DNA from: a virus
Virus record (IMG/VR): IMGVR_UViG_3300030380_006811
Coordinates: 55,076-119,075 of that record
DNA length: 64,000 nt
Strand: one strand, 5' to 3'
Shown here: positions 1 through 64,000 of the stretch, piece after piece
How positions within the stretch are numbered: the first letter of the stretch is position 1
How the letters are laid out: every line of letters begins with the position of its first letter
The notes under the pieces: generated by a model
What the model was told of the DNA's origin: nothing
Databases searched by the model: none
What the model saw: only the letters and a program-made list of their open reading frames with translations
Translations under genes and position numbers: made by a program

Positions 1-1
1 G

Positions 2-472
2 GATAATATAAATAGTTTAATATTAACCCCTTATTTAGAAAAAAAATGGGGAGTAACAAGTTATCATAACTATTCATTTGTTAGAGAATTTTGGAATAAT
101 TTTGCTTCATTATTTACATTATTTCCTTTTTATCAAGAAGGGAATAAAAATGATGAAGTTCAACAGTGGGTTAATTACTATAAAACTTCTTTAAAGTATA
201 ATTATGAAACTAATGGTGGTGTTTTTGATTTGTGGATTCAAAATAGCGAATATGCCAATGAAATTTCTAATTACCTAATTAATAAAGACAATAAATTAAA
301 CCCCTTAAACATAACAGGAACGAAATCATCATTTAAAAATTCTGAATTAACAGTAAAAAATTTGTTAAATAGAAGCCAACTTATTACCTTCCCAGATTGG
401 TTTATAGAAATGGTTAACTCAGATGAGGAATTATTAGAACTTTTAAGTAAACAACAATTATTAATATGCTAG
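2..472 (+). CDS. C-terminal part of an unrecognised protein, cut by the window edge
   Basis: An open frame runs from base 2 to a stop at 470-472 without interruption, so the gene begins outside the window; the visible part is about 156 residues. It is rich in Asn, Tyr, Phe and Trp and has no membrane segment or motif I recognise. The internal TTG or ATG codons should not be taken as the start. Its end overlaps the next gene by 7 bases, which points to one operon. With the next gene it lies directly before the C-terminal polymerase fragment, so it may belong to DNA inserted into the polymerase gene. Function unknown. Confidence 0.7.
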   Translation, partial: DNINSLILTPYLEKKWGVTSYHNYSFVREFWNNFASLFTLFPFYQEGNKNDEVQQWVNYYKTSLKYNYETNGGVFDLWIQNSEYANEISNYLINKDNKLNPLNITGTKSSFKNSELTVKNLLNRSQLITFPDWFIEMVNSDEELLELLSKQQLLIC

Positions 473-852
473 TAGAAATATCAAATGGAGAGTTATTAGA
501 TAAAGTTTCAATATTAGAGCTAAAAATGCTTAAAATTGAAGATAAAGAAAAATTAGTCAATATTCAAAAAGAATTTGATACATTAAATCCTTTAGCTAAA
601 GAATTATTTGAGCAATTTGGAGGTCAACTACAAAATCATTATCTTGAGTTGGCTCGTATAAATGGGTTATTATGGGATATAGAAGATTGGATTAGAGATT
701 GTGAACGTGAAAAGAGATTTGATGCAGAATTCACTCAGTTAGCTAGATCAGTTTATGTTACTAATGACCAAAGAAGTGAAGTTAAAAAACTTATTAATAT
801 TATGACTAAATCAGGTTTAGTAGAAGAAAAATCATATAAAGATTATAAATGA
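466..852 (+). CDS. DUF6165-like small protein
   Basis: 128 residues. The N-terminus (VEISNGELLDKVSILELK, residues 3-20) matches the pattern I remember for the DUF6165 family, in which an E-x-S-x-GE-x-x-DK-x-x-IL motif opens a helical protein of about this size; no activity is known to me. The rest is predicted helical and charged, with a Trp-rich stretch near residues 67-75. It overlaps the preceding gene by 7 bases and the following polymerase fragment by 4 (ATGA), so the three are probably translationally coupled. The family call is from memory of the motif. Confidence 0.55.
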   Translation: MLVEISNGELLDKVSILELKMLKIEDKEKLVNIQKEFDTLNPLAKELFEQFGGQLQNHYLELARINGLLWDIEDWIRDCEREKRFDAEFTQLARSVYVTNDQRSEVKKLINIMTKSGLVEEKSYKDYK

Positions 853-1805
853 AGCATTTAGAGGAAACACCTTGGTTTATTTGTGATAAGAATGATGAGA
901 ATTATTGTGCTTATGTAGATACTGATTCTAATTATTTTAATGCAGAGCCTATTCTAAAACATTTATATCCTGATTTTGAATCACTCTCAGATGAAGAAAA
1001 AGATAAGAAATTAGAAGGTGTAGCCTTAGCATATCAAGATATTATTACTGAACATTATGATAATTTAGCTACTAATTGTTTTAATGTTAAACAATTTGAG
1101 TGGTTTGATAAACCTCATTGGCTTGAAATGAAAACTGAATGTGTAATCAGATCAGCTTATTTTAGAGCAACTAGAAGATATGCCCAATGGATTACTAAAC
1201 AAGAAGGTATTGCTAAAGAAACTTTAGATATTAAAGGTCTAGAGTTTATGAAAGCAAATTTTCCACCTATTTTAGGAGATTTCTTTAATAATATTTTACA
1301 ACAAGTACTTAAAGGAGAACAACATAAAAGCATCATTGACCAGATTAAAGTATTTAAAACTCAAATTTTAGATGGAACTATCCCCTTGGCAAAACTAGGT
1401 AACCCTACTGCTGTAAAAAAACTAGATAAATATAGTGGCAAAAGTGCCCGTGCAGGTGAAATGTTTACTGAAATATTAAAAGGTGCCCCTGCTCCAGTAA
1501 GGGCAGCTATTCGTTATAATGATTTACTTAGATTATGGCAATTAGATAGAAAATATAATCTAATTACAATGGCTGATAAAGTAAAATGGATCTATTTAAA
1601 AGATAACCCCTATAAAATAGAGGCATTAGCATTCTTTGATTATGAAATGCCAGATAAAGTAGTTGATTTTTTAGATACTTATGCTGATAGACAAAAAGTA
1701 TTTGATTCAATATTATTAAATAAACTAGAGGGATTTTTTAGTGATTTAGGTTGGTCATTAAATTTAAATCCTTATGTAAACGCTTTAAAATCGTTTGAAA
1801 TTTAA
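849..1805 (+). CDS. 43: Family B DNA polymerase, C-terminal fragment (gp43-like, split gene)
   Basis: 318 residues corresponding to the end of a T4 gp43-type polymerase: last part of the palm, then thumb. Palm motif C is present as DTDS at about residues 24-27, so both metal-binding aspartates are kept. Downstream match points are the KTE...RATRRYAQW segment near residues 97-114, DIKGLEFMK near 128-136, and VRAAIRYNDLL followed by DKVKWIYLKDNPY near 217-258. The C-terminus ends in a short hydrophobic/aromatic tail (ALKSFEI) in the place where gp43 binds the clamp. Exonuclease domain, motif A and motif B are absent. The codon just before the ATG is an in-frame TAA (846-848), so the protein cannot extend upstream. 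The N-terminal half must be encoded elsewhere for an active enzyme. The clamp gene follows 100 bases later. Confidence 0.85.
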   Translation: MKHLEETPWFICDKNDENYCAYVDTDSNYFNAEPILKHLYPDFESLSDEEKDKKLEGVALAYQDIITEHYDNLATNCFNVKQFEWFDKPHWLEMKTECVIRSAYFRATRRYAQWITKQEGIAKETLDIKGLEFMKANFPPILGDFFNNILQQVLKGEQHKSIIDQIKVFKTQILDGTIPLAKLGNPTAVKKLDKYSGKSARAGEMFTEILKGAPAPVRAAIRYNDLLRLWQLDRKYNLITMADKVKWIYLKDNPYKIEALAFFDYEMPDKVVDFLDTYADRQKVFDSILLNKLEGFFSDLGWSLNLNPYVNALKSFEI

Positions 1806-1825
1806 AATAAAATTCGTATATTATG
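1795..1825 (+). promoter_or_regulatory. Candidate phage promoter before the clamp gene
   Basis: TTG at 1795-1797, 19 bases, then TATATTATG at 1817-1825 preceded by TTCG. It fits the bipartite class seen elsewhere in the window except for one base less of spacing. The -7-like box includes the ATG of the 28-residue reading frame, so a transcript from here would more plausibly serve the clamp gene at 1906. Confidence 0.45.
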
Positions 1826-1909
1826 TTAGGATTATGGGATGCAGTAGTAGTGGTTATATTTGTAATATCATTACCAAAAATAATTGAAGCATTTAAAAAA
1901 AGAAAATGA
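1823..1909 (+). CDS. 28-residue single-span membrane peptide
   Basis: A short frame starting MLGLWDAVVVV and ending KKRK, with one hydrophobic helix (about residues 6-20) and a basic tail, as in small phage membrane proteins. Its stop overlaps the clamp start codon (ATGA at 1906-1909), a coupling typical of real genes in this genome. It fills almost all of the gap between the polymerase fragment and the clamp. Function unknown; it could act mainly as a leader for clamp translation. Confidence 0.5.
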   Translation: MLGLWDAVVVVIFVISLPKIIEAFKKRK

Positions 1910-2631
1910 TAAGTAAACAACAATTAAGTTCAGTTATTTCAAAGTATTATTTAAATGGTTTGAATAATCAAGTAAAGTGGAGAATTAAAGATAATACACT
2001 TACAATTTATGCTGGTGAAGCAGGTAGAGTGTGTAGGGTAGTAGCTAATAATTTCCCTTTAGAAGACTCAGAGTTAGGGGTATTTGATACAAATAAATTA
2101 AATAAATTATTATCTATTACAAATGGTGATTTATTAGTATCATTAGAAAAAATGAAGGCAATTTATACTAAAATGCACATTCAGGATTCTAATTTTGATT
2201 TAACTTATTCACTAGCTGATACTTTAATTTTAGGTAAAAATACTTGGTATGATGACCCCGATACATGGGATATAGATCTAAAATTAGAAAATGAAGATGT
2301 AGATTCATTAATTAAAGCTAAAAATGCTTTAGGTGATGTGAATTCAATGTTAATCACTACAACTAATGATTTTGATGGTAATAATATTTGTGAATTTATT
2401 TTTGGTGATAATACAGGATTTTCTAATAAAATTACTTACCAAGTAAATGGAGGGGAAATAAAAGACAATACCTTAAGTATTCCATTTAATTCTGATATAT
2501 TTAAAGATATATTAAATAATAATAAAGATATGGATAGTTGTTCTTTAAAACTATCAAATACGGGGATATTAAAAATAGAATTTGAATCCGAAGATATTAA
2601 AAGTGAATATTTTGTCGCAAGAAACGAATAA
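1906..2631 (+). CDS. 45: Sliding clamp (gp45-like DNA polymerase processivity factor)
   Basis: 241 residues, close to the 228 of T4 gp45. The alternating beta-strand pattern, the KLNKLLSI segment near residues 64-71 and the C-terminal strand LKIEFESEDI followed by KSEYFVARNE match T4-type clamps. Such clamps form trimeric rings that tether the polymerase and, in T4, also activate late transcription through gp55 and gp33; a gp55-like gene lies at 40.8 kb. The position directly after the polymerase fragment and a few genes before the clamp loader (gp44/gp62) agrees with T4-like gene order. The start overlaps the preceding peptide by 4 bases. Confidence 0.85.
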   Translation: MISKQQLSSVISKYYLNGLNNQVKWRIKDNTLTIYAGEAGRVCRVVANNFPLEDSELGVFDTNKLNKLLSITNGDLLVSLEKMKAIYTKMHIQDSNFDLTYSLADTLILGKNTWYDDPDTWDIDLKLENEDVDSLIKAKNALGDVNSMLITTTNDFDGNNICEFIFGDNTGFSNKITYQVNGGEIKDNTLSIPFNSDIFKDILNNNKDMDSCSLKLSNTGILKIEFESEDIKSEYFVARNE

Positions 2632-2641
2632 AAAACCTGAT

Positions 2642-3007
2642 ATGTATGCTGAAGATAAGGCAATTATGCCTTATGGTGATAGTGTAGCTGCTCCCAAAAT
2701 AGAATTAGAAGATACTAATTCGTGGGTTGCAAAACAAACCGTTGATGTAAATAATTATTTAGCAACCAAATTCAAAGAATTAAAAGAAGAATATGCTAAA
2801 CTTATTGCTTTATATAAGTGGAATGAACTTGTAAATAAAGCAGATTTTAGTTTTATCCCCGTTAAGGGGCATATTTATTTTCTTTATCAAAGAGAAAATG
2901 GAAATTTATTCTTATCATTAATTGAACCTGAATTCTGGAATCAACTTTATGTAGGATCAGTAAAATTAGATTCAGATAATAAATGGATAAAAGTTGAAGA
3001 TAGGTAG
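2642..3007 (+). CDS. DUF2452-like protein
   Basis: 121 residues from the ATG at 2642, ten bases after the clamp stop; I prefer this to upstream non-ATG starts inside the clamp gene. The signature is an AIMPYGDSVAAPKI segment near residues 7-20, a charged helix (FKELKEEYAKL) and a C-terminal part with GHIYFLY and WNQLYVGSVKLD. This is the pattern I recall for DUF2452, small proteins common in marine T4-like phages and bacteria, with no known activity. It lies in the replication operon just downstream of the clamp. Confidence 0.6.
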   Translation: MYAEDKAIMPYGDSVAAPKIELEDTNSWVAKQTVDVNNYLATKFKELKEEYAKLIALYKWNELVNKADFSFIPVKGHIYFLYQRENGNLFLSLIEPEFWNQLYVGSVKLDSDNKWIKVEDR

Positions 3008-3054
3008 GAATATCAATTTTCCTTTTTTATATTATATGTATAATAAATAAACAC

Positions 3055-3084
3055 TTGTAGCTAGGGCACATTGTTATATTTTTG
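3055..3084 (+). promoter_or_regulatory. Host-like Bacteroidota promoter before hsp20
   Basis: TTG at 3055-3057, 19 bases, then TATTTTTG at 3077-3084. This fits the known Bacteroidota consensus (-33 TTG, -7 TAnnTTTG) better than any other site seen, 40 bases before the Hsp20 start codon. It lacks the CG before the -7 box that marks the phage-specific class, so it may be read by the unmodified host sigma factor early in infection. Confidence 0.55.
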
Positions 3085-3124
3085 TTTAATCGAGTTAGCT
3101 TAGGCGCTCACAATATAAAATGAT

Positions 3125-3547
3125 ATGAGTACATTAGAAATCTTTGAAAGGCATATAAGTCCTTTCGATATCCTATTTAGGAATCACTTTAAATCTGACA
3201 GCGTATTTAATCCTGTCGCCAATTCAAAACAACCACACCCCCTTAATATATTCTTTGATGATCAAGGACTTCACTTTGAAGTTGCCTGTACTGGGTTAAC
3301 TAAAAAAGATGTAATTTTAGACATTGAAGGCGATATATTAAAAATAAGTTATAAAAAACCAGAAGAAGAAAAGTTTCATGAAGGAACTATTCATAATGGT
3401 TTATCTAAAAAATCATTTGATTTAAGATACAAAATTGCTCCTAAATTTGATTTAGGACAAACCGATGCATCTTTAACAAATGGATTATTAGAAATTTTTA
3501 TACCTTTAGCTGAGGAAGCTAAACCAAAAACAATCAAAATTAAGTAA
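3125..3547 (+). CDS. Small heat shock protein (Hsp20 family)
   Basis: 140 residues with an alpha-crystallin domain covering about residues 37-128. Visible family features are the strand NIFFDDQGLHFEVACTG, the KKDVILDIEGDILKISYKK block, the A-S-L-x-NGLLEIFIP end of the domain and the KTIKIK tail. Hsp20 proteins hold unfolding proteins in a soluble state for ATP-dependent chaperones. GroES and GroEL follow one gene later, so the phage carries a compact folding module. A host-like promoter precedes it and a phage-type promoter follows at 3566, so it may be expressed separately from groES/groEL. Confidence 0.85.
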   Translation: MSTLEIFERHISPFDILFRNHFKSDSVFNPVANSKQPHPLNIFFDDQGLHFEVACTGLTKKDVILDIEGDILKISYKKPEEEKFHEGTIHNGLSKKSFDLRYKIAPKFDLGQTDASLTNGLLEIFIPLAEEAKPKTIKIK

Positions 3548-3565
3548 TAAGTTTTATTAAAATAT

Positions 3566-3597
3566 GTGTCCTAGCACATTGTTTTTCGTATATTCAC
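3566..3597 (+). promoter_or_regulatory. Phage bipartite promoter before the groES/groEL operon
   Basis: GTG at 3566-3568, exactly 20 bases, then TATATTCAC at 3589-3597 preceded by TTCG. The start codon of the next gene lies 27 bases downstream. Between the boxes, ATGTG (3564-3568) and CACAT (3575-3579) can form a small hairpin. Confidence 0.65.
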
Positions 3598-3623
3598 GTT
3601 ACAAATTATAAACTAAGTTATAT

Positions 3624-3941
3624 ATGACTACTAAAAGAAAATCTATCCAAACTATAAAGGATCCATTATTAGAACCTTATTTCATTACTAAAGATGAATA
3701 TAGCTATACAGTTAAAGAAACGGTTACCTCAAATGTTGATCACTTTAGATCTAATGGTAAAAGTAAAACTTATGAAAAATCTTTATACTACTTCCCTCAG
3801 TTTGATCAGGCTGTAAATAAAATTGCAGAATTAAAAAATACAAAAAAGGATTTTAATAGTCTTAATGAATATATTGAAAATTACAAATTAATAAGAAACC
3901 AAATTAAAAATTATACAAATGGAATTAGAAGCACTGTTTGA
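3624..3941 (+). CDS. Unrecognised protein upstream of groES
   Basis: 105 residues, mostly helical and charged, with YSYTVKETV and SKTYEKSLYYF segments and a Lys/Asn-rich C-terminal half. I recognise no family. It is the first gene after the phage-type promoter at 3566 and its 3' end overlaps groES by 23 bases, so it is co-transcribed with the chaperonin genes; a link to folding is only suggested by position. Confidence 0.6.
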   Translation: MTTKRKSIQTIKDPLLEPYFITKDEYSYTVKETVTSNVDHFRSNGKSKTYEKSLYYFPQFDQAVNKIAELKNTKKDFNSLNEYIENYKLIRNQIKNYTNGIRSTV

Positions 3942-4287
3942 TGCAGTTATAGTTAAACCTCAAGAAATAGAAGAAACCACTTATGGATCTATTATTGTTC
4001 CTGATATTGGGAAGGATAGAAATGAGCACGGTACAGTAATAGCTGTTGGTCCAGGAAGACCAACCCAAATGGGGGGATTTATAGAAACCACAGTTAAACC
4101 TGGGGATAAAGTAATATTACCTACTGTTGGTTTTACAAAACTTCAACATGAAGGAGACGAATATTATATAGGCCCAGAAAACCAAATTTTAGCCAAAGTA
4201 AAACAAAAAATACAAGTTTCGGAATTATTGGAAGAAACTAAAGAAACATTAACTGAAGAAGAAATTAAAGATTTATCAAATGAGTAA
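3919..4287 (+). CDS. groES: GroES co-chaperonin
   Basis: 122 residues against about 97 for a typical bacterial GroES. The core fits: FDAVIVKPQEIEE at the start, a mobile loop around TTYGSIIVPD (residues 21-30), the HGTVIAVGPGR strand with roof region, and VKPGDKVILP. The extra length is a C-terminal acidic tail of about 25 residues (ETKETLTEEEIKD). GroES caps the GroEL ring to make the folding chamber. Its stop region overlaps the groEL start by 8 bases. T4 supplies only a gp31 co-chaperonin for the host GroEL; here the phage encodes both partners. Confidence 0.88.
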   Translation: MELEALFDAVIVKPQEIEETTYGSIIVPDIGKDRNEHGTVIAVGPGRPTQMGGFIETTVKPGDKVILPTVGFTKLQHEGDEYYIGPENQILAKVKQKIQVSELLEETKETLTEEEIKDLSNE

Positions 4288-5902
4288 ACAAGTTGTTTTA
4301 GGTTCTGAAGCAAGAACCAATTTAGTAAAAGGAATTGATATATTAGCAGATGCGGTAGTATCAACATTAGGCCCAAATGGTAGAAATGCAGTTATAGCAA
4401 ACGATCAGGGTGCTCCACAATCTACTAAAGATGGAGTTACAGTTGCAAAATCAATTTCATTAAAGGATCCTAACCAAGAATTAGGAGTTCAATTAGTAAA
4501 ACAAGCTGCAATTAAAACAGCTGAAAAAGCAGGTGATGGTACTACAACATCTACTTTATTAGCTAGAGAAATGATTAAAGCAGGATTAACAGCTTTAAAT
4601 AATAATGAAAATGCAGTTCAAATTAAAAGAGATATAGATGCTACTGTTAAAGAGGTAGTCAATAATCTAAAAAATAATATTGCGGAAGATATTTCAGGTG
4701 AGGAACAATTAGAACAAATCGCTACAATATCAGCAAATAATGATCCTGAAACTGGAAAATTAATTGCTACTGCAATAGAAAAAGTTGGAATGGAAGGGGT
4801 TGTCCACATAGAAGAATCTCGTACAGGTGAAACCTACTTAGAAACTGTTGAAGGGTTACAGTTTGATCGAGGTTATAAATCACCTTATTTTGTTACAAAT
4901 AACAATACTATGACTGCCACACTGGACAATCCCTTAATTCTAATAGCAGATCAAAAAATAACCCAAGTAAAAGAACTATTGCCTATTTTAGAGAGTGTAT
5001 CTTCACAAGCAAAATCTTTATTAATTATTGCTGAAGATATTGATAATGAAGCACTAGCAACTCTTATTGTTAATAAAATGAGAGGTACAATGAAAGTATG
5101 TGCTGTTAAAGCTCCTGATTTTGGTGATAGAAGAAAATTAGTTCTAGAAGATATAGCAATTACAACTGGTGGTCAAGTCTTTAGTAAAGAAAAAGGAATG
5201 AGGTTTGATAAATTTAGTTGGGAATGGTTTGGTGAAGCTAGAACAGCAACAATAGGTAAAGAACAAACAACAATAGTAGATGGAAAAGGAACAGTTGAAT
5301 CAATTGAAACACGTATTGAAGAACTACAGCAACAAATCGACAAAGCAACAACGCCGTTCGAAGTCGAAAAACTCCAAGAAAGACTGGCAAAATTCGTCGG
5401 AGGAGTAGCTATAATTCATGTAGGAGGAAATACAGAAACTGAAATGAAAGAGAAAAAAGATAGAGTTGATGACGCATTACACGCAACAAGAGCTGCTATC
5501 GAAGAAGGAATAGTGCCCGGAGGAGGAACGGCATTATTATATGCCTCTAGTGGCATAAAAGCTAATACAACAGGTGCACAAATTGTAGTTGAAGCATGTG
5601 CTAAACCTTTTAACCAAATTTTAGTTAACGCTGGATATGATGAAGTAAAAGGACAAATTTTAGCTGATAATTTAGTTAATTCTGGTAATGATACTTGGGC
5701 AGGATTTAATATTAAAACTGAAGAAGTAGTTGATATGAAAGAAGCAGGTATTATTGATCCTACTAAAGTAGCTAGAACAGCATTACAAAATGCAGCATCA
5801 GTAGCAGGTACAGTTTTATTAACTGAATGTACAGTAGTAGATGAACCAAGTGAAGATTCAAAACAACCACAAATAGATCCATCAATGATGGGGATGATGT
5901 AA
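4280..5902 (+). CDS. groEL: GroEL chaperonin (Hsp60)
   Basis: 540 residues, close to normal GroEL length. Equatorial-domain signatures are present: LGPNGRNAVI with TKDGVTVAKSI, the ATP-site AGDGTTTSTLLA (about residues 85-96), and late in the protein DALHATRAAIEEGIVPGGGT. The C-terminus ends in a short Met/Gly tail (MMGMM), a reduced form of the usual GGM repeats. GroEL folds proteins inside a double ring with ATP; the adjacent groES makes a full system that could fold phage capsid or tail proteins. A patch at about 5320-5530 uses more G/C-ending codons than the rest, possibly recent exchange with a different sequence. Confidence 0.93.
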   Translation: MSKQVVLGSEARTNLVKGIDILADAVVSTLGPNGRNAVIANDQGAPQSTKDGVTVAKSISLKDPNQELGVQLVKQAAIKTAEKAGDGTTTSTLLAREMIKAGLTALNNNENAVQIKRDIDATVKEVVNNLKNNIAEDISGEEQLEQIATISANNDPETGKLIATAIEKVGMEGVVHIEESRTGETYLETVEGLQFDRGYKSPYFVTNNNTMTATLDNPLILIADQKITQVKELLPILESVSSQAKSLLIIAEDIDNEALATLIVNKMRGTMKVCAVKAPDFGDRRKLVLEDIAITTGGQVFSKEKGMRFDKFSWEWFGEARTATIGKEQTTIVDGKGTVESIETRIEELQQQIDKATTPFEVEKLQERLAKFVGGVAIIHVGGNTETEMKEKKDRVDDALHATRAAIEEGIVPGGGTALLYASSGIKANTTGAQIVVEACAKPFNQILVNAGYDEVKGQILADNLVNSGNDTWAGFNIKTEEVVDMKEAGIIDPTKVARTALQNAASVAGTVLLTECTVVDEPSEDSKQPQIDPSMMGMM

Positions 5903-5918
5903 AATAATTTCGTATATT

Positions 5919-6188
5919 ATGGCTACAAAGATTGAAGAAAAAAACATATTAATTGCTAGGAGAGTACCACCTGGTGATAAATGGAGATTAGTCGCAAATG
6001 AACCAGATGGTCCTGTACATAAGTCTTTAACTGATACTTTAGAGGCTTATATGGTAAAAACTGGATTTAAAGGGCATTATAGATTAGAACCATTAAAAAG
6101 TAGTTTATATGCAATTGATTCTAAGGAAACAGAAGTAATACCAGAACCAGAAAAGAAATATAGCATTTATGGAGAATATGGATCATAG
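5919..6188 (+). CDS. Unrecognised 89-residue protein between groEL and gp44
   Basis: Starts MATKIEEKNILIARRVPPGDKW; a small mixed protein with basic and acidic patches and a central LTDTLEAYMVKTGFKGHYRLE segment. No family recognised. The start codon sits inside a TTCGTATATTATG element (5908-5920) also found at two other gene starts. The 3' end overlaps gp44 by up to 20 bases, so it belongs to the replication operon. Confidence 0.6.
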   Translation: MATKIEEKNILIARRVPPGDKWRLVANEPDGPVHKSLTDTLEAYMVKTGFKGHYRLEPLKSSLYAIDSKETEVIPEPEKKYSIYGEYGS

Positions 6189-7095
6189 TTTATTAGTAGA
6201 GAAATTTAGACCTAAAACATTAAATAACTACGTTGGTAATGAAAATGTTAAAAAGGCTATAGCATCCTACTTAAACCAAAATGATATACAAAATTTTATA
6301 TTTTATGGACCTGCAGGTACAGGAAAAACAACATTAGCAAAGATTATTGTTAATAGCTTAGATTGCGACCATTTATACATTAATGCTTCTGATGAACGTG
6401 GTATTGAAACTATTAGGGATAAAGTCTCTAGTTTTGCATCGGTTGCTTCATTTAAACCCCTTAAAGTAGTTATTTTAGATGAAGCTGATTTTCTTACAAT
6501 TCAAGCCCAAGCATCACTTAGAAATATAATTGAAACATTTTCACGTACTACAAGGTTTATTATGACTTGTAATTTTATAGAACGTATTATTGATCCTTTA
6601 CAATCTAGATGCCAAGTACTTAAAATTGTACCTCCAACTAAAAAAGACGTTGCTAAACATTTAAGTTGGATTTGCAATGAAGAATCAATTACACATGAAA
6701 TAAGTGAGTTAGTACCTCTAGTTAATCAATATTACCCTGATTTACGTAAATGTATTAATACTATACAGTTGTCAACTGTAGATGGTGGTGCAAATGATTT
6801 ATATCTTAAATTAGATCAATCAATATTAGTATCATCTAATTACATAGATAAAGTTATTACTGCTTTAGCCAATAAATCTAAATTTAATAATATTCGTCAA
6901 ATTATAGCTGATGCTAATGTAGATGATTTTGACGAATTATTTAGGGCATTATATGAGAGAGCATCTGAATACTTACCAGGTAAAGAGGGTACAGTTGCTA
7001 TTTTAGTTAATGATCACCAATATAAAGCAAATTTCCGAATCGACAAGGAAATAAATATCATGTCGCTAATTTCAAATTTAATAAATAATAAATAA
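6169..7095 (+). CDS. 44: Clamp loader large subunit (gp44-like AAA+ ATPase)
   Basis: 308 residues, similar to T4 gp44 (319). AAA+ elements: Walker A GPAGTGKT (residues 47-54), Walker B ILDEAD (about 102-107) and the arginine-finger SRC motif (146-148). The EKFRPKTLNNYVG opening is typical of clamp loaders of the RFC small subunit type. With gp62 it uses ATP to open the gp45 ring and place it on primer-template. An alternative start is the ATG at 6178 (MDHSLLVEK), which would lessen the overlap with the preceding gene. gp62 lies one gene downstream. Confidence 0.92.
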   Translation: MENMDHSLLVEKFRPKTLNNYVGNENVKKAIASYLNQNDIQNFIFYGPAGTGKTTLAKIIVNSLDCDHLYINASDERGIETIRDKVSSFASVASFKPLKVVILDEADFLTIQAQASLRNIIETFSRTTRFIMTCNFIERIIDPLQSRCQVLKIVPPTKKDVAKHLSWICNEESITHEISELVPLVNQYYPDLRKCINTIQLSTVDGGANDLYLKLDQSILVSSNYIDKVITALANKSKFNNIRQIIADANVDDFDELFRALYERASEYLPGKEGTVAILVNDHQYKANFRIDKEINIMSLISNLINNK

Positions 7096-7097
7096 TT

Positions 7098-7340
7098 ATG
7101 GAACAACCGGTTCAACAACCTAAAATTGATTTATCAAACACTACTGCCTTAAAAAATTTTGATGGTGGTGATACTTTTAAACAAGCATTTATAATCAGAA
7201 AAGTCTCTAGATTTGTAACAGGTACAGATGAAGACGCTATGATGCCAATTCCAGTGTTTGTATGCACAGAATCAGGAAAAATTGTAGGAGAAGGATTACC
7301 ACCTGAATTAAGAGAAGAATATAAGGATCAACTTCTTTAA
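7098..7340 (+). CDS. Unrecognised 80-residue protein between gp44 and gp62
   Basis: A small acidic protein with a disordered-looking Gln/Pro N-terminus, then FKQAFIIRKVSRFVTGT and PIPVFVCTESGKIVGEG. It starts 3 bases after the gp44 stop, and its last base is the first base of the gp62 ATG. The tight packing supports a real gene in the clamp-loader operon. I do not recognise a family. Confidence 0.65.
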   Translation: MEQPVQQPKIDLSNTTALKNFDGGDTFKQAFIIRKVSRFVTGTDEDAMMPIPVFVCTESGKIVGEGLPPELREEYKDQLL

Positions 7341-7756
7341 TGAAAAATATTTTTGATTGGTTAAAAGCAATTAATACTACAAAACCTCCCGTAGAGTCCT
7401 TTACAGATAAAGATTGGGAGGTTTGGAATAGTTATATGATTCATAGATTTATTAGTATGAATCTTGATTATTTAGATATAGTAAATTATGTTCAAGAATT
7501 TCCTCCACAGGAGAAAAAAATGATTTATAATATCTATAAAGAATTTATTCCTAAAAACAGTAAATGGAATAAATATATTAAATCAAGCAATAAAGAACCA
7601 AATAAAGATTTAGTAGAACACATTAAAAACTATTACGAATGTTCAGTAAGAGAGGCAAAAGAATATTTATGTATATTAGACCAAATAGATATAAAAAGTA
7701 TATTATCTAGTATGGGATTAGAAAAAAAAGAAATAACTAAATTAATTAAATTATGA
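7340..7756 (+). CDS. 62: Clamp loader small subunit (gp62-like)
   Basis: 138 residues; T4 gp62 is 187, but marine T4-like versions are nearer this length. The order of features fits: a short IFDWLKAINTTK opening, YMIHRFISMNLD (compare the MVENALSQFP region of gp62), FIPKNSKWNKYIK (compare the RGKRYGKWAK region), and a C-terminal helix pair with a YYECSVREAKEYL segment. gp62 has no ATPase site; one copy completes the pentameric loader with four gp44 subunits. The neighbourhood (clamp, gp44) supports the call more strongly than sequence identity alone. Confidence 0.75.
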   Translation: MKNIFDWLKAINTTKPPVESFTDKDWEVWNSYMIHRFISMNLDYLDIVNYVQEFPPQEKKMIYNIYKEFIPKNSKWNKYIKSSNKEPNKDLVEHIKNYYECSVREAKEYLCILDQIDIKSILSSMGLEKKEITKLIKL

Positions 7757-7980
7757 ATTTACAAGTGTATAAATTTTTAAAATCTGAAGCTGAAGCTGAT
7801 AAAAATAAAGCTTTAGCAAGTATAGAATTACTAACTAACCATCCAGCGGGAATAGGTGATCATTCAACTAAAGACTATTGGGATAATTGCACTGAAGCAT
7901 TAAAATTATTATCTTCTGCAGATGAAAGGTTAGAAATTTTAGAAAAATATTTTCAAATTAAAGATCAAGTTAATGGGTGA
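7753..7980 (+). CDS. Unrecognised 75-residue helical protein
   Basis: Overlaps gp62 by 4 bases (ATGA) and the following gene by 8. Predicted helical, with KSEAEADKNKALASIELL and ALKLLSSADERLEIL segments separated by a Gly/His/Asp-rich turn (HPAGIGDHSTKDYWDN). Family and function unknown; position puts it in the replication operon. Confidence 0.6.
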   Translation: MNLQVYKFLKSEAEADKNKALASIELLTNHPAGIGDHSTKDYWDNCTEALKLLSSADERLEILEKYFQIKDQVNG

Positions 7981-8443
7981 TAGTGTAAGTAAGTACTATG
8001 AATTAGTTAGTGAAGAAGAATTTGATAAATTAGTTGAAAATGATAAAGCTGATTTGGGAGCATCTTTAGAAAAACAAGCTAAGCATACTAATTGGGAAGA
8101 AGAATATATGGATGTTATAACTCACTTTGAAAAGGAATACCCAGAATTATCATCTGAATTTAAATTAATCCAAAAAGAAATGTATGATATGTTTGCTCGC
8201 AAACATATGGATTATGGTTTAAATAATATTGCTTTAGGTGGTGATTTAACTAATGCGGAAGATAAAAAATTTTCACTTACTGGTTTAGCAATTAGATTAA
8301 CTGATAAAATTAGTAGATTAAAAAACCTCCTTATTAACGGCAAAAATTTTGTTGAAGGTGAAGGAATGGAAGATACGTTTATTGATATAGCCAATTATGG
8401 AATAATTGGATTGTTAGTAGGACGTGACAAATGGAAAAAATAA
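7973..8443 (+). CDS. DUF1599-like protein (nucleotide-modification-associated domain)
   Basis: 156 residues. The C-terminal two thirds carry KHMDYGLNNI, then SLTGLAIRLTDKISRLKNLL and EDTFIDIANYGIIGLLV. The spaced DYG, RLTDKxSRL and EDTxxDIANY motifs resemble DUF1599, which I recall as a nucleotide-modification-associated domain and which looks like an all-helical MazG-type fold. The conserved acidic residues could bind a metal-nucleotide substrate, but I cannot name a reaction. It lies between clamp-loader genes and a DNA-repair-type nuclease, consistent with a role in nucleotide or DNA metabolism. Confidence 0.6.
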   Translation: MGDSVSKYYELVSEEEFDKLVENDKADLGASLEKQAKHTNWEEEYMDVITHFEKEYPELSSEFKLIQKEMYDMFARKHMDYGLNNIALGGDLTNAEDKKFSLTGLAIRLTDKISRLKNLLINGKNFVEGEGMEDTFIDIANYGIIGLLVGRDKWKK

Positions 8444-8446
8444 ATT

Positions 8447-9415
8447 TTGGCTAGAAAAATACCTAGAATAGTTAGGGAAATTAGAAATAATCCACCCCAA
8501 GAGATTAATTTTGCTTATCAAAAAAATGTCTCTTATTCGCAAATGTCTATATTTCGTAGTTGTCCCCATCGTTGGAAATTACAATATAAAGATAAAATTA
8601 GGGTATTTACATCTTCAATTCATACTGTATTTGGGACAGCCATCCATGAGGTATTACAACATTATTTAGATATAATGTTTGATACTAGTGCTGCTAATGC
8701 CGATAGAATTGATTTAGAAGAATTATTCCAAGAAAAATTTATTGGCGAATACCAAAACCAATATAAAAGAAATAATAATCAACATTTTTCATCTGCTGAA
8801 GAAATGAGGGAATTTTTTGAAGATGGAGTTGGGATCCTAAATTGGTTTAAAAAGAAAAGATCTAGATATTTTTCAAGAAGAGGTTATCATTTAGTAGGAT
8901 GTGAGTTACCTATAATAATTTCTCCAAATAAAATGTATAACAACATAAAATACACAGGGTATCTAGATGTTGTATTATATCATGAACCAACTCAGACATT
9001 CAAGATAATCGACATTAAAACCAGTACTAAGGGGTGGAATGCTAGAGATAAGAAAAATGAAGATAAACAATATCAATTACTTTTATATAAACAATTTTTT
9101 AGTGAACAATATGGGGTTCCATTAAATAATATTGATATTGAATTTTTTATTGTAAAAAGAAAAGTATTAGATTGGGATGATGAAAATATTATGTCTCCCC
9201 ATCAAGCTTATAGAGTACAAACATTTGCCCCACCTAGTGGGAAAATTAAACTAGGAAGAGCTAAAAGAGCAATTACTAACTTTATAAACGAATGTTTTAA
9301 TGTAAATGGGGATATTAAAGACATAGAATATCCAAAATCAGTTTCAAAATGGAATTGTATGTTTTGTCCTTTTAAAGAAGATAAAGAAACTTGTGGAGAA
9401 GGTATAATTTACTAA
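8447..9415 (+). CDS. PD-(D/E)XK nuclease with iron-sulphur cysteines (Cas4/RecB-like)
   Basis: 322 residues from a TTG start three bases after the previous stop; no earlier ATG fits. Nuclease motifs: a conserved His in GTAIHEVLQHYL (His67), GYLD (Asp174), the D-I-K triad IIDIKTS (Asp189, Lys191) and QYQLLLYKQ. Four cysteines placed as in Cas4/AddB-type enzymes (Cys39 in FRSCPHRW; Cys304, Cys307 and Cys316 near the end) could bind a 4Fe-4S cluster. Such enzymes resect DNA ends in recombination-dependent replication, or degrade host DNA. The sequence alone does not distinguish a phage repair exonuclease from a Cas4-like role; no CRISPR array is present. Confidence 0.82.
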   Translation: MARKIPRIVREIRNNPPQEINFAYQKNVSYSQMSIFRSCPHRWKLQYKDKIRVFTSSIHTVFGTAIHEVLQHYLDIMFDTSAANADRIDLEELFQEKFIGEYQNQYKRNNNQHFSSAEEMREFFEDGVGILNWFKKKRSRYFSRRGYHLVGCELPIIISPNKMYNNIKYTGYLDVVLYHEPTQTFKIIDIKTSTKGWNARDKKNEDKQYQLLLYKQFFSEQYGVPLNNIDIEFFIVKRKVLDWDDENIMSPHQAYRVQTFAPPSGKIKLGRAKRAITNFINECFNVNGDIKDIEYPKSVSKWNCMFCPFKEDKETCGEGIIY

Positions 9416-9461
9416 ACTCCTAATATATGTATATAAAAATAATGTTATTAAAATAAAGATT

Positions 9462-9662
9462 ATGAGTATAAAAAAAGACATGACACTTACAAGTGTTAAA
9501 GTTAAAAGCGATCTATTTGAGAATTTTAAGATTGAGTGTGTGAAACGGAAATTTTCTTTTCAAAAACTTGCCGATCGGGCTTTGTTTTTGTATCTTACTG
9601 ATGAAGATTTTCGTAAACAAATTACTAATCAAATAAATCTCGATATAGAAAATGGACAATAA
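9462..9662 (+). CDS. Small ribbon-helix-helix-like protein
   Basis: 66 residues. LTSVKVKSDLFENFKIECVKR (an N-terminal strand, then a helix) followed by SFQKLADRALFLYL resembles the ribbon-helix-helix DNA-binding fold, in which the strand reads the major groove. It lies after the nuclease gene and overlaps the first glycosyltransferase by 11 bases, so it may regulate the glycan island; this is inferred from position. No recognisable promoter is seen in the 46 bases before it. Confidence 0.6.
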   Translation: MSIKKDMTLTSVKVKSDLFENFKIECVKRKFSFQKLADRALFLYLTDEDFRKQITNQINLDIENGQ

Positions 9663-11103
9663 AAATTTTGACTATATACCCAAAGATAAAAGAAAAAAAA
9701 TTCTTTTAATTTGTGATGATATTAGAGTACATTCTGGTGTTGCTACTGTAGCAAAAGAAATAGTTACTTATACTGCAAATCACTTTAATTGGGCTCAAAT
9801 AGCTGGAGCTATTAAACATCCAGATAATGGTAAAATTTTGGACCTATCAGATGATACTAATAAAATAGCAAATATTAAAGATTCATATGTAAAGATATAC
9901 CCAGTTGATGGTTATGGAAATGAAATGATTCTTAGAGAAATAATAGGAGTTGAAAAACCCGATGCTATAATGTTATTTACGGATCCAAGATATTTTACTC
10001 ATATATGGAGAATGGAGGCAGAAATAAGGAAAATTTGCCCTATTATTTATTTAAATATTTGGGATGATTATCCTGCTCCTATGTATAATAGTCCTTTTTA
10101 TGAAGCATGTGATTTATTATTAGGGATATCTAAACAAACTGTAAATATTAATAAATTAGTATTACAAGGAAAAGAATCAAATAAGTTATTTAAATATCTT
10201 CCTCATGGTAAAAATGAAAATCTTTTTTACCCCTTAAATGAAAAAGAAAAATCTAGTAAAGAGTTTACTGATTTTAAAACTTCAATTTTTAAGAATATCG
10301 ATCCTAAATTTGTAGCATTTTTCAATTCAAGAAATATTAGAAGGAAACAAATACCAGATACATTATTAGCTTTTAGAGAATTTTTATATTCTTTACCTAA
10401 GGAAGAAGCTAAAAAGTGTTTTTTAATTTTACATACTGAAATTGTAACTGATCATGGTACTAATTTAGATAGAGTAAAAGAATATTTATTTGATGAGCAT
10501 TTCCCTGATCAAATTATTTTTAGTACTAGCAAATTAGATGAAAAACACTTAAATTATTTATATAATATAACAGATGTTCAGATGTTGTTAACTTCAAATG
10601 AAGGTTGGGGTTTAACTATTACTGAAGCTATATTAGCGGGTACTCCTATTATTGCAAATACAACAGGAGGAATGCAGGATCAAATGAGATTTATAGATAA
10701 TAAAGGTAAATGGTTTACTCCTGATGCTGATATACCTTCTAATCATAGGGGCACTTATAAAAATCATGGTGAATGGGCATTTCCTGTTTATCCAACTTCA
10801 AGATCAATTCAAGGGTCCCCTCCAACACCCTACATTTATGATGATAGATGTAAGTGGGAAGATGCTTTTGAACGTTTAAAGGAATGCTATAAGTTAGGTA
10901 GGGAAGAATTGAAACAAAGAGGTTTAAAGGGCCGTGAATGGGCTATTAGTAATGAAGCAGGATTTACATCAACACATCAAGCCAATAGATTTGTACAAGG
11001 AGTAAATGAATTGTTTAGCACTTGGAAGCCAAGAGAAAAATATGAATTAGTTAGTGCTAATGAGTATAAAGGTAAATTTTTAAATCATAAAGTTATATAT
11101 TAA
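9652..11103 (+). CDS. Glycosyltransferase, GT4-like
   Basis: 483 residues, the first large gene of the glycan island. An N-terminal Rossmann part (KKILLICDDIRVHSGVATVA) and a C-terminal half with TSNEGWGLTITEAILAGTP (about residues 314-332) show the E-x7-E pattern of retaining GT-B enzymes. These transfer sugars from nucleotide donors to glycans or proteins. There is no membrane span or signal peptide, so it should act in the cytoplasm. It overlaps the next glycosyltransferase by one base. Donor and acceptor cannot be read from sequence. Confidence 0.8.
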   Translation: MDNKNFDYIPKDKRKKILLICDDIRVHSGVATVAKEIVTYTANHFNWAQIAGAIKHPDNGKILDLSDDTNKIANIKDSYVKIYPVDGYGNEMILREIIGVEKPDAIMLFTDPRYFTHIWRMEAEIRKICPIIYLNIWDDYPAPMYNSPFYEACDLLLGISKQTVNINKLVLQGKESNKLFKYLPHGKNENLFYPLNEKEKSSKEFTDFKTSIFKNIDPKFVAFFNSRNIRRKQIPDTLLAFREFLYSLPKEEAKKCFLILHTEIVTDHGTNLDRVKEYLFDEHFPDQIIFSTSKLDEKHLNYLYNITDVQMLLTSNEGWGLTITEAILAGTPIIANTTGGMQDQMRFIDNKGKWFTPDADIPSNHRGTYKNHGEWAFPVYPTSRSIQGSPPTPYIYDDRCKWEDAFERLKECYKLGREELKQRGLKGREWAISNEAGFTSTHQANRFVQGVNELFSTWKPREKYELVSANEYKGKFLNHKVIY

Positions 11104-12374
11104 TGAATAAACCAGTTTTTGTAATAAGTTGTCCGTTTGACACCTATAGTGGGTATGGGGCAAGATCAAGAGATATAGTTAAAGCTATTATTGAATTAGA
11201 TGAGTATGATGTAAAATTACTACCACAAAGATGGGGATCCACTTCATGGGGATTTTGTAATGATCATTCTGAATGGGAATTTTTGTATAACCATCAAATT
11301 AAACAAATAACTTCTCAACCCGATGTTTGGATGCAAATAACTATTCCCAATGAGTTTAGTCCTGTAGGCAAATATAATATTGGTTGTACTGCAGGCATAG
11401 AAGCAAACGCCTGCAAACCAGAATGGATTGAAGGTTTAAATAGAATGGATATGAATTGGGTATCTTCTAATTTTGCAAAAGATACATTTGAAAATATGAA
11501 TTTTGAGAAGAAGGATAAAAGAACAAACCAAACTGTAAATGTAGTTAAAGTTGAAAAACCTATACATGTTGTTTTTGAAGGTGTAGATTTAAATGTATAC
11601 AAACCATTAAAAAATTCAGAATTAAAAACTTTTGATTTTAGTGATATTAAAGAAGATTTTTGTTTCCTATTTGTGGGACATTGGATGAATGGGGGCATTG
11701 GACATGATAGAAAAAATGTTGGAGCTTTAGTAAAACTTTTTTATGAAAGTTTCAAAAACAAAAAGAAAAAACCAGCATTAATTTTAAAATCATCAACTGG
11801 AGTAGCTGGGTATGTAAGTAGAGAAGAAATACTAGATAGAATAAAACATATCCGAAAAACTATGGATACTAAAAATTTACCTAACATTTATATACTAAAT
11901 GGAGAATTTGATGATTCAGAAATTAATGAATTATATAACCACCCTAAAGTTAAATGTATGGTAAGTTTAACTAAAGGTGAAGGATTTGGTAGACCATTAT
12001 TAGAATTTACTACAACAGGTAAACCAGTTATAGCTTCTGGTTGGTCGGGTCATGTTGATTTTCTAAAAGAACATTCAACACTATTGCCCGGAGGATTAGA
12101 AAATGTTCATCAAAGTGCTGCTAATAACTGGTTAATTAAAGAAGCTCAATGGTTTAAACCTGATATGTCAGTAGCAGTAAACGTATTTAGGGAATATTTT
12201 AAAAAACCTAAAGGTTTAAATGAAAAAGGAAAAAAACAAAAGTACTATACTAAAAAGAACTTTAGTTGGGATGAAATGAAAAAAGTAGTTAATAAACTTT
12301 TAACAGATAATCTTCCTAAATTTGCTAAACAAGTTGAACTAAAATTACCAACTTTAAACTTACCTAAATTATGA
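11103..12374 (+). CDS. Glycosyltransferase, GT4-like (second copy type)
   Basis: 423 residues. SCPFDTYSGYGARSRDIV at the N-terminus and TKGEGFGRPLLEFTTTGKP near residues 288-306 give the GT-B donor-site pattern. It differs clearly from the preceding protein, so it is a second specificity rather than a recent tandem duplicate. Cytoplasmic by lack of any signal or membrane segment. It overlaps the next gene by 4 bases (ATGA) and belongs to the same operon. Confidence 0.78.
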   Translation: MNKPVFVISCPFDTYSGYGARSRDIVKAIIELDEYDVKLLPQRWGSTSWGFCNDHSEWEFLYNHQIKQITSQPDVWMQITIPNEFSPVGKYNIGCTAGIEANACKPEWIEGLNRMDMNWVSSNFAKDTFENMNFEKKDKRTNQTVNVVKVEKPIHVVFEGVDLNVYKPLKNSELKTFDFSDIKEDFCFLFVGHWMNGGIGHDRKNVGALVKLFYESFKNKKKKPALILKSSTGVAGYVSREEILDRIKHIRKTMDTKNLPNIYILNGEFDDSEINELYNHPKVKCMVSLTKGEGFGRPLLEFTTTGKPVIASGWSGHVDFLKEHSTLLPGGLENVHQSAANNWLIKEAQWFKPDMSVAVNVFREYFKKPKGLNEKGKKQKYYTKKNFSWDEMKKVVNKLLTDNLPKFAKQVELKLPTLNLPKL

Positions 12375-12814
12375 AATACGATGCCCTAAAGGAATGCACT
12401 AGATGTGGATCAGATGCTTGTTACACCCAGGAAGTAACTAAAGATATTTCTATTGAAATGTGTTATGGGTGTGGATTTCAAAGTAATAGCGTAATTAAAA
12501 AAGGAAATGATTTTTTTAATGAACAATTTGAAACACTCCCTGAATTGTATAAGGAACTAATGGATGAAGAAGAAGATACAGGTAAAATATGGATGCCCAC
12601 TATTATCAATTTAAAAGATAAAGGCATGGTGTTTGCAGATGGAACTGGAAGGGATAATTGGAAATGGGCTGCAGTTAAAGTAGCTAAAGTACTAAAAGAA
12701 GAAAAAGAGAAATTTAAAGGCCAAAAATATAAACCTGATATGTCAACTATAAAACACTACTCAGAACGTGAGTTTATAGAAGCACTTTCGTATATTGGTG
12801 TTTTACCTGAATAA
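12371..12814 (+). CDS. Zinc-ribbon-like protein of unknown function
   Basis: 147 residues. CTRCGSDAC near residues 9-17 and CYGCG near 31-35 form a four-cysteine ribbon at the N-terminus. The rest contains a YKELMDEEED segment and a VFADGTGRDNWKWAAVKV strand-helix part. Small zinc-ribbon proteins of this type occur in marine T4-like phages; function is unknown to me. It sits between glycosyltransferases in an operon with 4-base overlaps, so its role may be tied to that island or simply to its transcription unit. Confidence 0.55.
   Translation: MKYDALKECTRCGSDACYTQEVTKDISIEMCYGCGFQSNSVIKKGNDFFNEQFETLPELYKELMDEEEDTGKIWMPTIINLKDKGMVFADGTGRDNWKWAAVKVAKVLKEEKEKFKGQKYKPDMSTIKHYSEREFIEALSYIGVLPE
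12768..12799 (+). promoter_or_regulatory. Candidate internal phage promoter inside the zinc-ribbon gene
   Basis: GTG at 12768-12770, exactly 20 bases, TATATTGGT at 12791-12799 preceded by TTTCG. It matches the bipartite class in spacing and in the CG before the -7 box but lies in coding sequence. It would drive the GT2 gene at 12816 and those after it. Confidence 0.35.
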
Positions 12815-12815
12815 T

Positions 12816-13439
12816 ATGAAAATAAGTTATGCTATTACAGTTTGTAATGAATTTGTAGAAATTCAAAATTTAGTTTCATTCCTTCTTAAATATAAAAGAA
12901 GCAAAGATGAAATAGTAATTTTATATGATTCCAAAAATGGTGATGAGGGGGTTGAAGAATTTTTAAGATCTCATTCTGTAAATAATGATTTTATTTGGTA
13001 TGAAGGAGATTTTAATAACCATTTTGCTGATTGGAAAAACCATCTAACGTCTTTATGTAATGGTGATTATATTTTTCAAATAGATGCTGATGAAATTCCT
13101 CACCAAACATTAATTGAAAATCTACCAGTAATTTTAGAAGGTAATCCTGATAATGAAGTTTATTTAATTCCTAGAGTTAACACAGTAGAGGGTTTAACAC
13201 AAGATCATATTAATAAATGGAGATGGAATGTTAATGAAAAAGGATGGGTAAATTGGCCTGATTATCAATGGAGACTTTGGAAAAATAAACCAGAAATAAA
13301 ATGGATAAATAAAGTTCATGAAAGATTAGAAGGGTATAAAACGTATGCTCATATTCCTCAAGTAGAAAGGCTAGCTTTATATCATCCAAAAGAAATAGAA
13401 AGACAAGAAAAACAAAACGAATATTACAATACATTATGA
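12816..13439 (+). CDS. Glycosyltransferase family 2-like
   Basis: 207 residues from the ATG at 12816, right after the previous stop. MKISYAITVCNEF at the N-terminus and the metal-binding DAD in FQIDADEIP (about residues 88-96) mark a GT-A fold, inverting GT2-type enzyme. The Trp-rich C-terminal part ending in NKVHERLEGYK is typical of short GT2 proteins related to LPS core enzymes. Cytoplasmic. The end overlaps the dehydrogenase gene by 4 bases. Confidence 0.8.
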   Translation: MKISYAITVCNEFVEIQNLVSFLLKYKRSKDEIVILYDSKNGDEGVEEFLRSHSVNNDFIWYEGDFNNHFADWKNHLTSLCNGDYIFQIDADEIPHQTLIENLPVILEGNPDNEVYLIPRVNTVEGLTQDHINKWRWNVNEKGWVNWPDYQWRLWKNKPEIKWINKVHERLEGYKTYAHIPQVERLALYHPKEIERQEKQNEYYNTL

Positions 13440-14263
13440 TAGGGATTATAGGACAAGGGTTTGTAGGTAATGCTATATATCAAAAATTTAAAAACTTTTT
13501 TGATGTAAAAACGTATGATTTAAAAGTAAAATTATGTAATTCAACATTTGAGGAAGTTGCCAGACAAGATATTATATTTGTTTGTTTACCAACACCAATG
13601 GATAAAGATGGAAGTTGCCATATAGGTTTAGTAGAACAAACACTTCATAATATATCAGTTGCTAAATCACCAAATTTATTTAGAACAGTAGTAATTAAAT
13701 CAACAATCCCTCCAGGTACAACAAAAAAACTAAACGTTAAATATCCAAATCTACATATAGCATTTAATCCTGAATTTTTAACTGAAGCAAATGCAGTATT
13801 AGATTTTGAAAACCAAAACAGAGTTATCTTGGGAGGACATAGAGAAGCAACCACTAAACTCAGAAGAATATACTCAAAAGTATTTCCCACAGCTCATATT
13901 ATTAAAACATCTTCTACCCATGCTGAAATGGTAAAATACTTAACAAATGCTTTTTTAGCTACTAAAGTATCATTTGCAAATGAAATGTATCAAATATGTG
14001 AAGGATTAGGTGTTGACTATGATAAAGTTATAGAATATGCTATGTTAGATGACAGACTAGGAAATACTCATTGGAACGTCCCAGGACCAGATGGAGATTT
14101 TGGATATGGAGGACATTGTTTTCCTAAAGATATTAAAGCATTAATTAAAGTAGCAGAATCTTTATCTGTTCATCCTACTGTATTAATATCAACTAATACA
14201 AAGAATAATGAAGTTAGGGTTAATAAAGATTGGGAAAATATGAAGGGAAGAGCAGTAATATAA
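13436..14263 (+). CDS. UDP-sugar 6-dehydrogenase, short form
   Basis: 275 residues. Nucleotide fold GIIGQGFVG (Gly6, Gly8, Gly11), VCLPTPMDKDG, the STIPPGTT turn, FNPEFLTEANA, and the catalytic cysteine in GGHCFPKD (Cys228). These are the hallmarks of UDP-glucose or UDP-ManNAc dehydrogenases, which oxidise the sugar C6 alcohol to a carboxylate in two NAD-dependent steps. The usual C-terminal UDP-binding domain (about 100 residues) is missing: the protein stops about 47 residues after the catalytic cysteine. Either the substrate is held differently or another protein completes the site. An epimerase follows 10 bases later. Confidence 0.82.
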   Translation: MIGIIGQGFVGNAIYQKFKNFFDVKTYDLKVKLCNSTFEEVARQDIIFVCLPTPMDKDGSCHIGLVEQTLHNISVAKSPNLFRTVVIKSTIPPGTTKKLNVKYPNLHIAFNPEFLTEANAVLDFENQNRVILGGHREATTKLRRIYSKVFPTAHIIKTSSTHAEMVKYLTNAFLATKVSFANEMYQICEGLGVDYDKVIEYAMLDDRLGNTHWNVPGPDGDFGYGGHCFPKDIKALIKVAESLSVHPTVLISTNTKNNEVRVNKDWENMKGRAVI

Positions 14264-14273
14264 TTATAAAGGA

Positions 14274-15317
14274 ATGAAAAATACAGTATTAATAACAGGT
14301 GTAGCAGGTTTACTAGGTAGTCGCTTAGCTGATTGGATAATTCAAAACCAACCAAATACAACAGTAATTGGTGTTGATGATTTAAGTGGAGGCTTTGAAG
14401 AAAATATCCACCCAGATGTTAAATTTTGGCAAATGGATTTAGTTAACCACCCAATTGAAAACATATTTGAAGCACATAAAATTGACTATGTATATCATTT
14501 TGCGGCATATGCTGCTGAAGGGTTATCGCCTTTTATACGTGGATACAATTATGATAACAACTTAAAAGCAACAGCACGCCTAGTTAATGAATGTATAAAA
14601 CATGACGTTAAAAGATTGATTTTTACGTCTACTTTAGCTGTATATGGTCATGGTTATGGTGGTATATTTGATGAAAAACAACAACAAGCACCAATTGATC
14701 CTTATGGGGTAGCAAAATATGCTTGCGAAATGGATATTCAAATTGCAGGTGAACAACATGGTTTAGATTGGTGTATAATTAGACCTCATAATGTTTATGG
14801 TATTAAACAGAATATCTGGGACAAATACAGAAATGTACTTGGTATCTGGATGTTCCAGTATTTAAATGGTATGGATATAACCATATTTGGTGATGGTGAA
14901 CAAACAAGAGCATTTAGTTATATAGATGATTCATTAGAACCATTATGGAATGCTGCTGTTAAACCTGAGGCAAGTAAGGAAATTATCAATTTAGGTGGAA
15001 TAAAAAGTTATCCTATAAATGTGGCAGCTGAGACGTTAGTTGAAGTATTACAGGAAGAAGAAGGTATAAGTGATTTTGAAATCCCAATTTTATATCTAGA
15101 AGGTAGACATGAAGTAAAACATTCAATCCCTACATGGCAAAAATCAATTGATATATTAGGATTTGAACATAAAACTGATCTAAAAGAAGGATTAAGACAA
15201 ATGTGGAATTGGGCTAAAAAACAACCTATGAGAGATAGATTTGTTTGGCCTAGTTATGAATTAGAAAAAGGTATATATAGTTTTTGGAAAAATGAAACTA
15301 AAAAAATTAATAAATAA
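14274..15317 (+). CDS. NAD-dependent nucleotide-sugar epimerase/dehydratase (extended SDR)
   Basis: 347 residues. The TGVAGLLGSR glycine motif (Gly9, Gly12, Gly15), the acidic residue pair in GVDDL, catalytic Ser/Thr in TSTLAVYG and YGVAK (Tyr144, Lys148) are all present. Family members include UDP-glucose 4-epimerase, UDP-glucuronate epimerase and decarboxylase. Placed directly after a dehydrogenase, it may act on the UDP-uronate product. The last 26 bases overlap the next gene. Confidence 0.85.
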   Translation: MKNTVLITGVAGLLGSRLADWIIQNQPNTTVIGVDDLSGGFEENIHPDVKFWQMDLVNHPIENIFEAHKIDYVYHFAAYAAEGLSPFIRGYNYDNNLKATARLVNECIKHDVKRLIFTSTLAVYGHGYGGIFDEKQQQAPIDPYGVAKYACEMDIQIAGEQHGLDWCIIRPHNVYGIKQNIWDKYRNVLGIWMFQYLNGMDITIFGDGEQTRAFSYIDDSLEPLWNAAVKPEASKEIINLGGIKSYPINVAAETLVEVLQEEEGISDFEIPILYLEGRHEVKHSIPTWQKSIDILGFEHKTDLKEGLRQMWNWAKKQPMRDRFVWPSYELEKGIYSFWKNETKKINK

Positions 15318-16086
15318 AAGTTATTATTGTTCTATAGGTTATATAAGTAGTGAAGATGATCTCCCACTCCTAGAAAGATATATATTACATAATTTACCTG
15401 TCCTTAAAGAGTTTAAACAACATATAATAGTTACTAATTACTCAGGTGACTATAAAACTCAAAATTCTGAATTATGGGTGAAATATTTCCCTAATTGTAT
15501 ATTAATAGACTTAGAAAAAAATAGAGGTCATTCATTTGGGATAGCAGATCAAGAAAATACTATAATTGATTATTGCCACAAAAACAATATTAAATGGATC
15601 TGTAAGTCGGCACATGATGTAATTTTTACTAAAGAAATATTAAATACTAAAATTGATAAAGATAATGATTTTTATTATATGAATGGTATTGGTTATGGAG
15701 GAATGGAAAAATATAATTTTGATTTAGATAAAGTTGAAAAAAATGATTTTTACCCCCAGACAAATTTTTATTTTTTAAATACAAGTAAAATAGATTATCT
15801 TTATGATAAAAAATATGTAGATGAAACTTATGATTATATCCAAGATATAGAAGATTATAACGGAAAAGTTTGGCATTATATTGAAGGGTGGTCATGTGAG
15901 GATTTTTTAAAAAAATGTATTATTAGGAATAATTTATCTAAATATCACTTGATCCCAAATGAAAAATATCGTATATTATTAGAAACAGTAAAAACAGAAA
16001 AGATTATAGACTCCAGCCATAAAAATATTATGATAGAAGGAATATGCCACTATCAAAATGCTAATGAACCAGTTTTAGTTATATGA
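15292..16086 (+). CDS. Glycosyltransferase-like protein
   Basis: 264 residues. SYYCSIGYISSEDDLPLLER at the start, a HIIVTNYSGD strand, a NRGHSFGIADQENTIIDY segment and KWICKSAHDV resemble phage GT-A proteins, but no clear DxD is visible; the SAHD position might take its place. Its location between the epimerase and a glycosyltransferase-methyltransferase fusion supports a sugar-transfer role. It overlaps neighbours by 26 and 4 bases. Confidence 0.55.
   Translation: MKLKKLINKSYYCSIGYISSEDDLPLLERYILHNLPVLKEFKQHIIVTNYSGDYKTQNSELWVKYFPNCILIDLEKNRGHSFGIADQENTIIDYCHKNNIKWICKSAHDVIFTKEILNTKIDKDNDFYYMNGIGYGGMEKYNFDLDKVEKNDFYPQTNFYFLNTSKIDYLYDKKYVDETYDYIQDIEDYNGKVWHYIEGWSCEDFLKKCIIRNNLSKYHLIPNEKYRILLETVKTEKIIDSSHKNIMIEGICHYQNANEPVLVI
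15949..15980 (+). promoter_or_regulatory. Candidate internal phage promoter
   Basis: TTG at 15949-15951, exactly 20 bases, TATATTATT at 15972-15980 preceded by CG. It lies inside the coding sequence about 100 bases before the fusion gene at 16083. Same class as the intergenic sites; in coding sequence the case is weaker. Confidence 0.3.
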
Positions 16087-17366
16087 GAGTAATTTATAGA
16101 ATATCAGACGCAGGTTATAAAAAAGAAAAACCTAATTATATTAATAATGAAAAATGTTTGTATAATGCTGCCCTTACATTTCAACAAGCACAATGGAGTA
16201 TTATAGCAGATAATATATCGGCGGATACTGATGATATGATTCAGAAATATTTTAAAAAACACCTTATTAAACATGTTAATGTGGGTCATGGAGCTGGTAC
16301 TTTTAATTTAGCATTAGATGAAGCATTAACTTATGATGATGATGAAATAGTATATTTTATAGAAAATGACTATTTACATAAACCTATTTCATTTAGAGTT
16401 TTAAATGAAGGATTTAAGTTAGGAGCATCATTTGTGTCATTATATGATCATCCAGATAAATACCTTGATCCCGAAAAAGGAGGAAATCCTTATTGTAAAG
16501 GTGGAGCTGAAGATACAAGAGTTTATTTAACAAATTCTTGTCATTGGAAAATAACAAATAGTACTACTATGACTTTTGCAGCTAAAGTATCTACATTAAA
16601 GCGTACAGAAAAAATACTTCGTAAACATACTAGTGAGAGACATCCTAATGATTTTAAAATGTTTTTGGAATTAAGAGCAAATAATGAATTATTAATAACT
16701 CCCTTACCTGGATACTCAACACATGGAGAAACAGCTTGGTTAACACCTTTAACAAACTGGAAAAATTATGATTACGAAAAATCCACTAAAAGTTTACAAG
16801 AAATATTTGAAACTCACTCAGCACAAGCTAGGGGAAAAATGAGATGGGGTGCAGGGCATGGAGATAAAGGTACTGTACATTCTTACATCCCTGAGTATGA
16901 AAGATTATTTAGTCCTTATAGAGACAAAAAAATTAATTTTTTAGAAATTGGTGTTGCTTTTGGTGAATCTTTAGAAATGTGGTACGAATATTTTTCAAAA
17001 GAATCTAAAATACATGGCTTAGATAACCAAACTAAAGAAATAGCAACAAAATTAGAAGATAATAGATTTGATATCACTATAGAGGATCAAACAGATCCTA
17101 ATATTGTATCTAAATTAGGTAATAAAAAATTTGATATTATTTTAGATGATGGTAGTCATGTTTTTGAACACCAAATAAAATCATTTCATTTACTAAAAGA
17201 TAGTATTAATAAAGGAGGTCTTTATGTAATTGAGGATATTGATAATATAGATGAAAAGTATAATGATTTTATGGAATTAAAAAAATATTGCTTAGATTGT
17301 GAAATTATAGATCTTAGAAAACAAAAAAATCGCTATGATGATGTTATAGCAGTATATAAATTTTAA
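16083..17366 (+). CDS. Glycosyltransferase-methyltransferase fusion
   Basis: 427 residues. The N-terminal half (about 1-240) looks like a GT-A domain: IYRISDAGYKKEKPNYI at the start, then YFIENDYLHKPIS as a DxD-like site. The C-terminal part (about 270-427) is a class I SAM methyltransferase: INFLEIGVAFGES is the SAM-binding loop (near residue 285), IHGLDNQ carries the acidic ribose contact, and IILDDGSHVFEHQ is the next core strand. Fusing the two suggests transfer of a sugar and its methylation, or cluster-wide methylation. A separate methyltransferase gene follows 4 bases later. Confidence 0.72.
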   Translation: MRVIYRISDAGYKKEKPNYINNEKCLYNAALTFQQAQWSIIADNISADTDDMIQKYFKKHLIKHVNVGHGAGTFNLALDEALTYDDDEIVYFIENDYLHKPISFRVLNEGFKLGASFVSLYDHPDKYLDPEKGGNPYCKGGAEDTRVYLTNSCHWKITNSTTMTFAAKVSTLKRTEKILRKHTSERHPNDFKMFLELRANNELLITPLPGYSTHGETAWLTPLTNWKNYDYEKSTKSLQEIFETHSAQARGKMRWGAGHGDKGTVHSYIPEYERLFSPYRDKKINFLEIGVAFGESLEMWYEYFSKESKIHGLDNQTKEIATKLEDNRFDITIEDQTDPNIVSKLGNKKFDIILDDGSHVFEHQIKSFHLLKDSINKGGLYVIEDIDNIDEKYNDFMELKKYCLDCEIIDLRKQKNRYDDVIAVYKF

Positions 17367-17369
17367 ATT

Positions 17370-17924
17370 ATGACAAAAGAACAACACTTACAACACTTAG
17401 AAAAAATGTCTCGAGCAGTTACTGGGGAAGTAGATTATGATAACCATTGGCAAGTATTAAAATCAATGTGTGATATTGCAAAACCAAAAAATATCCTAGA
17501 GTTAGGATTTAATAGAGGATCTAGCTGCTTAATGTTTTTATACGCTAGTGAAGCCCAAATACATAGTATAGATATACTACCAGAAATAGCAGTTCAAAGT
17601 TCATTAGAAGAAATAAATAAACATTTTGGTGATAGATTTAAATATACTACACTTGATCATAAGGATATAGGAGGACAAATAGATAATTTTAAAGATAAAT
17701 ATGACTTTGTTTTTATAGATGGAAATCATACCTATGAAGGGATGCTTAGAGATGCTAAAAACGCTATTAGTATGAATGCTAAATACTTAGGTTTTGATGA
17801 TTATTACCACCCAGCTCATAGTAAGGATTGTCATAAAATAGTGGAAGAATTAGGATTAGAAATGGTAATAGAATACAAAAATTATACGGGTCAAGCATTA
17901 ACTATAAATCCAAACCATCAATGA
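17370..17924 (+). CDS. Class I SAM-dependent methyltransferase
   Basis: 184 residues, a compact single domain. ILELGFNRGSSCLMFLY (residue 43 on) is motif I, IHSIDI motif II, YDFVFIDGNHTYEGMLRD motif IV and a downstream metal-site-like DDYYHP. The Methyltransf_24 type fits best by eye; relatives methylate sugars or small molecules. It is flanked by glycosyltransferases and overlaps the next gene by 4 bases, so a sugar substrate is likely. Confidence 0.78.
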   Translation: MTKEQHLQHLEKMSRAVTGEVDYDNHWQVLKSMCDIAKPKNILELGFNRGSSCLMFLYASEAQIHSIDILPEIAVQSSLEEINKHFGDRFKYTTLDHKDIGGQIDNFKDKYDFVFIDGNHTYEGMLRDAKNAISMNAKYLGFDDYYHPAHSKDCHKIVEELGLEMVIEYKNYTGQALTINPNHQ

Positions 17925-18715
17925 TATCAGTAATAATACCAACGTATAGAAACCCAGAATATTTAGATATTTGTTTAAAATCAGCTATTCAATATCAAAG
18001 ATATAGTAATGAAATTATTGTAGCAGTAGATGGTTATATAGAAGAGAGTCAGTCTGTATTAGATAAGTATAAAGATAATATCAAAATATTAGATTTAGGT
18101 GAAAATCAAGGAATGCAACAAGCTCTTAATTTAGCTGTGATGAATGCTAGTAATGAAATCATTTTTGTTGTTAATGATGATAATGTATTTTGTGTTGATT
18201 ATGATTTAGCCATTGAGAAAAACATAAAAGAAAAATCAGTACTTACCTTAAATCAAATTGAACCAGAAGGTCCTGGCATTTTTAAATTTCCAGTTAAAGA
18301 TTTTGGACGTACCCCAGAAGCATTTGATTATGATGCGTTTATAGAGTATGAACAATCAATTAGAAAAGATGAGCTAACTATTGATGGTGGTATTTTTCCA
18401 TTTGCTATGTACAAGAAATATTATATGGCTGCTGGTGGATTTGATGTAATGTATAGATCTCCTTTTATTTGTGATTGGGATTTTTTCTTAAAGTTAGATT
18501 TAATGGGTCTTAGTTTTAATAGAACACATGAAGCACACTTATATCATTTTGGGAGCACAGCAACTAAAAATGGTAAAGAAGGAATAAGATTTAAAGAATC
18601 AGAACGACCAGCAGCTGAATTATTTAATTATAAATGGGGTCACCCACCATCATTATTTAAAAATAATTCACATAGTCCAAAAGGAAAAACCATAAAAGGT
18701 ATAAAGTATTGTTAA
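17921..18715 (+). CDS. Glycosyltransferase family 2
   Basis: 264 residues. MISVIIPTYRNPEYLDICLKS is a classic GT2 start, FVVNDDNVF the metal/donor site (about residues 84-92) and AAGGFDVMYRSPFICDWDFF the acceptor-side segment. Inverting GT-A fold, cytoplasmic. It is the last gene of the island: a phage-type promoter follows within 10 bases and begins a new unit. Confidence 0.85.
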   Translation: MISVIIPTYRNPEYLDICLKSAIQYQRYSNEIIVAVDGYIEESQSVLDKYKDNIKILDLGENQGMQQALNLAVMNASNEIIFVVNDDNVFCVDYDLAIEKNIKEKSVLTLNQIEPEGPGIFKFPVKDFGRTPEAFDYDAFIEYEQSIRKDELTIDGGIFPFAMYKKYYMAAGGFDVMYRSPFICDWDFFLKLDLMGLSFNRTHEAHLYHFGSTATKNGKEGIRFKESERPAAELFNYKWGHPPSLFKNNSHSPKGKTIKGIKYC

Positions 18716-18722
18716 AATATAT

Positions 18723-18754
18723 TTGGTTTCCCAATAAATAGTTCGTATATTTAC
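18723..18754 (+). promoter_or_regulatory. Phage bipartite promoter
   Basis: TTG at 18723-18725, exactly 20 bases, TATATTTAC at 18746-18754 preceded by TTCG. It lies in the only gap between the glycan island and the next operon, 27 bases before the start codon at 18781. Confidence 0.7.
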
Positions 18755-18780
18755 CCAAATTTTTAAAAGGTTATATATTT

Positions 18781-19131
18781 ATGCAACAGACTATTGAAAT
18801 CCCCCAAAAAATGAAAATGATTCCTTGCTCACAATGTGATGCACCAATGCCAGAGCTAAGATTAACTAAATATGGTTATGATTTTTGCGTTGAATGTTCG
18901 ACGGTAGGAGCTAAACGAGGTGTTCCTATTATGAGAGGATCTGGCGATCATACATGGACAGAAACAGTTATAATGGAAGAAGAACAATATGAAGAATATG
19001 TAGTGGCATCCGCTATTGAACGTGGTGATAAAAATGCTGCAAAAGCAGAAATGTTAAATATGGATAAAGAAGAACGTAATCTGCAAGGGCCATTCCAAAT
19101 TATTAATAATACAGATAAAGATAGAAGCTAA
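18781..19131 (+). CDS. Zinc-finger protein
   Basis: 116 residues. CSQCDAPMPE (near residue 17) and a second pair FCVECSTVG (near 38) give a four-cysteine finger like that of DksA/TraR-type proteins, but the long coiled-coil of DksA is lacking. The remainder is acidic and helical (EEEQYEEYV). It could modulate host RNA polymerase or bind nucleic acid; that is inference. First gene after a phage-type promoter; its stop overlaps the next start by one base. Confidence 0.6.
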   Translation: MQQTIEIPQKMKMIPCSQCDAPMPELRLTKYGYDFCVECSTVGAKRGVPIMRGSGDHTWTETVIMEEEQYEEYVVASAIERGDKNAAKAEMLNMDKEERNLQGPFQIINNTDKDRS

Positions 19132-19745
19132 TGCCTAAGGCAAAACCCCTATCCAAAGAACAAATTTTAGCAGCACAAGCCAAAACAAAATCTAATATGG
19201 CGGCAGCTAGGTATCTTCATGTTTCATACCAACATTATAAGAAGTGGGCTAAATTATATAAATTATTTGCTGGACATAAAAACCAATCAGGTAAAGGTAT
19301 TCCTAAATTTTTAAAAGGACCGAAAAAAATGCCTCATATGATTGAAATAATTGAGGGTAGAATAGCCGCATCATCTTTTGATCCTAATAAACTTAAGTAT
19401 GCTTTAATAGAACAGGGATATTTATCAGAAGAATGTGCTATATGTTCCTTTAAAGAGAGGCGGGTATTAGATTATAAAATGCCTCTATTACTCCATTTTA
19501 AAGATAATAATAGTAACAATTATAGTTTAGATAATGTTCAGTTACTATGTTATAATCACTATTTTTTGACTGTAGGTGATATTTTTAATTCCAAAGATAT
19601 TAAACAAATAGAATCAAAACAAGAGCATTTTGGAACCTCAGAAAAAGTAGAATGGGAAGTTGATGATTATCATTTACAACGTTTAAAAGAATTAGGTTTG
19701 GATGATGATGAGGATGATGTTAACCAATATATTTCAAGAATATGA
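19131..19745 (+). CDS. HTH and HNH-like protein
   Basis: 204 residues. The N-terminal LSKEQILAAQAKTKSNMAAA followed by RYLHVSYQHYKKW looks like a helix-turn-helix of the transposase/resolvase type. Around residues 100-145, ECAICSFKE, LLLHFKDNN, SLDNVQLLCYNHYF follow the C-x2-C ... LxHxDGN ... NLxLLCxNHH layout of HNH nucleases, although the usual DH is replaced by LHFKD. It may be a degenerate HNH nuclease that keeps DNA binding. The C-terminus is very acidic. Confidence 0.55.
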   Translation: MPKAKPLSKEQILAAQAKTKSNMAAARYLHVSYQHYKKWAKLYKLFAGHKNQSGKGIPKFLKGPKKMPHMIEIIEGRIAASSFDPNKLKYALIEQGYLSEECAICSFKERRVLDYKMPLLLHFKDNNSNNYSLDNVQLLCYNHYFLTVGDIFNSKDIKQIESKQEHFGTSEKVEWEVDDYHLQRLKELGLDDDEDDVNQYISRI

Positions 19746-19921
19746 AAAAAGCCAGAAGAGCAAGATCGCTAAATAAAAAGCATCATAAAATAACTCAAGA
19801 TTATGATAAACAAAAAAGTAAGCATTTAGAAAAATTAACTGATAAAATGCTTAAAAATGATGAAAAAGCCCAACAGTTAAAATCTAAAACAATAAAGGGT
19901 GATTTTTTAAAAAACTTTTAA
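19742..19921 (+). CDS. Small basic protein (59 residues)
   Basis: Starts MKKARRARSLNKKHHK and ends KGDFLKNF; strongly basic, predicted helical. The ATG overlaps the previous stop (ATGA) and the stop is two bases before the next ATG, so it fills the space between two genes exactly. Function unknown; a nucleic-acid-binding role is possible from its charge. Confidence 0.55.
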   Translation: MKKARRARSLNKKHHKITQDYDKQKSKHLEKLTDKMLKNDEKAQQLKSKTIKGDFLKNF

Positions 19922-19923
19922 TT

Positions 19924-20442
19924 ATGAGAACTTTTATATTATTATTTGTATTATTAATCCCTTCTCCTAAACCAATACCCGTTATAGAGGAAAAAATTAT
20001 AGTTGAGGAAAAAGTGGAGGAAATTAGGGGAATGAATGAATTTTTGTACGCTATGGGGCATCAAGAATCAGGTAATAGATACTTTGTTGTTAATAGATTT
20101 GGATACATGGGTAAATATCAATTTGGTAAATCAACATTAAGAACATTAAAAATTAAAGTAACTAAAGAGGCATTCTTAAATAGTCCTGATTTGCAGGAAT
20201 ATGCTATGCAACAAAATTTATTATATAATAAAAAGAAATTACAAAAATATATAGATAGATTTGATGGGTGCCTTATTGATGGTATATTAGTAACGGAATC
20301 AGGTATATTAGCAGCAGCTCATTTAGGTGGACCTGGTAGTGTTAAAAAATGGTTCAGATCAGGAAAAATAGCTAAAGATGGCAATGGAGTAAAAATAACT
20401 AATTATATGAGGCGATTTTCTGGTTATGATTTATATTTATAA
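19924..20442 (+). CDS. Exported lysozyme/transglycosylase-like muralytic enzyme
   Basis: 172 residues. An N-terminal hydrophobic segment (TFILLFVLLIPSP, residues 3-15) is a signal peptide or anchor, then an acidic linker. The catalytic-type segment MGHQESGNRYFVVN (Glu48) with GYMGKYQFGKSTL matches the E-S-G ... G-x-x-Q-F pattern of SLT-type transglycosylases, and ILAAAHLGGPGSVKKW fits the later conserved AH-x-GG part. It is expected to cleave peptidoglycan after export. It could be the endolysin for release; no clear holin lies beside it. Confidence 0.72.
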   Translation: MRTFILLFVLLIPSPKPIPVIEEKIIVEEKVEEIRGMNEFLYAMGHQESGNRYFVVNRFGYMGKYQFGKSTLRTLKIKVTKEAFLNSPDLQEYAMQQNLLYNKKKLQKYIDRFDGCLIDGILVTESGILAAAHLGGPGSVKKWFRSGKIAKDGNGVKITNYMRRFSGYDLYL

Positions 20443-20453
20443 TCAAAAAGATT

Positions 20454-20588
20454 ATGGCAAGAATAGTTTTAAATGATTACACTCCCTCAAAAAGAAAAAA
20501 AAGACCTGGTGTACATGCAAAAAGTAAATCTAGTAAATTAAAAAATAGTAAAAATTATGTCAAAGCTTATAGAGGCCAAGGGAAATAG
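20454..20588 (+). CDS. Small conserved-type basic protein (44 residues)
   Basis: MARIVLNDYTPSKRKKRPG opens a Lys/Arg/Ser-rich peptide ending YRGQGK. I recall near-identical small proteins in marine T4-like phages, which supports it as a real gene despite its length. It overlaps the following gene by 32 bases in another frame. Function unknown. Confidence 0.6.
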   Translation: MARIVLNDYTPSKRKKRPGVHAKSKSSKLKNSKNYVKAYRGQGK

Positions 20589-20742
20589 AATGGAATTAAG
20601 TACAATAGCATTATTTAATCATATGACAGATGAAGATTTTTTAGCAATACATAATGCTGGTCAATTAGAAAATCTATGCCAAGCCCTTAGTTTGGATTTA
20701 CAACCTAAAGACTATGAAAAAAATTACACTTACACAGCATGA
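20557..20742 (+). CDS. Unrecognised 61-residue protein
   Basis: Starts MSKLIEAKGNRMELSTIALF and is mostly helical and acidic (MTDEDFLAIHNAGQ). It overlaps both neighbours (32 and 29 bases) in a dense cluster of short genes. No family recognised. Confidence 0.45.
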   Translation: MSKLIEAKGNRMELSTIALFNHMTDEDFLAIHNAGQLENLCQALSLDLQPKDYEKNYTYTA

Positions 20743-20908
20743 ATGGTATGATGCCATGAAACTTCCTACACCTCATAGGAATAAGAAAAAATACTATAGA
20801 AAAGAAAAACATAAGAAACGTGGGAGCCAATTTGGTTCCCACAATTATTTTTCGTATATTTACAGAGTAAAATTAAGGTTATGGCTCTTTGGGAATTCAA
20901 AAATTTAA
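20714..20908 (+). CDS. Small basic protein reading through the next promoter (64 residues)
   Basis: MKKITLTQHEWYDAMKLPTP at the N-terminus resembles small proteins of marine T4-like phages. The frame then runs through a terminator-like hairpin and a promoter into the next gene, so the last 25 or so residues are made from regulatory DNA. Either a real gene has lost an earlier stop or only the first half is functional. Confidence 0.45.
   Translation: MKKITLTQHEWYDAMKLPTPHRNKKKYYRKEKHKKRGSQFGSHNYFSYIYRVKLRLWLFGNSKI
20820..20842 (+). terminator. Terminator-like hairpin overlapping a promoter
   Basis: GTGGGAGCC (20820-20828) pairs with GGTTCCCAC (20834-20842), with one G-T pair, around an AATTT loop, followed by AATTATTTTT. 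The -33 TTG of the next promoter (20832-20834) lies in the loop and first base of the 3' arm. Confidence 0.6.
20832..20863 (+). promoter_or_regulatory. Phage bipartite promoter
   Basis: TTG at 20832-20834, exactly 20 bases, TATATTTAC at 20855-20863 preceded by TTCG; start codon at 20881, just after an AAGGTT. It drives the SWIM protein and probably the DNA ligase operon. Confidence 0.7.
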
Positions 20909-21318
20909 ATAAGCACGGAAATTATAGAACTAGGGTAGTACACACTAATGGTGCTTTAAGTATACCTGGAAGTGGTTTTGGTCCTTCTGTATTTGCTAGA
21001 AGATTTAAATATAAATACGAACACCCAGTTATGCCTCCTACAATATTTAAAAATAATGGTAAAACATATTTAATGCCATTATGGAAAGAAGTTATTGAAG
21101 GTACTACTGTTGAAGATATAGAATGGATTAAACCCAAACCTAAAAGATTAGATCCAATAATTGAAATGAATGTTAGCGGTAGCAACCCAGATATTAAATA
21201 TAAAACATCATATTATCCTGGCTCAAATAATTACTATTGTAATTGTCCTGGTAAGTGGATGGCTAAGGATGGTAAATGTAAGCATATAAAAGCATTAGAA
21301 GCAAAAATAAATAAATAA
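20881..21318 (+). CDS. SWIM zinc-finger-like protein
   Basis: 145 residues. Near the C-terminus YYCNCPGKWMAKDGKCKH gives the C-x-C-x(n)-C-x-H arrangement of a SWIM domain, a zinc-binding unit for DNA or protein contacts. The rest shows LSIPGSGFGPSVFARRF and an IEWIKPKPKRLDP segment of unknown fold. First gene of a unit starting at a strong phage-type promoter and followed by DNA ligase, which suggests a role in DNA metabolism. Confidence 0.65.
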   Translation: MALWEFKNLNKHGNYRTRVVHTNGALSIPGSGFGPSVFARRFKYKYEHPVMPPTIFKNNGKTYLMPLWKEVIEGTTVEDIEWIKPKPKRLDPIIEMNVSGSNPDIKYKTSYYPGSNNYYCNCPGKWMAKDGKCKHIKALEAKINK

Positions 21319-21323
21319 AGGTT

Positions 21324-22589
21324 ATGAAAGAACTACACACATTTATAGAAGAAATGAGAGCTACAAGTAGTAGCACTGATAAAGTACAAATAATTAAGGA
21401 AGCAAGTCCATTTGTACATAAAGCATTAGAGTATACTTATAATCCGTTTAAGCAATTCTATGTTACAAGTAAAACCTGTAAGAAAAACCCACATTTATTT
21501 GGGGGTGATGCCATTGATTGTTTTGAGATATTAGATAAATTAATGAATAGGGAAGTTACTGGGCATGATGCTATTAAATTAGTTAACACTTATGCTAACC
21601 TAAAAGGTTATAAAGATTTAATTTATAAAATTATAGATAAAAATTTAGATATTAGAGCTGGGGATAAAGTTATTAATAAAGCAATTCCCAATTTAATACC
21701 AACATTTTCAGTTGCATTAGCTAAAGAATATGATGGTAAATGTGATTGGCAAAATGATACTTGGTGGGCATCAAGAAAATTAGATGGTGTTAGATGTTTG
21801 GCAGTAGTTAATTATGAAGGTGAATGTACACTTTATTCTAGAATGGGTAAAGAATTAACTACACTAAATAAGGTTAAAGAAGCGATTGAAGCAACAGGTA
21901 TTATTAATACTGTATTTGATGGTGAAATTTGTTTAATTGATGAAAATGGAAATGAAGATTTTCAAGGTGTAATGAAACAATTAAGACGTAAAGATCACCA
22001 AATTGAAAATCCTGCTTATATGATATTTGATATGATTCATAAACCTAATTTTGATAACCAAAAAGGAGGTCCTATATTAAGTGAAAGATTAGCAGCATTA
22101 AGAGGATTTTTAACAGGTAGATATATTACAACTAATATTTTACGTTATACAGATCAATTCCAAATAACAGATGGTAGACACTTTGATAAATGGGGTCAAA
22201 TAGCAACTGATAATAATTGGGAAGGATTTATGATACGTAAAGATGTTAGTTATGAAGGTAAACGTACTAAAAATTTGCTTAAAGTAAAGAAATTTTATGA
22301 TGCTGAATATGAAGTAATTGATTTTGATATTGATGATCACGAAGTAGTTAGAGATGGTAAATCTGAAACACTTAAAATGTTATCTCAAGTATGGATTGAA
22401 CATAAGGGGCATAAAGTAAAAGTTGGTAGTGGTTGGACCCAAGATCAACGTTTACAGTATATGGATGGTTCAATTGTAGGTAAAGTAATTACTGTTCAAT
22501 ATTTTGAAGAAACTAAAAATGATAAAGGTGGAATTAGTTTAAGATTCCCAACTGTAAAAATAGTACATGGAGATAAGAGAGAAGTGTAG
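21324..22589 (+). CDS. 30: ATP-dependent DNA ligase (gp30-like)
   Basis: 421 residues; T4 gp30 is 487. The nucleotidyltransferase motif I is KLDG with active Lys152 (in ASRKLDGVRC), followed by LYSRMGKE (motif III-like), FDGEICLIDENG, EGFMIRKD (motif IV) and LLKVKKFYDAEYEV (motif V). An OB-fold domain makes up the end. It seals nicks with ATP through a lysyl-AMP intermediate, needed for joining lagging-strand fragments. The N-terminal DNA-binding region (about 1-125) is helical, as in T4-type ligases. It overlaps the HNH gene by 23 bases. Confidence 0.9.
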   Translation: MKELHTFIEEMRATSSSTDKVQIIKEASPFVHKALEYTYNPFKQFYVTSKTCKKNPHLFGGDAIDCFEILDKLMNREVTGHDAIKLVNTYANLKGYKDLIYKIIDKNLDIRAGDKVINKAIPNLIPTFSVALAKEYDGKCDWQNDTWWASRKLDGVRCLAVVNYEGECTLYSRMGKELTTLNKVKEAIEATGIINTVFDGEICLIDENGNEDFQGVMKQLRRKDHQIENPAYMIFDMIHKPNFDNQKGGPILSERLAALRGFLTGRYITTNILRYTDQFQITDGRHFDKWGQIATDNNWEGFMIRKDVSYEGKRTKNLLKVKKFYDAEYEVIDFDIDDHEVVRDGKSETLKMLSQVWIEHKGHKVKVGSGWTQDQRLQYMDGSIVGKVITVQYFEETKNDKGGISLRFPTVKIVHGDKREV

Positions 22590-22950
22590 AGTAACTTGGT
22601 GTAATAATCCTAGAAAAATACGTTCTACAGTTTGTGAGTTACATTCACAGTATAAACACATTTGTGGTGCTGCTATTAGATTAGATAGACCTCATTTAAT
22701 GTATAAAGTAGAAAAATGGCTAAAAGGAGAACATCAATGTGAAAGTTGTGGTTTTGATCCTGTAGAAGCTTATCCTACATTACATACTAAAGCACAATCA
22801 TCAATGTTAGATGTTGATCATATTGATTCAAATATTAAACGCACATTAGAAGGTGAACAACCAAGTAATTATCAATTAAATTGTAAACACTGTCATATAG
22901 TTAAATCCCATTTAGAAGGAGATTATGTGGCTAAAAAATATAGAAAATAA
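22567..22950 (+). CDS. HNH endonuclease-like protein
   Basis: 127 residues. Cysteine pairs at CRVTWCNNP and CESCGFDP frame a zinc site, and MLDVDHIDSN followed by YQLNCKHCHIVKSHLEGDY gives the DH ... N ... C-x2-CH layout of HNH nucleases. There is no intron or intein context, so it could be a free-standing homing enzyme or a structural relative used in DNA packaging or repair. It overlaps ligase by 23 bases. Confidence 0.7.
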   Translation: MEIREKCRVTWCNNPRKIRSTVCELHSQYKHICGAAIRLDRPHLMYKVEKWLKGEHQCESCGFDPVEAYPTLHTKAQSSMLDVDHIDSNIKRTLEGEQPSNYQLNCKHCHIVKSHLEGDYVAKKYRK

Positions 22951-23333
22951 TGGCAGAAAATAGAGGTAGACCAAGTGAAAATGTAGTTAAACTTACAAAA
23001 TGGAATCTAGATACAGATGATTCTATATGGAAATATGATATGGATAAATCAACTAATGGTCCTTACTTAGTAGAACAAAAATTCCAAGCTGGTAATAAAC
23101 AAGGAAAATTTAAAGTTGATCAAAAACCTTATGGGAAACATCCGGTTGTAATGGTATTTAAAACATCAAACCGTTCAAATGCTAAAACTAAAATTAAAGT
23201 ATTTAATAAAAATATTGATTATATCATTAGCGCTAAAAAGCTACCTGGTGTACCTGAAAAGGCGGAAATAATTGATTTAGCTGTTGGTAAATCATTTATC
23301 AGTAAATATAAACAAAAATATAATTTAACTTAA
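22950..23333 (+). CDS. Unrecognised 127-residue basic protein
   Basis: The N-terminal GRPSENVVKLTKW is followed by a beta-rich middle (GKFKVDQKPYGKHPVVMVF) and a Lys-rich IKVFNKNIDYIISAKKLPG. It starts on the last base of the HNH gene stop. No family recognised; the GRP motif and charge hint at nucleic-acid contact, which is inference. A late-type promoter follows. Confidence 0.5.
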   Translation: MAENRGRPSENVVKLTKWNLDTDDSIWKYDMDKSTNGPYLVEQKFQAGNKQGKFKVDQKPYGKHPVVMVFKTSNRSNAKTKIKVFNKNIDYIISAKKLPGVPEKAEIIDLAVGKSFISKYKQKYNLT

Positions 23334-23339
23334 CTTTTA

Positions 23340-23357
23340 TATATTTATAACAAAATA
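23340..23357 (+). promoter_or_regulatory. Late-type promoter (TATTTATAA box)
   Basis: TATATTTATAACAAAATA, with the TATTTATAA core at 23342-23350, 26 bases before the start codon at 23376. The same box lies upstream of most virion gene groups in this window; compare T4 late promoters, which have only a -10 TATAAATA. Confidence 0.6.
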
Positions 23358-23375
23358 TTAATTAATAAATTTATT

Positions 23376-23654
23376 ATGTTAAAAATTATAGGTCTTATAG
23401 TAGTAGTTTTAGTAATAGGAGCAGCCGTTTATTATTTCGGTTTCTATAAAAGAGGCAAAATTAATGATAGAGATGGAGATTTAATACCTGATGAGGTTGA
23501 AGATGCAGTTGAAGAAGCTAAAAAGAGAGTACAATCAGTAAAAGTAGAAGCTAAACAGGTTGGAAAAGCAGTAAAAGCAGCATCTAAAGAAATCAAAGAT
23601 GTAGTTAAAGCAGCTAAAGGAAAAAAAAGAAGAGGTAGAAAACCTAAAAAATAA
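23376..23654 (+). CDS. Membrane-anchored protein with a calcium-binding-type loop
   Basis: 92 residues. One N-terminal transmembrane helix (about residues 3-22), then DRDGDLIPDE (31-40), which has the Asp spacing of thrombospondin type 3/EF-hand-like calcium loops. A helical stretch and a very basic tail (GKKRRGRKPKK) follow. The orientation would put the loop on one side and the basic tail on the same side. It stands behind a late-type promoter with an acidic protein after it, so a virion-assembly or lysis role is possible. Confidence 0.6.
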   Translation: MLKIIGLIVVVLVIGAAVYYFGFYKRGKINDRDGDLIPDEVEDAVEEAKKRVQSVKVEAKQVGKAVKAASKEIKDVVKAAKGKKRRGRKPKK

Positions 23655-23657
23655 AAT

Positions 23658-24740
23658 ATGAGTAAATATAACTTATCAGAATTACTTACTGAAGTAGCAG
23701 GAGGTAGAATTGGAACATTAGAAATTTCGGCTAGAGATTTAGTTCGTAAAATGGAAGATCTTGAAGATAAAGGTGTTCGAGTAGAACGTTTTGATGGTCT
23801 TTCTCCTGATGGTAAAACATATATTGAATTCCATGTTCACCCAATAAGAAAATATGATGAAGATTATTCATTTTCAGTTTACGACTTTAAATTTGGATTT
23901 GATCCTATGAGCCCAGAACATTCTGATCAAGAATACCCATTTAGTGTAGGTGGTAGATCATCAGCACGTGATAGTGCAGAAACAACACTTAGAGGAGGAG
24001 ATATGGGGTTTGAGCTTAAAGAAGCTAAAGAAGAACCTAGAGATGGAGTTAAAAGTGCTGCAGCTAAACTAGGAATGAAACCAAGTCATGTAAAAGAAAA
24101 CATGTCTAAAAAAGATACATTAAAGAAAGAAATGATGATTCATGTTGACCAATTAATAGATGGTAACATAGACATGAACGACTTTATGAATGTAGTAGAA
24201 GATATAATGGATGAATTAAATCCAGGGGATGATTTCGAACAAGAAGAATTTACAGCTATCCCTGAAGAAGATTCAATGAAAGAAGATTTAGATGATTTGA
24301 ATGATGACGAATATGATGATGGTCCTGATGGTAAATTTGTTAACGAACTAGATAATACTTTAAATGTTGATAAAGTTGCCTCACCAGATGCTAAAGCACA
24401 TGATTACGGAGCTGAAATTAAAGGTATATCTGATGAAGATGATACTGAAGAAAAGTATGCTCATGGGATGGTATTACCATTAGAAGAAGATTCAATTGAT
24501 GAAGCAGATAATATGGAAGTTGTTGCGTTATTAAATAATATAAGAAAGCATTTAAATGATAAATTTGATCGCAAATATAGTAAATCAGAAATCGATTTAT
24601 ACATGGATTCTTTAAAAAGAGATATTGAACGTGGTGAATTTGATGGTGTTGAATCTATTTCAATGGAAGACCATGAAGAGGATTTTGAAAATTACATTGC
24701 TGATAAATCATTACAAGAACATTTTAAAAGATTTTTATAA
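23658..24740 (+). CDS. Acidic protein of unknown function
   Basis: 360 residues. The first 100 residues form a beta-containing domain (RIGTLEISARDLVRKMEDL, YIEFHVHPIRKYDEDYSF). The remainder is highly acidic with long Asp/Glu runs (DDLNDDEYDDGPDG) interrupted by short helices such as KKDTLKKEMMIHVDQLIDG. It follows the TSP3-type membrane protein by 3 bases behind a late-type promoter, so it may be a scaffold or internal virion protein; I do not recognise a family. The structured RNA candidate begins right after its stop. Confidence 0.55.
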   Translation: MSKYNLSELLTEVAGGRIGTLEISARDLVRKMEDLEDKGVRVERFDGLSPDGKTYIEFHVHPIRKYDEDYSFSVYDFKFGFDPMSPEHSDQEYPFSVGGRSSARDSAETTLRGGDMGFELKEAKEEPRDGVKSAAAKLGMKPSHVKENMSKKDTLKKEMMIHVDQLIDGNIDMNDFMNVVEDIMDELNPGDDFEQEEFTAIPEEDSMKEDLDDLNDDEYDDGPDGKFVNELDNTLNVDKVASPDAKAHDYGAEIKGISDEDDTEEKYAHGMVLPLEEDSIDEADNMEVVALLNNIRKHLNDKFDRKYSKSEIDLYMDSLKRDIERGEFDGVESISMEDHEEDFENYIADKSLQEHFKRFL

Positions 24741-24753
24741 TAAAATCTATTTT

Positions 24754-25013
24754 GCCCGCTTTTCCGGGCCTGTAAAGTGGGCGTTATGCGGAGATTATTG
24801 CACGCCCTTGAAAAATGCTAGATTAAAACTCTTCACCCATATTTATGGTTGATTTGTTTTTTTCAAACATTTTTCAAAAGGTTACTTGCTGTCAGTTAGG
24901 CTGAGTCCGTGTTTAATTGGCATGGGACCTTGAGTAACCCCAGTGTTGACAGCGCTTAGGACGCCTACAAATACAGGCCCTCAAATACAGAAAGGAACCT
25001 CACGGTTCCTTTT
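24754..25013 (+). ncRNA. Candidate structured non-coding RNA
   Basis: The 336 bases between two genes hold a GC-richer block quite unlike the AT-rich surroundings. Helices seen: GCCCG/CGGGC (24754-24758 with 24765-24769); GGGCG/CGCCC (24779-24783 with 24803-24807) extended by TGC/GCA; GGTTACT/AGTAACC (24880-24886 with 24933-24939); CTGTCA/TGACAG (24889-24894 with 24947-24952); TAGGC/GCCTA plus GTCC/GGAC (24897-24901 and 24905-24908 with 24959-24967). The last three interlock, as in a pseudoknot. A direct repeat AAATACAG (24969, 24983) and a terminator follow. No plausible start codon with a long frame is seen. Family unknown; the strand is inferred from the terminator. Confidence 0.6.
24991..25013 (+). 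terminator. Rho-independent terminator at the end of the RNA candidate
   Basis: AAAGGAACC (24991-24999) and GGTTCCTTT (25004-25012) pair perfectly over nine base pairs around a TCAC loop, and the stem runs into TTTTCT. Confidence 0.75.
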
Positions 25014-25076
25014 CTGATTCTAAAATTTGTATTTTTATTAGTTGTATATATTTATTATTGTATTTACCCAAATCTT

Positions 25077-25421
25077 ATGAAAATAGATATAATTGGTTTT
25101 AGATTACCAACGGCTACCCCTGATCCTACAAGACATCCTTCTTGTGGTTGGGTTGCTATCTGTAATGATAAAGAAATTGGTTGGTGTAATATGACCTTCT
25201 TACCTAATAATGTATTAAAACTTGAAGATGCATTTATACATCCAGACTATAGAGGTAAAGGAATATATAAACAATTATGGAATAAACGTTATGATTATAT
25301 TCAGGAGCACTTTAGTAATTACAAATTAATAGCTTACTGTAAACCAACTACACTAGAATTTTATAAAAAACAGGGGTTTATTGTAAAAGAAACTATAACT
25401 CTTGTTGAGAAGCCCGCGTAA
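25077..25421 (+). CDS. GNAT-family N-acetyltransferase
   Basis: 114 residues. FIHPDYRGKGIYKQLWNKRY (around residues 56-75) is the acetyl-CoA loop (R/Q-x-x-G-x-G/A), and LIAYCKPTTLEFYKKQGFIV is the C-terminal helix-strand pair. The enzyme moves an acetyl group from acetyl-CoA to an amine; the substrate is not evident. The protein is short at its N-terminus for this family but the core is complete. A weak TATTTATTA box lies upstream at 25049-25057. Confidence 0.75.
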   Translation: MKIDIIGFRLPTATPDPTRHPSCGWVAICNDKEIGWCNMTFLPNNVLKLEDAFIHPDYRGKGIYKQLWNKRYDYIQEHFSNYKLIAYCKPTTLEFYKKQGFIVKETITLVEKPA

Positions 25422-25425
25422 AAAT

Positions 25426-25457
25426 GTGGTTACCTGAATAAGGATTCGTATATTTAC
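25426..25457 (+). promoter_or_regulatory. Phage bipartite promoter
   Basis: GTG at 25426-25428, exactly 20 bases, TATATTTAC at 25449-25457 preceded by TTCG, 38 bases before the RecA-like gene. Confidence 0.68.
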
Positions 25458-25494
25458 CATGTTGATAATTAAGTCAACGCATTAAATAAAGGTT

Positions 25495-26298
25495 ATGTCA
25501 AATATAGTAAAAATAAAAAGAGGTCGTCCAAGTAAAAAAGTTGGTAAAATTGTAAAAAGATTTAAGCCAACTACTATGAAAATGGATGATTTTAAATTCG
25601 ATCCCCAATTATTCATTCCTATGAAAACAGGTACTAAAATTGATAATTTACTTTCAAGTGAAGGTGGAATGATGAAAGGTACTAATGTTGCATTTGTAGG
25701 AGATCCTGGTGTTGGTAAAACTACGGTTTTATTAGATATGCTTGCTAATATGCAGAATAATGGTAATAAAGTATTATTTATATCAGGTGAGATGACTCAG
25801 ATTGATATGGTAGGAATGGTTAAAAGATTTCCTAAATTTGGTCAATTACCTATTTTATTTATGGGTGATTTTATTGAAAATGATCCACTTGTTATTTTGA
25901 AATCTATTCTTCATGAAGGATGGGATTCAGTTCTTGTAGATTCATTTGCTGAGCTTGCAGTTGCTGTTCAAGATTTTCATGGTGGTACTATGAAAAACGC
26001 TGAAACTCAATTACTAAATTTATTTGAAAAACATAATAAAGCTGAAAATCAAAGTGGTAAAAATACTAACTTTATGATCATTCAGCAGGTTACTAAAGGT
26101 GGTGAGTTTGCTGGTAGTAACCGATTTAAACACATGATTACCGCAATGGCTCATATTAAATTTCAACCTGAAGGTGGTAGAGCTATTTGGTTTAGTAAAA
26201 ACCGAAGAGGTGGTGAAATGAATAAATTATTCTTTAGTTTAGATGCTAGAAATCACGTAGGATGGTTATTCACCCAGCCATTAAATTTAATGGGATAA
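25495..26298 (+). CDS. RecA/RadA-like ATPase
   Basis: 267 residues. Walker A GDPGVGKT (residues 69-76), a KVLFISGEMTQIDMVG strand-helix typical of the RecA fold (GEM in place of GEE), Walker B-like WDSVLVDSFAEL, and FMIIQQVTKGGEFAGS for the loop region. The N-terminus has an AT-hook-like KRGRPSKK. It resembles the ATPase core of RadA/Sms and of KaiC/DnaB-like proteins more than T4 UvsX. It could perform strand exchange or branch migration in place of UvsX. It is alone behind a phage-type promoter, and a second one follows. Confidence 0.7.
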   Translation: MSNIVKIKRGRPSKKVGKIVKRFKPTTMKMDDFKFDPQLFIPMKTGTKIDNLLSSEGGMMKGTNVAFVGDPGVGKTTVLLDMLANMQNNGNKVLFISGEMTQIDMVGMVKRFPKFGQLPILFMGDFIENDPLVILKSILHEGWDSVLVDSFAELAVAVQDFHGGTMKNAETQLLNLFEKHNKAENQSGKNTNFMIIQQVTKGGEFAGSNRFKHMITAMAHIKFQPEGGRAIWFSKNRRGGEMNKLFFSLDARNHVGWLFTQPLNLMG

Positions 26299-26300
26299 AT

Positions 26301-26332
26301 TTGGATATTTAAAAAAAAATTCGTATATTCAC
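26301..26332 (+). promoter_or_regulatory. Phage bipartite promoter
   Basis: TTG at 26301-26303, exactly 20 bases, TATATTCAC at 26324-26332 preceded by TTCG, 18 bases before the ATG at 26350. It begins the long run of small genes to about 32.3 kb. Confidence 0.7.
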
Positions 26333-26349
26333 AGTATAAAATTAAGGTT

Positions 26350-26496
26350 ATGAACGAACAATTTATTAAAGCAATTACAATTGCAGTAGACAAAAAAATG
26401 ATTACTATGTCTCAAGGGTTTGAAATTATTAGAGAACAAAGTGAGGAGCGTAGTAAAGTTGTTAACGAAACTATAGGTTTCAATCAAAAAAGATAG
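26350..26496 (+). CDS. Small helical protein (48 residues)
   Basis: MNEQFIKAITIAVDKKM at the start, ending in GFNQKR. It follows a promoter and the AAGGTT start context directly, and the next gene begins 3 bases after its stop, so it is very likely expressed. Function unknown. Confidence 0.6.
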   Translation: MNEQFIKAITIAVDKKMITMSQGFEIIREQSEERSKVVNETIGFNQKR

Positions 26497-26498
26497 TT

Positions 26499-26726
26499 AT
26501 GATAGTAGAAACTATAGAAGATGGATGGGATTGCGAACCAAAACTAAATCTCGCAGTTGAAGCAATTGAAAAGTGTGATCACTTTAAATATGAAATTAAA
26601 AATTGTGTACGTGAATCTGAATTAGATTATATGGTATATGAAATGATTGATTTTCTTAAAGAAGCAATTGACGAATTAAAGTCAATTGACACTAATCAAG
26701 AATTTAAAACAGTAGAAGATGAATAA
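26499..26726 (+). CDS. Unrecognised acidic 75-residue protein
   Basis: Mostly helical with many Glu/Asp (VETIEDGWDCEPKLNL) and ending in a KTVEDE tail. Overlaps the next gene by 8 bases. A small acidic protein of this kind could be a host-protein inhibitor or DNA mimic, but nothing in the sequence proves it. Confidence 0.5.
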   Translation: MIVETIEDGWDCEPKLNLAVEAIEKCDHFKYEIKNCVRESELDYMVYEMIDFLKEAIDELKSIDTNQEFKTVEDE

Positions 26727-27009
26727 AACATTTAATGATTTAAAATTTAAAGTACACCCTGTTACTAAAAAAGGGATACATGCATCACTTGAGCTGAAAC
26801 CTAATGTGTTTATCTCAGTTGTAGCTGGTGAAGGTTTTTATAGTGGTGGTAAAAATGGAGTTAGAGGTCCAGTTACTAAATTGGAAGAAGCTACTACATT
26901 TGAAGTTGCTATTATAGATGAAAATTTACCTGATGATCAGCAAGAATGGGATGTTTTAGGATGGCAATCAAGAGATGATATTAATAAATTAATGATTGAT
27001 AATGGATAA
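26719..27009 (+). CDS. Unrecognised 96-residue protein
   Basis: Beta-rich with a GEGFYSGGKNGVRGPV turn near the middle and a VLGWQSRDDINKLM C-terminus. I have a faint memory of similar proteins in marine T4-like phages but cannot name a family. Overlaps the next gene by 14 bases. Confidence 0.5.
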   Translation: MNKTFNDLKFKVHPVTKKGIHASLELKPNVFISVVAGEGFYSGGKNGVRGPVTKLEEATTFEVAIIDENLPDDQQEWDVLGWQSRDDINKLMIDNG

Positions 27010-27235
27010 TACTATGTTTTATACTAAAGATAAGCGTTATACTGTTGAATTAGACATGTTTATAACAGCAGATAATGATTATCATGCTAGAATGATAGCA
27101 CATAAAATAAAAAATGCCATTAAAGATGGTTATAATGTTGAGATTAGATCAATAAATGATACTCCATTTGCATCATTTAAAACTAGAAAATTAGATGATA
27201 TTTCGGAACCAACTAAAGAAAAAATACCGTTTTAA
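26996..27235 (+). CDS. Unrecognised 79-residue protein
   Basis: YTVELDMFITADNDYHARMI, a helix, then YNVEIRSINDTPFASF: an alpha/beta layout of about one domain. It starts inside the end of the preceding gene. Family unknown. The next gene begins on the base after its stop codon. Confidence 0.5.
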   Translation: MIMDNTMFYTKDKRYTVELDMFITADNDYHARMIAHKIKNAIKDGYNVEIRSINDTPFASFKTRKLDDISEPTKEKIPF

Positions 27236-27236
27236 T

Positions 27237-27386
27237 ATGAAGTGTGTAGTTTGTGAAATAAAAATTAAAGATTATGGACATAATCCAGATCCATTAAATA
27301 ATGGTAAAGGTAGATGCTGTGATACTTGTAATGTTAAGTATGTTATCCCAGCTAGAATATATCAAATGAAAGAAGCTTATGATTAA
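27237..27386 (+). CDS. Small zinc-binding protein (49 residues)
   Basis: MKCVVCEIKIKDYGHNPDPL then GKGRCCDTCN: two cysteine pairs (C-x2-C and C-x2-C) that can hold one zinc ion. I start it at the ATG at 27237 right after the previous stop. The NGKGRCCDTCN motif is one I associate with tiny conserved proteins of marine T4-like phages. Overlaps the next gene by 8 bases. Confidence 0.65.
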   Translation: MKCVVCEIKIKDYGHNPDPLNNGKGRCCDTCNVKYVIPARIYQMKEAYD

Positions 27387-27525
27387 AGAAGGAGATTGGA
27401 TTATTGTTGATGATTATAGACGTAAAAAATGTTTTGGTGTGACAGAAAGAGGCAACTACCTCATCAAAATGTATAATAAATTAATGCAAGTGCCTCCAAA
27501 TAGAGTTAAGTTATGGCAAACATAG
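27379..27525 (+). CDS. Small protein (48 residues)
   Basis: MIKEGDWIIVDDYRRKKCFG followed by VPPNRVKLWQT: a compact strand-rich peptide with the look of an SH3/KOW-like barrel fragment. It overlaps neighbours by 8 and 13 bases, which supports a real coupled gene. Function unknown. Confidence 0.5.
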   Translation: MIKEGDWIIVDDYRRKKCFGVTERGNYLIKMYNKLMQVPPNRVKLWQT

Positions 27526-27743
27526 AAAAACAAAATTTACATTATTGCTTGGATCAGGCAAAGGAATTTATTAAATTAGGGGAGCGAGATAAAGCTAGAG
27601 ACTATTGTGATATGGGAATAGCTTATGTTGCTGGAAAAAAATTAGATGGGGCAACAGGAGATGATTTAATTGAGGATGTTAGAATTAATCTTTGGTTAGA
27701 ACGCTTTTGGATGTTTTTAGAGAATAAAAACCTAATGTTATAA
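27513..27743 (+). CDS. Unrecognised helical 76-residue protein
   Basis: Helices rich in charged residues (LDQAKEFIKLGERDKARDYC) resemble a TPR-like pair but are too short for a firm call. The C-terminus LERFWMFLENKNLML is hydrophobic. Followed by the DUF2805 gene one base later. Confidence 0.45.
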   Translation: MANIEKQNLHYCLDQAKEFIKLGERDKARDYCDMGIAYVAGKKLDGATGDDLIEDVRINLWLERFWMFLENKNLML

Positions 27744-27744
27744 T

Positions 27745-28050
27745 ATGTGTATGTCAGGAGCCCATTATACTGAAGAAAATTTAAATTGTTCTTATTCAGG
27801 TTTATCCTCTGTTATGAGTTATACTTTAGATATAGATAGAATAATTGAAATGGCTTGGGAAGATAGAACGCCATTTGATGCTATAGAATTTCAATTTGGT
27901 ATTAAGGAAAACCAAATAAGGAAAATAATGCGTGAAAATTTAAGTGAATCATCATTTAAGTTATGGCGTAAAAGAGTAAAAGGAAGAAAAACAAAACATA
28001 GTAAAACATCTGAATCAATCAGATTTAAAAGTAAAAATCAAAAATTATGA
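27745..28050 (+). CDS. DUF2805/TIGR03643-like protein
   Basis: 101 residues. IIEMAWEDRTPFDAIEFQFG (near residues 33-52) followed by MRENLSESSFKLWRKRVKGR is the pattern I remember for DUF2805, a short helix-turn-helix-like family common in Bacteroidota and marine bacteria. Function unknown; the two helices before SSFKLWRKR could bind DNA. The N-terminal 30 residues look disordered, so a later start is possible. It supports a Bacteroidota or marine host. Overlaps the next gene by 4 bases. Confidence 0.72.
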   Translation: MCMSGAHYTEENLNCSYSGLSSVMSYTLDIDRIIEMAWEDRTPFDAIEFQFGIKENQIRKIMRENLSESSFKLWRKRVKGRKTKHSKTSESIRFKSKNQKL

Positions 28051-28280
28051 AACAAGTAATATTTTATTTAAAACTATACTACCCAGTAGTATTATCATTT
28101 ATTTCATTTCTATATTCAGTAGGGTTATGGTTTAGTGGTTATCAATTAGAAGGTATTTTTGTTGGTATTTGGGTACCATCCATTTTAGCATTTGCTATTT
28201 GTATTAGACAAAGAAGAAATGATTATTATAGAGCATTAGCTGCTAGTAAAAAATATAAAAAATATAAAAGAAAAAGATGA
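28047..28280 (+). CDS. Small membrane protein with two helices
   Basis: 77 residues; two membrane segments (about 9-28 and 34-52) with a short loop and a strongly basic Lys/Tyr tail (KKYKKYKRKR), which predicts a cytoplasmic C-terminus. Two-helix proteins of this size include class II holins, but no lysis cassette is adjacent. Overlaps both neighbours by 4 bases. Confidence 0.55.
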   Translation: MKQVIFYLKLYYPVVLSFISFLYSVGLWFSGYQLEGIFVGIWVPSILAFAICIRQRRNDYYRALAASKKYKKYKRKR

Positions 28281-28594
28281 ATTTATTTATAATAACAACT
28301 AACATGAAAGTTATGTTTGCTGTAGGTTTTATTATATTTGTAGTTTACATTTATGCTTTGTTAAGAGCAATAAAATGGGGGCATGACTCACAACGTAAGG
28401 ATTTATTAAATGATCCTGAACTAAGAAATTATTATGGTAGACATGGCATGCCTGATGATATAGATTATGATGGTCATGGTAATTGGGGAAGGTTTCCTGA
28501 TAATCCTTATGAGAAAAAACCTAAACGAAAAAAAGGAAGTCAAAGCAGGATGAAAAGTTATTTTTGGCATGAAAAAAAAGAAGATTTAGAATAA
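28277..28594 (+). CDS. Small single-span membrane protein
   Basis: 105 residues; one membrane helix at the N-terminus (MKVMFAVGFIIFVVYIYAL), then a hydrophilic part rich in Gly, Asp, Pro and Lys (YDGHGNWGRFPDNPYEKKP). The ATG at 28304 is an alternative start. Function unknown; part of the cluster of small membrane proteins. Confidence 0.5.
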   Translation: MNLFIITTNMKVMFAVGFIIFVVYIYALLRAIKWGHDSQRKDLLNDPELRNYYGRHGMPDDIDYDGHGNWGRFPDNPYEKKPKRKKGSQSRMKSYFWHEKKEDLE

Positions 28595-28746
28595 TGAGTA
28601 GAATAGAAGAATTAGTTTATAGCGCTTATGACCATGGTAAAAGAGAACCCTTACTTAAGGAAGTAAGCAAAATAAAAACAGAGTACCCACATATGAACTT
28701 AAATGATATATATGAGGAAGCATATAAAAATATAATGAATACGTAA
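28594..28746 (+). CDS. Small helical protein (50 residues)
   Basis: MSRIEELVYSAYDHGKREPL to the end EEAYKNIMNT; mostly helical, charged. Start and stop overlap neighbours by one base each, a pattern of real coupled genes. Function unknown. Confidence 0.55.
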   Translation: MSRIEELVYSAYDHGKREPLLKEVSKIKTEYPHMNLNDIYEEAYKNIMNT

Positions 28747-29102
28747 TGATAGATTATAGTAAGTTATTAATAGGGAGTTTTTGGTTTATATTAGGCCATA
28801 TTGCAGTATTTTTTCAATTAAATGGGCAATTTAAATGGGATTGGTTTGCTAAAAATGAATGGGTATTAGCCACAGCTGGTTTAATTATATCATTTTTCTA
28901 TATTTGGGGAACTAAATATACAGTTCTAGCATTTGAAGGATTATTATGGCCTGCTAGATTTATTGGTTTTGGTATAGGAATGATTGTATACGCAGTTGGA
29001 GTTTGGTTTTTCTTTAAAGAAGGTATTACAAATAAAACATTTATTAGTTTATTGCTGTGTACTATTTTAATAGCAATTCAAGTATTATGGAAAACGGATT
29101 AA
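28746..29102 (+). CDS. Membrane protein with four helices, DUF486/DMT-like
   Basis: 118 residues with four predicted spans (about 7-25, 40-58, 66-90, 97-115). FKWDWFAKNEWVLATAGLI and WPARFIGFGIGMIVYAV resemble the small DMT-superfamily protein DUF486, a half-size transporter-like fold. It may form dimers in the inner membrane. The family call rests on the layout and a few residues only. The stop is one base before the next ATG. Confidence 0.5.
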   Translation: MIDYSKLLIGSFWFILGHIAVFFQLNGQFKWDWFAKNEWVLATAGLIISFFYIWGTKYTVLAFEGLLWPARFIGFGIGMIVYAVGVWFFFKEGITNKTFISLLLCTILIAIQVLWKTD

Positions 29103-29103
29103 T

Positions 29104-29727
29104 ATGAAATTAAATTTATTAAACGGTTTATTTTTTTCAAGACATGAACTAGATTTAGATCATGATTCTATCTATCAAGAAGTTTTAGATTCAAGATATA
29201 AACCTAAAGATAGTACTCATAATAGTAGACCACACTTTAAAGATGTATTTCCTGGTCATACTTTTTATGAAGACACTAATTTGTATGATGAAACTTATTT
29301 AACTATGAAAGGAGCAGTTGTTAGTCTTATTAATGGTATTTTTGGAGAAGGAATGTTACATCAAAGTGAAATATGGGGTCATATTATACCCCACAAAGAC
29401 CAAACAGTAGTACATGCTCATAGGGATGTTTTTAATGACGCCCCAGGTTTATCTTGGGCGTATTATCCTCATAGACCAGAAAATTCCGGTAATATAACCT
29501 TTATTACAAATGTAAATGGGTTTGATCATAAAGTTCCAGTTTACCCTAAAAAAGGAGAATTACTATTATTTTCAAATACTTTATTACATTTTACCCCTAG
29601 AAATGATAGTGGGGAAGATAGGGTTTCAGTTAGTGGGAATTTAAGTATTACAGATAAGTTAAAAGATATATTATATGAAGATATGGATTATAAAAACCCA
29701 TATTGGTATTATAATGGAAGATGCTAA
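29104..29727 (+). CDS. 2-oxoglutarate/Fe(II) oxygenase-like protein
   Basis: 207 residues. A double-stranded beta-helix enzyme core with the metal triad H-x-D in HAHRDVF (His106, Asp108) and the distal His162 in LLHFTPR, with Arg173 after it for 2-oxoglutarate. ENSGNITFITN and KGELLLFSN are the typical core strands. Such phage proteins hydroxylate a protein or small substrate using O2 and 2-oxoglutarate. A second family member lies on the minus strand at 33.5-34.1 kb. It overlaps the next gene by 14 bases. Confidence 0.75.
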   Translation: MKLNLLNGLFFSRHELDLDHDSIYQEVLDSRYKPKDSTHNSRPHFKDVFPGHTFYEDTNLYDETYLTMKGAVVSLINGIFGEGMLHQSEIWGHIIPHKDQTVVHAHRDVFNDAPGLSWAYYPHRPENSGNITFITNVNGFDHKVPVYPKKGELLLFSNTLLHFTPRNDSGEDRVSVSGNLSITDKLKDILYEDMDYKNPYWYYNGRC

Positions 29728-29881
29728 ATATAAAATTATGAATAATCATTGGTACAACGAAGGTAAAGAAATTTTAAATCAGGGTAGAACTGAAAAACAA
29801 TATAAAAGTTCAGCAATTGGAGCTTTTGTTAGTGGCTTATCCCTTATTATTATTTTTATTTTAATAGCAATTTTTGGATGA
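29714..29881 (+). CDS. Small tail-anchored membrane protein
   Basis: 55 residues from the ATG at 29714, with a hydrophilic N-terminus (NEGKEILNQGRTEKQY) and one C-terminal membrane helix (LSLIIIFILIAIF). I chose this start to limit overlap with the oxygenase gene. The layout is that of tail-anchored proteins. Overlaps the next gene by 4 bases. Confidence 0.5.
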   Translation: MEDAKYKIMNNHWYNEGKEILNQGRTEKQYKSSAIGAFVSGLSLIIIFILIAIFG

Positions 29882-30147
29882 GCAAAATTAAAGCGAGATG
29901 GATGCCTATATTAAGGGCAATGGTTCGAGATAGGAAATTAAATCCTATAGAACGTTTATCAACCAGAGTAGGTTATATGGGTGTAGGATTTTTAATAGCA
30001 GGACAATGGACTGTTGAACCTATTCTATTTATAATGGGGTTTTGTTGTGTACTAATTCAAGTATTAGTTCGTAGACAATGGAACCTAGTAATATTACAAC
30101 TTAATGGTCTAATAGCTTGGACTATACATTTTATAAACTCAATATGA
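29878..30147 (+). CDS. Small membrane protein, two to three helices
   Basis: 89 residues. A basic amphipathic N-terminus (KIKARWMPILRAMVRDRKL) then hydrophobic segments near 38-60 and 65-87. Part of the small membrane protein run from 28.0 to 30.1 kb. Function unknown. Confidence 0.5.
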   Translation: MSKIKARWMPILRAMVRDRKLNPIERLSTRVGYMGVGFLIAGQWTVEPILFIMGFCCVLIQVLVRRQWNLVILQLNGLIAWTIHFINSI

Positions 30148-30278
30148 CAAAACAAAATAAATTAGAGGCAATTAAAGCACTACAAGAAGCAATTTTACAA
30201 CTTAAATTAAGCCCAGAAGCTAAAAGTAAAAAAACAATTCAACAATTACAACAAAAATTAGACGAATTAACATCATGA
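30144..30278 (+). CDS. Small helical protein (44 residues)
   Basis: MTKQNKLEAIKALQEAILQL continuing to a KLDELTS end; predicted as a coiled-coil pair. Start and stop overlap neighbours by 4 bases each (ATGA). Immediately before the Smr gene, so it may act with it; function unknown. Confidence 0.55.
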   Translation: MTKQNKLEAIKALQEAILQLKLSPEAKSKKTIQQLQQKLDELTS

Positions 30279-30508
30279 AACATAAAGTTGATTTGCATGG
30301 AATGTCTATCAGAAGCGCTGTTGCTAAAGCGGAATCATTTTTAATTGAAGCATCATTTGATAAACATATGAATGTTGAAGTAATAACAGGTAAATCAGGC
30401 AACATGCAGGAGCATATAATTAAAGAAGTACTTGAACCCTATAAATTTGATTATTATATTCCACCTCATAATACAGGAACAATAATTGTAACTCAAAATG
30501 AATTATAA
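30275..30508 (+). CDS. Smr-domain protein
   Basis: 77 residues, essentially a lone Smr domain. VDLHGMSIRSAVAKAESFL (residues 4-22) holds the DLHG motif, EVITGKSG the conserved glycine turn, and NTGTIIVTQ the final strand. Smr domains of MutS2 and related proteins nick RNA or DNA and act in ribosome rescue and recombination. A free Smr domain in a phage could cut nucleic acid at stalled complexes; the substrate is not shown by sequence. It overlaps the next gene by 11 bases. Confidence 0.78.
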   Translation: MKHKVDLHGMSIRSAVAKAESFLIEASFDKHMNVEVITGKSGNMQEHIIKEVLEPYKFDYYIPPHNTGTIIVTQNEL

Positions 30509-30704
30509 TATAATTTATTATGAAAATGATGCTTATGAAGTTATACATGATATAGCTGTTCATATGTTTCTAAATAAAGATAAATCAGTAAACCAACAAG
30601 TGTTAGGTTTATATGTTCACGATTGGCAAGCGGATAAAGTATTACAAAAGGATAATAAATTCTTAATATGCAAGAAAATAGAGGAAGCACAAATAATAGG
30701 ATAG
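30498..30704 (+). CDS. Unrecognised 68-residue protein
   Basis: Strand-helix protein with VIHDIAVHMFLNKDKSVN and VLGLYVHDWQADKVLQ segments. Overlaps the Smr gene by 11 bases and the glycosyltransferase-like gene by 37. Function unknown. Confidence 0.45.
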   Translation: MNYNIIYYENDAYEVIHDIAVHMFLNKDKSVNQQVLGLYVHDWQADKVLQKDNKFLICKKIEEAQIIG

Positions 30705-31246
30705 CATTTTGTATTCCAGGAAATACATTCAGTGGTACATTTTTAAAATGTTGGACTCATTTAATTAAACAATTACCACCTAATATGGATTGGTTTTTAA
30801 TTAATGGTTATGCTCCAAATATAACTTATAGTAGACAATCACTGCTGATTAGAGCTCGAATGTTAAGACCAACTCATTATATGTGGATTGATGATGATCA
30901 AGTATTTACTTATGAGCAGTTTAAGACATTATATGATCATAACTTAGATATTGTAAGTGGAATATATAGAAAATCGGATGATTTATTTGCATGTTGTAAA
31001 TTAAATGGAGAAACATTAACAACAGAGGATAAAATAGTAGAAGGAGTAAGTGAAGTTATGGCTAATGGTTTTGGTTTTATGTTGGTTAAAGCAGAGGTAT
31101 TTGATCGCATAGATAAACCATTTGAATACTTAAATGAGGACCAATGGGAAGATTTTGGTTTTGCAAATAAAGCAAGACAACTAGGATATAAAGTAAACGT
31201 TGATTCAAACATAGTGGTGGGTCATGAAAAAAGTCGTATATTATGA
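30668..31246 (+). CDS. Glycosyltransferase-like protein (GT-A fold)
   Basis: 192 residues. RIAFCIPGNTFSG opens the domain, and PTHYMWIDDDQVFTYEQF (near residues 67-84) carries a DDD metal-binding site typical of GT2-like enzymes, with IVSGIYRKSDD after it. It ends at VGHEKSRIL. It stands away from the glycan island, which suggests a separate target. The -7 box of a promoter-like site covers its last bases. Confidence 0.65.
   Translation: MQENRGSTNNRIAFCIPGNTFSGTFLKCWTHLIKQLPPNMDWFLINGYAPNITYSRQSLLIRARMLRPTHYMWIDDDQVFTYEQFKTLYDHNLDIVSGIYRKSDDLFACCKLNGETLTTEDKIVEGVSEVMANGFGFMLVKAEVFDRIDKPFEYLNEDQWEDFGFANKARQLGYKVNVDSNIVVGHEKSRIL
31214..31245 (+). promoter_or_regulatory. Candidate phage promoter at the gene end
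   Basis: GTG at 31214-31216, exactly 20 bases, TATATTATG at 31237-31245 preceded by GTCG. The ATG of the next gene (31243) is inside the box, so transcripts would start within that gene; the same arrangement is seen at 1823 and 5919. Confidence 0.35.
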
Positions 31247-31383
31247 GTGGAGAAGATATTATAGAACGAGTTAATCAAATAAAAGAATTAATAATTAGGA
31301 ATCCGGATGGTGGAGATTTAGCTCTAAAGTATTGTGATTACCTAATTGATGATATTTACTTATATAGAAAACAATGTTTATGA
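31243..31383 (+). CDS. Small helical protein (46 residues)
   Basis: MSGEDIIERVNQIKELIIRN with DIYLYRKQCL at the end. The ATGA overlap with the previous stop and a 4-base overlap with the next gene support expression. Function unknown. Confidence 0.5.
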   Translation: MSGEDIIERVNQIKELIIRNPDGGDLALKYCDYLIDDIYLYRKQCL

Positions 31384-31523
31384 AAAAAAAGAGAGAATAC
31401 AATGGCATAGAATTGCAATCACCTTTATATCAACAAGTAGCTAGAGAAATGGCGGCAAAAAGGGGGGATAAAAAAGTGATAAATGAGTATAGAACAAAAA
31501 GAGGCAAACGAAGCTCTTTATAA
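31380..31523 (+). CDS. Small basic protein (47 residues)
   Basis: MKKKREYNGIELQSPLYQQV, ending TKRGKRSSL; basic. An earlier in-frame ATG lies at 31374. Function unknown; the charge suggests nucleic-acid contact. Confidence 0.45.
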   Translation: MKKKREYNGIELQSPLYQQVAREMAAKRGDKKVINEYRTKRGKRSSL

Positions 31524-31560
31524 CACACATCAATAATTTAATACGTATATACAGGATATA

Positions 31561-31896
31561 ATGTGGAGGGAAAAAAGAAATCATTGTAGTTGGTGTGGTA
31601 AACCTACTCATATGGAAGCAATGCAGTTACCAGAGACGCCTATATTGGAATTTATGGAGGAAAAAATAGACGAGCATGGTAGAAATAAAATATGGGGTGA
31701 AGATGGTGATTGGAGCAGCCAAAACTTGGATTCAGACTTTGAAGCCGAGTTATTAGTGTATGATAATATGTTAAGTTCTATTTCAAGTAAAATAGTTTGT
31801 ATAACATGTTTACACGATGATGATAAATTGTGGGAAAAGTATTATGGTGAAGAACCAGATAATGATGTTGAAATAAGATTTGATGCGGATTTTTAA
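31561..31896 (+). CDS. Zinc-finger protein (111 residues)
   Basis: CSWCGKPTHM near residue 9 and VCITCLHDDD near residue 80 form a split C-x2-C pair around a long acidic middle (IWGEDGDWSSQNLDSDF). The two halves can bind one zinc ion. Strongly acidic overall. Function unknown. It overlaps the next gene by 14 bases. Confidence 0.55.
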   Translation: MWREKRNHCSWCGKPTHMEAMQLPETPILEFMEEKIDEHGRNKIWGEDGDWSSQNLDSDFEAELLVYDNMLSSISSKIVCITCLHDDDKLWEKYYGEEPDNDVEIRFDADF

Positions 31897-32053
31897 ACGT
31901 GGTTGGAGATTGTGGGCTAAAGCCTTGGGTGAGAAGCAGGGCAATAATAGGGAAGCAGATAAGATAGCGGCGATGAGAACATTAATAGTAATTCAGGCGA
32001 TAATAACGAACGTTCTGATTGCGATAAACATAATAATAAACTGGATAAAATAA
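31883..32053 (+). CDS. Small membrane protein (56 residues)
   Basis: RIFKRGWRLWAKALGEK, an EADKIAAMRTLI segment, then a membrane helix (IVIQAIITNVLIAINIII). The WRLWAKALG motif is one I recall from tiny conserved proteins of marine T4-like phages. The basic, Trp-rich N-terminus would be cytoplasmic. Function unknown. Confidence 0.6.
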   Translation: MRIFKRGWRLWAKALGEKQGNNREADKIAAMRTLIVIQAIITNVLIAINIIINWIK

Positions 32054-32055
32054 AT

Positions 32056-32217
32056 ATGAGCAAAACATTTAAATTAAAGTACACTGAATTAATAGGTGAG
32101 GATCAAGAACGTGATGGGGAAATGATCATTAAAACAAAAAATATACAATGGACTATGGAGCAGTTCTGTAGAAATAGACATGTAATAAAAATGGATTGGA
32201 AACAAATTAAACATTAA
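32056..32217 (+). CDS. Small protein (53 residues)
   Basis: MSKTFKLKYTELIGEDQERD to a C-terminal NRHVIKMDWKQIKH. It starts 3 bases after the previous stop. No family recognised; compact alpha/beta look. Confidence 0.5.
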   Translation: MSKTFKLKYTELIGEDQERDGEMIIKTKNIQWTMEQFCRNRHVIKMDWKQIKH

Positions 32218-32222
32218 ATAAT

Positions 32223-32348
32223 ATGAGTAAAAATAGTCATAAACAAATGTACGAGCAATTGGTACAATGGTTACCTACGTTGAGTAGCAAACGTAAAAAA
32301 CGTGTTAAATCAAGGAATACTGGGCAACGCAAAGCGTATAATCGCTAA
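32223..32348 (+). CDS. Small basic protein (41 residues)
   Basis: MSKNSHKQMYEQLVQWLPTL then a Lys/Arg-rich end (SKRKKRVKS). It resembles short basic peptides in this cluster. Its stop codon ends where the first GTGTGACA repeat begins. Confidence 0.5.
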   Translation: MSKNSHKQMYEQLVQWLPTLSSKRKKRVKSRNTGQRKAYNR

Positions 32349-32429
32349 GTGTGACAATCATATTCTAAAGTGTGACATACGAATATAGTAATATTCAAAT
32401 GTACATAAATTTAGATATAATGTGTGACA
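32349..32429. repeat. Three GTGTGACA direct repeats in helical phase
   Basis: GTGTGACA occurs at 32349-32356, 32370-32377 and 32422-32429, same orientation, with starts 21 and 52 bases apart, close to 2 and 5 turns of B-DNA. The first two share AA before the repeat. This layout is that of iterons or an operator for a multimeric protein. Confidence 0.6.
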
Positions 32430-32687
32430 AAAAATGGTGGTGTTACGTGAACTAAAAACGAGGGGGTATTAACCCCTGTGCATCGCAAGCCAACCTATTT
32501 CGACTCGACGAGTATATATTTGTGAACAATGCAATGTTCATAGGTGATCATAACGTTTCACTTGAGGATACGTCAATAAAACATTAGATACGTTGTGAAT
32601 ACAACAATAATAATAAAATAATGACGTAAACATTTGGATACCAGGGTAATGGTTCGTATATTTAGGTGTTAATTGTTAATAAAGGTT
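32430..32687. other. Non-coding stretch before the 94-residue gene
   Basis: No convincing gene. It contains GGGG-TATTAA-CCCC (32464-32477), an inverted repeat TGAACA/TGTTCA (32523-32528 with 32535-32540) and more CpG than its surroundings, then the promoter at 32634 and an AAAGGTTATG start context. Together with the repeats before it, 340 bases are gene-free. Confidence 0.6.
32634..32665 (+). promoter_or_regulatory. Phage bipartite promoter
   Basis: TTG at 32634-32636, exactly 20 bases, TATATTTAG at 32657-32665 preceded by TTCG. The gene start at 32688 lies 22 bases further. Confidence 0.72.
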
Positions 32688-32972
32688 ATGTATACAGTAA
32701 GAGAATTAGATTTAAGCATGGTAAACGAATTAAAGCAATTCGAGGGTAAGATATTTAGTGATAATTCAAGCAACACCGGTAGTAGCCTGTGTTTGAAAGT
32801 TGACCGTAATGAAGGTAGGGTATATTACCAGGAATGCTATAGTGAATATGCTAATTTCAACGGTAAAAATCGTGACGGTGCTCCTCGCACCGATAAACTA
32901 TACCACCCAACACCTGGATTAAATACAATGACGTTAAGCCAATTCTACGGTTGCGCTATAGGTTGGGTATAA
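32688..32972 (+). CDS. Unrecognised 94-residue protein
   Basis: MYTVRELDLSMVNELKQFEG, then a GSSLCLKVDRNEGRVYYQEC strand part and a C-terminal TMTLSQFYGCAIGWV. I start it at the ATG at 32688, which has the AAAGGTT start context and a promoter at the usual distance. Codon use is more GC-rich than in nearby genes, like the flanking non-coding DNA, so this segment may have a separate origin. Function unknown. Confidence 0.6.
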   Translation: MYTVRELDLSMVNELKQFEGKIFSDNSSNTGSSLCLKVDRNEGRVYYQECYSEYANFNGKNRDGAPRTDKLYHPTPGLNTMTLSQFYGCAIGWV

Positions 32973-33453
32973 ATTAATTAATACAAACATATTACTTACC
33001 ACCATGGTACTCCTTACCGCGGTGGTACTTCCCTACGTATACCTTACTACATACTGGATATATACTTAATATTATAATTACGCCGGTATACCGCCATATA
33101 TATACATACATAATCCCATACGCGTTGGTGTCCATATATGCGTGTATACGCAAAGAAAGGGTGTAGCACAATTTATGGCTCGTACACGATTTTACACATC
33201 GGATTGTATATACTTATATTTGTGTACCTATGTAAATTAAGAGAATTGTCAATATGGCTATTAGACACGCCATTACTAGACTAACACTAGCCATTAACTT
33301 TATTATTAGACCTAATTGTTTTCTATTTTTCATATTATAATATTATAGACCCCCCGAAGGGGGTCTTTTTCCATTTAACGCCAAAATTTAGAAAATAGTA
33401 AAATGGCAACCTTCTTTTTTCAAAACCTTTTTGGCGTCGAGGAAAATATATAC
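32973..33453. other. Long non-coding region with GTATAC palindromes
   Basis: 481 bases without a convincing gene. It contains a TACCACC/GGTGGTA hairpin (32997-33003 with 33021-33027), several GTATAC-centred palindromes including CGGTATACCG, three copies of TATATACTTA (near 33058, 33207 and 33448) and the terminator at 33348. The region separates rightward from leftward transcription. Candidates are an origin, a 3' untranslated RNA, or a nucleoprotein site; I cannot decide among them. Confidence 0.5.
33348..33370 (+). terminator. Strong terminator between convergent operons
   Basis: GACCCCC (33348-33354), loop CGAA, GGGGGTC (33359-33365), then TTTTT. The stem has seven pairs. On the minus strand the stem is followed by TATAATATT, a weaker U-tract, so it may stop both directions but best serves rightward transcripts. 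Confidence 0.8.
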
Positions 33454-34068
33454 TTATCTATACCAACCTTTTTCGGTAGCTAGTTCTACGGGTATATAGT
33501 GTCCAAAACTACACATTAATCTATTTCTGTCACCGTCAATTCTGGATGACCCATGTTCATATAACCCAGCTAATACTACCCAAGGTTCATTCTCTTCCAC
33601 ATATATTTCTTCACCATCATTTATAGGATTACCTCCACTTTCAGGTTTTTGGATTTGGATATTAAATCTACAGTGAATTTTATCTTTAATTTGGTATATG
33701 TCGTCTACTTTTTCGTATTTTGATTCATCAGGACCATCAGCACATACATTAGGGTCTTTATGCATATGAGTAGAATGACCCTTATAAAATGATGCTAACA
33801 TAAATCCATAATTATCATCAATAGGTAAATCCAGTGGTATGTCGAATGTTTTAAGTATTATATTTCTTAATTCAAAAAACTCATCAAATGGAAAACCACC
33901 ATCAATTAAATCTTGAGGTTTTAAATCAACATTAGGCCTTGCTATAACCCTTCCCCCCTCATGTGGAGGTTCTAATGTTAAATACTTTTCTAGATTTTCT
34001 TCTACCGACATCCATTTTAATATAGCTTCGGTATACTTTTTATCTATTATAACCCCACTTCTCATCAA
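33454..34068 (-). CDS. 2-oxoglutarate/Fe(II) oxygenase-like protein (second copy type)
   Basis: 204 residues. HMHKDP supplies His103 and Asp105, and EHGSSRIDGDRNRLMCSFGHY supplies the distal His172 and an Arg. IHCRFNIQIQKPESGGNPIN and EPWVVLAGLYEHG match the core strands of aspartyl/prolyl hydroxylase-like enzymes. It is unrelated by eye to the enzyme at 29.1 kb beyond the fold. Hydroxylation of a protein, for example a ribosomal or virion protein, is a plausible role. It is the last of three leftward genes and overlaps the preceding one by 4 bases. Confidence 0.72.
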   Translation of the reverse strand: MMRSGVIIDKKYTEAILKWMSVEENLEKYLTLEPPHEGGRVIARPNVDLKPQDLIDGGFPFDEFFELRNIILKTFDIPLDLPIDDNYGFMLASFYKGHSTHMHKDPNVCADGPDESKYEKVDDIYQIKDKIHCRFNIQIQKPESGGNPINDGEEIYVEENEPWVVLAGLYEHGSSRIDGDRNRLMCSFGHYIPVELATEKGWYR

Positions 34069-34472
34069 TATCTATTATTAAAATTAGGATCTTCCTTCAA
34101 TGCCCTAATCATCCCCTGTGTATTTTGTATCTCGTTATGAAGTTTTTTTATCTCCGCTTCCGTTAAATCTATAAACTGATTTGTCCTCTGTTGATATCCA
34201 ATAAATGCCCCCTTATTATTTTCAATCCTTTTTCCTAAATCCGTTATTTCAATATAAGAGTCCTTTTCCATCTTCTCCTTCACATCTCGTATATATAAAT
34301 TCAGCTCATCTAATTTTTCTACGTTCTCCCCATACCTAATAGAGGAGATATTTGATGATGATTGTAGCGACGTCAGTAATTCATTATATTTAATTTTCAC
34401 CGAACGTAAGTATACCGCACTGTAAACCGCTATCACCGTAATAATCCCACTAATAAAATATATCAATTCCAT
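34065..34472 (-). CDS. Membrane-anchored coiled-coil protein
   Basis: 135 residues. An N-terminal membrane helix (LIYFISGIITVIAVYSAVYL) followed by a long charged coiled coil (NVEKLDELNLYIRDVKEKM and onward). The likely topology is anchored in the inner membrane with the coil in the cytoplasm. In overall design it resembles small phage proteins, but no family is recognised. Middle gene of the leftward trio. Confidence 0.6.
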   Translation of the reverse strand: MELIYFISGIITVIAVYSAVYLRSVKIKYNELLTSLQSSSNISSIRYGENVEKLDELNLYIRDVKEKMEKDSYIEITDLGKRIENNKGAFIGYQQRTNQFIDLTEAEIKKLHNEIQNTQGMIRALKEDPNFNNRY

Positions 34473-34475
34473 AAT

Positions 34476-34793
34476 TTACAAATATTCATCGTTAATAATT
34501 TTCTCTATATCAAACCAAAGAGTATTATAATCAACTGTTGCCTTATAATATCCTTTTTCAAATAACACTATTGTTGGGTAGTGTGTTATTGGTTTTGGAT
34601 ATAATTGTGTCGATCTTGGAAACATTGGTGCCTCTATATAAACCATAGGTAATAGATCACTTACGTTTTTTAACATTGGTTTTAGATTAACACAAGTTTT
34701 ACAACCTCTAGAACCAAAAATTACTAATAATTTAGGTGCTGTAATAAAATTAGAGAGATTATCCCTTGTTAGTTCAATAAAACTTTTACTCAT
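34476..34793 (-). CDS. Thioredoxin/glutaredoxin-like protein
   Basis: 105 residues. LLVIFGSRGCKTCVNLKPML contains the active-site C-K-T-C (residues 31-34), and the cis-Pro is in THYPTIVLFEKG. The fold (helix, active site, central strands, YP-T-IVLF) matches thioredoxins. It would reduce disulphides, perhaps for ribonucleotide reductase or for one of the oxygenases. First gene of the minus-strand trio; a phage-type promoter lies 4 bases before its start. Confidence 0.78.
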   Translation of the reverse strand: MSKSFIELTRDNLSNFITAPKLLVIFGSRGCKTCVNLKPMLKNVSDLLPMVYIEAPMFPRSTQLYPKPITHYPTIVLFEKGYYKATVDYNTLWFDIEKIINDEYL

Positions 34794-34796
34794 GTA

Positions 34797-34828
34797 GACA
34801 ATATACGATTCTGTATTGGTTTTTCCAC
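34797..34828 (-). promoter_or_regulatory. Phage bipartite promoter for the leftward trio
   Basis: On the minus strand, GTG (34828-34826), exactly 20 bases, then TATATTGTC (34805-34797) preceded by CG. This is the only reverse-strand member of the class seen and it lies immediately before the leftward genes, which supports the motif as real. Confidence 0.65.
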
Positions 34829-34912
34829 ATAATTTTATAAAATATCTTATAATATACTGTATATACGTATTTATAGATTGAATATTGTAAAAGAGAGTAA
34901 GTTTTTAGGACT

Positions 34913-34933
34913 TTTTATATATTTATAATAAAA
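34913..34933 (+). promoter_or_regulatory. Late-type promoter (TATTTATAA box)
   Basis: TTTTATATATTTATAATAAA with the TATTTATAA core at 34920-34928, 26 bases before the ATG at 34954. Confidence 0.62.
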
Positions 34934-34953
34934 CAAATATAATTCAATAAACC

Positions 34954-35943
34954 ATGGTAAACACTCACTTAGTAACTTGGCAAGAATTTCTAAAAGAGAA
35001 GGAAAATAAAAACCTTCCTATTATGGAAGCCAAAGCAAAATATTTAAAACTTCAAAGAAAGTTTAATTTACTTATGGAGGCCGAAGTTGCTGCTTACAAT
35101 GCTGTGGCTTTGAATTCTGTAACACATGGATCCCAAGGTGGTGATCCTTCCTTAGTCAACCCAATTAAAAACATCTTTTTCTCGGATATTCCAACTAAAA
35201 TAGAGGATGGTAATGATCCTGTAGCAATAACTTTAGTATTTCAATATCCTGTATTAGTTACTGGTAATCCTGCTATTAAAATTGCAAATGGACAGCAAGG
35301 TGGAGGAACTGAAAATAATATAGTATTAGCATATGATAGTGGAACTGGTACTGATACACTTGTATTTAATTCTACTCAAGTTTCTGCCAATGTAGATGGT
35401 GATCAACCAATTGGAGCAGGAAAATTATTAGTAGGACAAGATATAGCTAGTATTGTAGTACAAGGAATTACTGGTATTAATGCAGCAGGTACAACAACTG
35501 GTGTTTCTGGGGTAGCAGCAGCAGCTGGAGGTGGTGCAGGAACAGCTCAACAAGATGTTGTATTAACAATTGTTAATGATGTTGCTGGTAACTTTGATTC
35601 AGCTACAATTACTTCTATTGCAAGTACTTCTACTGCTTATTATAATGTAGGTGATACAATTACTGTTGCAGCTTCTGAATTATCAGCAGTTGGTGGATCA
35701 GGTGGATCTGCAGTATTTACTATTACAAATGCTACTTTAACAGGTGATACTTTAGGAATACCTAGAGGTATTGAAATTGTAGAAAACCCAGGAACAGTAT
35801 CATCCCCATCACTTGGAACAATTGCTTTTGATGCCACTAATTTTATTACCCTTCAATCTGGTGAAAAAATAGGATATGAAAATTATATGACATATTCTAA
35901 CGCTATAGTAGGAGGTAATGTTAATGCAGAAGCCGACGGATAA
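34954..35943 (+). CDS. Virion protein candidate (329 residues)
   Basis: A helical, charged N-terminus (about 1-50, LTEKEN-like content: WQEFLKEKENKNLPIMEAKA) and a beta-rich, Ala/Gly/Thr-rich remainder (VSGVAAAAGGGAGTAQQD) typical of capsid decoration proteins or fibres. It stands alone between a late-type promoter and a strong terminator, so it is expected to be abundant late in infection. No family recognised. No signal peptide. Confidence 0.6.
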   Translation: MVNTHLVTWQEFLKEKENKNLPIMEAKAKYLKLQRKFNLLMEAEVAAYNAVALNSVTHGSQGGDPSLVNPIKNIFFSDIPTKIEDGNDPVAITLVFQYPVLVTGNPAIKIANGQQGGGTENNIVLAYDSGTGTDTLVFNSTQVSANVDGDQPIGAGKLLVGQDIASIVVQGITGINAAGTTTGVSGVAAAAGGGAGTAQQDVVLTIVNDVAGNFDSATITSIASTSTAYYNVGDTITVAASELSAVGGSGGSAVFTITNATLTGDTLGIPRGIEIVENPGTVSSPSLGTIAFDATNFITLQSGEKIGYENYMTYSNAIVGGNVNAEADG

Positions 35944-35968
35944 TAGATAATATTTAAATAAATTAAAG

Positions 35969-35996
35969 GGATAAACGTTAGTTTATCCTTTTTTTT
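35969..35996 (+). terminator. Rho-independent terminator
   Basis: GGATAAAC (35969-35976), loop GTTA, GTTTATCC (35981-35988), then TTTTTTTT. The next late-type box begins right after the T-run. Confidence 0.85.
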
Positions 35997-36010
35997 ATAT
36001 TTATAATAAA
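35996..36010 (+). promoter_or_regulatory. Late-type promoter (TATTTATAA box)
   Basis: TATTTATAA core at 35998-36006 followed by TAAAA; 13 bases to the ATG at 36019. It immediately follows the terminator of the previous unit. Confidence 0.62.
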
Positions 36011-36018
36011 ATACTATT

Positions 36019-36399
36019 ATGGCACAAATTTACGATTCAGCAGAATTAAGTGGGGCAGGAACTTTATTAAAAGATAATCTGCCTGTAGGGGTAAATAAAT
36101 TTCTGTTTGACACTAGATTTAATGAAGGTACTGTTTATTTTATTTTTGAGACAGTTAGAAATAATGATGGTTTTTATGATTCTAGTTCTTCTACTAATGC
36201 CAGTGGTCTTGTACGTATTGATCTCCCACCTGTGGGGGCAACATTAGTTCCTATTGATCTTATTCAATCTGATTATATTTGGGGTGTTGTATTACCACCT
36301 GGAGGAACTGTTGGGTTAACATTTATCCCAACAACACAAGTTGATGCTGGGGCAGTATTTTTAAGAGGTACCGGTGAGGTTACATTAACAATTTCTTGA
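36019..36399 (+). CDS. Small virion protein candidate (126 residues)
   Basis: All-beta in appearance (GVNKFLFDTRFNEGTVYFIF, TVGLTFIPTTQVDAGAVFL). Its late-type promoter and the virion-like protein upstream suggest a head decoration or fibre component. No known family. Confidence 0.5.
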   Translation: MAQIYDSAELSGAGTLLKDNLPVGVNKFLFDTRFNEGTVYFIFETVRNNDGFYDSSSSTNASGLVRIDLPPVGATLVPIDLIQSDYIWGVVLPPGGTVGLTFIPTTQVDAGAVFLRGTGEVTLTIS

Positions 36400-36402
36400 T
36401 AA

Positions 36403-36450
36403 TTTCCTGCGCATCTATTTGGCTACCCAGGAAACGGTTCGTATATTTAC
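36403..36450 (+). promoter_or_regulatory. Phage bipartite promoter with an overlapping hairpin
   Basis: TTG at 36419-36421, exactly 20 bases, TATATTTAC at 36442-36450 preceded by TTCG. TTTCCTG (36403-36409) and CAGGAAA (36428-36434) can pair, placing the TTG in the loop. Confidence 0.7.
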
Positions 36451-36474
36451 CCCATATTAATAATAATAAAGGTT

Positions 36475-36765
36475 ATGTCAAATTTAAACGAAGTGTTAGC
36501 ATTCATTAAAAATGCAAATAGATCCGAATTAAAAGAAATTTATAATGCTTATGCAATTGGAATGTCAGTTGTAAGACACGAGCAAAAAGAATCATTTAAA
36601 ATTGGTGATATTGTTAAAATTAATCATAAAACGGTTAATGATAATGATAGATTTAGAGTAATTAAAATTATGTCTAAAAATATTAAAGTAGTAAAAACTA
36701 ATGTTCCTGAAGGTCGTATTGCAGGAGAAATTAGAGTTTCACCAGGTTTATTAGAAGTTGCCTAA
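36475..36765 (+). CDS. Small protein with a KOW/SH3-like part (96 residues)
   Basis: An N-terminal helix (LNEVLAFIKNANRSELKEIY) and then a strand-rich half beginning FKIGDIVKINHKTVNDNDRF and RVIKIMSKNIKVVKT, which resembles KOW/Tudor-type barrels of RNA-associated proteins. The start has the AAAGGTTATG context and follows a phage-type promoter. A single-gene unit ending at a terminator-like hairpin. Confidence 0.6.
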   Translation: MSNLNEVLAFIKNANRSELKEIYNAYAIGMSVVRHEQKESFKIGDIVKINHKTVNDNDRFRVIKIMSKNIKVVKTNVPEGRIAGEIRVSPGLLEVA

Positions 36766-36778
36766 AAAGTAATGCACA

Positions 36779-36802
36779 GGGAGCTTGGCTACCCAGGCTC
36801 CC
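36779..36802 (+). terminator. Terminator-like hairpin with a promoter box in its loop
   Basis: GGGAGC (36779-36784) pairs with GCTCCC (36797-36802), followed by TTTCG. The 12-base loop contains the TTG of the next promoter. Confidence 0.6.
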
Positions 36803-36816
36803 TTTCGTATATTTAC
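36785..36816 (+). promoter_or_regulatory. Phage bipartite promoter
   Basis: TTG at 36785-36787, exactly 20 bases, TATATTTAC at 36808-36816 preceded by TTCG; 35 bases to the ATG at 36852. Confidence 0.72.
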
Positions 36817-36851
36817 CCCATATTAATAATTTAAAAATTAAAATAAGAGTT

Positions 36852-37736
36852 ATGTTAGATTTAAGTAAAAGTCAAGAGTTAAGTAAAGATGAGTTAAGAG
36901 AGATCGCTCCAAGTATCTTCTCAACTAAGCCTTCTCCCGAGGTATCAAAGAAATATTCACATATTCCAACTGATAAGTTAATTGATGATATGAAATTATT
37001 AGGTTGGAAAGCTATTGATGCTAAGGAAGTTAATGCTAGACAAAAAAGTACTAGAGGTTTCCAAAAACACCTTGTAGTATTTAGAAATCCTGATATTGTA
37101 ATTAATCATAATCCAAATGGTTTAACTAAAGATAGTACTTCTCCTACAGGATGGAGAAATTCAGATGGTACTTTCGGTAAGAAAAATAGTGTTGATACTG
37201 TTTTTCCACAAATCCTATTAACTAATTCACATGATGGTAAAAATGCATTTACCTTTACTGCAGGATTATTTAGAATGATCTGTGAAAATGGTTTAGTTGT
37301 TTCTACTAATGAATTTGAAAAAGTAGCAATTAGACATATGGGGTATGATTTTGATGAATTACAAAAGCAAATTACTGAAATGGTTGAAAAATTACCATTA
37401 ACTGTAGAATCAATGAATAAAATGATTGATACTAAAATGGAGCAAAAAGCAATTGTTGATTTTGCTAAAGATATGCTTGCAGTTAGATTCCCAGAAGAGG
37501 AATTAAAAAGAATTACTATTGATATGGATGAATTTATTACTCCAGTTAGACCTGAAGATAAAGGGAAAGATTTATGGAGTGTATTTAATGTAATTCAAGA
37601 AAAAATCATTGAAGGTGATTTTGAGTATACAGTAGGTAGTAAGCATAGAAAAGCTAGACAAATTAAAAACTTTAAACAAGATATGGATTTGAATAGTAAA
37701 ATGTTTGATATTGCACTTGAATACGTTAATGCTTAA
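36852..37736 (+). CDS. DUF932-family protein
   Basis: 294 residues. FPQILLTNSHDGKNAFTFTA followed by GLFRMICENGLVVST (about residues 118-152) is the signature of DUF932, a plasmid/phage-borne family of unknown activity; RGFQKHLVVFRNPDIVI lies in the N-terminal half. The C-terminal half is helical and charged. The gene is likely expressed in the same phase as other genes of the bipartite promoter class. It overlaps the lipoprotein gene by one base. Confidence 0.75.
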   Translation: MLDLSKSQELSKDELREIAPSIFSTKPSPEVSKKYSHIPTDKLIDDMKLLGWKAIDAKEVNARQKSTRGFQKHLVVFRNPDIVINHNPNGLTKDSTSPTGWRNSDGTFGKKNSVDTVFPQILLTNSHDGKNAFTFTAGLFRMICENGLVVSTNEFEKVAIRHMGYDFDELQKQITEMVEKLPLTVESMNKMIDTKMEQKAIVDFAKDMLAVRFPEEELKRITIDMDEFITPVRPEDKGKDLWSVFNVIQEKIIEGDFEYTVGSKHRKARQIKNFKQDMDLNSKMFDIALEYVNA

Positions 37737-38368
37737 TGAAAAAGTTTATTTACATAACCTTAATAAGTTTCCTTTGGGCGTGTAGCCCAGAGGAGCTTAT
37801 TGAAAATTACCCATGTATAGGGGATTGTGATACAGCTTTTTATATTGATCCTTTAGTATCACCTGGTGTTTATCAAGACGAAAATGGATATTGGCATATT
37901 GAACATCAAGGATATAATTATTTTACTATTAAAGGTAATACTAGTGAATTGCATCCTGATTATGTTGTTAATGATGTTCCCTTAATTGAAACCGTTTTTG
38001 ATTCTAATTATTGGGTTTGGATTGATAGTATAACATTTACAGTTCCATTATATAGTGTATTAAGTTATTTTACAGATGGTAATTATAATAATCCAATTCC
38101 TATAGGCAATTTAACATATACTATAGAGGATATGGCTGATGTTCATCCTCCCTTAAATATTGTTGGTTATTCGGTAAACCCCAATCAGTGTTTTGATTGT
38201 CCTTATTCTGAAACACTTATAGGTACTTATAGTAAGTATAATTATACACCTCAACAACAAATATTTTTTGATAATGAAATGGTAGGAGATACAGCTACAG
38301 TATTTGTAAAAACGGTATTTAATAGTGAAATTGAAGTTGAAAAAGAATTTAATATTATATTTGAATAA
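37736..38368 (+). CDS. Predicted lipoprotein (possible surface-exposed)
   Basis: 210 residues. A signal peptide with lipobox LWAC (Cys16) is followed by SPEE, an acidic motif like the lipoprotein export signal (LES) that directs lipoproteins to the cell surface in Bacteroidota. Several Cys residues (CIGDC, QCFDCPYSE) may form disulphides. The rest is strand-rich with Tyr/Asp (VFDSNYWVWIDSITFTVPLY). Phage lipoproteins commonly block superinfection at the surface; that role is inferred. No homologue recognised. The gene overlaps neighbours by one base each. Confidence 0.7.
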   Translation: MKKFIYITLISFLWACSPEELIENYPCIGDCDTAFYIDPLVSPGVYQDENGYWHIEHQGYNYFTIKGNTSELHPDYVVNDVPLIETVFDSNYWVWIDSITFTVPLYSVLSYFTDGNYNNPIPIGNLTYTIEDMADVHPPLNIVGYSVNPNQCFDCPYSETLIGTYSKYNYTPQQQIFFDNEMVGDTATVFVKTVFNSEIEVEKEFNIIFE

Positions 38369-38505
38369 TGAATTATCAAATTAAAGAACAATTGTATTTA
38401 AAAATAAATAAAGCCATTGATTCATTGGAATCTAGAGATATAAATGGTACCTTACTAATATTAGAAAGTTTAAGAAAAGAAATACAGGATAATATTTACG
38501 ATTAA
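38368..38505 (+). CDS. Small helical protein (45 residues)
   Basis: MNYQIKEQLYLKINKAIDSL, ending EIQDNIYD; predicted coiled coil. Starts on the last base of the lipoprotein stop and ends just before the next gene. Function unknown. Confidence 0.55.
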   Translation: MNYQIKEQLYLKINKAIDSLESRDINGTLLILESLRKEIQDNIYD

Positions 38506-38509
38506 AATT

Positions 38510-38692
38510 ATGACAAAAGAAGAACAAAAAATAGAATTAATTAATGACCTAATTGCTACTTCAACCGTGTTAGATGAATTATGGAATTATCACCCTAATA
38601 ACCCTGATAGAAAAGATGTGGTTAATGAATATGAAACTCTTAAGAAAATTCAGAGTGATATTGAAAAAGAAATAGCTGAGTTGGAGAAGTAG
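38510..38692 (+). CDS. Small helical protein (60 residues)
   Basis: Charged, helical (MTKEEQKIELINDLIATST, ending EKEIAELEK). Follows the 45-residue gene by 4 bases; a late-type promoter comes next. Function unknown. Confidence 0.5.
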   Translation: MTKEEQKIELINDLIATSTVLDELWNYHPNNPDRKDVVNEYETLKKIQSDIEKEIAELEK

Positions 38693-38694
38693 TA

Positions 38695-38709
38695 CATATT
38701 TATAACCAA
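38695..38709 (+). promoter_or_regulatory. Late-type promoter (TATTTATAA box)
   Basis: TATTTATAA core at 38697-38705 followed by CCAAA, 13 bases before the ATG of the nuclease gene at 38718. Confidence 0.55.
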
Positions 38710-38717
38710 ACGTTATT

Positions 38718-39062
38718 ATGTACATATATAAAGCAAAATGTTTAAGAGTCGTTGATGGAGATACCGTTGATGCTCAAATAGACTTAGGATTTGATACCCA
38801 TAAAGTCATCAGAATAAGATTAGTTGGTGTTAATGCTGCCGAATCTCGTACTCGTGATCTTGAAGAAAAAGCAAGGGGTTTAGCTGCTAAACAATTTGTA
38901 AAAGATATTTTAAGTAAACATAAAAATGAATTTATTTTGCACTCTCAAGGTGTTGGTAAGTATGGAAGATGTTTAGGAGAAATATTTTTAGGGGATGTAA
39001 AACTAAATGATTTATTAATTACAGAAGGACATGCTGTAGAATATTTTGGAGGTAAAAGATGA
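38718..39062 (+). CDS. Staphylococcal nuclease-like (SNase/thermonuclease) protein
   Basis: 114 residues. RVVDGDTVDAQIDLGFDTHK, VRLVGVN-type IRIRLVGVNAAESRT, and GKYGRCLGEIFLGD carry the conserved D, R and E of the SNase active site; LNDLLITEGHAVEYFGG is the typical end. SNase domains cut DNA and RNA with calcium. No signal peptide is seen, so it would act in the cytoplasm, for instance on host nucleic acid. It is linked to a late-type promoter. Overlaps the next gene by 4 bases. Confidence 0.82.
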   Translation: MYIYKAKCLRVVDGDTVDAQIDLGFDTHKVIRIRLVGVNAAESRTRDLEEKARGLAAKQFVKDILSKHKNEFILHSQGVGKYGRCLGEIFLGDVKLNDLLITEGHAVEYFGGKR

Positions 39063-39484
39063 TAGATAAGGATAAAATATTTCAATTGTTTGTTGATGGG
39101 AAAGAAATTAGTGATGAAAAAACTAAATCTGAGATAAAAGAATTTATGAACGGCCCATTTGCTAAGATTGGAATGTTTGTTAAATTAATCCAAAACCATA
39201 AAATATTCCATCAAAAACTTGAAAAATTTCTTAAAAAAGAACAACCTAATTATAATGTCCAATCTACTAAAGAAGCATCGGAACATACGATTTATAACAG
39301 ATCGTGGTCATATATTAAAAATATTAGTTTAGATGATAGTGATGATGTAAATGCAATTATAAATTTTGACAATAAGGTATTCAATCAGGCATTAGAAGGT
39401 GCTATTAGATTTTTTGAACAGTATGAGGAATATGAAAAATGTGCCCATCTCCATAATATTCAGGAAGTAGTTAAAAGAATTTAA
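39059..39484 (+). CDS. Unrecognised 141-residue protein
   Basis: Charged and helical (KIFQLFVDGKEISDEKTKSE, IRFFEQYEEYEKCAHLHNI). The arrangement suggests a small all-helical domain. It follows the nuclease gene with a 4-base overlap. After it, 133 bases without a gene contain a purine-rich stretch (39540-39590). Confidence 0.5.
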   Translation: MIDKDKIFQLFVDGKEISDEKTKSEIKEFMNGPFAKIGMFVKLIQNHKIFHQKLEKFLKKEQPNYNVQSTKEASEHTIYNRSWSYIKNISLDDSDDVNAIINFDNKVFNQALEGAIRFFEQYEEYEKCAHLHNIQEVVKRI

Positions 39485-39617
39485 AAAATAATTTGGATTA
39501 GTAAAATACTCCACGTACCTTAGGATTACAGGTTTGTTAGAAAAAAGGGAATAAGAAGGAGTGGGAATAAAGGTAATAAAAGGGTTATGAGACACCCTGT
39601 TAATCAATAAAATAAAT

Positions 39618-39782
39618 ATGAAAAATCAAGAATACGTTATCAGATTACTTGAAAGGTTAGAAGATAAATTCGCACAATTAGAATTTATAACTACCAGACA
39701 AGAACCATTAGAAACTTATAAGAAAGTTATTAATGAAAGCAAAGAAATAATATCAGACGTTAAATCAGCAATAGAAAGATAA
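39618..39782 (+). CDS. Small helical protein (54 residues)
   Basis: MKNQEYVIRLLERLEDKFAQ continuing to VKSAIER; predicted helical hairpin. It ends 13 bases before the HD gene. Function unknown. Confidence 0.5.
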   Translation: MKNQEYVIRLLERLEDKFAQLEFITTRQEPLETYKKVINESKEIISDVKSAIER

Positions 39783-39795
39783 ATAAATAAAGGTT

Positions 39796-40569
39796 ATGAA
39801 ATTAACAGCAGAACAAATCCAATCAAATTGGGAAGTATTCCTAAACAATATAAAAGTACACATCCCAGGAAATAGGGGTGAGCAATTGATTAATTTTTAT
39901 AAACGTTACGAAGAACGTGTTATATTAATGCCAGCTGCTCATAAAAAAGAATATCATGGGGCATTCCCAGGAGGTTATGTTGCTCATGTAAATAGAGTAG
40001 TTGATGGATCCCTTAGATTATATGATATGTGGGAAGAAATGGGTTGTGATATGACTACATTTACTAAAGAAGAATTAGTATTCTCTGCTATTAATCATGA
40101 CCTAGGTAAAATGGGAGATAAAGACCATGAATCATATATCCCTCAGACCGACCAATGGAGAAAAGATAAGCTAGGTGAGGATTACATGTTTAATAAACAA
40201 TTAGCATTTTGTTCTGTACCTGATAGAGGTTTATTTTTATTACAACAGCATGATATTTCTTATTCATTTAATGAAATGGTAGCCATTCAAACTCATGATG
40301 GTTTATACGATGATGCTAATGTAAAATATCTTAAAACTTTCTTACCTGAACAAAAACCCCGTACATCACTTCCATATATCTTACACCAGGCAGATTTAAT
40401 GGCTGCTCGTATAGAATTTGAACAGGAATGGTTACCTAAATTAAAAGAAAAAAATAGCGTGGAACCACAAAAAAAGAATTTTACCTTAAAGTCAAAATCA
40501 ACAGCAAAATCAAAGGCCCTAAATACAGTTTCAAGCCCAGGGTTGAAAAATATGCTAGATAGTTTATGA
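39796..40569 (+). CDS. HD-domain phosphohydrolase
   Basis: 257 residues. Metal ligands: His64 in PGGYVAHVNRVVDG, His101-Asp102 in INHDLGKMGD, later His in QTHDGLY and Asp in LHQADLMAARIE. This is the H...HD...H...D set of HD phosphohydrolases, which hydrolyse nucleotides or cyclic signals. The C-terminal 50 residues are basic and disordered (KNFTLKSKSTAKSKALN). Its role could be dNTP supply or removal of a host signal; sequence does not decide. The start has the AAAGGTTATG context. Overlaps the next gene by 4 bases. Confidence 0.78.
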   Translation: MKLTAEQIQSNWEVFLNNIKVHIPGNRGEQLINFYKRYEERVILMPAAHKKEYHGAFPGGYVAHVNRVVDGSLRLYDMWEEMGCDMTTFTKEELVFSAINHDLGKMGDKDHESYIPQTDQWRKDKLGEDYMFNKQLAFCSVPDRGLFLLQQHDISYSFNEMVAIQTHDGLYDDANVKYLKTFLPEQKPRTSLPYILHQADLMAARIEFEQEWLPKLKEKNSVEPQKKNFTLKSKSTAKSKALNTVSSPGLKNMLDSL

Positions 40570-40841
40570 TATTAGAGATTATAATTGGAATATTGGGTTT
40601 ATTAGTCGTTATCTTAGGGTATACGACTTTTAACCTTTTACGTAAAAATGAAAGAGCAGAAGATATTATAGTTCAGTATAATGATTATTTAACTGAATTT
40701 AATAAACAGATTTCATTTACAAGTGAACGTTTATCTAAAATAGATGCTAAGGGTACATTTGAAAGTGATGATGAAATTGGTTGGTTTTTTAAGCAAATAA
40801 AAAATTTACAGGAGGGAATAGATAAATTCCGCATTAACTAA
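40566..40841 (+). CDS. Small membrane-anchored coiled-coil protein
   Basis: 91 residues. An N-terminal membrane helix (LEIIIGILGLLVVILGYTTF) and a charged helical tail ending in IDKFRIN. A tiny protein with the design of membrane-tethered coils, just before the late sigma factor; function unknown. Confidence 0.5.
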   Translation: MILEIIIGILGLLVVILGYTTFNLLRKNERAEDIIVQYNDYLTEFNKQISFTSERLSKIDAKGTFESDDEIGWFFKQIKNLQEGIDKFRIN

Positions 40842-40844
40842 CTA

Positions 40845-41549
40845 ATGGTAAGAAAAAGAAGAAAAAAGAGTAAAAATTATTTTACTCAAGAGACAGAGGA
40901 CTATATTGTAAAATACAATAATGAACCAGACCCAGAAGTAAGAAGTAAGATATATGAAGAACATATCCATTATCCTTTTTTTAAACTCACCCAAAATATC
41001 ATTCATACATTTAAATTTTACCATACAGAAGTAGAAAATTTAGAACATCTTCAACATGAAATAATTACATTTCTTTTATCTAAAATGCATTTATTTGACC
41101 CAGGTAGGGGAGCAAAAGCATATTCTTACTTTGGTACTATAGTAAAACGTTGGTTAATATTATATAATACTAAAAATTATAATAAAAAAATTAAAAAAGT
41201 TGAGGTTGATATTTTAACCGGTGAAAATTCTACTCATATCTACAATATAGGAGATGATAAAGTAAAAAGTGATTTAGATAAGTATGTTGATTTATTTGTA
41301 ACATACACTAGTGAAAATATTTTAGAATTATTCCCAAAGAAAAATGATGCTCAAATAGCAGATGCAATTTTAGAATTATTTAGAAAAAGGGAGTCAATAG
41401 AAGTATTTAATAAAAAAGCATTATATATCTACATTAGAGAAATGGTAGATGTTAAAACTCCCAAAATTACTAAAATAGCAGACAAACTTCACGATATATT
41501 TAAATCACAATATATATTTTATTTAGAAAACGGCTACGCTAGATTCTAA
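40845..41549 (+). CDS. 55: Late transcription sigma factor (gp55-like)
   Basis: 234 residues; T4 gp55 is 185. A basic start (VRKRRKKSKNYF), then the sigma region 2-like segment: LSKMHLFDPGRGAKAYSYFG and TIVKRWLILYNTKN (about residues 84-120), which correspond to the FNPE...FAYFTQI region of gp55. gp55 directs host RNA polymerase to late promoters that have only a -10 box. The window's compact TATTTATAA boxes, located before virion genes, are the natural targets. In T4 it works together with the gp45 clamp, encoded here at 1.9 kb. The next late-type box is 16 bases after its stop. Confidence 0.8.
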   Translation: MVRKRRKKSKNYFTQETEDYIVKYNNEPDPEVRSKIYEEHIHYPFFKLTQNIIHTFKFYHTEVENLEHLQHEIITFLLSKMHLFDPGRGAKAYSYFGTIVKRWLILYNTKNYNKKIKKVEVDILTGENSTHIYNIGDDKVKSDLDKYVDLFVTYTSENILELFPKKNDAQIADAILELFRKRESIEVFNKKALYIYIREMVDVKTPKITKIADKLHDIFKSQYIFYLENGYARF

Positions 41550-41563
41550 CCCTTTTCTATATC

Positions 41564-41580
41564 CATATTTATAACAAAAT
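41564..41580 (+). promoter_or_regulatory. Late-type promoter for the baseplate operon
   Basis: TATTTATAA core at 41566-41574 followed by CAAAAT, 13 bases before the ATG at 41587. It begins the large baseplate module. Confidence 0.65.
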
Positions 41581-41586
41581 AACATT

Positions 41587-41943
41587 ATGGGATCATTAGA
41601 TAATATTGTATTTAAAAAGAAAAAATTTTCGGATATATTAAGCGAAATTTACGATAACCAAAAAAGAAAAGAAGCCCAAATCACCGGATTAATATCGGAA
41701 TTAAAACCTTTAATTAATGATATAGGTGATGCTACTTTAATTGTTCCACTTATTAAAGAATATATGGAAATTGGTGTTCGTAACGATGAACAATTAATTA
41801 AAATGGCTACTATAGTACAGCGTGCGCTTAACAATAGCAGCGGTGAAGATTCACTTGGTATAACGGATGAAGAAAAAAAACAATTAATGGAAGAATTAGA
41901 TAAATTAAATTCTAATTTCGAAGAAAAAAAGGATGGCAAATAA
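41587..41943 (+). CDS. Unrecognised protein at the head of the baseplate operon
   Basis: 118 residues, helical and charged (VFKKKKFSDILSEIYDNQKR and a C-terminal EEKKQLMEELDKL). First gene of the operon, overlapping the spike-like gene by 11 bases. It could be a baseplate or tail assembly protein; no family recognised. Confidence 0.55.
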   Translation: MGSLDNIVFKKKKFSDILSEIYDNQKRKEAQITGLISELKPLINDIGDATLIVPLIKEYMEIGVRNDEQLIKMATIVQRALNNSSGEDSLGITDEEKKQLMEELDKLNSNFEEKKDGK

Positions 41944-43249
41944 TTTAGGATTTAGTGGATTAAATAATACCCTTAATTCTCAAGACCCTACCCAAGAAAT
42001 ATTCCAAAATTTAAATATATTAAATAATAAATTTATTTCTGGGAGAGTAGTTGATATTATTATTAGTAACACTCATCCTTTATTTAATGAAGAAGGAGGT
42101 TGGGGAGGCTTAGGTACTATATTTTTTGAATCAACGGATAATTTAACACAAAATAAACCAGAGGTACAATCTTCGGCCCAACCTTTAATACCATATTTAA
42201 AAAATTATCCTTTAGTAAATGAAATAGTAATAATATTTTCATTACCTTCTAAAAATGTAGATCCCACATCTCAAAATTCATTAATTAATAGATATTATTA
42301 TGTAAACCCAATTAGCCTTTGGAATAGTAATCATCATAATGCATACCCAAACACATACCAACCCAGTACAAACAACCCACCAGAAAAAACATACCAAGAA
42401 ATAGAATCAGGCTCTCCTAGAGTAAATAAACCTAACCAAGAAGAAATTACTTTAAATAGCCCATTAATCGGAGGCACATTTGAAGAAAGATCAAACGTTC
42501 ACCCCATAATGCCATTTGCAGGGGATATAATAAATGAAGGAAGATGGGGTAATTCTATAAGATTAGGAAGTACAGTTACTGGTTCTAATAACACAAGTGA
42601 TTATCAAAGCACATGGTCCGATGTAGGTAATAATGGAGATCCTATTATGATATTTAAAAATGGTCAACCAACAGATTCTGGAGAATCGGGGTGGTTACCT
42701 ATAGTAGAAAACATTAAAAAGGATTTATCTTCTATTTATATGACTTCTTATCAAAAGATAAGATTAAGAGCGGCAAGTGAAAACTTCTCAGCACTATCAC
42801 CAGAACCCCTTTTACCAAGAGAATATTTTAACCCTCAAATTATTTTAAATTCTGGACGATTAATATTTAACGCTAATGAAGATAGTATTATAATTAGTGC
42901 TAATGATTCTGTAGCAATATCATCAAATAAACAAATAGGATTAACATCAGATACAGTTAGTATAGTCGCAGATAAAATTAAATTAGGGAATGCTGCTGCA
43001 GACACACCAGCCATTTTAGGGGGTCCTTTTATAGAGCAATTTAGAGTTTTAGTTGAACAAATTCAAACATTAGGTTTTGCATGTTCAAGTTTAGAAGGGT
43101 ATGATCCAACTGCTACTAATATAGAAACAACAGGAATTGATGCTGCGGGTCAAGCTTTGGAAGAAACATGTCAAAATATATTAAATTTACTACCTAGTGA
43201 AAATAAATCAACTTCACCTTTATTGTCTAATAATATAAGAGTATCATAA
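41933..43249 (+). CDS. Baseplate hub/spike-like protein (gp5-type C-terminus)
   Basis: 438 residues. The C-terminal third has runs of short strands: GRLIFNANEDSIIISANDSV, AISSNKQIGLTSDTVSIVAD and KIKLGNAAADTPAILGG. This is the repeat type of the triple-stranded beta-helix in gp5/VgrG-like tail spikes. The N-terminal part, with VNEIVIIFSLPSKN, resembles an OB-like domain. No lysozyme domain is seen, unlike T4 gp5. The spike pierces the outer membrane. It is followed by hub-like, gp25 and gp6 genes. Confidence 0.62.
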   Translation: MANNLGFSGLNNTLNSQDPTQEIFQNLNILNNKFISGRVVDIIISNTHPLFNEEGGWGGLGTIFFESTDNLTQNKPEVQSSAQPLIPYLKNYPLVNEIVIIFSLPSKNVDPTSQNSLINRYYYVNPISLWNSNHHNAYPNTYQPSTNNPPEKTYQEIESGSPRVNKPNQEEITLNSPLIGGTFEERSNVHPIMPFAGDIINEGRWGNSIRLGSTVTGSNNTSDYQSTWSDVGNNGDPIMIFKNGQPTDSGESGWLPIVENIKKDLSSIYMTSYQKIRLRAASENFSALSPEPLLPREYFNPQIILNSGRLIFNANEDSIIISANDSVAISSNKQIGLTSDTVSIVADKIKLGNAAADTPAILGGPFIEQFRVLVEQIQTLGFACSSLEGYDPTATNIETTGIDAAGQALEETCQNILNLLPSENKSTSPLLSNNIRVS

Positions 43250-44739
43250 TGGAAGAATTAAACCCAAATAATGTTGGTGGAGTTGGTACTCAAACTTATT
43301 TAGCATCAGTTTCGACTATTGTAAATGGAGTAAATGATGTTGCTTACATTAATTTAATAACAATAAATGATGGTTCACTACAAACTGAAACCGTTTCTTT
43401 ATTAGAAGACCCTAGACCCAATAAATTTTCTGAACCTGAATTTAGTTTACCGAATGACCAATTAATACAAAATGCTTTAGAACAACTCCAAATTGATGAT
43501 AATGTAGAAATTGGCACTTACCTAATTCAGGAAACACAATACTTTGAAGTACCTAATACTATAAAGAAGGAATATATTATCCAAGGTACTGTAATTGACT
43601 TTTATAAACAAAAACCCATAAAAGGAGCAAAATTGTTGCTGCCTCTTCCTGGTACTAAATTTGATACCAAAACAGATAAAAATGGTAAATTTAAAATTAA
43701 GGCAACTTATCCTATAGATAAAGATACAGAGAAAGTTACCTTAAGACCTCCAATTTTAGTAACTGCAAATGGTTATATTCCAAAAAAGATAACCCCATAT
43801 GCCCTTGACCAAACAATAAGAGAAGATCTTAGAACTACTGAATTAAAGTCAACAAAAGGGTTAACTGATGAAGCTAAAGCTAAAATAGCAGCAGTTGGGA
43901 AAAAGATAATAGCTTCTATTCAAGCTTTAAAGGCAACAAAAATGTCATTTAAAGTTTTACTTAAAAAATTTGTTAAAATAGTTAAAGAAAGATTAATTCC
44001 TTTTCTTTTAAACATGTTAGCTGCCTTTTTAATAGGTAAATTAAGTGATATTCTTTCTGGTAAATTATCAATACAAGACGCCCAAGCACCATGTCCCACC
44101 CCAGAAGAAATAGCAAGATTAATTAATAAAAGAAATAGGGTTGTAAGACAGTTAAACCAAATATATAAAATATTAGATACTGCATTAAAAGTATCAGGAA
44201 TTCTTGGTGGTGTAGCAACTATATTTTTAGTAGCAGCTGATATTATTAAAAAGATCCCATTACCTACATCTGTACCACCTGGAGTAGGTATCCCAACTTC
44301 AGCAATTTTACAATTTCAAGATAAAATTAGCAAATTTGAGGCACTAGCTGAACTTTTACAAGCTATATCCTTTGCTTTAATGGGTGTTCTGTTTGTATTA
44401 TTAGCTTTATTAAAACAAGCTATACAATTACTCAAATTGCTAGATTTCCAATTACAAAGATGTAGTGTAGATAATGAAGATTTAGAAAGTTTGAATTTTA
44501 TTTTAGCTGATGATGTTGAAGAAGATACTACTCCTGATACATCTGTTAATGGATTTACATTACAAGTAAAAACTGATGTTAAGGGAGGAGTCGGATCATT
44601 AAAAAGAAGATTTGCAGTTGCTTTAAATACTCAAGGAGTACAAGCTTTAAAAGGAGAGCCTTCATTTAGTGCAAGTGAAAAAATACTTATTGATGAACTT
44701 GCATTTTATATCCGATCAAATAATTTAAAAGCTAATTAG
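43249..44739 (+). CDS. Baseplate-associated protein with a carboxypeptidase-regulatory-like domain
   Basis: 496 residues. At about residues 105-190, YIIQGTVIDFYKQKPIKGAK and DTKTDKNGKFKIKATYP show the G-x-V-x-D ... P-x-x-GA ... T-x-x-x-G-x-F layout of CarboxypepD_reg-like Ig folds, common in Bacteroidota. Hydrophobic segments follow (LIPFLLNMLAAFLIGKLSD; VATIFLVAADIIKKI; LMGVLFVLLALLKQAI), unusual for a baseplate component and perhaps used at the host membrane. Function inferred from location only. Confidence 0.5.
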   Translation: MEELNPNNVGGVGTQTYLASVSTIVNGVNDVAYINLITINDGSLQTETVSLLEDPRPNKFSEPEFSLPNDQLIQNALEQLQIDDNVEIGTYLIQETQYFEVPNTIKKEYIIQGTVIDFYKQKPIKGAKLLLPLPGTKFDTKTDKNGKFKIKATYPIDKDTEKVTLRPPILVTANGYIPKKITPYALDQTIREDLRTTELKSTKGLTDEAKAKIAAVGKKIIASIQALKATKMSFKVLLKKFVKIVKERLIPFLLNMLAAFLIGKLSDILSGKLSIQDAQAPCPTPEEIARLINKRNRVVRQLNQIYKILDTALKVSGILGGVATIFLVAADIIKKIPLPTSVPPGVGIPTSAILQFQDKISKFEALAELLQAISFALMGVLFVLLALLKQAIQLLKLLDFQLQRCSVDNEDLESLNFILADDVEEDTTPDTSVNGFTLQVKTDVKGGVGSLKRRFAVALNTQGVQALKGEPSFSASEKILIDELAFYIRSNNLKAN

Positions 44740-44742
44740 TCT

Positions 44743-44757
44743 AATATTTATAATAAA
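44743..44757 (+). promoter_or_regulatory. Late-type promoter (TATTTATAA box)
   Basis: TATTTATAA core at 44745-44753 followed by TAAA, 15 bases before the ATG at 44768; it separates the hub-like genes from the wedge genes. Confidence 0.6.
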
Positions 44758-44767
44758 TCAATATACT

Positions 44768-45112
44768 ATGAAATTAAGTCAATTAAAATCAATTGTAAAA
44801 GATGCTGTAAAAGAAGCAATACAAGAAGAAATGAAAGATATTCTTCTTGAAGCAATAAAAGTTCCAAAAACAACTATACAAGAAAACCAAGTGCAAAAAT
44901 CTATGCCCCAATCAGATAAAGCTCAACTAAGAGAAAATATGATGAGTGTATTAGATGGAATGAGACCTGGAGCGGATGGAACATTAAATGCTAATACTTC
45001 AAATACACCTTTGGCAGTAAGTGGATTTGGTGATACTACTTCTCCTAATGGTAAATTACCTGAAGGAAATGTTAGTATGGATCAGATAATGGGTTTAATG
45101 AATAAAAGATAA
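44768..45112 (+). CDS. Unrecognised 114-residue protein before gp25
   Basis: An N-terminal helix (KLSQLKSIVKDAVKEAIQEE) and a disordered Ser/Thr/Gly/Asn-rich rest ending DQIMGLMNKR. First gene behind a late-type promoter, 4 bases before gp25. The helix could be an assembly peptide. No family recognised. Confidence 0.5.
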   Translation: MKLSQLKSIVKDAVKEAIQEEMKDILLEAIKVPKTTIQENQVQKSMPQSDKAQLRENMMSVLDGMRPGADGTLNANTSNTPLAVSGFGDTTSPNGKLPEGNVSMDQIMGLMNKR

Positions 45113-45116
45113 TTAA

Positions 45117-45524
45117 ATGGCATTTGGAGCAACTAAAATATTCCCCAATGACCAAAGGCCAAGAGTCGCAATTGGTTTTGACCTTCCTTTAAATGGAGGT
45201 GGGGTATTTACTCCAAATTATCAAACAAAAGATGCTATAAAAAGTAATTTAATTAACTATTTTTTAACTAACCCTGGGGAAAGACCTGGTAATCCAACAT
45301 TTGGGGCTGGGTTAAGAGAATTTGTATTTAGTCAAATAGATCAAAAGGATTTTACATTTATAAAAGATGATATTCAAGTAAAATTAACAGCTTTTTTCCC
45401 CAATGTGCTAGTAAAGGAAATATCAGTTTTACCAACAGAAACAGAAAATGAAATTAATATAAACATAACCTATAGTGTAGAAGATACAGGGATAAATGAT
45501 GCACTATCATTAAGCTTTAACTAA
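45117..45524 (+). CDS. 25: Baseplate wedge protein gp25-like
   Basis: 135 residues, the length of T4 gp25 (132). NYFLTNPGERPGNPTFGAGL and REFVFSQIDQ (about residues 49-78) are the conserved core of the gp25/GPW family; the second half alternates strand and helix. gp25 sits between the wedge and the sheath start in contractile tails. It overlaps the gp6-like gene by one base, which matches the gp25-gp6 neighbourhood of other T4-like phages. Confidence 0.88.
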   Translation: MAFGATKIFPNDQRPRVAIGFDLPLNGGGVFTPNYQTKDAIKSNLINYFLTNPGERPGNPTFGAGLREFVFSQIDQKDFTFIKDDIQVKLTAFFPNVLVKEISVLPTETENEININITYSVEDTGINDALSLSFN

Positions 45525-47419
45525 TGGCAGTAAGAAGAACAATTAATTATTTAAATAAGGATTTTAGTGATTATAGATCTCAACTTATAGATTTTTCACA
45601 AACCTATTTTCCTAACACATATACTGATTTTTCCGAAACTTCTCCTGGAATGATGTTTATGGAACAAGCATCTTATGTTGGAGATGTTTTATCCTTTTAT
45701 ATAGATAACCAAGTACAAGAAAATTTTGTACAATTTGCTAGACAAACAAGTAATTTATATGATTTATCTTACATGTATGGTTATAAACCAAAAGTAACAG
45801 GATTATCATCAGTTAAATTAGATTTTTATCAATTAATACCTTCAATGCCCTCTTCAAGTGGTGCTGATACTCTTTATGTTCCAAATTATGATTATGCCCT
45901 TTTTATAGGAGGAAATACTACATCCCAAACAGAAGAAGGAAAATCTTTTGTTATAGAAGATGCCATAGATTTTACAGTATCAAATTCTTTAGATCCAACA
46001 GAAGTTACAATAGCTCAAACAACGGCGGGAGAACCTGATTATTTTTTATTGAAAAAATCAAGAAATGCTTTATCTGGAGAGATAAAATCAGTAAATTTCC
46101 CATTCACAACCCCAACAGAATTTCCAACAGTTGTAATTAGTGACACAAATATTGGTGGTATAATTGATTGCTTTGATACTGATGGTTTCCAATGGTATGA
46201 AGTAGATTATTTAGGTCAGGAACAAGTATTTACAAATTTAAAAAATACAAATGTTAATGATCCAAATAATTTTTCCGAAAGTGATGATTCTCCTTACTTA
46301 CTTCAAACTAAACAAGTACAAAGAAGGTTTAATACTAGATTTTTAAGTAGTACGCAACTGCAACTACAATTTGGATCAGGAAATCCAGCGGACACAGATG
46401 AAGATATAGTACCCAATCCTATGAATGTTGGTTTAGGTTTACCTTTTGAACGTGATAAATTAACTACAGCATTTAGCCCAACTAATTTTATATTTACAAA
46501 TACCTATGGTATTGCTCCAAGTAATACTACATTAACTGTAAGATATTTAAGAGGAGGTGGAATTAGTTCTAATGTAGCAGCAAATACTATTACTCAATTA
46601 AATACTAATTTAAGTAAGTTTTTAAAACAAACTTTAGCTGCAAATACTGCTCAGTATGTTTTTGATTCCCTACAAGTAAATAATCCAAGTGCCGCTAGTG
46701 GGGGTATGGATGGAGATAATGCTGAAGAATTAAGACAAAATTCTATATCACAAATATCAAGTCAATTAAGAAATGTAACTGCTGATGATTATCTAGTTAG
46801 AGCTTTAAGTATGCCTCCTAAATTTGGTATAATTTCAAAAGCAATAACTCAAAAACCAACAGCCCAACAATCTCAATCAACTTTATGTTTATATGTGCTT
46901 TCACAAGACTTTAATGGAAATTTAACAACAGCTTCAAATGCCCTAAAACAAAATTTAAAGTCATATATTAATCAATACAGGATGATTGGGGATTCTATAG
47001 ATATAAAAGACGCATTTGTTATTAACATAGGTGTTAATTTTGAAATAATAACCCTTCCTAATTTTAATAATAATCAAGTAATTACAAATTGTATAGAAAA
47101 AATTAAAACATTTTTTAATATAAATAATTGGCAAATAAACCAACCAATAATTTTAAGAGATATAAGTAATTTATTAAATTCAGTTGATGGGGTACAAACT
47201 ATAAATAATATAACAATAAATAATAAGGCTGGTACTTCTTCTGGATACTCACAATATGCCTATGATGTAGCTGGAGCTTTACAAAATGGAACAATTTTTC
47301 CTTCTATTGACCCAATGATATTTGAAGTTAAATACCCAAATGATGATATAATAGGTAGAGTAGTAAGTATTGGACAAGGTGGTGGTAATACATCAAACGG
47401 TGGAGGTAGAAATTATTAA
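45524..47419 (+). CDS. 6: Baseplate wedge protein gp6-like
   Basis: 631 residues; T4 gp6 is 660. SETSPGMMFMEQASYVGDVL and SFYIDNQVQENFVQFARQTS (about residues 36-78) are the conserved N-terminal part, and the middle has EELRQNSISQISSQLRNVTA with DDYLVRALSMPPKFG (the J-like core). gp6 forms the dimeric heart of each baseplate wedge. It lies right after gp25, as expected. Confidence 0.85.
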   Translation: MAVRRTINYLNKDFSDYRSQLIDFSQTYFPNTYTDFSETSPGMMFMEQASYVGDVLSFYIDNQVQENFVQFARQTSNLYDLSYMYGYKPKVTGLSSVKLDFYQLIPSMPSSSGADTLYVPNYDYALFIGGNTTSQTEEGKSFVIEDAIDFTVSNSLDPTEVTIAQTTAGEPDYFLLKKSRNALSGEIKSVNFPFTTPTEFPTVVISDTNIGGIIDCFDTDGFQWYEVDYLGQEQVFTNLKNTNVNDPNNFSESDDSPYLLQTKQVQRRFNTRFLSSTQLQLQFGSGNPADTDEDIVPNPMNVGLGLPFERDKLTTAFSPTNFIFTNTYGIAPSNTTLTVRYLRGGGISSNVAANTITQLNTNLSKFLKQTLAANTAQYVFDSLQVNNPSAASGGMDGDNAEELRQNSISQISSQLRNVTADDYLVRALSMPPKFGIISKAITQKPTAQQSQSTLCLYVLSQDFNGNLTTASNALKQNLKSYINQYRMIGDSIDIKDAFVINIGVNFEIITLPNFNNNQVITNCIEKIKTFFNINNWQINQPIILRDISNLLNSVDGVQTINNITINNKAGTSSGYSQYAYDVAGALQNGTIFPSIDPMIFEVKYPNDDIIGRVVSIGQGGGNTSNGGGRNY

Positions 47420-47430
47420 AATTTAAAAAA

Positions 47431-48582
47431 ATGGCAATATATAAAATTTTCCCACTTCAAGATACAACATTATATTCAGGATATCCTGATATGAATACTG
47501 GAATAGATGCTATTTTAGAAATATCTAATTCTTATCCTTCTACTGTAGCTAATCCTATAGTAGCTAGACCTCTAATACAATTTGATCAATCTCAAATTAA
47601 TAATGTTATAGATACTTTAAATACTGGTTCAACTGCTATTTCTGCTAGTTTAAAAGCATTTATAGCAGATGCAAGTGGGGTAGTAATGCAGTCTGAAATT
47701 TATGCATACCCCGTTTCTGGGTCTTGGAATAATGGTAGTGGAGAATTTTTAGATAATCCTCCTACTATTAATGGTTCAAGTTGGGTATTTAGAGCAAATA
47801 GTGGATCAACCCCTTGGCTATTAGATAATTTTACAGAAAATGTAACTGGTTCATATATAGCTGCCTCACCAGGAGGTGGAAATTGGTATACTGCATCTTC
47901 GGATACAAGCTTAAATTTAGAATATTCTCAATCCTTTAATTTAAGAACAGAAAAGGATATAAATATGGATGTAACTGATATTGTAAAAACTTGGTACTCA
48001 AGTTCAAATTCAATAGGTGGTACTTATACTTCTATAGAAAATAATGGGTTTATTTTAAAGTGGGAAGATGAGGTTGAATTTAGTACAAACTTATCAATCC
48101 AACCTAAAATGCAATTCTACTCTATTGATACTAATACTATTTATCCCCCACAATTAGAAATTAAATGGAGGGATTTTGATTATACTTCATCAGGGCTTCA
48201 AATTATTGACACACCAGATTTATATCTTGCTATTGATAATAACCCCGGAGTGTTTTATAGTGAAAGTATTAATCAATTTAGAATAAATTGTAGACCAGAA
48301 TTTCCAGTTAGAAGATTTTTAACATCTTCAGTGTACACTACAAACCATGCCTTACCATCAGAATCGTATTATGCTATAAAAGATTTAGATACAAATGAGT
48401 TTGTTATTGATTTTGATAGTGAATTTACCCAAATTAGTTGTGATACAACTGGAAGTTATTTTACAATTTATATGAATGGTTTGGAACCAGAAAGATATTA
48501 TGAAATATTAGTTCAAACTACTGTAGATGGTAATACTATAGTAAAAGATGATCAATATTATTTTAAAGTTGTTAATGGTTAA
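47431..48582 (+). CDS. Tail/baseplate protein with a DNRLRE-like domain
   Basis: 383 residues, beta-rich. MAIYKIFPLQDTTLYSGYPD and NMDVTDIVKTWYSSSNS followed by NNGFILKWEDE resemble the DNRLRE domain, a beta-sandwich adhesion-type fold. C-terminal part: an Ig-like region with YYEILVQTTVDGN. In T4 order this would be near gp7/gp8, but I do not see homology to either. Probably a peripheral wedge or fibre-attachment protein. Confidence 0.5.
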   Translation: MAIYKIFPLQDTTLYSGYPDMNTGIDAILEISNSYPSTVANPIVARPLIQFDQSQINNVIDTLNTGSTAISASLKAFIADASGVVMQSEIYAYPVSGSWNNGSGEFLDNPPTINGSSWVFRANSGSTPWLLDNFTENVTGSYIAASPGGGNWYTASSDTSLNLEYSQSFNLRTEKDINMDVTDIVKTWYSSSNSIGGTYTSIENNGFILKWEDEVEFSTNLSIQPKMQFYSIDTNTIYPPQLEIKWRDFDYTSSGLQIIDTPDLYLAIDNNPGVFYSESINQFRINCRPEFPVRRFLTSSVYTTNHALPSESYYAIKDLDTNEFVIDFDSEFTQISCDTTGSYFTIYMNGLEPERYYEILVQTTVDGNTIVKDDQYYFKVVNG

Positions 48583-48584
48583 TT

Positions 48585-49052
48585 ATGTCGCAAACAAGAA
48601 ATGTTGATTTACAAAAAGAGACTTTTAATAAAGCTCAATATGAACAAGTAATTGATACCACTTTTTCACAATTAGGGGTACCATCAATTAGTGCAAGTGC
48701 TGAGAATCAAATAAGTATTGAAGAATTCTTTGGATATTACAATGAGCTTTTTTATGATATACCCCCAACTGGTGAATCTAATTCACATGAATTTTTGGTT
48801 AAAAGTAGTGGGGAATATATTAATTTTGATCAAATAGCAGAAGAAATTATAGCATTACAGAACGAAATAACAGGATTAAGAGAAGAATTACTAGCAGAAC
48901 AAATTAAAGTAGTAGAATTAGAATCTGGAATAACATTAGATACAGGGTCATTGAATTTAGGAAACGATACAAGCATTCCTTCTTCGGGTGGAGGAAATGC
49001 AATGATATCCACTTCTAATAGTTCATCTCCTGTATCATCTAATTCCTATTAA
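48585..49052 (+). CDS. Baseplate protein with a coiled coil (155 residues)
   Basis: An N-terminal helical half, a coiled-coil stretch (EEIIALQNEITGLREELLA, about residues 86-110) and a Ser/Gly-rich end (TSNSSSPVSSNSY). The coil suggests a trimeric stem. It starts 2 bases after the preceding gene and precedes the giant gene by 11 bases. Confidence 0.5.
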   Translation: MSQTRNVDLQKETFNKAQYEQVIDTTFSQLGVPSISASAENQISIEEFFGYYNELFYDIPPTGESNSHEFLVKSSGEYINFDQIAEEIIALQNEITGLREELLAEQIKVVELESGITLDTGSLNLGNDTSIPSSGGGNAMISTSNSSSPVSSNSY

Positions 49053-49063
49053 TATAAGCATAA

Positions 49064-52000
49064 ATGGAAGAAAAAATTATAATCCAACCAGTATCTCCAG
49101 ATACTTTTGAATTTCAAGATTACTCTAATAGTGATCAAGATTTGCTGGTTACCAACCAATTAGATACTGTATTCTCGGGATCTACAGATTATATTGAAGC
49201 TTACATCTACGATGCTAATAAAAGTCAAATAACTAGTGCTATTCCCTTTACAAATTATAAAGTTGTAGAAGGAAATGTTGTAATTAGTCCATCAAACGAT
49301 TTAGAAAGATTAGGATTTGATCAGGGAGAATATTTTATCTCTTATGAATTTTACAAACCTAGATTAGGATCTACTTTAAACACTAGATATTATATTAGTG
49401 AAATTAGTTCTGATAGAACAGAAATTAGACTAGATACTACACAAATTGATAATGCTTTAGTAATAAGTTCAAGTTTAGAGTTTATTCAATATAGAGATGA
49501 AGCTAATTATTTTGTAGATTTTTATCTTAATTTTGGTGATAATCAACAAATTATAGCTAATAATCTAGAAATAGATACGACGGATGAAAATAACCCTACA
49601 TTATTAATTAAATTATATGATCCTCTTCCTAGTGAATTTGATCTAAAAGCACAATGTTCTGTAGTTGAAGAAATCTCTACTCCACAATCATATAATGTAG
49701 TTTTTCCACCATTAAATTTTAGTGCAGATGACTTTAATTATATATCAGGTCCAAATTATAATTTATCAGTTACAAATCAATCTGGCACTCCAGGATTAGA
49801 TTATTCCTATAATACTTTATTATCTTCTGATATAACAAGTTCTACAACTCAAATTAAAAGTTTATTAAATAAAAAAGAAATAGAAATTAGTGTTAATTAT
49901 GAAGATTATAATGATTTTATATATTTTTCTTCTGCATTTACTAGACTTCAAAACTTTTATTATAAAGTAGGACTAATTCAATCTGCTAGTGCCCAATTAG
50001 GAACTTTAACATCAGCAACAACTGGTTCAGTAGTTTATAGTGCTAGTCAAGCATCTTTAACAAATATAATTGATACTACTATTGAAAATTTTGATGGATA
50101 TGAATATTTTTTATATTTTAATAGTGGTTCAGATCAATCATACCCTAAATCAAATACTGAACCTCCATTTATTTTATATCCAACAGGAAGTACAGAAGTC
50201 TTAAATTGGCTAGGATCTACTGTTATTGGTAATGCATATTATGGTGGTCAGGCTCTATCAGCTTCTAACTATGATGAAAATAACCAAAATTCTTTATATT
50301 ATGCTATCCCCGAATATTTGAGAAGTGACCCTCAAAATGTTAAATATGAATTATTTGTTGATATGGTGGGCCAACATTATGATAATGTATGGCTTTATAC
50401 TAAAAATATTACAACTAGATTTGACGCGGATAATCGTTTAGATTATGGTATAGCAAAGGATATGGTCGCAGATGCTATTAGAGATTTTGGTGTAAAATTA
50501 TATTCTAATAACTTTAATACAGATGACTTATATACATCCTTTTTAGGATTAACACCATCAGGTAGTTCTTTCCCATTCCCAAATATGACAGGATCTATTG
50601 GTGGAGTAGTTAATACACCTTCCGGGTTTGAGTATGTAGATTCAACAATATCAGCTTCAAATGATATAATCCCATTGGATGATGTAAATAAACGTTTATA
50701 TAAACGAATTTACCATAATATACCATATTTACTTAAAACTAAAGGTACAATAGCTGGTCTAAGGGCATTAATAACATCATATGGTATCCCTGATACTATT
50801 TTAAGAATAAATGAATTTGGAGGTAAAGATAGAAATAACTCTCAAGATTGGGATTTAAAGCAGGATTTTTATAATTTAGGCTTAAACACAACTAGTTCAG
50901 GATTTACATCTTCTTTCTCTCTTAATACAGATTGGGGAGCTAATGAAAATTCACCCTCAAGCATTCAATTTAGATTTAAAACAAATGGTATCCCCTCATC
51001 ATCTAATACTCCAACAACCCAATCCATTTTTGAATCTAATTTAAATGTTGGAAGTGGTGGTCCATTAAGTAGAATTGCAATGGGACTTGATTATGACGAA
51101 TCATTGTTAACTACAGGTACATATTCGGGATCAGTTGAAAGTAAATTTAAAGAATACGGTACTTTAAAATTTTGGCCTAACATAAATACAAACCCTGAAA
51201 ATTCGGCATCATTATATCTTCCATTTTGGGATGGTAATTGGTGGTCAGTTCAGGTAGATAGAGATATTAATGTAGGAAATGATGGTGGTTTTACTTTAAG
51301 AGCTGCTAATAATATTGGAGAAAACTTAGGTTTTACTGGTAGTGATACTATTGAAGGTAACGTTACATTATGGGAAAATTCTACTGAAATATATTGGTTA
51401 CCTCAAAATTTCTCTACATTTGCAGGAATTAATTATTTTGCCCTATCTGGTTCATTACAAGAAGTAAGATATTATACAGATGTAATAAGTGAAAGTGTAT
51501 TTTATGATTACACAATGAACCCTTATTCATTTGAGGGTAATCAAATTAATAGTGCACCCGACCAATTAGCATTTAGGCTTTCTTTAGGAAGCTTATTAAA
51601 CACAGGATCTTTTAATAATTCAATTCATCCTAAAGTAACAGGTTCTTTTATAACAACCTCATCATTTAGTACCAATAGTTCTGCATCTTTTAATGCAACA
51701 CCAACATGGTTAAACAATACAGAAGATATATACTCAGACCAAACCCCATCTGGGATAAGGAATAGAGTAACAGATAAAATTCAAATAGAAAATTTAATAC
51801 TCCCAGAAGGAGATACCTTATCTGGATTTAGATCTATACAACAAACTTCTTATGTAAGTGAAAGCTTTACTCCTGATGTTAATTATTTAGAAGTAGCATA
51901 TTCACCTCAAAATCAAATTAATGATGATATTATAGGACAATTAGGATATTTTAATATTGGAGATTATATTGGGGATCCAAGACTTATATCATCATCGGAT

Positions 52001-55000
52001 AAAAGTTACCCTGATTTAGATTTATTAAGAGATGCTTATTTTGAAAAGTATATAACTAATTATGATGTAACTGATTTTATTAGATTAATTAAATTCTTTG
52101 ATAATTCATTATTTAAAATGATAGAAGATTTTACTCCAGCAAGAACTAGTTTATCATCTGGGGTAGTTATTAAACAACATTTATTAGAAAGAAACAGACA
52201 AAGACCAGCTCAGGTTACTTCTTCTTTAGAACAATATTCTGGATCAGTTAGTAATTTACCAAAAGATTATTCAACTGGTTCTAGTGATTTCCCACAGTAT
52301 GATTTTAGTGGTTCATCAATTTATGTTTTTAAAGCCGGCACTGGTGGATCGTTTGAACCATTTAATGGGTTACAAACATACCCCTCTGGTACTTTAGGTG
52401 ATGGTCCTGATAATAGATATTTTTTAACACAAAGTTGGAGTGAATCTATTTCAACATTTGATGGTATAGCACCCTTACCAAGGGTTGACCAAAGAGAATT
52501 TTACAATGGAGAATTTAGTGGATCAAATATACCAGTAGAACTTGAGGATATATGCAGCGCTTATTTCAAAGTAGGGAATACAGTATACACTTATGTTCCT
52601 GTTTTTTGGAGTGCAGATGGTAATAATAATACTCAAACAATAACGGAGCAAGCTTTCTTAGATCCAACAAATCAACCCCCAGCTAAATATGCTTGGTTTT
52701 GGAATGATGGTTCTAATGTATTATATATTAAAATGTCCCTCGAAAGTTATAATGGGGTCATAATATCCAGTTTTATACAAACTGTAGAGTGGATTATATT
52801 TGCATTTACAAATCCTATAGATGCTAATGGTGCTATTTTACAAGGAACCCAAACTTATTATTTAGAAGATGTAGCCCTTCAACCTGAAACTGCAGCATCA
52901 AACCCAGAAAGCGTTGGGTCTGCCTTATGTTACACAATACCAGGTGAATCTTCAACAGCAGTAAGTTCAGCTGATGCTTCTTTTTATGATTTTAACTTCT
53001 CAGCAAGTGGGGATTATCAATGGCATGCAACACAAGATACATCTGCAGATCCAAATCCTGTATTAGACACAGGTATATCAGCATCAGTACCACAAGGTTA
53101 TTTTCCATTAACATCTACTTATCCTACTGAGTCCTTCTTTAGTGGGTGGGCCTCATCTAATTTTTATACTAATGGTACTTATAATGCCTTTAGTGGGATA
53201 TTAAGTGATCCATTAAATAATTTTAACACTGGATCTCACGAAGTAGATAATACAGATACTACATTGGTATCAGGAATTGACCCTCAAAGTAACCATCCAT
53301 GGTTTATGAATGCATCTCCAGAGGGAGAAAACCAAAGTTGGATAAAAATACCATCAGAATCATTTTTAGATTATGCAAATATACCAGATTCATCAGTAGG
53401 TCCTGTTGCTACAAATAATTATTTTAATATAGCATGGACAAGTGCAAGTTCAGTAGAACCACAAGCGGTTCAAGGAGTTAATTACTATTATAATGCCAGT
53501 AATAATGCTATCTATATGTCTGGTTCAGAATTTCAAAATGAATTAAAATTTCTAAACCCTTTATATTCTAGTAGTTTAGTACATAAAATTAGTGGAACTG
53601 ATCAACTTGGAACATCTGGAACATCTTATACTCCCCCAGGACAAAGTAACTTATCTATTCCAATAGACCCATCAAGAGGTCAAGAATTATGGGTTTATAG
53701 AGGTGAATCAAGTGCTAATGTTGCAGATTCAAACACTTATAGATATAATAGATATATTCATAGACCTTTTAAAATATACTACTTAACAGAAACAGGATCG
53801 GGTATACCAGGAATACCCTACAATTTATATGATCCAATGACATATGAAGGGATAGATAGTTCAACAGCAGGTTTACAATCAATTGATGCAGTTGTCCCTC
53901 CTTATTATGATAACCAAAATGTTTCCTTTGCCACAATGTTAGGAACACAAGGTGACATATCATTTAATGCTCCAACTTACGCACGACCCTTAAATGATAC
54001 CGCAACATTACCTTCACTAGGAGCAGTTTCTGGTAGTTTTGAAATATTTAATGAAGCTAGACAAGTTAGACCTTTTATATTTACTACATATAGAAATAAC
54101 CCATCAACATCAGGTCCTAATCCAGCAAGAGGTAGTGGCTCATTTGTAGCAATTTCCCAATCAGATGGTACTCCATTCGCTTTATTAAGAATGTACCAAA
54201 ACCAAACTCCAAACTTACCATCAGCTACAACAACACCATTTCTTGTAACATGTAATAATACTCAAGGAGCTCCTTTTTGTGCTGTCATTTATTATGGTTT
54301 GAATGATGAGGTAACCACACAATTATTAAATGCTGGGCAAAGTGCAGTTATTTGTGGAGATAGTTCTAGAACTTCTAATTCAAATAGTCCAAATTATGTT
54401 CTTACACCCTCTAGTATTGGAACCATAGCAGTATCAACAAATTTAAATGGCAACGCAGACCCATGTATAAACTTAGACCCAAGTGGAGGTGGAGGTATAG
54501 GTGGGAATCAAAATAGTTCAGTTGGGAAAAATCAAATTCCTTATTTTTATACCTTTAATGCATCAGGTCCTAGTGTTGGAAATCAAGCACTTCAAGAATA
54601 TCAAATACCATATGGAGAATTTTTTAATGGAGAAAATACATCTTCACTTAGTTTAACAACAGGAACACAACCTGGGGGCGGGGATGATGATACAGAAATA
54701 GTATTCCCAGAAGGAGGTTATATCTTTACAATGAGTGCCTTTGATGATACAACTTTTACAAATGGTAGAACTGAATTTGGGTTATGGACTACTTATGGTG
54801 ATTATGTTAGATATGATTTTGATAACCAAGCAGGATCAAATGCCAACCCAGTTACAATAGATTATATAGATAATCAGTATCAAAATACTTCTGTTGATGT
54901 TTATAATGTTGCACTTGAAGAATTTGATAAATCCTCAAATGTTGGAAGTGCTAATAATTCTAACACAGGTACGGGTAATACTGATTCTATATCCTATCCA

Positions 55001-58000
55001 AAAATATTTGTTAATGAAGAAGGTGGTAGTGCTTCATCTGGATTAGGATATATTAGATTTAATGTAGTAGCAGGAGGTGAATTAAATATTAATGTATCTA
55101 AAAATAAAAATGCATTTGTTACTGTTAAAATATTTGTAGGGGATGATCAAACAGCCACAGGCAGTACACCCTCAGGTATGACTCAAATTGCTGAATTACC
55201 ATCATCTTTTACAGTCTCTACTACAGGACCAACTAATTTTACCTCTACAGTAACTAACACACAACAAGTGATGGTTCTAGTATCAACAAATCAAGATGTT
55301 GATAACTGGGGTCAAATAAATGCTTTATTTATTAATCTACCTTCTCCTTCAGTAATAGCTAATATGGGGTCTCCTGAAGCACAACCATCATTTACAGATC
55401 CTTTTGTTATAACGGGATCAATATCAGAAAAATATGCTAATGGGGTAGAGGTACCTGGGTCATTTGCTACTAAAGTAACAGAAGCTTATATTCTTTATAC
55501 ATCTTCATTATCTTCAAGTTTAGCTGGGGCTTATGTATTTGATGTAACTCCAACATTTGGTATATTACATGTCACAGCTTCAGTAGTAGTTAGTTCATTT
55601 ACAGATACACAAGCAGCCCTTTATGGAAATGCAATTTATGGTTCATCGGAATACGGAGGAGGAAACTCAGGAGGAGGTACTACTTGGACAACAGCTTCAC
55701 TAATATTATATACAGGCTCTGCTAATAATTTCCCTAACGAAATGCCTCAAATAGGTGGTGATATTTTTGCTATAACAAGTTCTCATAGTACAACTCATAA
55801 TACAGGTGAAAGAATAACATTAATGACTACAATTTCACCGGGAGAATTAGCATACAATGATGTAATAAAAATGGCTCTAAGAGTAGGAAGTGGTTCGGAT
55901 GCCTCCTCAGTAGTACAAAATTCATTAATTGTAACAGAATATAGTATGAGTTTTTCTTCATCGATAGATGCATCTGTAGACCCATCTATACCAACTATTT
56001 TTAGTGATGATCAAAACTTTAACTATGCATATGATTGTCAACCTTTATTAAATAACTATAGTGCTGCAAGAATTAATAATAGATTACAAAATGTAGATTA
56101 TACAACGGGGTTAGTAATTCCAACTAACTGGCAACAAGTTATAGATTTTTCAGCATCAAGAGCATCAGTTCCAGAATCTAATTATAGTAAAACTAATATA
56201 ATTAATGGTAGATATGATGGTTCTAATATTACATCTCAAAAATATAATATTTGGACACCTGGTGATGCTGGTGGATTTGGTAAGTTACCATCTATTGATG
56301 TAAATAAGACACATTTAGCTTATTTTAACACTGTATATGATGGTTATCCATTATTAAATAATAAAACTTTATATAATGTTCAATATCTAATAGACCAGGA
56401 GGGCCAAGCAACCCAACCAAAACTATCGGATATAACCTTCTTTGACGTTCAAGGTACATTTGAACCTTTACCAGAATGGAATGGGGATGAATTTGAGTAT
56501 GTAAATAATGCCATTATATCATTAGCGGGTGATGCTAAAGAACAACTATTCCCACTTCAGGGAGAGTTTCCATTTTATAAAACACAAGCAAGACCAGAAC
56601 CTGTTTTATATTCTCAAAAATCAGGTATTTTCCCAGTCAATAAAAATGCTACTGAACCACAAGGTATAGAATTAGTAGGTAATCAACCTATTGATGCTAA
56701 TATTGTACCTAATTTTAATAATTATACTTTTGAAGCTTTTGGTGAAACAGAAATATTTACCTCAACTAGAAATATTAATTCAACAACTCAAATCTTAGAA
56801 TCTAAAACACCAGTTCAGGATGGTGATGGACTTCCAGTTGGTGGACAAAATAATATTACAGCCTCGGCAGCAAACACAGGAACTTCTTTACCTATATATC
56901 AAAATGATAAAAATGTTGATGAAGCTGGATTTACAACAATACCAATCTTAGATGGAGGAAGTGGATTTGCCGTAGACAATACACAAGGTTTAGGTAATAA
57001 TACATCTCAGGCATATGATTTAGACTTTGAATTTTTTGTAGATTCGGACCCAACAGATACTAGGTTAAGAACAAGAGATCATGAAGGTGGCTGGAAAGGA
57101 CATAGTCCCATTGATAGTCCTTTGATTGGAGAATTTGAACTAAGATTCCAAAGAAGGAATTTTAATGCTAGTACTGATGCAGAAGTAGGTTGGGGTTCAC
57201 AAGCAATTAAAGGTGTAAAGGTAGAAATAATTGAATATTTTAGTTCAACTAACGCAGCAGGAACAAATTTCTTAGTTATAGATTATAATAGTGTAGGAGC
57301 CTCTTATATATCTACACAACAAAGTAATGGTCTTGTTCAAGTAAATTTCCACACTGATACAATTCGAGATGCTTATCAAAATGCAGGATATGCAAGTCCA
57401 ATAAAACAAAGACTTAAAATATCAGGAAAACATTCAACTACCTCTACAGGTTTTGGTGGGGGAAATAGACCTATAAGACAGGGTGACCAGTTTAGAGTAA
57501 GATATAATGGTAATATAATTACCAATACAAGTGGAAATGGCCCAGTATTTTTCCCACAAGGAATTCAATCATTTACAGGAGGTAGAATATTAATGCAGGG
57601 TCAAAATTCAAACCCTGTTACTGCAGCAACTGCTTCATTTTGGGATTTTTCTGGAAGTGGAACCTCTCAAGCGGGTAATGTATTACATTGTGTAAGTCCC
57701 CAATTAAATAAAGCATATGCTAGAGATTTTGTACAAAAAGATTTAATATATACTGCTAGTTTTAATAAAGACTTCCCAGGTGGTAGAGAACCTTTTTATA
57801 CAACAATGCCCCCTGTTACATTACCTTGGGAATTACAAATAAATGATGAAATTAGATTTGATAATAATGAGGATAATGCTTATAAAATAATAAACATTAT
57901 ACCACCTAGCGAAAATAATGATCCTAATTTAACGAGTAGTGATAATTTAACCCCATCTCTTGTAATAGAATTAGATGGCTCTGTACCTATAAACTTTGGT

Positions 58001-58315
58001 TCTGAGAAAACCAGTACTGGAGGAGGTAGTGGAACTGCTTTAGAATATACTACATCATCAATAACTTTTGAAACAGTTGCATCCTATGTGAAAGTTGATT
58101 TTCCAGAACAATCATTTAGACCAATAGATAATTTTGTTATTCGCAGATATTTGCAAGATGCTGGTGGAATGATTGTAGATCAAAGTTTTCCATATTCATC
58201 AAACCCAGAAAAAATTACATCAGCTGGATTTCTAAAACCTCCATTTACAACCCCAGATTTAGAAACATCACCAGATGTTATATTACAAGACTTAATTGAT
58301 AAAAAACTTATTTAA
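49064..58315 (+). CDS. Giant baseplate/tail protein (3083 residues)
   Basis: One uninterrupted frame of 9252 bases. Visible parts: an N-terminal domain (1-230) with repeated beta strands; a region near 550-590, PYLLKTKGTIAGLRALITSY and GIPDTILRINEFGG, like the conserved core of tail proteins of the P2 gpI type; a LamG/concanavalin-like sandwich near 620-830 (IQFRFKTNG, WDGNWWSVQVDRD, EVRYYTDVISES); and a helical stretch near 1000-1055 (RLIKFFDNSLFKMIEDFTPA). Long Ser/Asn/Gly-rich beta regions follow. By size and place it may unite wedge (gp7/gp8-like) and fibre-anchoring functions. No frameshift or stop was seen. Confidence 0.7.
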   Translation: MEEKIIIQPVSPDTFEFQDYSNSDQDLLVTNQLDTVFSGSTDYIEAYIYDANKSQITSAIPFTNYKVVEGNVVISPSNDLERLGFDQGEYFISYEFYKPRLGSTLNTRYYISEISSDRTEIRLDTTQIDNALVISSSLEFIQYRDEANYFVDFYLNFGDNQQIIANNLEIDTTDENNPTLLIKLYDPLPSEFDLKAQCSVVEEISTPQSYNVVFPPLNFSADDFNYISGPNYNLSVTNQSGTPGLDYSYNTLLSSDITSSTTQIKSLLNKKEIEISVNYEDYNDFIYFSSAFTRLQNFYYKVGLIQSASAQLGTLTSATTGSVVYSASQASLTNIIDTTIENFDGYEYFLYFNSGSDQSYPKSNTEPPFILYPTGSTEVLNWLGSTVIGNAYYGGQALSASNYDENNQNSLYYAIPEYLRSDPQNVKYELFVDMVGQHYDNVWLYTKNITTRFDADNRLDYGIAKDMVADAIRDFGVKLYSNNFNTDDLYTSFLGLTPSGSSFPFPNMTGSIGGVVNTPSGFEYVDSTISASNDIIPLDDVNKRLYKRIYHNIPYLLKTKGTIAGLRALITSYGIPDTILRINEFGGKDRNNSQDWDLKQDFYNLGLNTTSSGFTSSFSLNTDWGANENSPSSIQFRFKTNGIPSSSNTPTTQSIFESNLNVGSGGPLSRIAMGLDYDESLLTTGTYSGSVESKFKEYGTLKFWPNINTNPENSASLYLPFWDGNWWSVQVDRDINVGNDGGFTLRAANNIGENLGFTGSDTIEGNVTLWENSTEIYWLPQNFSTFAGINYFALSGSLQEVRYYTDVISESVFYDYTMNPYSFEGNQINSAPDQLAFRLSLGSLLNTGSFNNSIHPKVTGSFITTSSFSTNSSASFNATPTWLNNTEDIYSDQTPSGIRNRVTDKIQIENLILPEGDTLSGFRSIQQTSYVSESFTPDVNYLEVAYSPQNQINDDIIGQLGYFNIGDYIGDPRLISSSDKSYPDLDLLRDAYFEKYITNYDVTDFIRLIKFFDNSLFKMIEDFTPARTSLSSGVVIKQHLLERNRQRPAQVTSSLEQYSGSVSNLPKDYSTGSSDFPQYDFSGSSIYVFKAGTGGSFEPFNGLQTYPSGTLGDGPDNRYFLTQSWSESISTFDGIAPLPRVDQREFYNGEFSGSNIPVELEDICSAYFKVGNTVYTYVPVFWSADGNNNTQTITEQAFLDPTNQPPAKYAWFWNDGSNVLYIKMSLESYNGVIISSFIQTVEWIIFAFTNPIDANGAILQGTQTYYLEDVALQPETAASNPESVGSALCYTIPGESSTAVSSADASFYDFNFSASGDYQWHATQDTSADPNPVLDTGISASVPQGYFPLTSTYPTESFFSGWASSNFYTNGTYNAFSGILSDPLNNFNTGSHEVDNTDTTLVSGIDPQSNHPWFMNASPEGENQSWIKIPSESFLDYANIPDSSVGPVATNNYFNIAWTSASSVEPQAVQGVNYYYNASNNAIYMSGSEFQNELKFLNPLYSSSLVHKISGTDQLGTSGTSYTPPGQSNLSIPIDPSRGQELWVYRGESSANVADSNTYRYNRYIHRPFKIYYLTETGSGIPGIPYNLYDPMTYEGIDSSTAGLQSIDAVVPPYYDNQNVSFATMLGTQGDISFNAPTYARPLNDTATLPSLGAVSGSFEIFNEARQVRPFIFTTYRNNPSTSGPNPARGSGSFVAISQSDGTPFALLRMYQNQTPNLPSATTTPFLVTCNNTQGAPFCAVIYYGLNDEVTTQLLNAGQSAVICGDSSRTSNSNSPNYVLTPSSIGTIAVSTNLNGNADPCINLDPSGGGGIGGNQNSSVGKNQIPYFYTFNASGPSVGNQALQEYQIPYGEFFNGENTSSLSLTTGTQPGGGDDDTEIVFPEGGYIFTMSAFDDTTFTNGRTEFGLWTTYGDYVRYDFDNQAGSNANPVTIDYIDNQYQNTSVDVYNVALEEFDKSSNVGSANNSNTGTGNTDSISYPKIFVNEEGGSASSGLGYIRFNVVAGGELNINVSKNKNAFVTVKIFVGDDQTATGSTPSGMTQIAELPSSFTVSTTGPTNFTSTVTNTQQVMVLVSTNQDVDNWGQINALFINLPSPSVIANMGSPEAQPSFTDPFVITGSISEKYANGVEVPGSFATKVTEAYILYTSSLSSSLAGAYVFDVTPTFGILHVTASVVVSSFTDTQAALYGNAIYGSSEYGGGNSGGGTTWTTASLILYTGSANNFPNEMPQIGGDIFAITSSHSTTHNTGERITLMTTISPGELAYNDVIKMALRVGSGSDASSVVQNSLIVTEYSMSFSSSIDASVDPSIPTIFSDDQNFNYAYDCQPLLNNYSAARINNRLQNVDYTTGLVIPTNWQQVIDFSASRASVPESNYSKTNIINGRYDGSNITSQKYNIWTPGDAGGFGKLPSIDVNKTHLAYFNTVYDGYPLLNNKTLYNVQYLIDQEGQATQPKLSDITFFDVQGTFEPLPEWNGDEFEYVNNAIISLAGDAKEQLFPLQGEFPFYKTQARPEPVLYSQKSGIFPVNKNATEPQGIELVGNQPIDANIVPNFNNYTFEAFGETEIFTSTRNINSTTQILESKTPVQDGDGLPVGGQNNITASAANTGTSLPIYQNDKNVDEAGFTTIPILDGGSGFAVDNTQGLGNNTSQAYDLDFEFFVDSDPTDTRLRTRDHEGGWKGHSPIDSPLIGEFELRFQRRNFNASTDAEVGWGSQAIKGVKVEIIEYFSSTNAAGTNFLVIDYNSVGASYISTQQSNGLVQVNFHTDTIRDAYQNAGYASPIKQRLKISGKHSTTSTGFGGGNRPIRQGDQFRVRYNGNIITNTSGNGPVFFPQGIQSFTGGRILMQGQNSNPVTAATASFWDFSGSGTSQAGNVLHCVSPQLNKAYARDFVQKDLIYTASFNKDFPGGREPFYTTMPPVTLPWELQINDEIRFDNNEDNAYKIINIIPPSENNDPNLTSSDNLTPSLVIELDGSVPINFGSEKTSTGGGSGTALEYTTSSITFETVASYVKVDFPEQSFRPIDNFVIRRYLQDAGGMIVDQSFPYSSNPEKITSAGFLKPPFTTPDLETSPDVILQDLIDKKLI

Positions 58316-58329
58316 TAAAATAATAATTT

Positions 58330-58345
58330 AATATATTTATAACAT
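58330..58345 (+). promoter_or_regulatory. Late-type promoter (TATTTATAA box), possibly doubled
   Basis: TATTTATAA at 58334-58342; a second similar box TATTTATAT at 58353-58361 lies nearer the ATG at 58374. The only non-coding gap of note in the tail module. Confidence 0.6.
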
Positions 58346-58373
58346 ATAACAATATTTATATAAAAATAAAACA

Positions 58374-59039
58374 ATGGGATACTTAAATAACGCAGTAATT
58401 ACAGTTGATGCAATTTTAACTACTAAAGGTAGAGAAGCATTAGCTGCTAATGATGGTTCATTTCAAATTACCCAATTTGCATTAGCTGATGATGAAATAG
58501 ATTATACATTATATAATCCATCCCACCCATCTGGTTCTGCATATTATGGTGAAGCAATTGTAAATCAACCATTACTAGAGGCTTTTCCTTTAGAAAGCCA
58601 AATAATGAAATATAAGTTAACTACTCTACCTAGAGGTACAGCTAAAATGCCAGTATTAAATCTTGGATATGCTGCAATTACACTTCAACAAGGAGCACAG
58701 TTAGCAATCACACCACAAACCTTAAATTACTTAGGTAATGACCAAACATTTGAAACTAGTGGTTATACTGCTACAATTGCTGATGTAAGAACACTATCTA
58801 GCTTTGAAGGAATTGGTATTCAAAGTACAGCTACAACAACAGCTAATGCAACTGCAACCCAAACAATTGGAACTAATGTATCTTCAACAGTAACAGGAAC
58901 TCAAATAAACTTAAGAGCAACTACAGTTAATACTTTATTTGGAAGTAATTCAACTTTAGTAACAACTTTAACTGTAACGGGATTAGATAGTGGAGCTAGA
59001 TTAACAGTTCCTGTAACCATAACAAAAACTGCTATATAA
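58374..59039 (+). CDS. Virion protein candidate (221 residues)
   Basis: MGYLNNAVITVDAILTTKGR and EALAANDGSFQITQFALADD resemble structural proteins of T4-like marine phages, but I cannot name one. The C-terminal half is Thr-rich (TQTIGTNVSSTVTGTQ). First gene after a late-type promoter, so probably abundant. Confidence 0.55.
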   Translation: MGYLNNAVITVDAILTTKGREALAANDGSFQITQFALADDEIDYTLYNPSHPSGSAYYGEAIVNQPLLEAFPLESQIMKYKLTTLPRGTAKMPVLNLGYAAITLQQGAQLAITPQTLNYLGNDQTFETSGYTATIADVRTLSSFEGIGIQSTATTTANATATQTIGTNVSSTVTGTQINLRATTVNTLFGSNSTLVTTLTVTGLDSGARLTVPVTITKTAI

Positions 59040-59050
59040 AAAAATAAAAA

Positions 59051-60121
59051 ATGAGCTTTAAAAGATTAGACCCAGAAGATTTTGTAGTAAGTGCTGATGC
59101 TGTTTCATCCACAGTTTGGACAGGAAATGAACCTATTTTAACAACATTCTTTACTTCTTCTGCCCAAGAAAATGGAGCATCGGGAAAATTTTATCTTGAT
59201 GTATATAACACAGAATCAAATTTGGCAAATAACCAAATACAATTTGCTATTGCGTATGCAGATGAAACAGGAGGTGGAGCAATCGCATACAATTCAGCAG
59301 TAAATAATTATTCTCCTTCAACTACAATGTATGGTTCTTATAGAACATTAGTATTAGAAGATGAAAATTCAAGTTTTACATTTGGAGATGTTACAAGTAG
59401 TTATTTTTATGCTATAAGTGTAGAAAGAGCTAGATATAAAGAAACTTTATTTCCTGGTTCTTTAAACTTAAAATTATCAAGTAGCTCACCAGGTGCTACG
59501 GGTCCAATAGAATTAACAGATAATTCTCAAGATGTTACAATTCCTCAGTATTTTGGTACAATGAGGGCTTACCAAATAATTAGTGGTTCAAATGGTACAG
59601 CTTATAATAAACTTACAGGAGAAAATGGTAATAATACAGGATTTACTACAAATAGTGGTTCTTATGGGTTATTCTTACCAGATATTTCAACTATATTACT
59701 AAATGGTCTTGCTTTAGATTTAGATAATGCTGAAGGAATTAACTTAGACCCAGCAGGTACTAATAGAACAATTAATTCAGATCAAAATAATCCACAAAAA
59801 TTATATGAACACATGTCAGCAAGTGTTGGAGTTGGGGCAGCAGCTAATTTTGAATTAGGATGTCAAGAAACAATAACATCAGATTATGTATTTGTAAGAG
59901 CAAGAAGCTCTGAATTTAATTATTCTGAAAATCCATCATTTATATCGGGTTCAACAGGTGAAGTAATTTATTCTTATTTTATTAATAACCCTAATGTATT
60001 CCCAACAACAGTTGGATTATATAATGATAGTAATGATTTACTTGCAGTAGCAAAATTATCAAAACCAATTTTAAAAGATTTTACAAAAGAAGCTCTAATA
60101 CGAGTAAAACTAGATTTCTAA
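59051..60121 (+). CDS. Baseplate/fibre-type protein, paralogue A
   Basis: 356 residues. Beta-rich with FVVSADAVSSTVWTGNEPI near the start. Its last 75 residues (SEFNYSENPSFISG, FPTTVGLYNDSNDLLAVAKL) match the end of the next protein closely in order and spacing. The shared C-terminal part probably binds a common partner. Role inferred as a tail structural protein. Confidence 0.6.
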   Translation: MSFKRLDPEDFVVSADAVSSTVWTGNEPILTTFFTSSAQENGASGKFYLDVYNTESNLANNQIQFAIAYADETGGGAIAYNSAVNNYSPSTTMYGSYRTLVLEDENSSFTFGDVTSSYFYAISVERARYKETLFPGSLNLKLSSSSPGATGPIELTDNSQDVTIPQYFGTMRAYQIISGSNGTAYNKLTGENGNNTGFTTNSGSYGLFLPDISTILLNGLALDLDNAEGINLDPAGTNRTINSDQNNPQKLYEHMSASVGVGAAANFELGCQETITSDYVFVRARSSEFNYSENPSFISGSTGEVIYSYFINNPNVFPTTVGLYNDSNDLLAVAKLSKPILKDFTKEALIRVKLDF

Positions 60122-60126
60122 AATGA

Positions 60127-61098
60127 ATGGCGGCTTTCAAACAATTCAATTCTCAAGATATAATTGTATCGCCGTTAGAAGTAAATAAATCGTTTACTTT
60201 TAAAGGCGACGGCGAGCTCTCTGCTTCCAATGCTGATGTTAATAGATTTTTAGGAAAAAATGTAAATTTTACTTCTTCTACAAATTATCAAACTGGTTTT
60301 AACTCAGGTAGTTTAATTTTATCTCAATCCTCAATATATGATTCAGTAAAAGAATTATATTATTCTAATTTTTTAACTTCAAGTTTTGGCGATGATGCAA
60401 TAACTGCTAGTGTAGTTCTTGGGTCTGACCCATCTGGGGATGTATTAATAGGTCCACCTGGATCTAACGGAAGATACGTAAATTATTTACAATCTTCATT
60501 AACCCAATCACGTAATTTCCCTACAGATGAAGATGATTATATTTTGGTATTTTCAATACCTTCTAAATTATTTGGTGATTATATTCAACCTGAATCATTT
60601 GTATTAAATTTAAATAATGATAGTTCTTCATGGCTTATATCAGCAGAAATCACAGACGATGGAGAAGGTAATTTACTATCTGGAAGTGTTAATGTTGGAC
60701 AAATATTTTACCCTCATGGTATTGCAGTTTTAACACAACAAGATTGGGGATCGTTAGGATCATCTAAATTACCAAGTGCGTATTCAGGTTCACAAATATC
60801 TTGTTCATTTTCAAGTTCATATACAATTTATGAAACACAATATAAATGTACAATAAATGAAAGTGAATTTAATTTTTCACAAAACCCAAGTATAATATCT
60901 GGAAGTATAACGGATAACATAACTACTTCTAGTGGAATTGTTTATGATTTTGCAACAAGTTCTTATTTTAGTCCCTATGTAACAACTGTTGGTATGTATA
61001 ATAACGATCATGAATTATTAGCTGTAGGTAAATTAGCTCAACCCTTACCTACTTCACAAACCACTGATACAACAATTTTAGTAAATATAGATAGATAA
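60127..61098 (+). CDS. Baseplate/fibre-type protein, paralogue B
   Basis: 323 residues. Starts FKQFNSQDIIVSPLEVNKSF, matching the RLDPEDFVVSADAV start of paralogue A, and ends SEFNFSQNPSIISG, VTTVGMYNNDHELLAVGKL, matching its end. The middle parts differ, so this is an old tandem duplication with divergent surface loops. It overlaps the next gene by one base. Confidence 0.6.
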   Translation: MAAFKQFNSQDIIVSPLEVNKSFTFKGDGELSASNADVNRFLGKNVNFTSSTNYQTGFNSGSLILSQSSIYDSVKELYYSNFLTSSFGDDAITASVVLGSDPSGDVLIGPPGSNGRYVNYLQSSLTQSRNFPTDEDDYILVFSIPSKLFGDYIQPESFVLNLNNDSSSWLISAEITDDGEGNLLSGSVNVGQIFYPHGIAVLTQQDWGSLGSSKLPSAYSGSQISCSFSSSYTIYETQYKCTINESEFNFSQNPSIISGSITDNITTSSGIVYDFATSSYFSPYVTTVGMYNNDHELLAVGKLAQPLPTSQTTDTTILVNIDR

Positions 61099-62252
61099 TG
61101 GCATGTACACTTTCAAATTTAGGAATACAAACGGGATGTGTAATACAGGCATCTCAAGTATCTCAATCTATTGATGCTTTTACCAAAGCTGAAGAGTATG
61201 ATGTTTCATTATCTGGTTCATTAACTATTACAGGTAGTTTATTATTTTCAGGATCAGAAGCATCGTCAGTACAATTCCAACAACTTCCAAATTTAACCCA
61301 AAACCATCTACTAAATTATAATTGTAACACAGGAGGAGTTGGGTTTGTTTGTGTAGATAGTTTTGTAGTAACTCCATCAGAAGGACCATATTTTACAAGT
61401 AGTAATTCTGGTTATGCTTTTGAAATTCAACCCCATGATACTCTTAATAAGGCTACTGGTTCTTATTCTGTAATTTCAGGAGGTAATAAAAATGAAATTT
61501 CTAATCAATCTTGCACATCAATTGTAGGGGGATTTTGTAATACTATAACATCTTCTAGGAGTTCAGCTAATAATTTTATAGGTGGAGGTAGCCATAATAA
61601 TATGAATAATACATATTTATGTCGCAATTCAATACTTGGGGGATGTTTAAATGAAATATGTGGACCTGTAGATGCACCTAGTACTATTGGAGCTAATACA
61701 AGCCAAAATGTTATAGGAGGGGGTTGTAAAAATATTATATCCGGTTCATCTGTAAATTCAATAATAGGGTCTGGTACTAATAATTTAATATGTGGGTGTA
61801 TTAATTCTCCTGGTTTAGCTTTTATAGGAGGTGGTAATTGTAACGTAATACAAGGTTGCGCACATTATGGTAATTCAATTGTAGGTGGGTGTAAAAATAC
61901 TATTGATCCGAGTTTTAACATTTCACCTTCATGTCAAACTGATGTTAGACACTCAGCAATTTTAGGTGGTATAAATAATACAGCTTCTGCTTGTGAATCC
62001 TATATTATAGGAGGATGTGAAAATTTTGCTAAACATGAATGTTCTTTTATTGTTGGTTCAAATATTACGAGTTCTGCTGTTTGTACTACCTACGTAAATA
62101 ATTTAAATGTAGGATGTACAGTGCACATGCTATTAAGAAAAACTATTGGTACGGGTCAAGCAGGGATGTTAGTAGCTTGTGAAACACCTGGTGGGTTAGC
62201 AGAGTTATATTTTCATGATGGGAATGGATATAAAAAAGTTTGTTTAATATAA
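61098..62252 (+). CDS. Fibre protein with YadA-like Gly-rich repeats
   Basis: 384 residues. The N-terminal part (about 15-60) with SQVSQSIDAFTKAEEYDVSL and SGSLTITGSLLFSG is shared with the next protein and is likely an attachment module. The middle (about 125-310) is built of repeats such as NVIGGGCKNIISGSSVNSII and FIGGGNCNVIQG, similar to the left-handed beta-roll of YadA/trimeric autotransporter heads. An unusual number of cysteines occupies repeat positions. The C-terminus (GTGQAGMLVACE) looks like a cap. Probably a short tail fibre for host contact. Confidence 0.68.
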   Translation: MACTLSNLGIQTGCVIQASQVSQSIDAFTKAEEYDVSLSGSLTITGSLLFSGSEASSVQFQQLPNLTQNHLLNYNCNTGGVGFVCVDSFVVTPSEGPYFTSSNSGYAFEIQPHDTLNKATGSYSVISGGNKNEISNQSCTSIVGGFCNTITSSRSSANNFIGGGSHNNMNNTYLCRNSILGGCLNEICGPVDAPSTIGANTSQNVIGGGCKNIISGSSVNSIIGSGTNNLICGCINSPGLAFIGGGNCNVIQGCAHYGNSIVGGCKNTIDPSFNISPSCQTDVRHSAILGGINNTASACESYIIGGCENFAKHECSFIVGSNITSSAVCTTYVNNLNVGCTVHMLLRKTIGTGQAGMLVACETPGGLAELYFHDGNGYKKVCLI

Positions 62253-62268
62253 TAATTGTTTTTAATTT

Positions 62269-62284
62269 AATATTTATAATAAAA
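62269..62284 (+). promoter_or_regulatory. Late-type promoter (TATTTATAA box)
   Basis: TATTTATAA core at 62271-62279 followed by TAAAA, 9 bases before the ATG at 62289. Confidence 0.6.
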
Positions 62285-62288
62285 CCTG

Positions 62289-64000
62289 ATGGCTAAACAG
62301 TTAGAAAATATTTTTAATCCAAATGTTGATGAAATATCACAAGGGTTTACAATTAATTCTTGGCATGTTTCTCAATCAGTAGATGCATTTACAGCTCAGG
62401 ATGCTTATGATATTTCAATATCAGGTTCTCTTAATAATACAGGTTCAGCAAGTTTTTCAGGTAGTGTATTTACCCCAGATTTAACTGATACATCAGCCGA
62501 TTTTGAAGTAGTTGTTGTTGATAATACTACAAAAGAATTAAAAAAAACAACATCATTAGCAGCAGGTTCTTCTGGTTCATCAGGTTCATCTGGTACAAGT
62601 GGCACAAGTGGCACTTCGGGTACAAGTGGTTCTTCAGGAACAAGTGGAACCTCAGGTTCATCAGGTAATAGTGGATCATCTGGTTCATCAGGTGCAGACG
62701 GAGATAGATATGCTACAACTTCAGGTACATCAGAAACACTAGGGGATGGAAATAAATGTATAAATATTGAATTAGGTTTAGCTTATACTGCAGGTCAAGA
62801 AATGATAATGGCTAACAGTGATACTGCTTTTCAAACAGCTTTAGTTGTTAGTTATAACCCTGTAACTGGAATTTTATGTTATGGCGATATTATAACTCAG
62901 GAAGGAACTGGAACCTATAGTAGTTGGCAAGTTAACCTTTCAGGAAATGTAGCAGGATCTTCAGGTACTTCTGGAACTTCGGGTACTAGTGGTACCTCAG
63001 GAACTTCTGGTGGTATAGGAGAAGCTGGTTCATCAGGTTCATCGGGTTCATCTGGTACAAGTGGTACTTCGGGTTCAAGTGGGACAAGTGGTTCATCAGG
63101 TACTTCAGATAAGTACGCAACAACTTCAGGCACCACTTATCAATTAGGAGCTTCAACTCCTTGTCTTACAGTTGAAACCGGATTAGCGTATACAACTGCT
63201 CAATCCATAATTATAGTACATGATATTGATAATTTCCAAGAATGTGAAGTTAGCTCTTATAATTCAGCAACTGGTGAATTATGTTTTACAAATATAACAA
63301 GACAAGTAGGATCAGGAACTTATTCAACTTGGACAGTCAATCTAGACGGTGCTTCGGGGGGAGATGGATCTTCGGGTTCTAGTGGTACATCAGGAACAAG
63401 CGGTTCTTCAGGTACATCGGGTACAAGCGGTTCTTCGGGAACAAGTGGAACTAGTGGATCTTCAGGAGCTAGTGGTTCTTCTGGTTCATCTGGTACAAGC
63501 GGAACTTCGGGTACAAGTGGTACTTCTGGTTCAAGTGGTGAAGATGGATCATCTGGTTCTTCAGGCACAAGCGGAACTTCAGGAACAAGTGGAACCTCAG
63601 GTTCTTCAGGTACATCTGGCACATCAGGTTCTTCAGGTACATCAGGTTCTTCAGGCACATCTGGTACTAGTGGTACTTCTGGTTCAAGTGGAACATCAGG
63701 AACTTCAGGAACAAGTGGTTCTTCAGGTACATCTGGTACATCAGGATCATCTGGTACTAGTGGTACAAGTGGATCATCTGGAACAAGCGGAACTTCAGGT
63801 TCAAGCGGAACTTCTGGTACATCGGGTACATCAGGTACATCAGGTTCAAGTGGTGAAGATGGATCATCGGGTTCAAGTGGTACTTCAGGCACAAGTGGTT
63901 CAAGTGGTACTTCAGGTTCAAGTGGTACTAGTGGCTCATCAGGTACAAGCGGAACTTCTGGTTCATCAGGTACTAGTGGTACAAGTGGAACTTCAGGAAC
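62289..64000 (+). CDS. Collagen-like fibre protein, incomplete at the window end
   Basis: Open from the ATG at 62289 to the end of the window: 570 codons without a stop. The N-terminus (HVSQSVDAFTAQDAYDISIS, SGSLNNTGS) is homologous to that of the previous protein. Then follow three blocks of Gly-X-Ser triplets (GSS and GTS, sometimes GAD or GED), separated by two copies of a beta domain of about 80 residues (RYATTSGTSETLG and KYATTSGTTYQLG starts). Gly-X-Y triplets form a collagen-type triple helix, so this is likely a trimeric fibre. No prolines occur at X or Y, unlike animal collagen. Reverse-strand frames here are mirrors of the repeat. Confidence 0.75.
   Translation, partial: MAKQLENIFNPNVDEISQGFTINSWHVSQSVDAFTAQDAYDISISGSLNNTGSASFSGSVFTPDLTDTSADFEVVVVDNTTKELKKTTSLAAGSSGSSGSSGTSGTSGTSGTSGSSGTSGTSGSSGNSGSSGSSGADGDRYATTSGTSETLGDGNKCINIELGLAYTAGQEMIMANSDTAFQTALVVSYNPVTGILCYGDIITQEGTGTYSSWQVNLSGNVAGSSGTSGTSGTSGTSGTSGGIGEAGSSGSSGSSGTSGTSGSSGTSGSSGTSDKYATTSGTTYQLGASTPCLTVETGLAYTTAQSIIIVHDIDNFQECEVSSYNSATGELCFTNITRQVGSGTYSTWTVNLDGASGGDGSSGSSGTSGTSGSSGTSGTSGSSGTSGTSGSSGASGSSGSSGTSGTSGTSGTSGSSGEDGSSGSSGTSGTSGTSGTSGSSGTSGTSGSSGTSGSSGTSGTSGTSGSSGTSGTSGTSGSSGTSGTSGSSGTSGTSGSSGTSGTSGSSGTSGTSGTSGTSGSSGEDGSSGSSGTSGTSGSSGTSGSSGTSGSSGTSGTSGSSGTSGTSGTSG
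62565..62702 (+). repeat. Gly-X-Ser triplet block 1
   Basis: About 46 codons with Gly at every third codon, mainly GSS and GTS. The bases differ by synonymous changes between units, so no exact long DNA repeat is formed. Confidence 0.8.
62955..63107 (+). repeat. Gly-X-Ser triplet block 2
   Basis: About 51 codons, one GGIGEAG interruption near 63009; starts after the first beta domain. Confidence 0.8.
63348..64000 (+). repeat. Gly-X-Ser triplet block 3 (continues beyond the window)
   Basis: More than 215 codons of the triplet pattern with occasional GED units (near 63537 and 63852) and no visible end; many 9-18 base units recur with synonymous variation. Confidence 0.8.

Follow-up and report, generated by a model that had tools for sequence, protein, structure and literature searches.

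In a widespread group of T4-like marine viruses, the family B DNA polymerase is very probably encoded as two proteins, with the chain cut just before the catalytic centre. The window, that is, the whole stretch of 64,000 nucleotides analysed here, corresponds to bases 55076-119075 of a source record of 119,075 bases and carries the gene for the C-terminal protein. The enzyme is read as the sole replicative family B polymerase of the virus, made as two non-covalently assembled chains, and a rough probability of 0.87 is given to this reading; we infer the assembly and activity of the chains, the coupling of their translation and the order of events from sequence comparison.

Profile matches show that the open reading frame 849-1805 encodes the C-terminal portion of a family B DNA polymerase of the T4 type (phrog_262, DNA polymerase, positions 565-842, E=7e-40; phrog_1918, E=9.5e-39). 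The 318-aa product begins with MKHLEETPWFICDKNDENYCAYVDTDS, and DTDS occupies residues 24-27. The first-pass annotation, made from the letters of the window, had placed the start of this fragment about 20 residues ahead of motif C; the exact figure is 23. The in-frame TAA that it described directly before the ATG was present (Table 1). The ATG overlaps the stop codon of the preceding DUF6165 gene (ATGA, 849-852), and because of this stop/start overlap translation of the C-half is probably coupled to that of the DUF6165 gene. The gene on the 3' side of the C-half, whose product had a single match (phrog_12062, "unknown"), keeps its place beside the polymerase in relatives of both kinds, split and intact, and probably encodes a sliding clamp. 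Farther downstream (3125-5902), Hsp20, GroES-like and GroEL-like genes were observed; GroES and GroEL also follow the polymerase in the intact relative L232.

Table 1. Coordinates of the polymerase halves, the genes between them and the adjoining features
Feature	Window position	Strand	Other coordinates	Length	Remarks
polB N-half	-2549 to -840		G000:C1:52527-54236	569 aa	Exonuclease, motifs A and B
Probable membrane protein (by eye)			G000:54238-54531	97 aa	First junction gene
Junction-specific gene			G000:C1:54531-54797 (L003:4531-4797)	88 aa	Second junction gene
Gene without family match	2-472 (3' part)	+	Start at G000:C1:54801, outside the window	248 aa	Third junction gene
DUF6165 gene	466-852	+		128 aa	Fourth and last junction gene; PF19662, E=2.7e-14, above its cut-off
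In-frame TAA	846-848	+			Shuts the C-half frame right before its ATG; leaves no possible upstream start
polB C-half	849-1805	+		318 aa	DTDS (motif C), RRYA (KKRY-equivalent), thumb; RB69 gp43 616-897 by profile
Putative sliding clamp	1906-2631	+		241 aa	Directly 3' of the C-half; by position and resemblance

The N-terminal half, which was to be sought upstream of base 1, was found there, 840 bp beyond the edge of the window and 1.69 kb (1,687 bp) upstream of the C-half. Its motifs A and B read DLTSLYPS and KILLNSLYG, and its C-terminus is ...RHMNKVMRGDIKLKI. PF03104 matched this half (E=1e-20), and on phrog_262 the two halves covered positions 93-567 and 552-843, that is, the profile from end to end. 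Four small genes (97, 88, 248 and 128 aa, in this order) fill the space between the halves. The upstream neighbours had been described as an unrelated protein and a DUF6165-like gene, and this was borne out by the PF19662 match and by the 248-aa gene without a family match, the end of which opens the window. The DUF6165 family was also found in the junctions of many relatives. The description of a polymerase with other genes in between thus holds for the window but not as a defining feature, since many relatives have no gene there.

The position of the cut was established by profile placement on RB69 gp43. Because the N-half profile ended at about residue 612 and the C-half profile started at residue 616, the break is placed in the loop between the helix that follows motif B and the palm strand that bears motif C (approximately RB69 613-616), in agreement with the earlier claim of a break between motifs B and C. 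Between them, the two halves cover RB69 gp43 essentially without a gap, and in each of the 134 distinct pairs described below the C-chain reaches the end of DTDS at its residue 27. Since the residues across the junction numbered 53 (median) in split pairs and 51 in intact relatives, no sequence was lost there. RB69 gp43 was the best PDB match of the AF2 models of both the N-half (pLDDT 84, E=3e-30) and the C-half (pLDDT 70, E=7e-8). The C-half model was poor around motif C, with residues 1-26 and 92-135 below pLDDT 50; such low confidence would be expected if the N-chain were needed at this place.

Relatives were gathered by scans of IMG/VR and GTDB genomes. Both halves were readable at 218 split loci (some contigs are represented twice), and 134 distinct complete pairs were obtained. 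In 49 of these pairs, the insert was absent altogether and the two cistrons overlapped by stop and start codons (ATGA or TAATG); 3 pairs had a gap of at most 50 bp, 14 had an insert shorter than 300 bp, and 68 had a longer one, up to 4.2 kb. Since the same C-half start and the same loop recurred across the 134 distinct pairs, the split is more than a chance event. An assembly error at the junction had been named as a possible refutation; the junction was seen again in contigs from numerous samples, among which two types of stop/start overlap occur, and judged from these sequences the split is neither an assembly error nor a pseudogene.

Intact relatives were represented by L232 and L314, which were fully readable (888 aa), and by the partial locus L315. 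The neighbourhood GTP cyclohydrolase-polB-clamp-GroES-GroEL was shared by the intact L232. One change between the intact and split states and approximately eight changes between the insert-bearing and insert-free states were found on a tree of 80 rows, which carries a long-branch warning. A smaller C-half tree that also included the partial loci L315 and L316 carries the same warning and needed two changes, as the split L316 paired with the intact L315 (support 91/90; the critical branch is not firm). One main split in the clade is therefore likely, with a second split or a refusion allowed by the partial C-half tree. A 986-aa fused frame considered for L373 was rejected because the sequence has stops and is divided by the 88-aa gene. 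Of five MAG contigs, two had been placed in Flavobacteria bins, a weak hint of the host.

The two halves show signs of forming a functional enzyme that is under purifying selection and whose parts diverge together. Exo I, motif B, motif C and RRYA were present in 134 of 134 distinct pairs, motif A in 132 and the strict exo II pattern in 115. The exonuclease motifs, the palm motifs A, B and C and an RB69-like fold were thus all found, as in T4-type family B polymerases (gp43). In comparisons of the window with six near relatives, dN/dS was 0.06-0.10 for the N-half and 0.04-0.09 for the C-half. Distances among N-halves and among C-halves of 71 representatives were correlated with r=0.86, the best of 999 permutations reaching 0.14. 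A complete gene 43 elsewhere had also been named as a refutation. When the window's own 119 kb record and near-full-length relatives (155-164 kb) were searched with a family B profile, the two halves were the sole hits; these records may be incomplete.

In the proposed enzyme, the N-chain would bring the exonuclease, motif A, the fingers and motif B, and the C-chain would bring the thumb together with motif C (DTDS), which supplies the palm's second metal-binding carboxylate. Because the break falls between the motif B helix and the motif C strand, the palm would have to be rebuilt through packing between the chains. The split would date to the ancestry of the marine T4-like clade and would survive in its simplest form as two adjacent, translationally coupled cistrons with an ATGA or TAATG overlap. 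Later, the junction would gain the 88-aa gene and then cargo such as DUF6165, sugar-modification genes and others.

It is very improbable that the halves are rejoined into one chain by a trans-splicing split intein, an RNA intron or a programmed frameshift. The vicinity of polymerase motif C is a known site of split inteins and introns, and inserts resembling inteins or homing endonucleases occur at this place in a sister clade (LR756508, L134, L137, L190 and L209). However, no intein profile matched the halves of the window, and there is no room for IntN and IntC parts, since the N-half stops about 10 residues past the helix and the C-half begins 23 residues before motif C; the remark that no intein motif is visible at the junction was accordingly correct. 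RNA splicing, another of the proposed refutations, found no backing either: no group I or group II intron was matched in the junction by Rfam at E<=1, an Rfam search of the junctions of the window and its relatives and of the interrupted sister loci yielded nothing of note, and 49 of the 134 pairs lack any DNA to splice out. In overlapping members, the C-frame is open just 1-9 codons upstream of the ATG, and a frameshift cannot bridge the 1.69 kb between the halves of the window. Because trans-splicing, RNA splicing and frameshifting fail, non-covalent assembly would be the remaining reading, and the proposal that the enzyme is made as two chains gains from the recurrence of 134 pairs. Just as improbable is a decaying remnant in a phage that relies on another polymerase, its own or that of the host. 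The best records are not proven complete, and two relatives carry a weak Pol A-like match below the cut-off; nevertheless, the low dN/dS (0.04-0.10), the catalytic motifs retained in the 134 distinct pairs, the conserved neighbourhood with a probable clamp and a clamp-loader-like gene, and the lack of a second family B polymerase in the 155-164 kb relatives all argue against decay.

Other proposals concern the origin of the split and the role of the junction. A homing-endonuclease gene may have entered the loop before motif C and then been lost, leaving the ATGA junction as a scar; this plausible but tentative account bears on the origin only and is compatible with the two-chain enzyme. It is favoured by a GIY-YIG homing endonuclease in the L303 junction (167-994; phrog_314, E=3.5e-23), by a GIY-YIG-type T5orf172-domain gene in the junction of L316 (144-624; E=2.7e-21), a lineage outside the main split clade, and by split-plus-endonuclease arrangements in the same loop in the sister clade. 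Among published systems, phage 25 has a seg gene inside its split gene 43 (PMC2988022), and erratic intein excision was proposed as the origin of archaeal split PolB (PMC4104785). However, nuclease genes were found in just 2 of the 103 distinct inserts read and are possibly late arrivals, and in the main split clade the deepest-branching lineages show an overlap with nothing inserted. The present cargo (DUF6165 and others) was rejected as the cause of the split, given the insert-free overlapping relatives and the tree.

The 88-aa protein, which matched no Pfam or PHROG family, was found at 121 of the 134 loci that have an insert, where it invariably lay between the halves, and at none of the 84 insert-free loci; within the loci examined, its family was seen only between polymerase halves. 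This confinement would suit a third subunit of the polymerase, acting as a bridge or chaperone for both chains. Such a role is nonetheless unlikely, as the 84 split loci without the protein in the sequence examined indicate that it is not generally required, and the position of the gene may merely mark a mobile or hitch-hiking gene. The cargo assigned by family comprised DUF6165, a mannose-6-phosphate isomerase-like cupin, DegT aminotransferase, NAD-dependent epimerase and a PALP-type PLP enzyme; methyltransferase-, glycosyltransferase- and sulfotransferase-like sequences were recognized by eye alone. Genes, several of them for sugars, appear to have entered the junction repeatedly after the split. 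A broader but still rather doubtful idea is that, with the enzyme already working as two chains, the gap between its halves turned into neutral ground and a recurrent, possibly mobile docking site, where recombination in conserved flanking sequence exchanges genes, several for surface sugars; the 88-aa protein would then be a third subunit or would belong to the exchange machinery. No tRNAs that could be recombination targets were found near the junction. Sugar-modification blocks (DegT aminotransferase, glycosyltransferase-like, acetyltransferase-like) were observed in the middle of the polymerase in L038, L046 and L055 (4.2 kb) and in L019 and L020 (2.9 kb). The N-half was C-terminally extended in L019, L020, L038 and L055, ending in ...EQPRPMW. 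The window itself has a cluster of glycosyltransferase-like, sugar dehydrogenase and epimerase-like open reading frames at 9652-18715, identified by eye.

Split family B polymerases are already known. The closest tested precedent for the two-chain enzyme, which in the window clade is read from sequence, is that of Aeromonas phages 44RR and 25, likewise a two-chain family B polymerase of the T4 type: gp43A and gp43B are produced from adjacent cistrons and were reported to co-purify and to be active, and in phage 25 a freestanding endonuclease gene occupies the gene 43 gap (PMC2988022, reviewing Petrov et al.). The window resembles 44RR in having two cistrons, no splicing and selection on both. 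However, alignment and the boundaries of phrog_2062 and phrog_1918 place the 44RR break between motifs A and B, in the fingers, with B and C both on gp43B, whereas the window clade is cut about 60-80 residues later, after B and before C; this site is fixed throughout a large clade and accommodates up to 4.2 kb of cargo genes. The first-pass statement that gene 43 is split in a few T4-like phages is therefore sound as to precedent but does not extend to the break site. In archaea, motif C lies on the small subunit of the split PolB of Methanobacteriales, that is, the break is in the same region, and the PolB of Nanoarchaeum equitans is broken at motif C. The former, encoded by two genes in M. 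thermautotrophicus (Kelman et al. 1999, as cited in PMC4104785), is an archaeal cellular enzyme and an unrelated event; the parts of the latter could be trans-spliced by a split intein (PMC4104785), whereas the window clade has no intein parts. Microcystis phage Mel-JY01 and other intact T4-like relatives (L232/L314; L136-L213) have the same enzyme in a similar neighbourhood (identity in the C part 33% for Mel-JY01 and 48% for L232) but as one chain of about 830-890 aa. A Far-T4 survey mentions no split, and a jumbo-phage survey describes a split Pol III alpha and no split PolB (PMC4360716, PMC7824862; open literature only). What appears to be new here is the break between B and C together with a large natural series, with an earlier report possible beyond the open literature.

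The palm active site of family B polymerases requires the aspartates of motifs A and C, and across this large natural clade these aspartates lie on separate chains. It thus becomes possible to ask how a cut through the catalytic core is tolerated, whether chains can be exchanged and how fidelity or processivity is affected. The series from the intact gene through overlapping cistrons and one extra gene to 4.2 kb of cargo represents a stepwise dismantling of a gene without a sign of lost function. Annotation pipelines may mislabel such phages as polymerase-truncated.

Cuts in the same loop were also seen outside the main split clade. In the uncultured huge phage LR756508, polB is cut in this loop and several genes lie between the parts, but intein-like inserts are present in motifs B and C; because this phage is closest to a mostly intact clade, its break is probably independent. 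At this locus (L088, LR756508.1:256000-270000), the N-part has a Hint/intein-like insert in motif B and the C-part an intein-like insert in motif C; no viral relatives of the C-part were found when it was searched alone. A few loci of the sister clade in IMG/VR (L137:6958-8012, L147, L149, L151, L190:6960-8012, L191 and L209:2599-3862) likewise appear to have been cut in the same loop independently. The interruption is about 1.0-1.25 kb long and contains an endonuclease-like open reading frame (NUMOD3 in L209, E=7.6e-22), and five nucleotides, TAACT (TAATG in L209), fall precisely where the DT of motif C meets the following D. A strong hairpin lies beside this gap (z -6.6, -6.1 and -3.0; -0.3 in the intact L136), and in L137 and L190 the gap is flanked by Thr codons (ACC/ACG ... 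ACT). By analogy with T4 gene 60, DTDS would be regained in L137 and L190 through a five-nucleotide translational bypass; the TAATG of L209 could instead allow translation to start anew at MDSVF.

Follow-up and report, generated by a model that had tools for sequence, protein, structure and literature searches.

A candidate structured non-coding RNA between a 360-aa protein gene and a GNAT acetyltransferase gene of a T4-like marine phage

The 64-kb stretch of DNA analysed here (the window) is a portion of a 119-kb virus record, and its matches to DNA polymerase, clamp loader, baseplate wedge and DNA ligase identify the source, a marine phage, as T4-like. The phage also encodes a GroEL chaperonin (window positions 4280-5902; phrog_5725, E 9e-154). 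Its promoters of the type TTTGGTTACC, 11 bases, TCGTATATTTAC presumably point to a Bacteroidota-like host group. Seven strong promoters of this early type (TTTGGnTACC, 11 bases, TCGTATATTTAC) are located at 18710, 20819, 25413, 26288, 32621, 36406 and 36772, some of them apparently overlapping hairpins (e.g. those at 20819 and 36772). The locus of interest is a non-coding stretch of 260 bases (24754-25013) containing a candidate structured RNA on the plus strand, with an approximate transcript of 24750-25016 or about 265 nt. On its upstream side lies a plus-strand gene (23658-24740) encoding an acidic protein of 360 aa without a PHROG match, with homologs in the related records L048, L156 and L161, and with its stop codon abutting the RNA region. 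The downstream gene (25077-25421, plus strand) encodes a GNAT acetyltransferase (phrog_3810, E 6.7e-7), relatives of which are found in L031, L048 and L156.

The region differs in composition from its surroundings, as the first-pass annotation had reported, with a G+C content of 43.8% versus 30.4% for the whole window, and of 59%, 24% and 51% for its sub-parts 24754-24807, 24808-24877 and 24880-24980, respectively. It also folds better than shuffled sequence, as structured RNAs do in general: the minimum free energy of −94.7 kcal/mol (z −5.9) was matched by none of 200 shuffles. Among 455 tiled segments of 280 nt, with the tiling phase set on the RNA region itself, it was the top outlier at z −6.9 (runner-up −4.2), and it ranked only fifth when segments of 240 nt were used, which cut through the closing stem P1 described below. 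The minus strand folds nearly as strongly (z −5.8), and hence the strand is not fixed by fold energy alone.

The predicted fold is dominated by two helices which bring both ends of the RNA together, with pair probabilities mostly of 0.96-1.0. These closing stems, which were missed in the helix list of the first-pass annotation, are P1 (24766-24774 with 24972-24980, 9 bp, pair probability 0.90-1.0) and P2 (24777-24785 with 24960-24968, 9 bp including G-U pairing, pair probability 0.72-0.99). Inside the closed loop are a long A+T-rich hairpin H1 (24808-24877), helix A (24880-24886 with 24933-24939, 7 bp) and helix B (24888-24894 with 24947-24953, 7 bp), with a further hairpin (24905-24928, from the pair-probability fold) inserted between the A and B strands. 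Each closing stem has a short local competitor: a 5′ hairpin GCCCG/CGGGC (24754-24770, from sequence reading and constrained folds) competes with P1 and a hairpin GGGCGT/ACGCCC (24779-24807, from constrained folds) competes with P2, so that the RNA may pass through another fold while being transcribed.

Helix B crosses helix A in an arrangement which fits an H-type pseudoknot, with a first loop of 1 nt and a last loop of 7 nt (24940-24946). When the region was shuffled 1000 times with its dinucleotide composition preserved, two perfect 7-bp helices in a compact H-type layout like that of A and B appeared once, and closure by P1 together with a P2 core of at least 5 bp twice, although the significance of both counts is somewhat overstated, as these tests were framed after the structure had been seen; the z-score from the tiling is less affected by such hindsight. 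Constrained folding gave −86.9 with the B strands left open, before helix B and the penalty for a pseudoknot are counted, versus −94.7 for the nested optimum, which in this rough estimate places the A/B pseudoknot about level with the nested alternative. A single A/B pseudoknot is thus predicted as plausible. The first-pass annotation had proposed three interlocking helices, and all three can indeed be formed, but the third, helix C (24897-24901 with 24963-24967, 5 bp), takes bases of the P2 3′ strand and is mutually exclusive with that stronger stem. An open state allowing A, B and C together reached only −68.4 versus −86.9 for the closed state, in both cases before adding B or C, and on these energies we rejected the triple interlock as the dominant state.

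The region is flanked by possible transcription signals on both sides. A late-promoter-like motif ATTTTTATAATAAAAT (consensus ATATTTATAAYAAAAT) at 24731-24746 on the plus strand has one mismatch within the 9-base core and scored 11.9 in a model derived from 55 sites in relatives, ranking tenth among all 64,000 plus-strand positions and outscoring all 64,000 on the minus strand (best score 9.35). Its first half overlaps the conserved codons HFKRFL-stop of the 360-aa gene, and its second half follows the stop codon, where relatives read GCAGG...CACA instead, which suggests that this half arrived with or after the RNA. We consider it a supported, putative late promoter for the RNA. No early promoter was found near the RNA on its upstream side, the closest upstream being the one at 20819. 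A further late-promoter-like motif (TATATATTTATTATTG, 25044-25059, plus strand) precedes the GNAT gene and, in an alignment by eye, is conserved in L048 and L156. The ATATTTATAAYAAAAT motif recurs before genes at 23341, 34919, 35997, 41565, 44744 and 58333, and resembles the T4 late element TATAAATA as read on the opposite strand. At the 3′ side is a terminator-like hairpin (24988-25017, plus strand), previously described as a textbook terminator. The perfect 9-bp stem (24991-24999 with 25004-25012) is real, but the hairpin is nearly symmetric, the plus-strand T-run (TTTTCTG) is short and mostly taken up by the stem, and only the minus strand was flagged in a scan for terminators.

From the comparison with related records it is clear that the RNA is absent from the corresponding position. 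In L156, the closest syntenic relative (83% identity in GNAT), both flanking genes are present, and the approximately 87 bases between them contain a terminator and the late motif of the GNAT gene, and no RNA; in L048 a reading frame on the minus strand occupies the gap; in L161, where the GNAT gene is missing from that spot, the homolog of the 360-aa gene is followed by a terminator plus an early promoter; and in L031 and L033 the GNAT gene is preceded by a different gene. As the flanking genes occur in relatives without the RNA between them, we read the RNA as an accessory insertion. The only other copy, on contig 3300020404_002553 (L047), is identical, as is the gene upstream of it (100%), and this contig is probably the same virus. 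Since the RNA is absent from the related genomes searched, helix retention in those genomes neither supports nor contradicts the predicted structure.

No diverged homolog was detected in Rfam, INPHARED, PLSDB, IMG/VR, GTDB or the related records. The first-pass annotation had found no known family and proposed a covariance-model search of Rfam; this gave no match to any Rfam 15 family at gathering scores, and nothing meaningful at E≤10, where the best sub-threshold hits were snoRNA, miRNA and sRNA models far below gathering. Its view that the layout is not that of a tRNA, tmRNA or HDV-like ribozyme also held up, as a dedicated search found no tRNA-like fold or tag frame, and no family model for self-cleaving ribozymes, group I or group II introns, RNase P or 6S RNA matched on either strand. 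BLASTN against INPHARED phages and PLSDB plasmids returned chance or terminator matches only, and exact-pattern scans of IMG/VR (two core motifs) and GTDB (one core motif) gave only chance 17-19-mers by inspection of their flanks, besides the sequence itself in IMG/VR. Within 47 related records, a DNA search recovered only the RNA itself and the identical contig. A covariance model (R1), of limited reach as it was built on a single sequence, added one match at E 0.04 and 10 bits in about 90 related records, which was judged to be chance. A descriptor search for closing stems like P1 and P2 in 1.4 Mb of loci returned the RNA itself and matches judged unrelated, namely repeat-like stretches and chance matches in high-G+C loci. 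A structured non-coding RNA without an Rfam counterpart at 24754-25013 is well supported by these data.

We infer that this candidate RNA is expressed and functional, and the best explanation, to which we assign an even chance, is that the T4-like marine phage carries it as an accessory gene for a structured RNA, transcribed late and ending at the hairpin at 24988-25017. The 360-aa and GNAT genes would be the neighbours between which this gene was gained, and its late transcription would start at the motif at 24731, at the late promoter at 23341 with read-through into the RNA, or at both, and run up to the hairpin. The RNA would close on itself via P1 and P2, with the A+T-rich arm H1 and the compact A/B pseudoknot domain inside. 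The most likely mechanism, which by itself we consider possible but rather doubtful, would be action in trans as a decoy or scaffold to which a host or phage protein binds. Protein binding would nevertheless be more likely than base-pairing, as most bases are structured and no long unpaired seed is evident. As possible roles, the first-pass annotation had named regulation, packaging and decoy of a host RNA.

The main rival is that there is no separate RNA gene, and that the region is a structured 3′ untranslated region of the late mRNA of the 360-aa gene, with the closed stems and terminator hairpin shielding the message from 3′ exonucleases or tuning termination. The RNA region does lie directly 3′ of the stop codon and ahead of the terminator of the operon, and a strong late motif at 23341 precedes this two-gene operon. 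Conversely, the orthologs of the 360-aa gene in L156 and L161 manage with a short 3′ end and a simple terminator, and hence need no such element, and neither the separate late motif at 24731 nor a complexity beyond that of a simple stabilising stem would be expected of it. We consider this 3′ element unlikely. Less probable still is a DNA element, either a short inverted-repeat mobile element whose terminal inverted repeats would be the P1/P2 arms, or a site for replication or packaging, of which the RNA fold would be a by-product. While the two arms form an imperfect inverted repeat of approximately 27 bases (by eye), both strands fold and the region is an insertion relative to L156, neither the window nor the record contains a second copy, no copies were found in INPHARED phages or PLSDB plasmids, and the crossing helices A and B would have no role in duplex DNA. 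Comparison of the junctions with L156 by eye also showed no target-site duplication, and with neither this nor multiple copies seen, a mobile inverted-repeat element is not supported.

Returning to the RNA gene, we compared the candidate with known systems. The packaging RNA of phi29 is likewise a small phage RNA with paired ends, similar to the P1/P2 closure, but the candidate is in a T4-like phage, a group in which DNA packaging is not known to involve an RNA, and it has no Rfam match. GOLLD and ROOL RNAs resemble it in being phage-encoded and structured with pseudoknots, as predicted for the candidate, and GOLLD levels rise during lysis (PMC12286853); however, the candidate has about 265 nt versus >800 nt in many GOLLD members, its window is without tRNAs, and again there is no Rfam match. 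The abiF antitoxin RNA (RF03085) is a structured, phage-borne and protein-binding RNA (PMC12373285), and shares with the candidate that it is a structured RNA on a phage, but there is no RF03085 match and the adjoining genes were not identified as Abi-type toxins. The RNAs of DRT2, which is pseudoknotted (PMC12039810), of DRT9, which carries a U-rich template (PMC12483538), and of retrons offer a pseudoknot or stem-loop scaffold of comparable size (approximately 280 nt for DRT2), whereas the candidate has no identified template and no sequence match. That it is a very diverged member of such a known class with too narrow a model, e.g. a retron msr-msd RNA or an RNA that partners a defence reverse transcriptase, is quite improbable: the likeness is in the general layout only (end-closing stem, internal hairpin and pseudoknot), there is no Rfam match or recognised conserved motif, and no reverse transcriptase (PF00078) was found in the 119-kb record, which may be incomplete. 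Least credible of all is a chance G+C-rich intergenic stretch without function, as the fold and helix arrangement are far outside shuffled sequence, although no homolog was found that could show conservation.

A bolder form of the RNA gene reading, which we consider distinctly unlikely, is a new class of non-coding phage RNA with a single member to date, made late, with closed ends and a pseudoknot core, which would mimic or titrate an RNA-protein complex of the host, such as that of a defence system. Non-coding RNAs of phages of marine bacteria have rarely been mapped, and a structured RNA inserted between a pair of conserved genes, at a site left empty in the nearest relative, may be an accessory gene which encodes an RNA rather than a protein; accessory sites of this kind often house anti-defence or host-takeover functions. 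The structured RNA at 24754-25013 is a well-founded candidate in this respect.

Other candidate non-coding elements were also noted. A non-coding stretch with hairpins (GGGGGTATTAACCCC ... TGAACAATGCAATGTTCA, window positions 32460-32545) upstream of an early-type promoter is conserved in L037, L038 and, by eye, L043; it is a candidate RNA or DNA element, and may suit covariation analysis better than the RNA at 24754-25013. Finally, short non-coding units of approximately 190 and 90 bases in L034 (about 3750-3950), L010 and L012 are candidate small RNAs, each bounded by a phage promoter and a terminator-like hairpin and located upstream of a RecA/DnaB-like gene.
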